Shown here: in pieces, positions 1 to 34,473 of the stretch
Numbering within the stretch: the first letter of the stretch is position 1
Layout: the number at the start of each line of letters is the position of its first letter
Assembly (NCBI GenBank): GCA_030699455.1
Contig: JAUYMN010000024.1
Span: forward strand, 1-34,473
Length of the DNA stretch: 34,473 nt
Source: Nanobdellota archaeon
Lineage (GTDB): Archaea; Nanobdellota; Nanobdellia; SCGC-AAA011-G17; UBA489
Direction: 5' to 3'
Program-made: the position numbers and the translations under genes
Notes under the pieces: generated by a model
The model's input: the letters and a program-made list of their open reading frames with translations, nothing else
Told to the model about the DNA's origin: nothing
Database searches by the model: none

Positions 1-27
1 ATATAATACAAATTCATTCTTTATTTT

Positions 28-363
28 ATGAACATACAAAAAGGAAACATCATAAAAATAGGAAAAGAAAAATATGATGTGTTAAGTGTCATGGAAGAAA
101 TTGATAGATATGACACTGAAAAGAATGAATTTGTTGGAGAGCATACAGCAATAGAAATACATAAATTTGGAGATTCCTCTTTGCACGCTACACATTTGTT
201 AAAAATTTATCACAACAATGATAAAGAAGCAGTTTTATTAAGAATAGAGCAAGATAAACCGCCAAAATGGTTGGAGAAACTAAAGCAAAGAGGAATGATG
301 TTTAGCTATCATGATAAAAAGACTATTTCTATTGCTGACATTAAAATTGAGCCCGCCGAGTAA
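28..363 (+). CDS. Hypothetical protein, 111 aa
   Basis: I do not recognise this protein. It is small, charged and soluble-looking, without a signal peptide or membrane segment, and is rich in Lys, Glu, His and Ile. An AT-rich TATA-like stretch at 1-8 lies about 24 nt before the ATG, which fits the leaderless promoter layout of most first genes in this window. The stop codon at 361-363 falls inside a strongly self-complementary stretch (353-427), so the 3' end of the mRNA should fold. The downstream unknown gene has its own promoter. The start is the only ATG near the promoter. Function cannot be inferred; the reading frame is plausible but unsupported by any known family. Confidence 0.6.
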   Translation: MNIQKGNIIKIGKEKYDVLSVMEEIDRYDTEKNEFVGEHTAIEIHKFGDSSLHATHLLKIYHNNDKEAVLLRIEQDKPPKWLEKLKQRGMMFSYHDKKTISIADIKIEPAE

Positions 364-427
364 TATTGCACATAATCACCGTTATATTCTCCCGATAGGG
401 ATTGATTTTTAGTGCAACGTTCGGCGG
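353..427 (+). other. Nested hairpin element, candidate structured RNA or terminator
   Basis: Four nested complementary arms can be read directly: CCGCCGA (353-359) with TCGGCGG (421-427), TTGCAC (366-371) with GTGCAA (412-417), AATCA (374-378) with TGATT (403-407), and a terminal TCCC-GATA-GGGA hairpin around 390-401. The GC-rich arms stand out in an AT-rich intergenic region, a usual mark of a stable RNA in such genomes. It starts over the stop codon of the first gene. No C/D box pair or terminal ACA could be assigned, so the class is unknown. It could be a stand-alone small RNA or an mRNA 3' structure, and the strand is uncertain because inverted repeats read the same both ways. Confidence 0.4.
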
Positions 428-548
428 AGTCGAAAAAATCAAAGTCGTTGGGACTATATTGAAAAATAGGGGCTGGTGAGTGTATTCTTAATTCTAGAGT
501 AGTGTCATTAGAAAGATATTTAAAGTGTTGTTCTATTCCATTTATAAT

Positions 549-1061
549 ATGGTAAATCCAAGAAAAGAAGGGCAACCTGATCACTATCTGTTTGTCATAG
601 ATACGGATTCATATGCAGGGAATTTTGAAAGAGAAATGTGTGCATATGTTACTGGGCAAATTGGAGATTGCGGTGTAGGAGAAGAAACTGCAGAAGCAGT
701 AAAACAGGAAATTCCTGATACAGTTGCCCAACTTGAAGATTTGGTGGAATTGGTTCCTGATGAGCATGGATGTGCAAGACCTGTTTCAATTTTTCCAAAT
801 CCAAGATATGGAAATGATGGGCATGGAAATCATGCACTATTGACGGATGAAAATAGAGAACAATATCCATGGCCTGCATATAATAGTGTTTCCATGTTTT
901 TTCATTCAATTCCTGATTCTAAGTTGATAGATATAATGAAGCAACGAGCACAGGATGTCGCATCGCGAGGAGTTGGGCTTAAAGGATATGAACAAAAAGT
1001 GGGAATTGAAGGATTTAGATTTTTAGAACAACACACTACATACAAAGAATTGAATATTTAG
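549..1061 (+). CDS. Hypothetical protein, about 170 aa
   Basis: Unrecognised soluble protein. The open frame extends to a GTG at 525, but a TATA-like GATATTTAAA at 515-524 overlaps that codon, and the ATG at 549 lies about 27 nt downstream, so 549 is preferred as a leaderless start. Residues near the N-terminus read DHYLFVIDTDSYAGNFERE, and the middle contains a Cys/His/Asn-rich patch (HGCARP, GNDGHGNHALL). No signal peptide or membrane helix is visible. The acidic, Gly/His-rich middle might bind a metal, but no standard motif is present. The downstream neighbour is a site-specific recombinase, 233 nt away with its own upstream region, so no operon is implied. Confidence 0.6.
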   Translation: MVNPRKEGQPDHYLFVIDTDSYAGNFEREMCAYVTGQIGDCGVGEETAEAVKQEIPDTVAQLEDLVELVPDEHGCARPVSIFPNPRYGNDGHGNHALLTDENREQYPWPAYNSVSMFFHSIPDSKLIDIMKQRAQDVASRGVGLKGYEQKVGIEGFRFLEQHTTYKELNI

Positions 1062-1294
1062 ACACTACTCTTTTTCTCGCCAGCCACTAAATTATAAATT
1101 TCTCAACGATTGAATATAACCCTTTTTATGAGAATAACTTAATAATTTGGGGTATTATTGTCTGAAATCATGAAATTTTATATGTCATAAACAGTTTTTT
1201 TGTGTTCTTTGATTAGTAGTATAATCTATTAACTCGAAATATTTCTATTTATATTTGGGTTATCCTAATTAACAATATCAATATTTACCTGATT

Positions 1295-2110
1295 ATGGAT
1301 GTTTTGTATTTGATTAAAAAAGAAGGGCTGAGAAGAGGTTTAAGTCATAGGACAATTGTAACTTATTGTTATTGTGTTAAAAATTTTCTTAAAAAATGCA
1401 AAAAAGACCCAAAGTATATTACTAAAAAAGACATATTTGATTATATGGATTATTATATTGAGAATGGTTATTGTGGAAATACTATGAATGTTAATCTGAG
1501 TGCATTAAAGTTTTTATTTCAGGAAATTTTAGGAAAAAGATTATTGTATCATGTTAGATATTCTAAAACTCCTAAAAGTTTGCCAACTGTATTGACACAA
1601 AATGAAACAAAAAGACTATTTGATTCTATAAATAATAAGAAGCATAAATTAATGATTGAGTTGATGTATTCAGCCGGATTAAGGGTAGGTGAACTTGTTA
1701 ATTTGAGGAGTAGGGATTTTGAATTTGAAAATAATTATGGGTGGGTAAGAAATGGAAAGGGGAATAAAGATAGGATGTTTATGATTGCTGTGAAAATAAA
1801 AGAAAAATTAAAAGATTTTATACCAGATAAAGATTATGAAAATTTTATATTTAAGGGAAGGAGTGGCCATATCTCTAAAAAAACCATATATGAAATTGTT
1901 AAAACTGCAGCTAAAAGTGCAAAAATAAAGAAAAATGTTCATCCACATACATTAAGACATAGTTTTGCTACCCATTTGATTGAAAATGGATACGATGTGG
2001 CATCTGTTCAAAGTTTATTGGGGCATAATAGTCCTGAAACAACTATGAGATATGTACATATGGTCCCTAGAAAGATGATTTGTGTTAAAAGTCCATTTGA
2101 TGAACTCTAA
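1295..2110 (+). CDS. xerA: Tyrosine recombinase, XerA/XerC/D-like
   Basis: Site-specific DNA recombinase of the tyrosine (phage integrase) family, 271 aa, the size of archaeal XerA proteins that resolve chromosome dimers at a dif site. Residues 1-95 form the SAM-like core-binding domain. The catalytic domain follows with all expected residues: Arg130 in AGLRVGE, a beta-hairpin Lys around 155 in GKGNK, His218 and Arg221 in HPHTLRH, His244 in LLGH, and nucleophile Tyr253 in MRYVH. Nothing is truncated. The 233-nt upstream region (1062-1294) has no gene, and I found no convincing 28-bp dif-like site there. There are no phage genes nearby, so a housekeeping Xer role is more likely than a prophage integrase. 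The symbol is by analogy with archaeal XerA. Confidence 0.88.
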   Translation: MDVLYLIKKEGLRRGLSHRTIVTYCYCVKNFLKKCKKDPKYITKKDIFDYMDYYIENGYCGNTMNVNLSALKFLFQEILGKRLLYHVRYSKTPKSLPTVLTQNETKRLFDSINNKKHKLMIELMYSAGLRVGELVNLRSRDFEFENNYGWVRNGKGNKDRMFMIAVKIKEKLKDFIPDKDYENFIFKGRSGHISKKTIYEIVKTAAKSAKIKKNVHPHTLRHSFATHLIENGYDVASVQSLLGHNSPETTMRYVHMVPRKMICVKSPFDEL

Positions 2111-2154
2111 TGCGTTTCTATAGGAAGCTACATTTGCTAAATATACCTGAAAGA

Positions 2155-2162
2155 TTTATATA
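2155..2162 (+). promoter_or_regulatory. TATA box of rtcB
   Basis: TTTATATA centred about 25 nt before the ATG at 2184. This spacing predicts transcription starting at or next to the start codon, and it decides against the upstream TTG of the longer open frame. Confidence 0.65.
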
Positions 2163-2183
2163 TTGCTTTTTCTGAATGTTTTT

Positions 2184-5150
2184 ATGGCAATTCCTAAAGA
2201 AATAAAGAAAATAAATGATTATGTTTGGGAGCTACCTGTATCTTATAAGAAAGGTATGAATGTTCCTGCAAGAATTATTGTTAGCGAGGAAATGTTGAAA
2301 GCTGTCGATGATGGCGTTTTTGACCAAGTTACTAATGTTGCATGCATGCCTGGAATTCAAAAGTATTCCATATGTATGCCAGATTGTCATTGGGGATACG
2401 GAATGCCAATAGGGGGGGTGGCAGCGTTTGATTTGGAAAAAGGTGTTATAAGCCCAGGAGCGATAGGATTTGATATTAACTGTCTGACCAAAGATTCAAA
2501 AATTCTTTTGAATTATGGATGTTACAAAAAGATTAAGAATTTTGACAACAATTTTGAGAGTGATAAGATTTCATTTATGGATTTAAACAATAATTCAAAG
2601 AAAAGTTCCAATGCGGTACTATATATGAAGAAGATGCCAGACAACAGAGTTATTAAGATAACTACAAAGTCAGGCGAGGAAATAACTGTAACAGAAGATC
2701 ATCCAATTTATACTGGAAAAGAAATGATTAATGCTGGAGAACTCAATAAAGGGGATAATGTTGTCGTACATCCTTTTATTGGCGTTGAGTATTCTGAACC
2801 AAGCGATAAAATTATTGTCGATGAGAAAGACATTATTGCGCTAGTTGGTGATAGACCCAAGTTAATTGTGACATTGAAAGAAAAGGGATTATTGCCTTTA
2901 AGAGAAAATTCTGATAAACTTCCAATTCTTACAAAACTTTTAGGATTTATTATGGGAGATGGGTGGATTGGTAAGAACTATAATAAAAATAGGAAACAAG
3001 ATGTTTGGAGTACAAGGGTTATTGGTTCTGCTGAAGATTTGGAGACTGTTAGAACGGATATTAGAAATTTAGGATATGTAACCAATTATGTTACAACTAA
3101 AAAGTATGATAGCATAGTAAGTGAGATTAGTGGGGAAAAAAGAAATATCTCTGGAAAGTCAACTCAATTATATGTTAATTCTCAATCATTTACAGTTTTG
3201 CTAAAGGCTCTTGGAATGACAGAAGGAAATAAATCTAAAAATTTGTCTTTTGTTCCTGAATGGGTTAAAGAATCTCCATTATGGATAAAAAGGCTTTATC
3301 TTGCTGGACTTTTTGGAGCTGAAATGACAAAGCCTTGTCAAAGAAAGGGGGAATATAAATCGTTTACAGAACCAAGTTTTAGCCAAAATAAAATTCTAGA
3401 ATTGTGGGATAATAACTATGAATTTATTACAGATATTATTAATATGCTTTCAGAGTTTGGTGTTGAAGTTAATAATATTTATAACCAAAAAGGCGTTATT
3501 AATAAATATGGGGAAACTACTGGAAAAATTGCATTTAGAATTTCTGCAAAAATTGATAATCTGATTAATTTGTGGAGCAAAGTTGGTTATGAATATTGCA
3601 AAAAAAGAAAAGAATTGTCTATGCAAGCCCTGTCTTATCTTAAAATGAAAAGAGTAATTTTGAAGGAATCTGATTTATTTGTTGAAGAAATGAAGTTAAT
3701 CCATAATGAAGGTGCTAATAATGGTGAGATAAGTATTTTGGCTCAGCAGAATGGACACAGTGTATCACAGGTTCTGGGAAGGCTTTACAGTAATTCTAAA
3801 TCATCAAGGGCGTGCTCTGATTTTCCAACATTTCAACAGTTTATTGAAAAACATACAATTTTGAATTCTGAATTTGTTTTAGATGAGATTACAGATATAG
3901 AGGAAATTAATTATAGAGATTATGTTTATGATTTCACAATGAATGATGAAAATCATAATTTTATAGCAAATTCAATAGTTACGAGTAACTGTGGCATGAG
4001 GTTGATTACAACTAATTTAACATTAAAAGAAGTTAAACCAAAGATAAAGCAATTGGTTGATCATTTGTATATGACTGTGCCTTCTGGCGTTGGTTGCAAG
4101 GGGTTTTTGAAGTTAAATGATAAACAATTTGATGATATCATGGTCGAAGGAACAAAATGGTGTGTTGACAATGGCTATGGGTGGGACAAGGATGTATGGC
4201 GCACTGAAAGTTATGGCAAAATAGAAGGAGCTGATCCTCAAAAAGTTTCTCAAAGAGCTAGGAGCAGAGGGATTAATCAATTGGGGACATTAGGTTCAGG
4301 TAACCATTATTTAGAAATACAAGTTGCACTCAAGGAAAATATATTTGATCCGGTGATTGCCAGCAAATTTGGAATTAATAAGGAGGATCAGGTTGTCATT
4401 ATGGTGCATTGTGGTTCAAGAGGATTTGGACACCAAATTGCTACTGATTATCTGAAGATTTTTAATGATGCAATGGGCAAATATAACATAAAAGTTTATG
4501 ATAGGGAATTGGCTTGTGCTCCATTTAAGAGCAAAGAAGGGCAGGATTATTTTAGTGCTATGGCATGTGCTGCAAATATGGCCTTTGCAAACAGGCAGAT
4601 GATTACACATAGGATTAGGGAAGGATTTTCCAAGGTGTTTGGCAAAAGTCCGCAGGAATTAGAGATGAATCTTGTTTACGATGTGGCACATAATATAGCC
4701 AAGATTGAAGAACATATGATTGATGGCAAAATGAAAAAGGTTTTGGTTCATAGGAAAGGTGCTACAAGGGCTTTTCCTCCCAAACATAGGGAATTGAATC
4801 CTGAATATAGGCCTATAGGACAGCCGGTTATTTTAGGTGGCAGTATGGAGACTGGCTCCCATTTATTAGTTGGAACACAAAAAGCAATGGATGAAACTTT
4901 TGGTAGCACCGCGCATGGTTCAGGAAGAACAATGTCAAGAACTAAAGCTAAGAAGGAATTTGAAGGAAAGAGTTTATTGGACAGCATGATAAAAAAAGGA
5001 ATTTATGTCAGAAGTGGGAGCATGAAAGGATTGGCTGAGGAAGCAGGTGGTGCTTATAAAAATATTAATCAGGTTGTGGGAGTTTTAGATAGCTATGGAA
5101 TAACTAAGAAGGTTGTTGGTTTGAAACCGATAGGTAATGTTAAAGGGTAG
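2184..5150 (+). CDS. rtcB: RtcB tRNA-splicing ligase containing an intein
   Basis: RtcB joins the 2',3'-cyclic phosphate and 5'-OH ends left by the tRNA splicing endonuclease, using GTP and Mn2+. The precursor has 988 residues from the ATG at 2184; the frame opens at TTG 2163, but the TATA box position and family alignment favour 2184. Removal of a 503-residue intein leaves a 485-residue ligase, close to the usual length of about 480. Visible family motifs are CMPDCHWGYGMPIGG, the interrupted GFDIN/CGMRL, GSGNHYLEIQ, VHCGSRGFGH, DVAHNIAK, ILGGSMETGSHLL and STAHGSGR, whose His is the expected guanylylated residue. The intein sits directly before Cys100, equivalent to the Mn-binding Cys98 of Pyrococcus RtcB. 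Archease, the RtcB activator, follows 103 nt downstream. Confidence 0.97.
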   Translation: MAIPKEIKKINDYVWELPVSYKKGMNVPARIIVSEEMLKAVDDGVFDQVTNVACMPGIQKYSICMPDCHWGYGMPIGGVAAFDLEKGVISPGAIGFDINCLTKDSKILLNYGCYKKIKNFDNNFESDKISFMDLNNNSKKSSNAVLYMKKMPDNRVIKITTKSGEEITVTEDHPIYTGKEMINAGELNKGDNVVVHPFIGVEYSEPSDKIIVDEKDIIALVGDRPKLIVTLKEKGLLPLRENSDKLPILTKLLGFIMGDGWIGKNYNKNRKQDVWSTRVIGSAEDLETVRTDIRNLGYVTNYVTTKKYDSIVSEISGEKRNISGKSTQLYVNSQSFTVLLKALGMTEGNKSKNLSFVPEWVKESPLWIKRLYLAGLFGAEMTKPCQRKGEYKSFTEPSFSQNKILELWDNNYEFITDIINMLSEFGVEVNNIYNQKGVINKYGETTGKIAFRISAKIDNLINLWSKVGYEYCKKRKELSMQALSYLKMKRVILKESDLFVEEMKLIHNEGANNGEISILAQQNGHSVSQVLGRLYSNSKSSRACSDFPTFQQFIEKHTILNSEFVLDEITDIEEINYRDYVYDFTMNDENHNFIANSIVTSNCGMRLITTNLTLKEVKPKIKQLVDHLYMTVPSGVGCKGFLKLNDKQFDDIMVEGTKWCVDNGYGWDKDVWRTESYGKIEGADPQKVSQRARSRGINQLGTLGSGNHYLEIQVALKENIFDPVIASKFGINKEDQVVIMVHCGSRGFGHQIATDYLKIFNDAMGKYNIKVYDRELACAPFKSKEGQDYFSAMACAANMAFANRQMITHRIREGFSKVFGKSPQELEMNLVYDVAHNIAKIEEHMIDGKMKKVLVHRKGATRAFPPKHRELNPEYRPIGQPVILGGSMETGSHLLVGTQKAMDETFGSTAHGSGRTMSRTKAKKEFEGKSLLDSMIKKGIYVRSGSMKGLAEEAGGAYKNINQVVGVLDSYGITKKVVGLKPIGNVKG
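2481..3989 (+). mobile_element. LAGLIDADG intein in RtcB
   Basis: In-frame protein-splicing element of 503 residues. It starts with Cys1 (CLTKDSK) at the splice junction; block B is visible as TVTEDHPIY with Thr and His. Two dodecapeptide homing-endonuclease motifs follow, GFIMGDGW near intein residue 155 and LAGLFGAEM near 274. Block F reads YDFTMNDENHNFIAN, and the C-terminal end is VTSN followed by +1 Cys. The terminal Asn and both Cys nucleophiles are present. The penultimate residue is Ser where His is usual. The insertion point is the active-site Cys motif of RtcB; from memory this is also the site used in Pyrococcus RtcB. A HTH-like segment may lie between the endonuclease and block F. 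Confidence 0.95.
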
Positions 5151-5224
5151 TGTTTTTTAAGACAGGTTAGTTTTATTCTTCAAATAAACACTTATTGTTA
5201 TAATTGAGGCTAAATTCTAATACA

Positions 5225-5232
5225 TTTAAATA
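5225..5232 (+). promoter_or_regulatory. TATA box of archease
   Basis: TTTAAATA centred about 25 nt before the archease ATG at 5254, so the gene is probably transcribed from its own leaderless promoter rather than only as a tail of rtcB. Confidence 0.6.
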
Positions 5233-5253
5233 GGAACAATTTAGTTTGTTATT

Positions 5254-5685
5254 ATGAAATCATATAAATTTCTAGATGATGTAGCAATTGCAGATATTGC
5301 ATTTGAAGCTGAGGCAGATAGCTTAAATGGGGTATTTATCGCATGTGGTGAGGCTGTCTTTGAGACTATTTCTGATGTTGAGAAAGTTGATAAAATAAAA
5401 GTTTATGATATTTCTCTTAAGAGTGATACGTTAGAGAAGCTATTATATGATTTTTTAGAGACTATTGTGTATTATAAGGATACGGATTCTGTTGTTTTTA
5501 ATAGCTGTGAAGTTAAAATTGAAGAGAAAGATAATAATTTTTTGCTTAAAGGAAAGATATATGGTGAATATATTAATAGGAATAAGCATGAGTTATACTC
5601 TGATGTTAAGGCAATAACAATGCATATGTTCAAACTTGAGAAAAAAGGCGATAATTATAAGGCAACTGTTGTTTTAGATATCTGA
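5254..5685 (+). CDS. Archease, RtcB cofactor
   Basis: Archease promotes RtcB guanylylation and multiple turnover. The 143-residue protein matches the family in length and pattern: an N-terminal FLDD...ADIAFEAEA strand, the LEKLLYDFLE helix, a KIYGE turn, a DVKAITMH segment and the terminal VVLDI. The acidic residues expected for metal binding are present in ADI and in the terminal LDI. The usual His-Thr-Ala-Asp motif near the N-terminus is not intact, because it reads DDVAIADI and lacks the His. Placement directly after rtcB is the common archaeal arrangement and strongly supports the call. The ATG at 5254 follows its TATA box at leaderless spacing. Confidence 0.93.
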   Translation: MKSYKFLDDVAIADIAFEAEADSLNGVFIACGEAVFETISDVEKVDKIKVYDISLKSDTLEKLLYDFLETIVYYKDTDSVVFNSCEVKIEEKDNNFLLKGKIYGEYINRNKHELYSDVKAITMHMFKLEKKGDNYKATVVLDI

Positions 5686-5765
5686 GGCTTGTAGAAGAGA
5701 AATATTTAAAAGTATCTTTGATTGTTTTCATTAACATGTAGAGGTGACAAGAGGGTATTTTATTA

Positions 5766-6521
5766 ATGGCATCCAAGAAATCTTCTAGGCGTTCGAAATC
5801 AGCAAAAAAGACTAATTTAAGTAGTCAGGGTAAGGCTTCTACTACTGCTGATCTTGGCAAAAAAGTAGATCCAAAAAGACAGCAAGGGCTTGTTATCAAA
5901 TATATAAGAAATTTCTTTAGAAGGATTATAAATCAGATGTTTGCAAAGAAGAAGGACATCAAGCTGGGAATATATGGCCCCCCAAATGCAGGAAAGACAA
6001 CACTTGCAAACAGAATATGTAAGGATTGGCTTGGAGAGAGGATGGGTGCAGTTTCAAAGATTCCACATGAAACAAGAAATGTTCAGGTTAAGGAGAAAGT
6101 TACAATAAAACATGATGGAAAAGAGATGTCTTTCAACATAATAGACACGCCAGGAATCGCTACTAAGATTGATTATGAAGATTTTATGAACTTTAAGATG
6201 AAGACCCAACAGGCAAAAGACAGGGCAAAAGAAGCAACCAAAGGTGTAATAGAGTCGATAAAATGGCTTGATGAGGTTGATGTCTGCCTTGTTGTGCTGG
6301 ATGCCACAGATAATCCATATTCACAGGTTAATGTTACAATAATAGGAAATCTTGCTGCAAGGAATATTCCAGTCATGATAGTGGCAAACAAAACTGATTT
6401 AAGGAAGTCTAACATCAGGAGAGTAGAGAGTGCTTTCCCACAATATGATGTTGTTGGTATTAGTGCTCACAAGGGAAAGAATATGGAGGAATTTTATGAG
6501 TCATTGTTTAGGCTCATATAA
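5766..6521 (+). CDS. Era-like GTPase
   Basis: Small translational-type GTPase of the Era/Obg-like superfamily, 251 aa. G1 is GPPNAGKT (71-78), G3 is DTPG (127-130), G4 is NKTD (208-211) and G5 is SAHKG (233-237). Residues 1-65 form a Lys/Ser/Arg-rich tail with an amphipathic RNFFRRIINQMF segment, suggesting RNA or membrane contact. The C-terminal KH domain of true Era is absent. It heads an operon with DUF2073 and a DUF2072 Zn-ribbon protein, a conserved archaeal trio of unknown function. A TATA-like AATATTTAAA lies at about 5701-5710, and purine-rich GAGGTGA and GAGGG stretches precede the ATG, so translation is probably Shine-Dalgarno-led from a short leader. Confidence 0.92.
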   Translation: MASKKSSRRSKSAKKTNLSSQGKASTTADLGKKVDPKRQQGLVIKYIRNFFRRIINQMFAKKKDIKLGIYGPPNAGKTTLANRICKDWLGERMGAVSKIPHETRNVQVKEKVTIKHDGKEMSFNIIDTPGIATKIDYEDFMNFKMKTQQAKDRAKEATKGVIESIKWLDEVDVCLVVLDATDNPYSQVNVTIIGNLAARNIPVMIVANKTDLRKSNIRRVESAFPQYDVVGISAHKGKNMEEFYESLFRLI

Positions 6522-6533
6522 GAGGTGATTTAG

Positions 6534-6968
6534 ATGTTAACTTTACAGTTTGTTCCGTATAGTGAAATAGAGGGCTTGGATTCAAAGTCTAGGATTGGAA
6601 AATTATTAGATATAGTAAAACAAAGCAAAATTGTTTTGATGCAGGGGAGATTAAAGCCAGAAGAGGAGACTTTGCTGATTATGGAGACAATGGCTCAAAT
6701 AAAAAGAGAATTCAAAGGTGTTGAGATTTGCACAATATATCCTGAGGAAAAGGATTTGCAGTTTTTTAACAAAGTTAAAAAAGAGATGGTTAAATTTCTG
6801 ATTGGTCACAGGGATGGCGTTACTATTATTGGACCGTCCAGCATTGTAAAGGAAATAAGAAGAAATCCAAACAAAGTTGAATTATTAACGATGCCAGGTG
6901 TTGGTGGTTTTTCATCTAAGAAGGTTACTAAAAATGCTTCTAAGAAAGGTAAGAGGAGAAATAGATAA
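6534..6968 (+). CDS. DUF2073 family protein
   Basis: Archaeal protein of 144 aa that I recognise as DUF2073 from its pattern (LQFVPYSEIEGLDS at the N-terminus, KIVLMQGRLKPEEE, IIGPSSIVKEI) and its position between an Era-like GTPase and a Zn-ribbon protein. Its biochemical role is unknown. The C-terminal twenty residues are strongly basic (KKVTKNASKKGKRRNR), which fits contact with RNA or ribosomes. A strong Shine-Dalgarno GAGGTGAT at about 6522-6529 precedes the ATG, and the gene starts 12 nt after the GTPase stop. Its stop codon overlaps the next start by one base, so the three proteins are probably made together. Confidence 0.85.
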   Translation: MLTLQFVPYSEIEGLDSKSRIGKLLDIVKQSKIVLMQGRLKPEEETLLIMETMAQIKREFKGVEICTIYPEEKDLQFFNKVKKEMVKFLIGHRDGVTIIGPSSIVKEIRRNPNKVELLTMPGVGGFSSKKVTKNASKKGKRRNR

Positions 6969-7357
6969 TGCCACACCAGTGTGTAAGATGCTCTAAGATG
7001 TATGAGGATGGATCTAAGGAGATTCTTACTGGTTGCTCATGTGGTGGTAAGTTTTTCTTTTTTATGAAGGAAAAATCAATTCAAGAAGCAAATAAATTTA
7101 CACAGAGATTAAGTGAAGAAGATAAGGTCAGGATTGAAAAAGATGCAATGGATCTTATTGGCGATAGAACTGAAGATGAAATGTCTAAAGATTATCCGGT
7201 TGTGCTTGATCTTGAATCCATAAGAGTTTTGAAGCCAGGAAAATTTGAGATAGATCTTGTTGATTTATTTAGAGGAGAGCCTTTGGTGTATAAATTGTCT
7301 GACGGCAAGTATGTGATTGATATTGCTTCTACTTTTGAGTCTGCCGATAAAAAGTAA
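6968..7357 (+). CDS. DUF2072 Zn-ribbon protein
   Basis: Protein of 129 aa with an N-terminal zinc ribbon: Cys5-x2-Cys8 and Cys23-x-Cys25. A phenylalanine-rich strand (KFFFFMKE) and an acidic helical middle follow, then a C-terminal beta-rich part ending in YVIDIAST. This layout and the operon with DUF2073 and the Era-like GTPase identify the DUF2072 family. Function is unknown; the conserved gene trio suggests a shared role, possibly in translation or ribosome maturation, which is inference. It overlaps the preceding stop codon by one base, implying translational coupling. Confidence 0.85.
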   Translation: MPHQCVRCSKMYEDGSKEILTGCSCGGKFFFFMKEKSIQEANKFTQRLSEEDKVRIEKDAMDLIGDRTEDEMSKDYPVVLDLESIRVLKPGKFEIDLVDLFRGEPLVYKLSDGKYVIDIASTFESADKK

Positions 7358-7518
7358 TTTTCATGGTGGTTTTTTTAAGTTTTAGATTACGCTGATACTT
7401 TGTATATGTTATTTTTTCTGACAAACTTTTGATTCATCGGACAGGAACTGCTTCTTGGACAATACATGTATGACAAAAGTTTTTTAAATGGATATTCTAT
7501 GTTTTGTGGCTGGCAAAA

Positions 7519-7800
7519 ATGACAACTGATAACATAACTAATAGACATGGAAGACCAAGACACTCAGAAGAAATCATCTCTGATTTGGCAGAAATATTAA
7601 TCCGCAATGATGAATGCTTTTTGGAAGGGATTCCTGAAAGAAGGACACACGTGGAGGAAATTGCACACATTGTCGGTAGATATGCTTTCGGTTCAGGCAC
7701 ATTCAGCCATGATGTACTTGCTCCTTATAGGAGAATACTGAGGAATTCCGGATATGGTGAGATTTCCCCTGAAGATTTAAGTGGGGATACCAGGATTTGA
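7519..7800 (+). CDS. Hypothetical small protein, 93 aa
   Basis: Unrecognised charged helical protein. The frame opens at TTG 7504, but a TATA-like TTTTTTAAAT at about 7482-7491 places transcription start near 7515, so the ATG at 7519 is the likely leaderless start. The C-terminal six codons and the stop lie antisense to the acceptor and T-arm of the tRNA-Trp gene (7782-7868, minus strand). The sequence is rich in Arg, Glu, Ile and His and has no membrane segment. The overlap is tolerable because the genes converge, but it lowers confidence that the annotated C-terminus is conserved. Confidence 0.5.
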   Translation: MTTDNITNRHGRPRHSEEIISDLAEILIRNDECFLEGIPERRTHVEEIAHIVGRYAFGSGTFSHDVLAPYRRILRNSGYGEISPEDLSGDTRI

Positions 7801-7868
7801 ACCTGGATCTACCGGTGACTCCTTAATATCTGGAGCCGGCAACACTAACCGAGTTATGCTACATCCCC
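7782..7868 (-). tRNA. tRNA-Trp (CCA) with a 13-nt intron
   Basis: Reads on the minus strand as acceptor GGGGATG paired with TATCCCC, D-stem GCAT/GTGT, T-arm CCAGG-TTCAAAT-CCTGG and discriminator A. The anticodon stem GCCGG/CCGGT closes only if 13 nt (7817-7829) are removed between positions 37 and 38, giving loop CTCCAGA with anticodon CCA. The precursor forms a bulge-helix-bulge: central helix CTCC/GGAG, bulges AG|A and TC|A. The mature length is 74 nt; CCA is not encoded. A TATA-like TTTTTAAAT lies about 25-35 nt upstream on the minus strand. Archaeal tRNA-Trp commonly has an intron here, usually a longer one; this is near the minimum. Confidence 0.93.
7817..7829 (-). other. BHB intron of tRNA-Trp, position 37/38
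   Basis: 13-nt intron bounded by two three-base bulges flanking a perfect CTCC/GGAG helix. The intron provides GGAG and a six-base loop, leaving almost no internal helix. Confidence 0.9.
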
Positions 7869-8002
7869 ATAAGAGGTGATTTGAGCTATTTCATTTAAAA
7901 AGATAATGGAATTGCAATATCAGCCTATTTTAAACATTAATTAAAGCCTCTGTAGTATAGTATTACTTATAGGTAATGAAACATAGATTTATTATCGAAA
8001 GG

Positions 8003-8010
8003 TTTATATA
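8003..8010 (+). promoter_or_regulatory. Strong promoter of the S-layer-like gene
   Basis: TTTATATA preceded by the purine-rich CGAAAGG, a good TFB-recognition element. Predicted transcription start is near 8033-8036, which gives a leader of about 55 nt, unlike the leaderless genes around it. The leader can fold: ATAGTAAC (8028-8035) pairs with GTTATTAT (8054-8061), and TAATCC can pair with the G-run that serves as ribosome-binding site (about 8071-8077). Confidence 0.6.
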
Positions 8011-8088
8011 ACAATATTAACCGAATGATAGTAACAATCTCTAGTATGGGATAGTTATTATAATCCTTTAGGGGGGTTAAATTAAAAA

Positions 8089-9399
8089 ATGAAAAAAACA
8101 AGACAGATGAAGAATTTAACATTCTTTGTTTTAGCGTTAGTAGCTGTAATCGGCTCTGCAATATCAGTTAGTGCAGTTGAGTTTAATGTTATTAATGTTA
8201 AAATTGATGGACAAGACATGGCAGGTATATCCAGCTATGATGTTGAAAGGGGCGACAGGATAGACATTTCAGTCTTGCTTGAAGCTTTGAACGATACAGA
8301 TGATGTTATCATCACTGCAAGAATAATGGGTTATGAATACGGTAGTGTTATGGATTCTACTTCACAGTTTTCAGTTGAAGCTGGCAACACTTACAGGAAA
8401 ACATTGAGCTTGATTATTCCTGATGATATTGATTCTTCAGAAGAATATACTCTTAGAGTTGATGTTTCTGATAAAAAAGATGAAGTCACACAAGAAGTAA
8501 CTCTTCATATTGATGAGCAAAGACATGGTCTTCAGATTTATGATGTTCTGGTAAATCCGAGCAGCACAATAGCAGCTGGAAATCCTTTGTTTGCTACAGT
8601 TAGATTGATTAACTACGGCGAGAAAGAAGAGAACGACATAAAGGTTACTGTATCAATTCCGGCATTAGGTGTAAGCACCGTGAATTTCATGGATGAGCTT
8701 AATACTGAAATACAGGAAAGAGATGAAGATCATCTTAGAAATGACAACAGCGATCAGTTGGATTTTTTATTGAGAATTCCAGAAACTGCTGAATCTGGCA
8801 CTTATGAGATGAGAGTTGATGTTGAATACAATAGGGGATTCAGTTTCTTAAGCCAATCAATGAATGTTAACGTTATTGGAGCAGAAAAAGAATCAGGGGT
8901 TCAGACTGTATTGAACAGCGATTCAAACTCTAAAGTAACAAATGCTGGTGAAACTGTTAATTACAAGATAATGCTTGCTAACCTTGGAAATGAGCCTGGC
9001 GTGTATACTGTACAAGTCGATGGCGTATCTACATGGGGAGAGGCTGGTGTACAACCAAGTTTCTTAACAATAATGCCTGATTCAACTGGCGAAGTGACTA
9101 TAAGCATCACTCCATTTGCCAGTGAGGAAGATGCAAGTCATACATGGGTTGCAAGGATAATGGTTGGAACAAGCCCTCTGAGTGAAATGGTATTTACTAC
9201 AAAGGTAGAAGGTGCTGAGGTTATAACTGTAGATGAAAAAGATACTTTAAAATCTGTACTCGCAGTAATCTTCGGGCTACTTGTTGTTGTGCTAATAGTG
9301 CTGGCTCTTTTAATTGCTTTTAGAAAAATTAAAGGCGATGAAGAAGAGAACTCTTCAGTTGAAGGACAGACCTATTACCAGTATTATCCAAAAAATTAA
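8089..9399 (+). CDS. Putative S-layer-like surface protein
   Basis: Exported type I membrane protein of 436 aa. A Sec signal peptide covers residues 1-29 (basic start, hydrophobic core, VSA cleavage site). Residues 30-380 are beta-rich and resemble tandem Ig-like or CARDB-like domains (patterns such as LQIYDVLVNPSS, NYKIMLANLGNEPG). A membrane helix at about 388-411 is followed by a basic stop-transfer and a short acidic, Tyr-rich cytoplasmic tail (YYQYY). The strong promoter, folded leader with a G-rich ribosome-binding site and a hairpin/T-tract terminator, all used only here, suggest high expression, as for a main envelope protein. Similar DPANN proteins are labelled putative S-layer; that function is inferred. 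Confidence 0.7.
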   Translation: MKKTRQMKNLTFFVLALVAVIGSAISVSAVEFNVINVKIDGQDMAGISSYDVERGDRIDISVLLEALNDTDDVIITARIMGYEYGSVMDSTSQFSVEAGNTYRKTLSLIIPDDIDSSEEYTLRVDVSDKKDEVTQEVTLHIDEQRHGLQIYDVLVNPSSTIAAGNPLFATVRLINYGEKEENDIKVTVSIPALGVSTVNFMDELNTEIQERDEDHLRNDNSDQLDFLLRIPETAESGTYEMRVDVEYNRGFSFLSQSMNVNVIGAEKESGVQTVLNSDSNSKVTNAGETVNYKIMLANLGNEPGVYTVQVDGVSTWGEAGVQPSFLTIMPDSTGEVTISITPFASEEDASHTWVARIMVGTSPLSEMVFTTKVEGAEVITVDEKDTLKSVLAVIFGLLVVVLIVLALLIAFRKIKGDEEENSSVEGQTYYQYYPKN

Positions 9400-9400
9400 C

Positions 9401-9429
9401 AAGGGGATTTTTAATCCCCCTTTTCTTTT
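9401..9429 (+). terminator. Hairpin and T-tract terminator
   Basis: AAGGGGATT pairs with AATCCCCCTT around a short loop, followed by a T-rich run (TTTTCTTTT). It begins 1-2 nt after the S-layer-like stop codon. It is the clearest intrinsic-type terminator in the window. Confidence 0.75.
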
Positions 9430-9457
9430 AAAATAACAGAAAAACCTATAAACACCT

Positions 9458-9571
9458 ATGTTTATACAGCCTAATGGATTTAAAATTGAAGGAAATCTTG
9501 GTGTTGTTGACTTATTGGTGCATGGACATGTATATCTAAACAAAACTTTTACTGGAATTAACCCACCATAA
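9458..9571 (+). CDS. Possible 37-aa small protein
   Basis: Short open frame in the 239-nt gap between the two large surface genes. It has an ATG start, a TATA-like TTTTAAAAT about 27 nt upstream, and codons without obvious bias problems. The peptide contains alternating hydrophobics (GNLGVVDLLVHGHVYL), as in a beta-solenoid fragment, so it could equally be a relic of a larger surface gene. There is no other support; treat as tentative. Confidence 0.25.
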   Translation: MFIQPNGFKIEGNLGVVDLLVHGHVYLNKTFTGINPP

Positions 9572-9638
9572 TATTTATATAGCTGTAGTGCAACTTTTTT
9601 TTCTGTCAGAATGTATTTTCTAAAAAGAGGGGATATTT

Positions 9639-12600
9639 TTGTATAAGAAGTATGTGACCAAAAAAGGGAGGAAATCCGGGCCTTATTATTATGATAGCAT
9701 AAGACTGCCTGATGGAAAAATAAAGTCAGTTTATCTTGGTTCTGATATGAAAAAGGCAAAGAAAAAACTTTCTTTGTTGAACGAAGAACGCAATAAATCA
9801 GTTAAAAAAAGAAGTAGTGCAACTCTTTCAAAAGCCATGAATGGGGAGTCTTATCTGTTAAGAACAAATGTTAAGAATGGCGATGTGTTGCACAAGGATA
9901 GGATATTTTTTTATTCTGTTTTATTTTTAATGATGCTGGCAATTGTTGTTTCGGATGATTCTACATTTGGTTATATTGGAACTGGGCTTACTGTAAATGG
10001 ACTGAGAGATATTTCCTATCTTGATATTACCGGGTCAGCTGTTAAGCCAGAAATTTTGACAGGAAATGTTATTCTTTTTGGGGATGCTGAGGAGAAATAT
10101 CCACACTTTGTTAATTTTAGAATTAATGAAAGCGAAAATTATAATCTAAGTTTTAATGGCATTGAAAGACTAACTGGATTTAAAATAAGCGGAAGAGTTG
10201 CTTCTGAAGAAGGGGGAGTTGTAAAGCTATTTTTGTCTGATGTTAATTCCGGAGATACATTTCTTGCTTTTGACAGCGACAACCTTGGTAACGGTATTTT
10301 TAATTTTCTGAGTGGATTTGCTGTCAATGATATTTCCGGGATTCCTGCAGAAAGGGCAAAATACAACAAAAGTTATGGTGGCTTTGCAATTATTGATTCT
10401 CTTGGATACAGGGTTGATTATAAATTAATAGAAGATTTGGGAGAAGGATTTAGGATATCACTGCCAAAATCTATAGTCCGCGAGGTTAATCTGACAGGGA
10501 ATTATGATGGGTGGATTGCCTATGAAGAGTATGATACTTTTGGAGCATTAGAACCAGAGAATATTACTTTTTTGAGAATATTTGGATTTGATTTCGGCGG
10601 AAAAAATGTTACAAACTATACAAATCTTGCATTTACTGCAAGCTCTGAAGGTGAGGAGTTATATGGGTGTAACTTTTGGGATTTTGAGCTGGGAATATGC
10701 CTTTCTGAATGGGAGTTTTTATTTGATGTAAATAGAACCAATTATACTGCATATGTAATGAATGAAGTTGTAGCTTTTGCAGAGGGCATATTTGATCCGA
10801 ACAAGACAGATGTTGAGAAAATTGAAAAGCCAGAGGAGCCTATAACTATTGAAAGGGATGCTTTTTTAGACATGATATCTGCCATTAACATGAGCAATTA
10901 TACTGTGAAATCTTTTGAATCTGAATGTAAAAATGCATGCCATATTAGGGAGATTCTTGGTAGCGAATTTGTGCTTAAGTTTTTTGTGAAAGATGCTGCT
11001 ATTGAAATTCTTGGCATAGAAACTTCTGTTGTTAGTGATGAATATGATAATACTACATATTCTTTTGTGATATTAGATGACAATGGTATGAACATTCTCG
11101 GAAAACCAGCTAGTGATATTATTACGGATTCGCTTCCTATTATTAGTAAAACTATTTCTAGGAAGGATAAAAATGTTGAATTTGAAGAAGAAGTTGTGCA
11201 GCAACAGGTTGTGATTAATCAGCCAGTCAAATGGAAAAAGACAGTAATTTTAAACCAAACCACTTCTGGAATTGAGGTTGACTTGCCTAAAACTGCTGAA
11301 AACATTACCCTAAAAAAAATAATAAATGATGCACCCGAGGATGTAGATTCTGCAAAACTGCTCATTGATGGAGAAATGTATGAAAATCTGGATGAGATGC
11401 CGGCTAAAAAAACTGCTGATTTTTTGGGCAATACAAAATTAACGGGAATGGCTGTGGGTACTGCAAATGTCCCTATGGAAACAAATATTCCTGCTGAAGA
11501 AATAAAAACTATACTCATTGAAGACTTAGTGGATAAAATTGAAGTTGAGTATGAAACACCTGGTCCTACTGCAGATTTTAGAGATACTTCTTATGGGAAA
11601 CAAGTAGTGTTATCGTCTGATATACAATATCAGAATGTTCTGTCATATGCAGAGATTCCTGAATTGCCTAAAAGTAGTATTGGGTTGTACAGGGTGGTCA
11701 GGGATGAAAATGGAAGCGAGGCAAGGATTAGCCATATCTATAATGCAAGAGATAATGATGGCAATGGATATATTGATATGATTGAGTGGATTGTGCCTGT
11801 ATTGGGCAATGAAAGTGATACTTATGATATCATCATTGAAATAACTGAGGCATATCATCTTGATGAAAATTATGGATATATATCTGATATTTATAATGAA
11901 ACAAAAGGGCTTGATGGCATATGGTCTGAAAAAATATTTAATAAGGAGTATGCAAGAGTTGTTTTCGAAAAAAATCTTACTGATGAGAATGATATTACAT
12001 TTTATGCCAGAAACCAAGCTGGCTCAAATACAAAGGTAGATGTTTATTATTCCGGCTCAAATGAATTAATAGCATCATTTCCTGTAATAACATCTGAAGA
12101 TTATTATACAATATTCTTAACTAACTTAGCTGGAATGCGAGATACTTTTGACTTAAAAATTAATAATCTTGATGGAGATGACAATGCTTATATTGAATTT
12201 GATTACATCGTTGATCCTTTCCAGTCTGAACCTGGCGGTGAAAAAGAGTTAACTGTCCAGGAATGCTATGGAAAAAATAGCGGAAGCACTGGTCTTGCTA
12301 ATTTTATTCATCCCTGCAATGGAACTTATCCTGCTGCCTGTGGCACTCCTCCAAGTGGTGACTTATTGAGTTGTGATGATGGGAATACAGAACAAATGCA
12401 ATATAGGAGGGCTGTTGCCGGCTTTGGAGGTGTTTTAATCAATGTGTCTAACTCAACAATAAATGACTGCCAAGCCGTTGGCGATGTATTTTTATGCTAT
12501 GAAATGTGGGGGGATAAAGCATGGCCACCTGATAACGGATGTTTTATTGCTGTCGATGCAGATGGTGGAAGCAGTGGTAGTATAGTTACCACCACGTGTC

Positions 12601-15035
12601 CAGGAACAACTGTAAATCCTGGAGTTACATGCGCAAATGTTACTTCATTGGAGACGTGGACCTGCAATACTTTCTTTGGTTCTACTCCTGTGGGAGCCAT
12701 TGCTGCAAATGAGGTGAGGGTTATTGCACCTGGCGCCCAGCCAAGTTTGTTAAATATTGATGTATTTTTCTTTAATGTTACATATACTCGGCAAAATGAA
12801 CCGCCGGGAATTACCTTGAATGGACCGGTAAATGGTAGCAATTTTACTGAGGTTAGTGGCGTGAATGTGCTACTGAATGTTACTGTTGTAGATTCTGATG
12901 CGGATTTGATGACCGTTAGAATATTTGGAAGCAATGGAACAACTGGGGCTACAATTAATAATGATGACCTGATTTATTATAATGAGTCTATTGCAAATAA
13001 TACCAATGTAACCTATACATGGAATACACCGGTATTAGATGCTGACGATAGCGCTACTGGAACTTTATTATTATTGCATTTTGATAGAAATGAGTTATAT
13101 GGAGAAAATGATACTAATGTAATGAACTTTGCTGATCCTACGAAGAATGGAACGCTTGAAGAGTCTGGCGTGATTAATTTGACGATGGGCAAACTTGCTG
13201 GTGCTTATGATGGGAATGCAGCATCAACTGCGCGTGTAACTTTTGGAGATCAAGATGATTGGGTGGGAAAGAAAAATATAACATATGTGGGATGGCTTAA
13301 TCCAAGGAGCACTGCTACAACTGATGGAATAATGGGTAAAAGGTCTGGTGGATTCCCGCAGACTGGCTTTACAATAGATAAAGTTAATGATAACTTTAGG
13401 GTTACTGTTAATACAGCTAGTGAGATAGATAATGATGCTTTCTTTTTTGCAGGTAAGTGGGTTCATTTTGCCCTAGTCTTAAATGATACAACTATGGCTC
13501 TTTATAAAAATGGAATTTTAGCTGATACATCTGTTGGTTATCCTAATCCTACTGAACACAATGTTCATTTTGAAGTTGGAAACACGCATCAGACTGGAGG
13601 AGGCCACACAGTTGCATTTGATGGTTTTATCGATGAGATTGCAATTTATAACAGAAGCTTAACTGCTGATGAGGTTATGGATGTTTTTAGGTTGAGGGGT
13701 GGAGAGTACAACTGGTTTGTTAATGTTACAAATTCCACAACACAAGGCACAGATATAGATACAACCAATGTCAGTTTAACTTATACATTTTTTGTTAATA
13801 GGGGGCCGATAGTTAGAAGTGTAAGCATATCTGACTCTGCAAACGTTACAACTATTTTGAACTGCGCATACAATGTTACTGATGACTTGTCTAACACAAT
13901 ACAGTCTGCCACCGTTTTGTTTTATAATGAAACTACAGTCTTTGACACATTTACTACGGGCAGTTTTAGTTCCGGGGAGATAAGCAGTCAGTCTTTAAGC
14001 GGTCCTGCTTTCCAAAGACATTTCCAGAATTGGAGCTGTGGATTAATGGCAGAGGATTTTCTGAGTAATGGCAGCCAATTGAATGCAACTCCAGTAAACA
14101 TAACAAGTGTGGATCCTGGGGTACCTACTTTAGTATCTCCTGAAGATGGTGTTTTGGATACAAACAGAACCCCCGCACTAATATGGAAACCAAATGACAC
14201 TTTCCAACATCTGCCTGCTGGGAATGATGCTGCGTGTATATCCACGCCAAGCAATTGTGTCAACACTTCTGATCCAGATAACGATGTCGTTACATATAGA
14301 ATTAATATAACTGATATTAAACCTGGTGGAAGTGGTTCTGAGTTTAGGCTTGTTAATGTTATTGAGGATTTAACTAATTGTGATCAAAATGGAAATGGAT
14401 TTTTGGATAGCGACGACAACTGCACATATGTTCTAGAAACTGGACTGATTTCATTTTTTGATAATGGAAATTTTTATAATTGGACGGTTAATGCGACTGA
14501 TGCATACAATCAGAGTACTGCGCCAAATCCATATAGGTATAATCTTAGCATTTATGTTGCGATATTTATGCGTAATGATACGGTTCAATTTGTAGGGTTA
14601 GGTGTTGGTGAAACTAACAGTACCATGGAGTGCAAACTTACTGGTTTTTTTACGATCAATCCCCAATGTCCTGTTGTATTTGAAAATATTGGCAACGTTT
14701 ATGTGGATGTTAACCTGACCGGGCCAGGAAAAAATTTATTTGACAGTGCTGTTTATCCCCACCCTAAGTCTGTGTTTAATTTTACTGTAAGAAATGATTC
14801 CCTAGGAGCAGATATTCCAATATACACCCAAGTTTCACCACCTGACAGTAGTTTGCCAGCAAATGGAACTAATTATACTATTCTCCAAGATCTTACTTAT
14901 GTTCAGCCAGAGAACCCATCAATTCCTAAATATGTCAGGTTTGATGTGAAAGTTACAGTCCCAAGCGCCGAACTCCCCGGAAATAAAACTATGCCTCTCC
15001 CATTTACTGCTTATTATGCTGGATATGACCCTTAA
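9639..15035 (+). CDS. Giant N-terminally anchored surface glycoprotein with LamG domain
   Basis: 1798 aa, starting at TTG with GAGGGGAT about 7 nt upstream and a TATA-like TATTTATATA near 9570-9579. Residues 1-87 are very basic and Tyr/Lys-rich (GPYYYDSIRLPDGK, VYLGSD), apparently cytoplasmic; residues 88-105 are a membrane helix. The outside part is beta-rich and carries many N-x-S/T sequons. It contains an EF-hand-like calcium loop DNDGNGYIDMIE near 705, a Cys-rich stretch at about 870-1020, Ig/cadherin-like segments (PPGITLNGPVNGS; PTLVSPEDG), a LamG/concanavalin-like domain at about 1143-1347 ending FIDEIAIYNRSLTADEV, and a second Asp-rich loop near 1582. There is no C-terminal anchor. 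Likely an adhesin or envelope stalk. The next gene overlaps its end. Confidence 0.8.
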   Translation: MYKKYVTKKGRKSGPYYYDSIRLPDGKIKSVYLGSDMKKAKKKLSLLNEERNKSVKKRSSATLSKAMNGESYLLRTNVKNGDVLHKDRIFFYSVLFLMMLAIVVSDDSTFGYIGTGLTVNGLRDISYLDITGSAVKPEILTGNVILFGDAEEKYPHFVNFRINESENYNLSFNGIERLTGFKISGRVASEEGGVVKLFLSDVNSGDTFLAFDSDNLGNGIFNFLSGFAVNDISGIPAERAKYNKSYGGFAIIDSLGYRVDYKLIEDLGEGFRISLPKSIVREVNLTGNYDGWIAYEEYDTFGALEPENITFLRIFGFDFGGKNVTNYTNLAFTASSEGEELYGCNFWDFELGICLSEWEFLFDVNRTNYTAYVMNEVVAFAEGIFDPNKTDVEKIEKPEEPITIERDAFLDMISAINMSNYTVKSFESECKNACHIREILGSEFVLKFFVKDAAIEILGIETSVVSDEYDNTTYSFVILDDNGMNILGKPASDIITDSLPIISKTISRKDKNVEFEEEVVQQQVVINQPVKWKKTVILNQTTSGIEVDLPKTAENITLKKIINDAPEDVDSAKLLIDGEMYENLDEMPAKKTADFLGNTKLTGMAVGTANVPMETNIPAEEIKTILIEDLVDKIEVEYETPGPTADFRDTSYGKQVVLSSDIQYQNVLSYAEIPELPKSSIGLYRVVRDENGSEARISHIYNARDNDGNGYIDMIEWIVPVLGNESDTYDIIIEITEAYHLDENYGYISDIYNETKGLDGIWSEKIFNKEYARVVFEKNLTDENDITFYARNQAGSNTKVDVYYSGSNELIASFPVITSEDYYTIFLTNLAGMRDTFDLKINNLDGDDNAYIEFDYIVDPFQSEPGGEKELTVQECYGKNSGSTGLANFIHPCNGTYPAACGTPPSGDLLSCDDGNTEQMQYRRAVAGFGGVLINVSNSTINDCQAVGDVFLCYEMWGDKAWPPDNGCFIAVDADGGSSGSIVTTTCPGTTVNPGVTCANVTSLETWTCNTFFGSTPVGAIAANEVRVIAPGAQPSLLNIDVFFFNVTYTRQNEPPGITLNGPVNGSNFTEVSGVNVLLNVTVVDSDADLMTVRIFGSNGTTGATINNDDLIYYNESIANNTNVTYTWNTPVLDADDSATGTLLLLHFDRNELYGENDTNVMNFADPTKNGTLEESGVINLTMGKLAGAYDGNAASTARVTFGDQDDWVGKKNITYVGWLNPRSTATTDGIMGKRSGGFPQTGFTIDKVNDNFRVTVNTASEIDNDAFFFAGKWVHFALVLNDTTMALYKNGILADTSVGYPNPTEHNVHFEVGNTHQTGGGHTVAFDGFIDEIAIYNRSLTADEVMDVFRLRGGEYNWFVNVTNSTTQGTDIDTTNVSLTYTFFVNRGPIVRSVSISDSANVTTILNCAYNVTDDLSNTIQSATVLFYNETTVFDTFTTGSFSSGEISSQSLSGPAFQRHFQNWSCGLMAEDFLSNGSQLNATPVNITSVDPGVPTLVSPEDGVLDTNRTPALIWKPNDTFQHLPAGNDAACISTPSNCVNTSDPDNDVVTYRINITDIKPGGSGSEFRLVNVIEDLTNCDQNGNGFLDSDDNCTYVLETGLISFFDNGNFYNWTVNATDAYNQSTAPNPYRYNLSIYVAIFMRNDTVQFVGLGVGETNSTMECKLTGFFTINPQCPVVFENIGNVYVDVNLTGPGKNLFDSAVYPHPKSVFNFTVRNDSLGADIPIYTQVSPPDSSLPANGTNYTILQDLTYVQPENPSIPKYVRFDVKVTVPSAELPGNKTMPLPFTAYYAGYDP

Positions 15036-16200
15036 AAAATATGAATGGAATATTGGAATGATTTTGATATTTGGAATTATGCTATCTGGATTTGCAAGCG
15101 GTCTGGGAATAACACCAGCAATCACTAATGTTGATTATTTTGAGGATTTTGAATATTTCGGACAGTTTAAGATAGTAAATACCCAAGGCTATCCAGTAGA
15201 TGTTAATATTAAAATTAATGGGAATTTAGCCAGCTATGTTAAGATGGACAACCAGTTAATACATCTTGAGGGGAATGAAAAAAGAAATGTGCAATATAAG
15301 TTAAAACTTCCAAATGGAATTGTTAAACCGGGAAATAATGATTTGATATTTGTGGCTACTGAAACATTAGACGATTCTCTTAAGGGGACATATCTTGGTG
15401 CAAGCTTCAGCCTGGTTACAACCCTAAGCATTAAAGTTCCTTATGCTGAAAAATATCTTGAAACATCTTTCCGTGTCAAAGAAAGTGATGTGTCTGATTC
15501 AACTATTTTTATTATTGAGGCAACAAATGCAGGAAGTAAACAAATAAATAATATTTTTGCTGATATAGATATTAAGGATAATAATGGAAAAGTTATCGAT
15601 TCGCTTAAAACTGACAGCATCAGCATAAAAGCAGGGGAAAGTAAAAATATTCTGATTCCGTGGACCAAAGGTGTTTTAGGGGATTATGTTGCAGAAATTA
15701 CTGTAAATTATGATAATGAAAAAAATAAAATGGAAGAAAACTTTAGGGTGGAAGGGGTGAGGCTTGATATACAAAATATTGCAGTCAACAATTTTAAATT
15801 AGGGGAAGTTGCTAAGTTCGAAATAAACTTAAAAAATTTATGGAATGAAAATCTTGAGGTTGAAGGAGATGTTAAAATTTATGACGCTTATGAAAGCTTG
15901 ATAGGAAATTTTAAAACATCAAAAGAGAATATAATGCCCAATACTGTTGAATTTCTGGTGGGATATTGGAACACAAAAGATGTGGATGTGGGGGCATATA
16001 CAGCCAATATAACCCTTAATTTTTATGACAAACATTTTGAAAAAGGAGCCTATGTAGATGTTGCAAATGATGGGATTAAGATTAAAATAAATGATGAAGA
16101 AAATATTAACAATAGTAAATTCAATTCTGTCTTTTTAATTGTGGTCTTTATACTCATTGTAACTAACATACTGTGGTTTGCATATTTCAGAGAAAAATAA
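15025..16200 (+). CDS. Membrane-anchored beta-sandwich protein, paralogue A
   Basis: Exported type I membrane protein of about 391 aa. The frame opens at ATG 15016, and 15025 is the next ATG; both overlap the end of the giant glycoprotein gene, so the two genes are probably translationally coupled. A signal peptide is followed by GLGITPAITN, three or so beta-sandwich domains of CARDB/APHP type, and a C-terminal helix (VFLIVVFILIVTNILWFAYF) with a short basic tail. It is a clear relative of the protein at 17195-18355: same length, same GL-x-P start, and a shared VPYAEKY / IPFPEKY motif after the first domain. Role unknown; probably part of the envelope complex encoded here. Confidence 0.72.
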   Translation: MTLKKYEWNIGMILIFGIMLSGFASGLGITPAITNVDYFEDFEYFGQFKIVNTQGYPVDVNIKINGNLASYVKMDNQLIHLEGNEKRNVQYKLKLPNGIVKPGNNDLIFVATETLDDSLKGTYLGASFSLVTTLSIKVPYAEKYLETSFRVKESDVSDSTIFIIEATNAGSKQINNIFADIDIKDNNGKVIDSLKTDSISIKAGESKNILIPWTKGVLGDYVAEITVNYDNEKNKMEENFRVEGVRLDIQNIAVNNFKLGEVAKFEINLKNLWNENLEVEGDVKIYDAYESLIGNFKTSKENIMPNTVEFLVGYWNTKDVDVGAYTANITLNFYDKHFEKGAYVDVANDGIKIKINDEENINNSKFNSVFLIVVFILIVTNILWFAYFREK

Positions 16201-16240
16201 CGTAATATTTATATAGGTTGATTATGCTATTATTCTTGTT

Positions 16241-16459
16241 ATGGGAGAGAGATTAAAGAGGGAAGTAAAGAAAGAGTTGGTTTTTGTTCTATTGGTTTTA
16301 TGCATGTTTGTTGTTTTGGTTGTTACATGGGGCATTCTTGATGCCGTTGATTCCATAACTGCAAAATCCGGAAGAGTATTCAGCAATATCCCGAGCCAGG
16401 GAAGTGGACAGGTTGCTCTGAGCATATTAAGTGAAGATAGTGTGGGAGATGGGGGATAA
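16241..16459 (+). CDS. Small single-pass membrane protein, 72 aa
   Basis: Basic N-terminus (MGERLKREVKKE), one membrane helix at about 13-34, and a short Ser/Gly-rich outer tail. A TATA-like AATATTTATATA at about 16205-16216 sits at leaderless spacing before the ATG. The next gene overlaps its stop codon by one base, so the two small proteins are made together. The N-terminal helix recalls type IV pilin-like or minor envelope proteins, but there is no clear prepilin peptidase site. Function unknown. Confidence 0.65.
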   Translation: MGERLKREVKKELVFVLLVLCMFVVLVVTWGILDAVDSITAKSGRVFSNIPSQGSGQVALSILSEDSVGDGG

Positions 16460-17154
16460 TGAAAATAGGCGATAGGACATTAATTATTACTGGATTGTTA
16501 ACACTGTTGATTACGCTTGGAAGCGTTACTATCATTCTTATGAAAATTGATGGTGTTGCCGGAATAACTGGTTTTGCTACTTCAAATGCCTCTATTGGTT
16601 TTGTTAATGTTACCATCTTACCAAGTGTGGCACTAACTCTTGTTGTTGATCATGTTAACTTTTCAAGTGGAACAATTGACAGTGTAGGCACCGCTATAAA
16701 TACCAGTGATGGAGACAATAATGGTGATAATCCTGGGGGCTTTGATAATCCTGGGCCATTTAGATTGAGGAATGATGGCAATGTATATGTTAATGTTACT
16801 TTGAATGGAAGTACTCCGGCCATATTCTTTGGAGGTATTGCTGCAACTTCTGATCTTAACTATAGTTTTGCGACCAAGAATATTTCCAGCAATGAGCTAT
16901 TTAATGATACCTGTGGGAATTATGATACTGGTGCTGGCATTGATTATTTCCATTATGCAAACTCAAGCGATACTCAACCATTTGGGATAACTATGAATCC
17001 AAATCACCAGATGGTCTGTCCTAACATGTCATATGTTACTGCAACAGATGAATTTAATGTGTCAATATTTTTGAATATTACTACTGCTGTTGCACCTGAT
17101 GCCAATTACACTGATGTTGTTGAATTCTTTGTGACATCACTGGGGCATTCATGA
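16459..17154 (+). CDS. N-anchored glycosylated beta-rich protein, 231 aa
   Basis: N-terminal membrane helix at about 8-28, then the motif AGITGFATSN and an outer domain with about a dozen N-x-S/T sequons. Its pattern VNVTILPSVALTLVVDHVNF followed by a Gly/Asn/Asp-rich loop looks like a small jelly-roll or TasA/camelysin-like beta fold, by resemblance only. Translational coupling to the upstream 72-aa gene is implied by the one-base stop/start overlap. Two Cys in the middle (DTCGNY, MVCPNM) could form one disulfide. It could be a fibre subunit or an accessory glycoprotein; there is no catalytic motif. Confidence 0.65.
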   Translation: MKIGDRTLIITGLLTLLITLGSVTIILMKIDGVAGITGFATSNASIGFVNVTILPSVALTLVVDHVNFSSGTIDSVGTAINTSDGDNNGDNPGGFDNPGPFRLRNDGNVYVNVTLNGSTPAIFFGGIAATSDLNYSFATKNISSNELFNDTCGNYDTGAGIDYFHYANSSDTQPFGITMNPNHQMVCPNMSYVTATDEFNVSIFLNITTAVAPDANYTDVVEFFVTSLGHS

Positions 17155-17194
17155 TTTAGTTAGCCTTATAAATATCGGGCGGTACGACATGATT

Positions 17195-18355
17195 ATGGGA
17201 GAGAGGTTTTTATTTTTCTTGTTAGTTTTTGTTATTTTGTTGCCCATCACTAATGCAATTGGTTTATCACCTGATGTTACATACATTGCTTATGAACCGC
17301 TAAAAGAAGGAGATATACAAATAAGAGTTATAAATACTGTAAACAGCCCAATCGATATACTGCTTATTTTTGAGGGGGATATGGCTAAATATTTCAAGTT
17401 TATTGATGATGGTGAAGTTGTTCCTCCATTAGGGAGCAGAGCTTATACTATACATTATAAAATGCCTTATGAACCTGAAGCTCCAGGTGTGCACCAGGTT
17501 ATTGTTAAGGTGAAAGAAGATTTGCCTGCTGGCCAGGGTGTTGCTGCTGTTTTAAGTGTCATATCAAAAATTTTTGTTGATATTCCTTTTCCTGAAAAAT
17601 ACATAGATTACAATGTTAAAACTGAGAATGTCAACATTGGAGAAAACATTGTTATTGAGTTTACACTAAACAGTAAGAGCGTAGAAAATGCATTTGTTGT
17701 GAAGCCTCTGGCTGATATTTATCAAGATAATGCTATAGTAAAAAATTTTGAGGGTGAATCTTTTGCACTGTCTGCGGGGAGTAGCAAGAGTTCAAATATT
17801 ATTTTTAACAGCACTGAGATTGGTACTGGTAGCTATTTTGTCAGAACGCATATAAATTATGATGGGATAAACTCTATCGAAAAAAATTTCAGCTTAAATG
17901 TTGGCTACGAGGATATAATCGTTGTTGATTATACTAAGGTGCTGAGTCCAGGAGGCATAAAGGAGTTTTCATTGCTTTTAAAAAATGAATGGAATAAGCC
18001 TGTTGATGGAGTTTATTATGTAGCATACCTTGAAAAAAATGGTGTTCCTGTCACCGAAAGGGCATTTTCACACACAGTTAATTTTGGAGCGTTGGAGACT
18101 GTTGATATTCCAGTGTTCATCGATTTAAAGGATATTCCTGAAGGAAAATATGGTGTTGTAGCTGAAATACACTATGGAAATTTGGTAAAGCAGGAAAAGC
18201 TGATAGTAGACTTAAAAGAAGAATTTGAATTGACTACTGCCATGATAATTGCATTTATTGTTATTGTACTTATTGCTGCAAATTATGGATGGATAATGTT
18301 TAATAGGAAAGATAATAAAGAAGATGATAAGCTAGGGAGGTTGCTGGAAAAATGA
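17195..18355 (+). CDS. Membrane-anchored beta-sandwich protein, paralogue B
   Basis: Type I membrane protein of about 386 aa. The open frame has ATG at 17189 and 17195; a TATA-like TTATAAATA at about 17166-17174 favours 17195 (MGERF). A signal peptide is followed by IGLSPDVTY, several Ig/CARDB-like beta domains, and a C-terminal helix (TTAMIIAFIVIVLIAANYGWIMF) with a charged tail. It is a paralogue of the 15025-16200 product, sharing length, N-terminal pattern, the IPFPEKY motif and topology. Its stop overlaps the next gene by four bases (ATGA), indicating coupling. Probably part of the same envelope assembly; function unknown. Confidence 0.72.
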   Translation: MGERFLFFLLVFVILLPITNAIGLSPDVTYIAYEPLKEGDIQIRVINTVNSPIDILLIFEGDMAKYFKFIDDGEVVPPLGSRAYTIHYKMPYEPEAPGVHQVIVKVKEDLPAGQGVAAVLSVISKIFVDIPFPEKYIDYNVKTENVNIGENIVIEFTLNSKSVENAFVVKPLADIYQDNAIVKNFEGESFALSAGSSKSSNIIFNSTEIGTGSYFVRTHINYDGINSIEKNFSLNVGYEDIIVVDYTKVLSPGGIKEFSLLLKNEWNKPVDGVYYVAYLEKNGVPVTERAFSHTVNFGALETVDIPVFIDLKDIPEGKYGVVAEIHYGNLVKQEKLIVDLKEEFELTTAMIIAFIVIVLIAANYGWIMFNRKDNKEDDKLGRLLEK

Positions 18356-18762
18356 ACAAAAAAGGGATATTTGGCTTTATTTTTGTGTTTGTTATTATAT
18401 TACTTATGATTATATCAATTGTAACCTTAGTTTACATAAAGAAGAATGTTGTGGGATATGTTGAATATGATGTTGATTATAATATCGGGAGTGTAGCAGG
18501 ATTTAATCTTGATTCAGATGCTATTCATTTTGGAACAGTTCAATATGGTGTTTCCGCACAGAGAGATATAAAAATAAATACTGACAGGGATGCAGTCATA
18601 AGAATTTATCTGTACAATTTGGAAGATATATGGGTTGACAAGAATAATTTTCTTTTGCTTAGCAATGAGACAGAAACAGTTGAACTGAATCTTGAGGTAA
18701 AGGAAAATGCTGAGGAAGGTCATTATTCCGGCAAACTGAGGATTTTATACTTTGTTCCTTAA
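18352..18762 (+). CDS. N-anchored beta-domain protein, 136 aa
   Basis: Begins MNKKGIFGFIFVF, with a membrane helix at about 6-28 preceded by two lysines and a glycine, which resembles the start of archaeal type IV pilins. No downstream pilin features are certain. The outer part is a single small beta-sandwich with the pattern IHFGTVQYGVSAQRDIKI, typical of Ig-like domains that pack strands along a fibre. One N-x-T sequon is present. It is translationally coupled to paralogue B by an ATGA overlap. A minor pilin or an accessory subunit of paralogue B are both possible. Confidence 0.65.
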   Translation: MNKKGIFGFIFVFVIILLMIISIVTLVYIKKNVVGYVEYDVDYNIGSVAGFNLDSDAIHFGTVQYGVSAQRDIKINTDRDAVIRIYLYNLEDIWVDKNNFLLLSNETETVELNLEVKENAEEGHYSGKLRILYFVP

Positions 18763-18801
18763 GGCAGAAATATATTTAATTGACAATAACGGTGCATAAT
18801 C

Positions 18802-19857
18802 ATGAAGAGGATGATCAAGGGGATAAGTGCCAGAGAGTTCCATAGGCAAATGAATATAATCTCTGTTCTTCTATTGGTGTGCTTGATACTGGTTATAATT
18901 ACATCTTCTAAATATCTTGATAAATGGGGCGAGGAGGAGATTAGGAGATCGATTACAGGTGAAGCTTCAAGATATGGCGAAGTTAAGCTGACTATATTGG
19001 GTGCTTCTACAAATGAGACCAATGTTACTGATGCAACTGTCACCGAGGGAGCTTTGGAAGGATTTGTGCGAAAGGGCAAAAAGATAATATTGTTTGATCC
19101 TGAAAGCATTAAGATTGATATGCTGTATAAGGAAAAGAAAACCGTTGAAGTTAATGTTAAGAATGCTGCTAATTATTTACTGCCTATTAAATTTATAACA
19201 AACATAGGGAAATATCTTGCTATAAAGCCAGATGCTATTGCATTACCACCTGGAAAATCTGATACTATTAATTTAGTAATAAATGCTGACAGGGTTGGAA
19301 CCATAATAGGGTATGTTGCAGGCTTTGGAGGTGTTGCTGCTAGCTATCTTCCTGTTGTGATTGATATCAGCTCTGAAAGGGCTCCAGGAAATTTATTTGT
19401 TGAAATCCTAAAAGAATTCAAGCTCGTTCCGTCTGGAAGCATAATCGTTGTTTCTACTGCGTTGGACGGATTTAATAATGACAAGCTAAACATTGTGTAT
19501 ACTATAAAAGATTTTAACAACAATGCAATAATGACTGCAAGTCAGTTTACTAACGTAAAAGATTCCATGAAATTTGACAAGACAATTGAACTGCCAGAGG
19601 ATATGAAGAATGGCCTATATGTTGCTGCTGTTGAAATAAGATACAGTGGTCTTGTGCTTGCAAAATCAGATGTATTTGAAGTTAGCGATGCAATGCCGTC
19701 TGTGATGGAAAAGCCAAAATGGTATCAAAAGAGATATATTGTAAGCTTGACAATATTCAGGGTAGCTTTGGCAGGCATGATTATACTATTGATATGGGCA
19801 TTTATTCTTTATAACAGGGAAATTAAACGGGCTTATGTGGAGAAACCAAGAAAATAA
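18802..19857 (+). CDS. Two-helix membrane protein with outer beta domains, 351 aa
   Basis: Basic cytoplasmic start, membrane helix at about 18-36, then SITGEASRYGE and a long outer region with Ig-like beta domains (FDPESIKIDMLYKEKKTVEVNV; LPPGKSDTINLVI). A second helix at about 317-338 is followed by a basic tail, so both ends face the cytoplasm. A TATA-like AATATATTTAA at about 18768-18778 places the ATG at leaderless spacing. It ends 2 nt from the stop of the convergent SMC gene. The domain style matches the paralogues upstream, and it is likely the last member of the envelope cluster. No enzymatic motif is seen. Confidence 0.68.
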   Translation: MKRMIKGISAREFHRQMNIISVLLLVCLILVIITSSKYLDKWGEEEIRRSITGEASRYGEVKLTILGASTNETNVTDATVTEGALEGFVRKGKKIILFDPESIKIDMLYKEKKTVEVNVKNAANYLLPIKFITNIGKYLAIKPDAIALPPGKSDTINLVINADRVGTIIGYVAGFGGVAASYLPVVIDISSERAPGNLFVEILKEFKLVPSGSIIVVSTALDGFNNDKLNIVYTIKDFNNNAIMTASQFTNVKDSMKFDKTIELPEDMKNGLYVAAVEIRYSGLVLAKSDVFEVSDAMPSVMEKPKWYQKRYIVSLTIFRVALAGMIILLIWAFILYNREIKRAYVEKPRK

Positions 19858-19859
19858 TG

Positions 19860-22800
19860 TTAGAGCTTTAGGCTTACTACCTTGGATATTCCTGTTTCAT
19901 GCATGCTTACACCATAAACATAATCTGCTTCTGTGATTACATTATCATTGTGAGATATCATAATATATTGTGCTGTCCTTGAATACTTTGCAACTAACTC
20001 TGCCAGGAGCTCTGAATTTTTCTTGTCGAGCGCCGCATCAACTTCATCCAGGAGATAAAATGCCATTGGATGATATTCCTGTATTGCAAAAATAAATGCC
20101 AATGCAGCCATTGTTTTTTCTCCACCAGAAAGAGATTTTATATCCAGGTATTTGTTTCCTGTAATTCTTACCCTGATATCGACTCCGCCTTCCAATGGGC
20201 TTTCCTTGTTTTCTAACTCAAGGCTTGCCTCACCTTTTCTTGAAAGTGCCATGAATATTCTGCTAAAATTTTTATTAAGCTCCTTATAGGTTTTCATAAA
20301 TATTGATTTCTTGTTTGTCTCTATTTCTTCAATCATCTTAAGGACATCCTCTTTTTCTTCAGCTAATTTGTCTCTTTTTTCTATTAGCTTATTATACTCT
20401 GTGTGTATTTCTTCATATACCTCTAATGCACGCATGTTGACATTTCCTATCTTGCTAAGCATTTGTTCGAAGTTTTTTATCTCTAACTTTAATTGCTCTG
20501 CTGACAAGCCCCTTCTAAGTGATACTCCCTTAAATTCCTCATATTCAGTTTTTAGTGCTTCTATTTCTGCCTTTACCTTTGCCCTTATTATCGAGCAGTC
20601 ATTTATTCTGTCTCTAACTGTCTTTTCCTTTTCTGCTTCAATGATTATTGATGACTCTAATTTTTGTATTGCTTCTGACATATTATTTCTTTCACTGAAT
20701 AAATCCTTGTATGCCTTCTGGAATTTTGATTTTTCAGATTCCTTTCCTGAAAGTGCCGACTGCTGGTTTTTTATCAGCTCACTGAGAGTTTTTGCTTCTA
20801 AATCAAAATCCTCCAGCTCCTTGCCACTATTTTTTGTCAGCTGTTGAATCTTTTCCTGTTCTGGCTGGTAAATGTTTCTTATCTGAATGTCTATATTTTT
20901 TATTTGAGTATTTCTTTCTACAATATCTTCCCTCGTTTTTAGCCTTCTTGATTCAAGTGCTTCCATCTCATCCACCCCTCCAACTGTTTTTGAAGCGCTT
21001 TTGATTTTCTGTCTTTCAGCTTTTAATTTTTGCAATTCTAAATTAAGCTTCTCCATTGCTTTGCCAACTTCTGAGAAATCTGCATATGCAGGATTTGTTT
21101 TTAATGCATCACGTTGCTTGATTAATTCTGTTAAGCTTATTCCTGATGATGTTCTTTCATATTTTATAAGCCCAGCCTCTATATTTGATTTTATATCTCT
21201 CTGTTCTGTAATTTTATTTTCATTTTCTAGTTTTTTCTTTTCTAATATTGATTTTACTTTTGATAATTTTTCTATTTGTTCCGTTAATCTGTTTAAGTTT
21301 GATGATACAGATTTTTCCTGAAAACCCAATCCTATTCTCCTCGTTCTGTAGCCTCCAACCATGGCTCCTGAGACTTCTATGAGATCTCCTTCAAGCGTTA
21401 CCATTCTTGATTTTCCTATGCCTATGTGCCGAGCCGTATCTATGCTTTCTACTACGATTGTGTTTCCGAACACATAAGAGAAGATATCCTTAAATCTTGG
21501 ATCAAAGTCTATAAGGTCTACTGCATTGCCATAAATTCCAGCCCCTTTTGCATTTGTGAGTGGTCTTGATTTTATCTTATTCATTGGAAGGAATGTTGCT
21601 ATGCCTGCTTTTGAATCTTTTAATGTTTTTATGCAGTCTGCAGCAACTTTGTCATCTCTTACTACTATTGATTTTGTTCTCGGTCCAGCTGCAACTTCCA
21701 ATGCTGTTGAGAATTTTTTATCTACTTCTCCAAGTTCGCTTACAGTTCCAAATACACCTGGGTTTTTTAGTGACTTTATTTTTTTTATGGCCATGTCAGC
21801 TTCTGCAGATACCTTCATGCTTGATTTTTGGGTTTGTACCCTGAATAATTCTTCATTTGCTTTAGAATAATCCTCTCTTGCTTTTTTTAACTGTGTGAAT
21901 AAGAATGTATCCTCACTCAGATTTTTTTCAAGTTCTTTTGTTACTCTGTCAATATCTTTCTTTAATTGCTGCATATTTGAAGTCTTTTCCAGCTTTTCAA
22001 CAGAAGATATCTTTTCATTTAAGGCGCTTATATCAACATCCAGCTTGAACTTTTTTTGCAACAGCTCCTGATTTTTAATTTGCAACTCTTCATATAATTT
22101 AATCTTTTCATCCAGTACAGATTCTATTTTTTCTAGCTCTAAATTTGAAGATATTCCAAGTTTTCCCTTCAGCTGGCTTATTGATTGCGACTGTTTCAAT
22201 TCCTTTTCCTTTAGAAGTGTTATTTCCTTTGCCAAGCTGTTCTTGCTTTCTTCAAGATCTATTATGGTCTTCTTTGTGTCTTCCAGAGAGCTTAATAATT
22301 GTTTTTTTCTTTCTGCTATTTTTGTTAGCTCATTTTTGCAGGCTGTTAATCTTTCCAAATTTCTTGCCAAATCGGTTTTTAGTTTTTCAATATCATCCTG
22401 AATTGTTATCGCTTCTTTTTCTCCTTTTTCTTCAATATCAGAATTGATTTTTTTTAATTCCTGCTTTTTTTGTTCTATTTTCTTTCTTATTTCCTCTGTT
22501 TTTATATCAAAATTTTTGATTATATCTTCCTGTTTTTTTATTTTTGATTCTGTTTCTTCCAGCTTTGTTTCTTTTTCCTTTATCTGCGTGTGAAGGTATG
22601 TTGCCTTGTTGCTCTTTATGTTTCCTTCAAGATTCTTGTATTTCTCAGCTTGTTCTTTGTCTTTCTTTAATTCCCTTAGATATGTCTCACGTTCCTTTAG
22701 GATTATTGTTGCATCATTAAGATGTGATTCTACTTTGTTCAGCGATATCATTGCCTTTGATTTTTTATCTTCAAAAATTGAGATGCCTGCAATGTCTTCT

Positions 22801-23294
22801 ATAAGTTCCCTTCTGTTTTCTGCCCTCATTTCCATGAAGCGAACTATGTCTCCCTGCAGAATTATGTTGTGGCCATCAGGATCTATCTTTGCAGCTGCCA
22901 GGAGCTCAAGGATTTGTTGTCTTGTCATAACATTGTCATTTATTTTATATACTGAATTTCCAGTGTCTTTTATCACTCTTGTAATTTTTACTTCTTCAGA
23001 ATCTATTGGGAATTCTTTTTCCTTGTTTGTAAAAACAATTGATACTTCTGCTTCCTTTAATGCTGATCCTTTTTTTCCACCGTTGAAGATAAGATTAGAA
23101 CTCTTTTCCGCGCGCATTGATTTTGCTGATAATTTGCCCAGAACGAAACAAAGACCGTCCATTATATTACTCTTACCAGATCCGTTCGGACCTATGACGC
23201 AGTTAAAATCCGGTCCAAACTGTAAGTCCAATGATTTAGCAAAGCTTTTGAAGCCCTTTAGATGCATGGATTTTATTATTGCCACTGTGAACAC
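19860..23294 (-). CDS. smc: Chromosome segregation SMC ATPase
   Basis: Structural maintenance of chromosomes protein, 1144 aa, typical of archaeal and bacterial SMC. Walker A is GPNGSGKS (35-42), and the Q-loop region reads ILQGDIV. A long coiled coil is followed by the hinge at about 505-645 (GVFGTVSELGEV to GAMVGGYRTRR), a second coiled coil, the signature LSGGEKT at 1055, and Walker B with catalytic Glu in FYLLDEVDAALD near 1084. It dimerises at the hinge and organises DNA using ATP. Start choice: GTG 23294 or GTG 23285, both close to the leaderless distance from an AATATATACC box around 23310-23318. No kleisin (ScpA) gene is adjacent. The gene is intact. Confidence 0.96.
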   Translation of the reverse strand: MFTVAIIKSMHLKGFKSFAKSLDLQFGPDFNCVIGPNGSGKSNIMDGLCFVLGKLSAKSMRAEKSSNLIFNGGKKGSALKEAEVSIVFTNKEKEFPIDSEEVKITRVIKDTGNSVYKINDNVMTRQQILELLAAAKIDPDGHNIILQGDIVRFMEMRAENRRELIEDIAGISIFEDKKSKAMISLNKVESHLNDATIILKERETYLRELKKDKEQAEKYKNLEGNIKSNKATYLHTQIKEKETKLEETESKIKKQEDIIKNFDIKTEEIRKKIEQKKQELKKINSDIEEKGEKEAITIQDDIEKLKTDLARNLERLTACKNELTKIAERKKQLLSSLEDTKKTIIDLEESKNSLAKEITLLKEKELKQSQSISQLKGKLGISSNLELEKIESVLDEKIKLYEELQIKNQELLQKKFKLDVDISALNEKISSVEKLEKTSNMQQLKKDIDRVTKELEKNLSEDTFLFTQLKKAREDYSKANEELFRVQTQKSSMKVSAEADMAIKKIKSLKNPGVFGTVSELGEVDKKFSTALEVAAGPRTKSIVVRDDKVAADCIKTLKDSKAGIATFLPMNKIKSRPLTNAKGAGIYGNAVDLIDFDPRFKDIFSYVFGNTIVVESIDTARHIGIGKSRMVTLEGDLIEVSGAMVGGYRTRRIGLGFQEKSVSSNLNRLTEQIEKLSKVKSILEKKKLENENKITEQRDIKSNIEAGLIKYERTSSGISLTELIKQRDALKTNPAYADFSEVGKAMEKLNLELQKLKAERQKIKSASKTVGGVDEMEALESRRLKTREDIVERNTQIKNIDIQIRNIYQPEQEKIQQLTKNSGKELEDFDLEAKTLSELIKNQQSALSGKESEKSKFQKAYKDLFSERNNMSEAIQKLESSIIIEAEKEKTVRDRINDCSIIRAKVKAEIEALKTEYEEFKGVSLRRGLSAEQLKLEIKNFEQMLSKIGNVNMRALEVYEEIHTEYNKLIEKRDKLAEEKEDVLKMIEEIETNKKSIFMKTYKELNKNFSRIFMALSRKGEASLELENKESPLEGGVDIRVRITGNKYLDIKSLSGGEKTMAALAFIFAIQEYHPMAFYLLDEVDAALDKKNSELLAELVAKYSRTAQYIMISHNDNVITEADYVYGVSMHETGISKVVSLKL

Positions 23295-23474
23295 TCTTTT
23301 AACTGTAAAAGGTATATATTTTTCTTTTATAAATGTTATTGGCGTTTCAGATTTTATCTTTTTTGAAATTATAATTCTCTTGATTTTTAACAGTCTTTAA
23401 TGGCTGAAAAAAAGTTTTAAAAACAAAGGTTTATATATGGGTTACTATTAATATATTTTGAGGTGCGTAATTAA

Positions 23475-24515
23475 TTGGAAGGGAAAAAGTTAATTGGTCT
23501 TACGTTTGCTGTTTTATTTGTTGCCTTTATATCTAGCTATTTGGGTTCTGGTGCTACTGGTGCTGCCACTACTAATGATTGTTCTTTTATTAGCATTAAC
23601 CCGGATGATATTGATGAAGATTACAGGTATTTTTTTGACCTGATAACTGGAAATATTCAAAATGGAGTGACATACAGGGGTGAAGTTTATCATAATTATA
23701 TAAATAATAATAATAATAAGTGCAGTGTTTTTTACTGCAATGACCATGATAAAAAAAGAAAGAAGAATGTTCCTGCAAGTGAGTGCAAAAATGCACCTGT
23801 TGTTGGAAGAGGAATAATAACCTTGTATCCCGCTAATAGAAGTGGGTGTGTTGAAAGCGAGGAATATGCTACGATGGGCAATGAAAGGAGTGAGAATAGC
23901 TGTGTAGATGAGATTGTGTTGAATAAGAACGTTTGTGTTAATAGAAATGAGATGGATGTCGAGAAGGTTGTTTGCACTGGTGGATGTTTAGATACGGATG
24001 ATGGTGCTAAGTGCAACGCTGCAATTGCTTTTACTAATTCTACCCAGTGTATGGATACAGATGGGGGAGTTAATCCGAATGTTCCAGGGGAGATATTTGT
24101 TAATGGCAACAGCGTTATTAAAGATACTTGTTATAGTGGAAATAATGGCACTATTGAGAAAAAATTAGTTGAGCTTTCCTGTGGCAATAGTGTAGTTGAA
24201 GGTTCTATAGAAAAATGCCAATATGGCTGGACATGTGCGGAAGATGATACTGGTGCTCGGTGTTATGATGCCGGTGTAGATTCTCCATCAGATATAAACT
24301 GCAGAGTTGCAGAATCTTCAGGAAGAAATAAAAGGGTGGTTGCTACTTGTGATCCAGGGTATACTTTGACAGGAACAGGATATGACAGCAAGGGTAATGA
24401 AGTACCAAATGCAGTTGAACCAGATATGGAAAAGAACAGAGTTGTCTGCAAATATGATGATGATAATAAGTACCATGGTTGTAGTGCAATCTGTTGCAAG
24501 ACTGTTCCTAAATAA
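23475..24515 (+). CDS. Exported cysteine-rich protein, 346 aa
   Basis: Starts at TTG with GAGGTG 10 nt upstream and a TTTATATA box at about 23430-23437. The N-terminal helix (LIGLTFAVLFVAFISSYLG) is followed by GATGAATTNDC. The rest is a soluble outer protein with around twenty Cys, spaced as several disulfide-bonded modules (CSVFYCNDHD, CVDEIVLNKNVC, ICCKTV at the end). N-x-S/T sites are present. There is no recognised domain or catalytic motif. It opens the second exported-protein set of the window. The end abuts the convergent rnhB gene without a gap. Disulfides imply an oxidising outer surface. Confidence 0.68.
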   Translation: MEGKKLIGLTFAVLFVAFISSYLGSGATGAATTNDCSFISINPDDIDEDYRYFFDLITGNIQNGVTYRGEVYHNYINNNNNKCSVFYCNDHDKKRKKNVPASECKNAPVVGRGIITLYPANRSGCVESEEYATMGNERSENSCVDEIVLNKNVCVNRNEMDVEKVVCTGGCLDTDDGAKCNAAIAFTNSTQCMDTDGGVNPNVPGEIFVNGNSVIKDTCYSGNNGTIEKKLVELSCGNSVVEGSIEKCQYGWTCAEDDTGARCYDAGVDSPSDINCRVAESSGRNKRVVATCDPGYTLTGTGYDSKGNEVPNAVEPDMEKNRVVCKYDDDNKYHGCSAICCKTVPK

Positions 24516-25202
24516 TTAGAAGTCTGTTAAACTTTTTTGTTTTTTGCTGTTTGTTACTCTTTTGTAAGTTGCCCATGTTTTCCTGAAAATTTTATCATAT
24601 TTGCTATGATTTTCTTTCAGAAATTCTTGTGTGGTTGGGTCGCTTGGGTAGCCAGAGCCGCAGTTTCCATACTCTGTTTTTATTTTTTCTATCTCCCTAT
24701 CTCTGATTACCTTTGCTAATATTGATGCTGCTGATACTACTGGATATTTTTCATCTGCCTTATGCTCTAGTTTTAGGTCTGCTTTTACTTCTATATGTTT
24801 TTTTAAGAATTCTTTGAATGCAGGGATGTTATTGCTTGGAGCGTCTATGATTGCCTCATCCGGTTCCAAAGAATTTATTATTTCTGCAATTTTTAATCCT
24901 TCCAGCCAGTTTAAGTTTAAATCGGGATTATTTAATGCTGCATCTATTTCTTCCGGTTCAACTATTAAGATTAAATATTCTGATATTGCTTTTATTTTTT
25001 CAAATAAATCTTCTCTTTGTAGTTTTGTTAATTGTTTAGAATCCTTTACTTTAAGCTTTTTTAATAATTCTAAGTTAGATTCATCTACCATGACTCCGGC
25101 TATTACTAGTGGACCTATGAGTGGACCCCTTACGGTGAGAAAAGAATCTCTTTACTCATTTCCGGCTTCGTCCACACCACAAACTAGCTTTTTTCCTTCC
25201 AT
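24516..25202 (-). CDS. rnhB: RNase HII, coding region split by a 30-nt BHB-like insert
   Basis: Ribonuclease HII cleaves RNA in RNA-DNA hybrids and at single ribonucleotides. The obvious frame starts at ATG 25091 and lacks the first catalytic motif, but upstream on the same strand two pieces restore it. ATG 25202 begins MEGKKLVCGVDEAG, and after 30 nt (25130-25159) the frame continues RGPLIGPLVIAGVMVDES. Removing the 30 nt rebuilds DEAGRGP with catalytic Asp and Glu, giving 218 aa, normal for the family. Other motifs: KDSKQLTKLQRE, DAPSNN, HKADEKYPVVSAASILAKVIRDR, GSGYPSDP. Read without removal, translation stops after 16 codons. The frame is also open upstream to ATG 25307, adding a winged-helix-like 35 residues. 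Alternative: a recently broken pseudogene. Confidence 0.85.
25130..25159 (-). other. Candidate BHB intron in rnhB mRNA
   Basis: 30-nt insert inside the DEAG/RGP codons. Its arms UGAGUAAAG and CUUUUCUCA form a hairpin with one U-U mismatch. Flanking it, CCGG and CCGU form a four-position helix (three pairs), with three-base bulges AA|A and AA|G, and exon sequences GUGGAC and GUCCAC pair further out. Cutting after the second base of each bulge, as in the tRNA introns here, gives exactly the in-frame junction. It contains an in-frame TAA. Confidence 0.7.
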
Positions 25203-25326
25203 ACTTCTAATCCATTTTTTGTCTGTGTTTTTTACTAATCCTTCCTTTTCTAGGTTTCTTAATCGCCTGCTAATTACTTTTCTTGATTTGGAAAGATATT
25301 TAAACATTTAGCCTTAATTTTTACTT

Positions 25327-25818
25327 GTGAAAAAGGGAAAGAGGGATAGGGCTGAAGTTTCTCATCGTAATGATAGCTTTAGGAGACATCCTGTTATTGT
25401 TTCAGTGATATTAACTGCTTTCTTTGGTGTTTTTTTGTTTAACATTATTGATTCTGGCGATGTTAAGGATATTCAAGGTTTAGAAATACAAGGAATGGCT
25501 GTTTCAAATAGCCTGCAGAATGAAAATAAGATAACTGGACAGTCATGGGCTGGCGATGCAAGTGCACAGTATAGTCCTCTTTATTTTACTTCTGAATTTT
25601 ATAGGTTTGATGAACAACAAAGAGAGATATTGGGTCCAAATTTTGAGAGAGATTTTGATGAAAGGTTTAACAATTATAAAATTGATCTTAGTGCATTGAA
25701 TCCTGATGAAGTTGAAAGATTGAAACGTGACATGGTTCAAAGAATTTTGGAAGGAAAAGAGGTGCAGCTTGTTTGCATTGATACTAGTGAAAAATGTTAT
25801 TTAAATTTTTTAGGCTGA
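25327..25818 (+). CDS. N-anchored exported protein, 163 aa
   Basis: GTG start placed by a TATA-like GATATTTAAA at about 25292-25301, shared back to back with the rnhB side. A basic cytoplasmic start of about 23 residues is followed by a membrane helix at about 24-41. Then IQGLEIQGMAVSN and NKITGQSW, both close to the ITGxA-type motif of other exported proteins here. The outer part is hydrophilic and helical, with two Cys near the C-terminus (LVCIDTSEKCYL). The next gene follows after 7 nt, so it heads the Cys-rich operon. Function unknown. Confidence 0.62.
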   Translation: MKKGKRDRAEVSHRNDSFRRHPVIVSVILTAFFGVFLFNIIDSGDVKDIQGLEIQGMAVSNSLQNENKITGQSWAGDASAQYSPLYFTSEFYRFDEQQREILGPNFERDFDERFNNYKIDLSALNPDEVERLKRDMVQRILEGKEVQLVCIDTSEKCYLNFLG

Positions 25819-25825
25819 TGATTTA

Positions 25826-27916
25826 ATGATGAATATAAACTCTGCTGGAAGGTGTATCATTTTGTTTTTAGCTGTTACTTTTATGTTGCTTTCTTTTACT
25901 GATGCGCAATCGAATAATGTTATTTGTACTGGCGAAGAATTTCCTCCAATAGATATTGACAATCCTAGAAATTCAGAAGAGCGGAGTATTATTTATGAGT
26001 TATTTAGAACTGCTGACAGGTACTATATGGCGGTTACTGAGAATCCTGGAGGAATTTCAGCTTGGGTTGTTAGGCAGGGTGCGAATGCGGCTGTTCCTGT
26101 ACCAGGGTCTGGATTTATAGTGTATATTGGAGATAAAGGCTGGAAAGAGCTTGATAGATATTTAGATGAAGAAAGTAATTCAGTTGTTGGGATGATATTG
26201 GGCTGGGCTGGAAAGGTGATATGTACACCTTCCCATTGGATATATATTGGGGAAGAAGCTGCAGGGAATTCAGTTGCTTCCGGAGTTAATAGTTTCCTTT
26301 ATCCTTGTGCGAGAGGAAATCATCAAATACCTGATGAAGAAGAAATGGATGTTGGGAAGATACCATTCGGCATGTCTAGTGATCAGGTTGATGAGTATTA
26401 TTGTAGTCAATATTCTAAGTGTCCCTATGATGATCAGTCATGCAGACCAGATACTGGTTTTTGTGAGTGTATTTCTGACACGCCAGTAACTTGTGGCAAT
26501 GGTGTTGTTGAAACGATTAATGATGAACAGTGTGATCCACCTGGTAGCAGTTGTACTGGTTTTTTTTATGGTGATGTTCCTGCTAGATGTAATAACGATT
26601 GCAGATGCATTCCTACTGTAATTACAGGTGGTCAACCATCAAGTTCACTCACACCAGTTAAGAATCCTTTTGGAACCGATGGACCGATTACGTCGCCGTC
26701 AACTTGTGGCAATGGTATGAGAAATCCTGGTGAAGAATGTAACGAACCTGGATTAAGTTGTTCAAGGGAAGAAACTTGTGTTATCAGCACATGTAAATGC
26801 ATTCCTAATGAGGATTATACTGGCATAAATCCAACGACCCTACATCCAGATGATGAACCAGATATTAATCCAACTGGGCCAAGTACTGGTGCTGGGCAGA
26901 CAGTTTCTGCTCCTGTTCCGTGCGGTTCTGGTGAATTTGGGCAAGGTGATGTTTGTCAGGCACCTGGAAATTGTAAGGAAGATGAGTATTGTGCAACAAG
27001 CTTATGCGTTTGTAGAAAATTCCCTCCTGGAGTAGTGCCTAATGAACCTACAACACCACCTCCTGATAAACCAAAAGTAACTCCTACACCTCCTGGAACT
27101 GGAACTGGTGGACCAACTACAAGGGGAGTTGGATATTGCGGAGATGAGGTTATCCAACAGCCAAACTCTTTTGGTGTGTATGAACAATGTGAGTATGATC
27201 AAGTTGCTAGTTACTATTGTGAAGAGGGAGAAAAATGTGATTACTGTGAATGTGTGGATGATCCTGATTGGAGACCAACGGTTACAATAACTCCTGGTGG
27301 ACCTGGAACTGATACTGGCGGACCTTATACACTTCCATCTACAAGTTGTGGAGATGGTATAATACAAAATCCTAATGATCAGGGTCAATATGAAGAATGT
27401 GAACTTAATGCAAACTGCCAAATATCACATGGTTCTGGTTGGGAATGTATCTCATGTGTTTGTCAAGAAAGAGATGATAACCCTACTACTACTATAACTC
27501 CTGGTGGTAGTCCTAGAAATACTGGCGGACCTGGAAGTGGACCAGGCGGTGGCGGAGACAAAGAAGATGCATACTGTCAGAGTAATGGCAAAGCACCAAA
27601 TACTGAACAGGATGGAAGCGGAGATGACATAAATAATTTTAATACAAATGATTATGTGTGCATTCCTACAAGTTGTCCTGGTGACAAAGAATGTAATGAT
27701 CAGTGTAAATGCCCGCCTGTTGGAGATCCTCCAAAGGTTACTGGATCAACCTCTCCTGGTGGAAATTCTCAGGGTACAGATGCTTCTAGAAGTGAAGATT
27801 ACTCTAATGATGGTTCGAGTGATTTCTTTAATGTATTTGAGGGTGATGCTGGAACTAATGCGGGCAGGGCGTGGTCTAATGTAATGAGTGCTCTTATAGA
27901 TTTCTTTGGGTTTTAG
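25826..27916 (+). CDS. Exported modular cysteine-rich repeat protein, 696 aa
   Basis: ATG at 25826 or 25829. A signal peptide (LFLAVTFMLLSFTDAQ) precedes an N-terminal globular part up to about residue 200. Five Cys-rich modules follow, each opening CGNG or CGDG with an E/QC-x-x-PG or EQC core (near 223, 293, 366, 438 and 508). They resemble the myxococcal-type disulfide repeats (CGDG...EECD). Modules are separated by Thr/Pro/Gly linkers likely to be O-glycosylated. A sixth, different module at about 574-635 is nearly identical to the end of the protein at 28587-29654. The C-terminus is acidic then hydrophobic (SALIDFFGF). It looks like an extended surface stalk or adhesin. Confidence 0.72.
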   Translation: MMNINSAGRCIILFLAVTFMLLSFTDAQSNNVICTGEEFPPIDIDNPRNSEERSIIYELFRTADRYYMAVTENPGGISAWVVRQGANAAVPVPGSGFIVYIGDKGWKELDRYLDEESNSVVGMILGWAGKVICTPSHWIYIGEEAAGNSVASGVNSFLYPCARGNHQIPDEEEMDVGKIPFGMSSDQVDEYYCSQYSKCPYDDQSCRPDTGFCECISDTPVTCGNGVVETINDEQCDPPGSSCTGFFYGDVPARCNNDCRCIPTVITGGQPSSSLTPVKNPFGTDGPITSPSTCGNGMRNPGEECNEPGLSCSREETCVISTCKCIPNEDYTGINPTTLHPDDEPDINPTGPSTGAGQTVSAPVPCGSGEFGQGDVCQAPGNCKEDEYCATSLCVCRKFPPGVVPNEPTTPPPDKPKVTPTPPGTGTGGPTTRGVGYCGDEVIQQPNSFGVYEQCEYDQVASYYCEEGEKCDYCECVDDPDWRPTVTITPGGPGTDTGGPYTLPSTSCGDGIIQNPNDQGQYEECELNANCQISHGSGWECISCVCQERDDNPTTTITPGGSPRNTGGPGSGPGGGGDKEDAYCQSNGKAPNTEQDGSGDDINNFNTNDYVCIPTSCPGDKECNDQCKCPPVGDPPKVTGSTSPGGNSQGTDASRSEDYSNDGSSDFFNVFEGDAGTNAGRAWSNVMSALIDFFGF
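27545..27724 (+). repeat. Direct repeat copy 1, Cys-rich module
   Basis: 180-bp coding cassette, aligned without gaps to 29454-29633; I count about 14 differences, so roughly 92% identity. It encodes the module from GGGGDKEDAYCQS to CKCPPVG, and most changes are silent or conservative. Points to recent duplication or gene conversion. Confidence 0.85.
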
Positions 27917-27952
27917 GTTATATTTATATACTTTAATGTATATGTTATAAAT

Positions 27953-28510
27953 ATGGGAATTATTGAAAATGTCAGGAATGTTGGATTGGTTGGGTTGTTA
28001 TCTTTAACATCTTGCGGAGCCTTATCAGAGAAAGTATTATATCCAAATTTAGAGAAGAGAAACCATTCTGCAATTTATCATGGAGATATAAATTTAAACC
28101 ACCCCGTAAATATTATAGGTGAGCCGAAATTTGTTGAAAGGGTAAAGCATATTCTTGATAAATTATATGCTGTTGATAAAAACAGATATCATAAGGTAAT
28201 TAGTTATGTTAAGGTTGTTCATCACACAGGACACTCCAGCTTTGATGTTAAGACAGGAATATTTACTGTTGGAAGCAGGTTTACTGATGATGTAGATGAT
28301 ATTATCTTTGATATGTCCGATTTTGTCCATGAGGCATGTCATGCTGAGTGTTATGAAAAAGGTCTTTATTTTAAGGGCATGATTGGAGAGGGCAGGGCAA
28401 TTGATGAACAGAATAGGTTTCTTATTGAACAAAACTGGCATAATGGAGTTATTGATAAAGAAAAAACTCTGGCAACTAGATATTGGGAAGATAAAAATAG
28501 AATTGATTGA
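27953..28510 (+). CDS. Putative lipoprotein zinc metallopeptidase
   Basis: Protein of 185 aa, leaderless behind a TTATATTTATATA box at about 27918-27930. The N-terminus has a short hydrophobic stretch ending in the lipobox-like LTSC (Cys21), suggesting a lipid-anchored outer protein. The motif HEACH (126-130), preceded by DFV, is the HExxH zinc signature; Glu146 in GEGRA is a plausible third ligand, as in gluzincins. Several His residues lie before it (VVHHTGH at about 88-94). The domain is small and I cannot place it in a named family. Sitting among Cys-rich surface proteins, it could trim or mature them, which is inference. The lipobox is short and less certain than the HExxH. Confidence 0.62.
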   Translation: MGIIENVRNVGLVGLLSLTSCGALSEKVLYPNLEKRNHSAIYHGDINLNHPVNIIGEPKFVERVKHILDKLYAVDKNRYHKVISYVKVVHHTGHSSFDVKTGIFTVGSRFTDDVDDIIFDMSDFVHEACHAECYEKGLYFKGMIGEGRAIDEQNRFLIEQNWHNGVIDKEKTLATRYWEDKNRID

Positions 28511-28586
28511 TATCTAATAATTAAGAAATATTGATTATGTAAACTTAAATAAGAGTATTTATAAAGGTGGTACTGTTCTTATTTTT

Positions 28587-29654
28587 ATGGGAGAGAAGGT
28601 TGATAAAAGTTTTATTTTAACCGTTTTATTAGTGTTGGTTGCTGTTGCATTTGCTGGTAGTTTTAATTCTCCGACTGGTAAGTTTTTTAATTTTTTTAAT
28701 AATGATGGGAATGACATAGATGATAAGATTGATGAGTTTTTTGATGGAAATCTTTTTTGGGATGGATGGTATATATTTACTGATTATTTGTTATACAAGC
28801 CTGTCAAGGTAGGTGGGGGAATTTTTGGTGGTGGTGAAAATGTTTATCCTCCAAGATGGGATGATCCAATTATGCTCCATATTAGAAAGAATATGATTCA
28901 ACTTGTTGGTCCTTATTATGGTATTGATGGCAGGCATAATTACGATGGAAATTTTGGCAATTTAAATTTCTGGGCTTATGGATCTTTTATAGATGGGGAT
29001 GGAGAACCTGATGGAAGTGGAGCTGCTCCTTGGTCTGCATATGGCAGTGGTTTGTCGATGAAGAGTACTGCTAAAGCACTTAGCAAGGCAAAAATAGAAT
29101 CTGCTGAAAATAATAATAATTATAAAATTTTAGCAAATGTGCTCGACGATTATAAAAAGAAATATGCAAATGCATTTCAGATATGGGCTAAGTATCATGG
29201 CGGAACTAAGGCTACTACTAAGTATGATATTCCTATGCTGTGCAATGGTGAAAATAAAATTACAAAAGAAGAAATTTTAGCAAATGGTCAAACTTGGGCA
29301 TGTGTTGATAATTGTCCTTTGGGTTTTACTTGTGGAGATACTGAAAGTTGCAATAATAACTGTGTTAAAGATGATGACAGCGGGACAGTAACTACCACTG
29401 TTCCAACTGGTAGCACAACTACTAAAGAAGAAGATGGTCCTACTACAGCTCCTGGTGGTGGCGGAGACAAAGATGATGCATACTGTCAGAGTAATGGCAA
29501 AGCACCAAATACTGAAGAGGATGGAAGCGGAGATGATATAAATAATTTTAACACAAATGAATATGTATGTATTGATACAGATTGTCCTGGTGACAAGGAA
29601 TGTAATGATCAGTGTAAATGCCCGCCTGTTGGGGAACCCCCAAGAACAGGTTGA
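28587..29654 (+). CDS. Exported protein with C-terminal Cys-rich module, 355 aa
   Basis: ATG preceded by a TATTTATAAA box at about 28556-28565. An N-terminal helix (FILTVLLVLVAVAFAG) is followed by SPTGKFFNFF and an Asp/Asn/Gly-rich region with aromatic residues. A helical, Lys-rich middle (about 155-210) gives way to a Cys cluster (CVDNCPLGFTCGD), a Thr-rich linker and the shared final module with six or more Cys. That module is a near copy of the one in the 696-aa neighbour. No enzymatic motif is evident. It is likely another surface stalk or structural component built with the same cassette. Confidence 0.66.
   Translation: MGEKVDKSFILTVLLVLVAVAFAGSFNSPTGKFFNFFNNDGNDIDDKIDEFFDGNLFWDGWYIFTDYLLYKPVKVGGGIFGGGENVYPPRWDDPIMLHIRKNMIQLVGPYYGIDGRHNYDGNFGNLNFWAYGSFIDGDGEPDGSGAAPWSAYGSGLSMKSTAKALSKAKIESAENNNNYKILANVLDDYKKKYANAFQIWAKYHGGTKATTKYDIPMLCNGENKITKEEILANGQTWACVDNCPLGFTCGDTESCNNNCVKDDDSGTVTTTVPTGSTTTKEEDGPTTAPGGGGDKDDAYCQSNGKAPNTEEDGSGDDINNFNTNEYVCIDTDCPGDKECNDQCKCPPVGEPPRTG
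29454..29633 (+). repeat. Direct repeat copy 2, Cys-rich module
   Basis: Second copy of the 180-bp cassette at 27545-27724, here at the very end of the 355-aa gene. Both copies follow a Thr/Pro/Gly-rich linker, so exchange happened at a module border. Confidence 0.85.
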
Positions 29655-29705
29655 TAGTAATGTTTATAAATATCGGACTAAATATATTATCGTTGGGGAT
29701 TGATT

Positions 29706-30287
29706 GTGGGATATAAAAAAGAGTTGTGGGTTATTGGTATTATTGCCTTTTCATTTTTTTATGTTTCTATGCAGAATTTTAATTTTGGTGTGACTGGCAT
29801 GGTTACTGGTGCTGATCCTAGTGGTGCTGGTGATGGTTCGGGAGCATGTGTTCCAGATCATACTGAGATAACTTCTTGTCCGTCAGGATGTGATGAGGGA
29901 GAGGAATCATGTGGAGGAGGAACCGGTGGAATGGCATGTGCAGCTGCTGGATGTACAGTATGGAAACTTCTGTATCAAGATTTTAGACAGTGTGGTCGTG
30001 AGAAGATTGTGGATCTTCCAGCGATGGCAAACAAGGCGAACTGTGCTTATTGTGCAACCAATACTAAATCTGGGGATATGGCATGTGCAAACACATTGAA
30101 AGATTTGAAAAAAAAGGTTAAGGATGGTCATGAGATAGAATCTGGCGGATCTGTTACATGGAGTGGTGGGGGTCAGGTAGGAACTATGACACAAAATGGG
30201 GCGCGTGTTACTGTTCATACAGGACCTATATCGAGAGCGGTTAAGGGATTTAAAAACACAGTTTGGATTGTAGCGAGGAATGGGTGA
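29706..30287 (+). CDS. N-anchored Cys-rich exported protein, about 193 aa
   Basis: The frame opens at TTG 29700; GTG 29706 fits better with leaderless transcription from the TTTATAAATA box at about 29663-29672, but the start is uncertain. An N-terminal helix (LWVIGIIAFSFFYVS) is followed by FGVTGMVTGADPSG and a short Gly-rich Cys cluster (CPSGCDEGEESCGGG). A soluble domain with more Cys (CTVW, CGREK, CAYCATN) and a C-terminal Gly/Lys-rich beta region follow. Unrecognised. The next gene starts 6-9 nt after its stop, so the last three exported genes form an operon. Confidence 0.6.
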   Translation: MGYKKELWVIGIIAFSFFYVSMQNFNFGVTGMVTGADPSGAGDGSGACVPDHTEITSCPSGCDEGEESCGGGTGGMACAAAGCTVWKLLYQDFRQCGREKIVDLPAMANKANCAYCATNTKSGDMACANTLKDLKKKVKDGHEIESGGSVTWSGGGQVGTMTQNGARVTVHTGPISRAVKGFKNTVWIVARNG

Positions 30288-30293
30288 TTGGCA

Positions 30294-30818
30294 ATGATGT
30301 TTAAAAAAGTTTATTTGTTTTTGATGGTTTTTATATTTAGCTCTATTGTTTTTTATAATTTAGAGGTTTCTTCACAGAATATTGCTGGAAATGTTGCTGT
30401 TGCATCTCCAGGCGGTAGAACAGAGGGAGGAGGGGTGGACTGTACACCTTGTTTCAAGGATACTTGTAATGGTGGAAGTGTTGAACTTTGCAAGCGAGAA
30501 TGTAAGGTTGATGATATAGGCACAATATGGGAGTTTAGTGGAAGTAGGAACTGTCATGGACCTTGTGTGATTGGCGGGGGAAAGCCATCTGATACAGGTA
30601 TGGGAAATAATGATATATGCCTTAGGGATTTTGATAAAAGATGTGAGGATGGCGATAAGAGTTTTTGTATAACTGGTCATGAAGGTGGTGGGGAGCTAAT
30701 CGAGTGTGTTACAAACAGTAAGGGCAGGTATACTGTCAAGAAATGTGATGATAATACCGCTGGTGGTCCTGCTCATTGTGATGAAGCAACTGGAGAATGT
30801 GTGCAGGATATTGCTTAA
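30294..30818 (+). CDS. N-anchored Cys-rich exported protein, about 174 aa
   Basis: ATG at 30294 or 30297, with GGTGAT about 8 nt upstream that overlaps the previous stop; a TTG at 30288 is less likely. A hydrophobic N-terminus (VYLFLMVFIFSSIVFY) is followed by NIAGNVAVAS and a mature region with about fourteen Cys in CTPC, CKREC and similar pairs. The spacing suggests two disulfide-rich units. No known family. It shares layout with its neighbours on both sides, as if the three were diverged paralogues or components of one complex. Confidence 0.6.
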   Translation: MMFKKVYLFLMVFIFSSIVFYNLEVSSQNIAGNVAVASPGGRTEGGGVDCTPCFKDTCNGGSVELCKRECKVDDIGTIWEFSGSRNCHGPCVIGGGKPSDTGMGNNDICLRDFDKRCEDGDKSFCITGHEGGGELIECVTNSKGRYTVKKCDDNTAGGPAHCDEATGECVQDIA

Positions 30819-30834
30819 TGGTCGTGGTGAAATA

Positions 30835-31419
30835 ATGAACAAAAATAAAACATTTTTTTGGATGGCGGTTGTGCTAGGTATGATGTTTATGTTTAATCCA
30901 CAAATCCAAGGCAATTTTTCATTTATAGATGGTGTTTTTAGGTTGTTTGATTTTTCAGATGAGCCAGCTAATATTGCACCTGGAAGCAATACTGGACAAG
31001 CTAGTGGCGGTCCTTCTGCATCTTCTCCTGGTAATAAGGATGATGGTGGAACTGTTCCCCCTATGTGTTGCGATCCAGATGAGGAAAAGAAAAGCTGTAA
31101 GGGAAGCAGTGTTAAGTCCTGCACATTAAAGCAGTGTGCTCTTGATAGTGATGGGGACGGAGCACCACCTACTGGTTATTATTGGGAATTGAGTGCATGT
31201 GAGAACGGCTGTGTAGACAGTGGTGAAACTGCATGGTGTTATGGGGAATATGATTTTGATGATATGTCAGAATTTCATGGTTGCATATACCATTCTGATG
31301 GAACATCTTCATCTGTTAATAAATACCCTGGTGATGATACAACTTATACCCAAGATTGTGCTCCAACACAGCAAGTATGCGTACTTGGGTCACCAAACAC
31401 ACAATCAGGCTGTGCTTAA
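30835..31419 (+). CDS. N-anchored Cys-rich exported protein, 194 aa
   Basis: The open frame reaches back to 30706, but the first part overlaps the previous gene; the ATG at 30835 has GGTGA 4-8 nt upstream and starts MNKNKTFFWMAVV, so it is the real start. An N-terminal helix is followed by a Ser/Gly/Pro linker and a disulfide-rich domain (MCCDPDEEKKSC, CTLKQC, CENGC). The C-terminal part is Asp/Thr/Ser-rich with further Cys (CAPTQQVCV). The last 15 nt overlap the 3' end of the convergent dus gene. Function unknown; last gene of the exported operon. Confidence 0.62.
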   Translation: MNKNKTFFWMAVVLGMMFMFNPQIQGNFSFIDGVFRLFDFSDEPANIAPGSNTGQASGGPSASSPGNKDDGGTVPPMCCDPDEEKKSCKGSSVKSCTLKQCALDSDGDGAPPTGYYWELSACENGCVDSGETAWCYGEYDFDDMSEFHGCIYHSDGTSSSVNKYPGDDTTYTQDCAPTQQVCVLGSPNTQSGCA

Positions 31420-32313
31420 TTTTTTAATGTCACCCATATTCTTTGCCATACTTAATTTGTTCCTTAACTGTGCACCATGGGAAATTCCCTTTGTGAAATC
31501 CATGCAACGAAGTTTTATTAATTTAAAATTAGTTTCTAATTTGAGATATTCATCAAAAATTTTTAATTTATCTTCTTGAGATTGTTTCAGAATTTCTCCA
31601 GTTTTAAAATAGCGGTTAATTTGCTTAAAGATAAATGGATTGTTTCTTGCAGCACGCCCTATCATAATATAATCACATTTAGTTTCATTGAGCATCTTTT
31701 CAGCAGAAATTGGATCTGTTACATCACCATTGCCTATTATTGGTATGGATAAATTTTCTTTGAGCTGTTTTATTAGATTCCAGTCAGCATTTCCTGAATA
31801 ACCTTGTTCCTGTGTTCTAGCATGAATAGTTATGGCTGAGCAACCAGCAGACTCCATTAATTTAGATAATTTCAATGCTTCTTCTTTCTTAAATCCTGAA
31901 CGCATTTTAACTGTAATTGGCTTTGGGATATTTGCAGTCAAAGAGGATATTATCTCTTTTATTTTATCTTTTTCTTTTAGCAATGCTGAGCCGTAGCCTT
32001 CACGAACTATTTTTTTGGACGGACAGCCCATGTTTAAGTCTATAACATCAAAATCTTTATGCAATTTTTTGGATGCGTCAATTAGGATGTCTGGATTTCT
32101 GCCGAATAACTGCAATCCTACAGGGGAGTCATCTGGAGAAGTTTTTGCTAGATTCAAAGTTTGCGGGGAATTTCTAGTGATTGCTAAAGCTGATATTTGT
32201 TCAGTATATGCCATAGAAGCACCATATTTTCTACAAAGTAATCTAAATGGCAATGATGTGACTTCTGCCATGGGGGCTAAAATTAATTTGTTTTTTAATT
32301 TTGGGAATTCCAT
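31405..32313 (-). CDS. dus: tRNA-dihydrouridine synthase
   Basis: Flavoenzyme of 302 aa that reduces uridines in the tRNA D-loop, using FMN and NAD(P)H. The TIM-barrel motifs are in order: APMAEVTSLPFR (about 13-24) for FMN and substrate, DLNMGCPS with the catalytic Cys near 100, KMRSGF, TIHARTQEQGYSG with the FMN-contacting His and Arg, PIIGNGDV, and the phosphate-binding MIGRAARNNPFIF. A C-terminal helical domain for tRNA binding follows. The length is normal for the smaller archaeal members. A TATA-like CTTATAATC lies about 25 nt before the ATG. The exact Dus subfamily cannot be settled by eye. Confidence 0.94.
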   Translation of the reverse strand: MEFPKLKNKLILAPMAEVTSLPFRLLCRKYGASMAYTEQISALAITRNSPQTLNLAKTSPDDSPVGLQLFGRNPDILIDASKKLHKDFDVIDLNMGCPSKKIVREGYGSALLKEKDKIKEIISSLTANIPKPITVKMRSGFKKEEALKLSKLMESAGCSAITIHARTQEQGYSGNADWNLIKQLKENLSIPIIGNGDVTDPISAEKMLNETKCDYIMIGRAARNNPFIFKQINRYFKTGEILKQSQEDKLKIFDEYLKLETNFKLIKLRCMDFTKGISHGAQLRNKLSMAKNMGDIKKLSTA

Positions 32314-32432
32314 GATTTTAAATAGAAATTTGGTGATTATAAGTTTTTTTAAATATTCGGAAAGTTTTGCATAAACTGCATTTACTGTATAAGCTGTGAT
32401 GATCTTTAAATTAGAGTTCTTTTAGTGTTAAT

Positions 32433-33131
32433 ATGAAAAATATTAATATTATAAAAAAAATAACTCCTGAACTGGCTTATATCTGTGGTGTTTTAGCGGG
32501 AGATGGTAGTATCAATATCAGAGAGGAAAAAGGTGATTATGAGATTAAATGTGTAGGAAATCCAAAAGATGAAAAGGAATATTATCAGCAAGTTGTATTT
32601 CCTTTGTTTTTTTATCTCTTTGGCTTGAATGTTAAACCAAGATACTTTGATAAAAATACAACATATGGTATAAGAATCTGGTCTAAAAATTTGGTAAAAT
32701 ACCTTACAGAATATATTGGACTTCCCTCTGGTAAAAAATACGATTTTTTAAAAATCCCATTGATATTTTATCACGATAAAAAATTGATAAGATATTTTAT
32801 CACTGGTTTATTTGATACTGATTTTTCTATAAGCATTGGAAAGAATGATTATCCTCGCATAAGGGGTGTTTCTAAAAGTGAATGTTTTATCAATGAGATT
32901 ATTGATTTTTTATGGAGTGATGGTTTTGTTGTTAGTAAATTTAAAAGAGATTACTATGATGGTAGGGTTAAGAAAAATCTCGTTAATTATGAAGTTTGCC
33001 TGTCTGGTCGTAAAAATCTAAATCTCTGGATTAGAAACATAGGAACATTTCATAATAGGCACATCAAGAAAATAAAAATAGCGGAGAGAGGATTTGAACC
33101 TCTGACCTTTACCCAAGCCTTTATATCTTGA
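32433..33131 (+). CDS. Free-standing LAGLIDADG homing endonuclease
   Basis: Single-chain double-motif endonuclease of 232 aa. Motif one is CGVLAGDGS (18-26) and motif two ITGLFDTDF (123-131), each with the acidic metal-binding residue. Between them lie typical DNA-binding strands (YYQQVVFPLFFYLFGL; GIRIWSKNLVKYL). It has its own CTTTAAATT box at 32404-32412 at leaderless spacing. The last 17 residues (from about 216) are encoded antisense to the 3' exon and third intron of the initiator tRNA-Met gene, and the stop lies inside that intron, so the true ancestral C-terminus probably ended near 33075. Its neighbour's introns carry no ORF, so it may act in trans on them. Confidence 0.9.
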   Translation: MKNINIIKKITPELAYICGVLAGDGSINIREEKGDYEIKCVGNPKDEKEYYQQVVFPLFFYLFGLNVKPRYFDKNTTYGIRIWSKNLVKYLTEYIGLPSGKKYDFLKIPLIFYHDKKLIRYFITGLFDTDFSISIGKNDYPRIRGVSKSECFINEIIDFLWSDGFVVSKFKRDYYDGRVKKNLVNYEVCLSGRKNLNLWIRNIGTFHNRHIKKIKIAERGFEPLTFTQAFIS

Positions 33132-33135
33132 CTTT
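33109..33135 (-). other. BHB intron 3 of tRNA-iMet, position 43/44
   Basis: 27 nt. Central helix ACCC/GGGU, bulges GG|A and AA|A, internal helix AAGUC/GGCUU. The stop codon of the convergent LAGLIDADG gene falls inside it on the other strand. Confidence 0.9.
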
Positions 33136-33141
33136 CCGGGT

Positions 33142-33165
33142 GTCTCTGGTTCCGTTAGGATACCT
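33142..33165 (-). other. BHB intron 2 of tRNA-iMet, position 37/38
   Basis: 24 nt. Central helix CUCA/AGAG (three pairs and one A-A mismatch), bulges UA|A and AC|A, internal helix GGU/ACC. Same site as most archaeal tRNA introns. Confidence 0.88.
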
Positions 33166-33173
33166 TATGAGCC

Positions 33174-33210
33174 TTCCGCAATTCTTCGGATTAATCTAAC
33201 CTAGGAATTT
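33174..33210 (-). other. BHB intron 1 of tRNA-iMet, position 29/30
   Basis: 37 nt. Central helix CCGU/GCGG, bulges CG|A and AA|G, internal helix AAUUC/GAAUU. All pairs form, one of them G-U. Confidence 0.9.
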
Positions 33211-33371
33211 CGACGGACACTCCTAACTGTCCTACCCCGCTGGTTTAGAGGAATTCTGTTGTGTTTTTAAAGCTTGTTGAATTGGATAAATGCGGATGTT
33301 ATTGATTAAATCTAAAAATATCAGATTGAATGTTAAAATACGCTCAAATCAGCAAAAAGTTGCTTCAAAAC

Positions 33372-33424
33372 ATTTAAATAGGGTGGTTTTAGGTTATTCA
33401 TAACCGATTAAGTTCAAACGGAGG
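33372..33424 (+). promoter_or_regulatory. Promoter, palindrome and ribosome-binding site of the cold-shock gene
   Basis: ATTTAAATA box at 33372-33380 predicts transcription start near 33400-33405. The perfect palindrome GGTTATTCATAACC at 33392-33405 lies across that start and could be an operator or a leader hairpin. GGAGG at 33420-33424 is a strong ribosome-binding site 7 nt before the ATG. Confidence 0.6.
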
Positions 33425-33431
33425 AAAAAAT

Positions 33432-33692
33432 ATGCAAGGTACAGTAAAGTGGTTTAAACTACAGAAGGGCTATGGCTTTATCTTAGGCGAAGATGGGAAT
33501 GAATATTTTGCTCATCATACAGCAATACCTGAGGGTGTTGTGCTAAATAAAGATGATAAAGTTGAATTTGAGCCTTCTGAGTCTGAAAAAGGCAAGCAAG
33601 CTAAGGACATAAAAGTTGTTGGCGTTGCTGAAAAATCTGAAGAAGATCCTGAACAAGATTCTGAAGATGATTATTCTGAAGACGAAGAGTAA
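33432..33692 (+). CDS. csp: Cold-shock domain protein with acidic tail
   Basis: Single-stranded nucleic-acid-binding cold-shock protein, 86 aa. The OB-fold at residues 1-65 begins MQGTVKWFKLQKGYGFI with RNP1-like KGYGFI; RNP2 reads YFAHHTAI where VFVHxSAI is usual. The C-terminal 20 residues are almost all Glu, Asp and Ser, a tail absent from standard CspA. Such proteins are uncommon in archaea, and their presence fits lateral acquisition or a DPANN lineage. The strong ribosome-binding site and the palindrome at the start of transcription suggest a regulated, well-translated gene. The probable role is as an RNA chaperone. Confidence 0.93.
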   Translation: MQGTVKWFKLQKGYGFILGEDGNEYFAHHTAIPEGVVLNKDDKVEFEPSESEKGKQAKDIKVVGVAEKSEEDPEQDSEDDYSEDEE

Positions 33693-33751
33693 ATTAAAGG
33701 TAAAATTTCTTTTTTATTTTAAAGATATTATTAGCGTGAGCTATTTATTTT

Positions 33752-34473
33752 TTAATTTTTAAATAAATCTTTGAGGTTTGTGGCTTTAGATGTTAATTTT
33801 TTGAATTCATTCAGGAAATCTGGTTCTAGTTTACTGAATAAAATTTCTGGCTTATTTATTTTTTTTATTTCTTTTGAAAAATCCCATGCAATATTTTTTA
33901 GATTTAGAAATTTAAATATCCTTTCTGATGTTGACGGCATATATGGATAAGATACTATTGCCAGAGATTTACAGAGATTAACACATAAATAAATTATATC
34001 TTCCGCTCTTTTTTTATTTTCTTTTAAGACAATCCATGGCTCTTGATCATTGAAGTATTTGTTGCCTAAATCTGACAATAAAAGTATTTCATGGAATGCG
34101 TGACGCAGTTCTAATTTTTCAAGTAATGAATCTATTTTGCTTATTTTATCATTTATTTCATTTTGAAATATTTTATCCTCTTTTGTCAGTGTTTTTGGTT
34201 TTGTTATATTTCCATCTAATTTGTTATATGCAAATGTTAATATTCTATTGATAAAATTTCCAAAATTTCCTATTAAATCCGAGTTTATTCTTGATTCAAA
34301 TTCTGACCATTTAAATTCTGTATCGCCTGTTTCAGGTATCACAAATGTAAGATATGCCCTTAGTATATCTGGATTGATATTTGAGCTTGGCAGGCTACCG
34401 CAGAAAATTCCTCTTTTGTGTGTCTTTGAAAATTTTCCACCCTCATAATTCAAATATTGCAATCCTACAACAT
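33752..34473 (-). CDS. metG: Methionyl-tRNA synthetase, C-terminal part (cut by window edge)
   Basis: The reading frame runs off the right edge, so only about 240 C-terminal residues are visible. LQYLNYEGGKFSKT carries the KMSKS-type loop (KFSKT) that stabilises methionyl-adenylate formation. NPDILRAYLTFVIPETGDTEFKW and LIGNFGNFINRIL lead into the helical anticodon-binding domain, with DQEPWIVLKEN as its conserved Trp segment. It charges Met onto both tRNA-Met species, including the initiator encoded 0.5 kb downstream. There is no C-terminal EMAP-like tRNA-binding domain, since the protein ends after the helical bundle. The TTG at 34462 is not a start. Confidence 0.92.
   Translation of the reverse strand, partial: VVGLQYLNYEGGKFSKTHKRGIFCGSLPSSNINPDILRAYLTFVIPETGDTEFKWSEFESRINSDLIGNFGNFINRILTFAYNKLDGNITKPKTLTKEDKIFQNEINDKISKIDSLLEKLELRHAFHEILLLSDLGNKYFNDQEPWIVLKENKKRAEDIIYLCVNLCKSLAIVSYPYMPSTSERIFKFLNLKNIAWDFSKEIKKINKPEILFSKLEPDFLNEFKKLTSKATNLKDLFKN

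Follow-up and report, generated by a model that had tools for sequence, protein, structure and literature searches.

To judge from its sequence and those of its relatives, the gene for RNase HII (rnhB) of a Nanobdellota archaeon is very probably interrupted by a pre-mRNA intron like those of archaeal tRNAs. The gene lies on the minus strand of the window (the whole stretch of DNA analyzed, 34,473 nucleotides), where DEAG and RGP are parted by 30 nt (positions 25159 to 25130). The frame at 24516-25211 translates as ...KKLVCGVDEAG NE*RDSFLTV RGPLIGPLV..., with its stop at 24516 and an in-frame TAA inside the insert. Deletion of 25159-25130 in silico regains DEAGRGP with the frame kept, and the minus-strand translation thus confirmed what a preliminary description of this DNA had proposed. 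The insert can be slid by up to 2 bases with the product unchanged (25161-25132 and 25160-25131 are equivalent placements), 25159-25130 being the register with the best bulge-helix-bulge (BHB). The putative intron reads AUGAGUAAAGAGAUUCUUUUCUCACCGUAA and the predicted spliced junction ...GCCGGAAGGGGTCC... Exon 1 (25160-25307, minus strand) runs up to ...GVDEAG and takes in one further base, the first of the Arg codon; it holds the catalytic D and E and could start either at an ATG at 25202 or, given a short winged-helix-like extension, at one at 25307. Exon 2 (24516-25129, minus strand) extends from RGPLIGPLV... to the stop codon, TAA, and on its own matches PF01351 with an E value of 4e-40. 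Among the intron-bearing genes, a winged-helix-like N-terminal extension precedes RNase HII in exon 1 of L001, L050, L052, L064, L068, and L189.

The register of the window gene is CCGG-AA|A-UGAG...CUCA-CCGU-AA|G. Exon 1 supplies one strand of the central helix, the 5' one (CCGG, 25162-25165), and the intron the other, 3' strand (CCGU, 25132-25135); together they form three G-C pairs and one C-U mismatch at the exon-proximal pair, one pair below canonical. Cuts are predicted after 25160 in the 5' bulge (AA|A, 25159-25161) and after 25130 in the 3' bulge (AA|G, 25129-25131), all on the minus strand, and the intron stem (UGAG/CUCA, then AAAGA/UCUUU) is interrupted by an unpaired U. The hairpin and the mismatched BHB with bulges cut after the second base, both described beforehand, were found again in the best register and in the minimum-free-energy fold, which includes the hairpin, the three central pairs, and a 3-nt bulge (z of about -2.6). 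Relatives do not conserve the additional exon-exon pairing GUGGAC/GUCCAC that is present in this gene, which makes it probably incidental and places it outside the conserved structure.

Archaeal tRNA and rRNA BHB introns have a helix of four positions and two 3-nt bulges, each cut after its second base. The rnhB insert has the same geometry, with two 3-nt bulges, a four-position helix, and a predicted cut that regenerates the mature sequence; unlike those introns, it lies in a coding sequence, where the reading frame must be restored. The tRNA-Trp(CCA) of the window (7781-7868, minus strand) has a 13-nt BHB intron (CUCC AG|A ... GGAG UC|A) with an identical cut geometry. The earlier comparison to four tRNA introns of the window stands for this tRNA, while a Ser-like tRNA near 33079-33241 (minus strand), which may hold several introns, was called by one of two ARAGORN settings and not by Rfam. 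Other kinds of intervening sequence were considered and rejected. Group I and II self-splicing introns possess a conserved catalytic RNA core of hundreds of nucleotides; the insert has 30 nt and the window gave no Rfam intron match. An intein would be an open, in-frame insert with a splicing domain, whereas the window insert contains a stop codon and the majority of those found at this site in other genomes shift the frame.

The nearest named rnhB genes belong to Woesearchaeota (DPANN, class Nanoarchaeia), which places the host there as well. Comparison with relatives yielded 38 distinct inserts of 19 to 45 nt at the same site. They all come from one archaeal class, where they occur in at least 20 family-level groups (counted by group codes) and in about 9% of the sampled rnhB-bearing genomes. 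Within the order, rnhB was present in 89 of 103 genomes and 20 of these 89 had an insert at the identical site. A covariance model made from 23 inserts, to which intronless sites match over 36 nt and intron-bearing ones over more than 50 nt, was applied to a class sample (346 of 378 genomes with rnhB), where it recovered the 20, a relic in G031, and 10 more genomes. A search of the phylum added seven introns, all in class Nanoarchaeia, and a GTDB scan one (L099), whereas the fetched GTDB rnhB genes of other archaea (Thermococci, Bathyarchaeota, Thermoplasmatota, and others) had no insert. Candidatus Jingweiarchaeum tengchongense (L102) is among the carriers, as is CP066683.1, a Woesearchaeota genome in a single contig. 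The rarity of archaeal mRNA introns assumed in the preliminary description was thus too modest a picture, as the rnhB intron recurs throughout the class. Assembly or sequencing error could be suspected in a draft genome of 28 contigs, but differing inserts occur at one site in dozens of independent assemblies, including the one-contig CP066683.1, and we give this explanation practically no weight. In one genome (G021), the rnhB gene L055:511-2550(-) bears a BHB intron together with an intein (Intein_splicing and LAGLIDADG domains); L051 (G011) has a similarly long rnhB frame without the intron.

All 38 loci fit a BHB with two 3-nt bulges and a predicted cut behind base 2 of each, in which the exon sequence surrounding the glycine codon of DEAG, typically NGGN, is paired to NCCN in the 3'-terminal part of the intron. 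The central helix has all four pairs in 32 loci and three in the other six, namely, the window gene and L052 (register shifted by one base, hand-derived) and four more, with every mismatch at the exon-proximal pair. When the 3' strands were shuffled among the 38 introns, complete helices numbered 7.2 on average and 17 at most, against the real 32. For the nine-pair structure of 23 introns, 90.1% of the cells were paired versus 61.7% after shuffling, covariation reached 0.724 versus 0.197 (0 of 500 shuffles), and controls with one side slid were 26 to 49% paired. The covariation across inserts, which in relatives affects the counterpart of the window gene's helix, supports the BHB fold directly. 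In silico, joining after the second bulge base gave G-R-G at the junction of every locus, 36 of them read in the standard register and two, the window gene and L052, with the register moved by one base. That 38 differing inserts share both the site and the motif is more than chance would give.

None of the 38 inserts can be translated through. Their lengths modulo 3 are distributed 11/15/12, and 27 of them shift the frame. A TAA read as sense, or insert residues forming part of the protein, would agree with the length of the window insert, a multiple of three; given the 27 frameshifting inserts, and since the gene itself terminates at TAA, we consider such a reading extremely improbable. A short hairpin inside a coding sequence would in principle also be compatible with ribosomes that bypass it on unspliced RNA. 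Bypassing is nonetheless very improbable, as matching take-off and landing codons are absent at the junction and conservation falls, instead of on a take-off signal, on features recognized by the tRNA splicing endonuclease (EndA), namely the 3-nt bulges and the central helix between exon and intron.

The TAA within the insert could alternatively mean that the gene has been disabled and that rnhB is a pseudogene here, and G031 does hold a relic intron-bearing copy. Exon 2, however, is intact and under purifying selection: between the window gene and same-genus genes, pN was 0.17 to 0.21 and pS 0.61 to 0.79, pairs without introns gave similar values, and this exon evolves no faster than in the intronless sister genes. 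Both exons and the covarying motif have been kept at one site in 38 loci. RNase HI was undetected in 28 of the 29 genomes checked, including that of the host, so RNase HII is probably the main or sole RNase H of these genomes. A pseudogene is therefore quite improbable, although slightly less so than bypassing. Two findings that could have spoken against the intron, a second rnhB elsewhere in the genome or relatives with the insert decayed inside a pseudogene, did not appear: PF01351 has a single match in the host assembly (28 contigs, 82.7% complete) and likewise in the intron-bearing one-contig genome G014, and the 38 loci show differing inserts with exon 2 intact. The constraint on exon 2, together with the undetected RNase HI, suggests that splicing is probably needed for RNase HII. 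In the G031 relic (L171, G031:C8:1361-1425), the intron-bearing copy has an internal deletion and an intact intronless rnhB is also present, indicating that the intron-bearing copy can be lost.

We propose that, in the folded rnhB transcript, the final bases of the intron would pair with exon bases around the invariant glycine codon of DEAG, creating the bulge-helix-bulge. EndA would then cut both 3-nt bulges behind their second base and the ligase RtcB would join the exons. The mature mRNA would encode DEAGRGP and hence an active RNase HII, whose activity would depend on both cutting and ligation; unspliced mRNA would give only truncated products lacking part of the active site. The interpretation given at the outset, in which active RNase HII would depend on the tRNA splicing machinery, is supported, among other things, by the covariation and by the presence of both genes. 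RtcB, the expected exon joiner, is encoded in the window itself (2163-5150, plus strand), split by an intein at about residues 116 to 608. The host genome has one EndA gene, of 175 amino acids, with the N-terminal and catalytic domains. Its nearest solved structure by sequence is the Nanoarchaeum equitans catalytic subunit, which in the alignment shows a short extra loop that the host protein lacks. Of the 28 genomes that gave an EndA match, none yielded a second subunit above the family cut-off, which suggests a homomeric alpha-type enzyme, and a divergent second subunit may exist. According to a review, relaxed motifs are efficiently removed only by heteromeric and epsilon-type EndA (PMC6379350), which fits the mostly canonical motifs of the rnhB introns. 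The case against splicing of the window intron lies in its C-U mismatch, homomeric alpha-type EndA having been described as narrow in specificity (PMC6379350), and in the stem broken by an unpaired U.

Regarding the origin of the intron, same-genus relatives of the host have an rnhB without the insert and with the site otherwise intact; in one of the same genus, G002 (98% complete), no RNase HII was found. The window gene clusters with the intronless same-genus genes (SH-aLRT of 96), a grouping by which it is the native copy and on which horizontal transfer of an intron-bearing gene into the host was rejected. The window intron and that of L052 have in common the first nine bases of the stem strand, the AA| bulge, and the mismatched outer pair, which suggests kinship, although the arm match alone might arise by chance among 703 pairs. 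Overall, similarity of the intron 5' arms did not correlate with protein identity (rho of -0.05), which points to very rapid intron evolution or to regain. One pair, L064 and L065 (G074 and G073), has exon 2 proteins 95% identical and unlike intron sequences, also suggesting very fast turnover or regain. Presence and absence are scattered over the rnhB tree, on which parsimony required 29 changes of intron state, 11 of them forced by well-supported branches, versus 34 after shuffling. Parsimony on this tree does not distinguish gain from loss, and rapid loss, recurrent gain, or a combination of the two may lie behind the pattern.

A second gene of the class shows a similar interruption. A cbf5 search of 29 of these genomes revealed broken reading frames, and a small cbf5 model identified seven clear introns of 15 to 22 nt in Woesearchaeota of the order (L199-L205, in G037, G021, G086, G062, G063, G033, and G044) and a probable one of about 12 nt in another family (L207, G223). 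They interrupt the codon of the catalytic Asp after its first letter, just where the crenarchaeal cbf5 intron lies, and their central helices are complete and show compensatory change (CCUU/AAGG, CGUU/AACG). These putative introns provide independent support for pre-mRNA splicing in class Nanoarchaeia. A further cbf5 gene, L193 (G060:C4), has an intact GTLDP site and, downstream, an internal deletion with a frame change.

The cbf5 pre-mRNA intron of Crenarchaeota is the known precedent (Watanabe 2002; Yokobori 2009, PMC2738675). Both that intron and the one in rnhB are short BHB introns at a catalytic motif (16 to 44 bp in crenarchaeal cbf5 and 19 to 45 nt in rnhB), with the cut, predicted in the case of rnhB, between bulge bases 2 and 3 and a patchy presence among relatives. 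As in cbf5, the interrupted motif is conserved and catalytic (DEAG / GP of RNase HII), and no insert is open through. They differ in the gene, RNase HII, and in the phylum, Nanoarchaeia within DPANN, as well as in the motifs, mostly canonical four-pair BHBs in rnhB and mostly unconventional in crenarchaeal cbf5. Crenarchaea moreover possess a heteromeric EndA, which has been proposed as what gave rise to mRNA introns (PMC2738675), while in the host only one EndA gene, of the alpha type, was found. In Haloferax volcanii, HVO_1309 has a BHB intron in its 5'-UTR and is an mRNA substrate of an archaeal splicing endonuclease (PMC7714728); that intron lies in an untranslated leader, whereas the one in rnhB breaks the coding sequence at the active site. 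According to the same 2020 paper, cbf5 of Crenarchaeota was, besides the 5'-leader case, the only archaeal mRNA with a BHB intron (PMC7714728). Full-text searches, mostly of open papers and excluding preprints, returned no report of an rnhB intron. Measured against that literature, the novelty lies in the gene and lineage concerned and in a mostly canonical motif alongside a single alpha-type EndA; the mechanism is known from cbf5.

The intron-bearing genes seen so far are rnhB and cbf5. A broader idea, which we advance tentatively and rate at a little under even, is that Nanoarchaeia have general and dynamic BHB pre-mRNA introns that repeatedly enter, or are repeatedly lost from, catalytic-motif codons of essential genes, relying on an alpha-type EndA that is homomeric and on motifs that are mostly canonical. 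If so, a heteromeric EndA of relaxed specificity would not be what enabled archaeal mRNA introns, and further intron-bearing genes would be hidden as annotated frameshifts or pseudogenes. The rnhB introns, in at least 38 loci at one active-site nucleotide position, already challenge the heteromeric-EndA proposal. They also offer many presence/absence pairs for the study of intron gain and loss, and gene calling in the genomes that bear them probably yields a truncated RNase HII or none. Altogether, they suggest that mRNA splicing in archaea is far more widespread than the classic cbf5 case implied.
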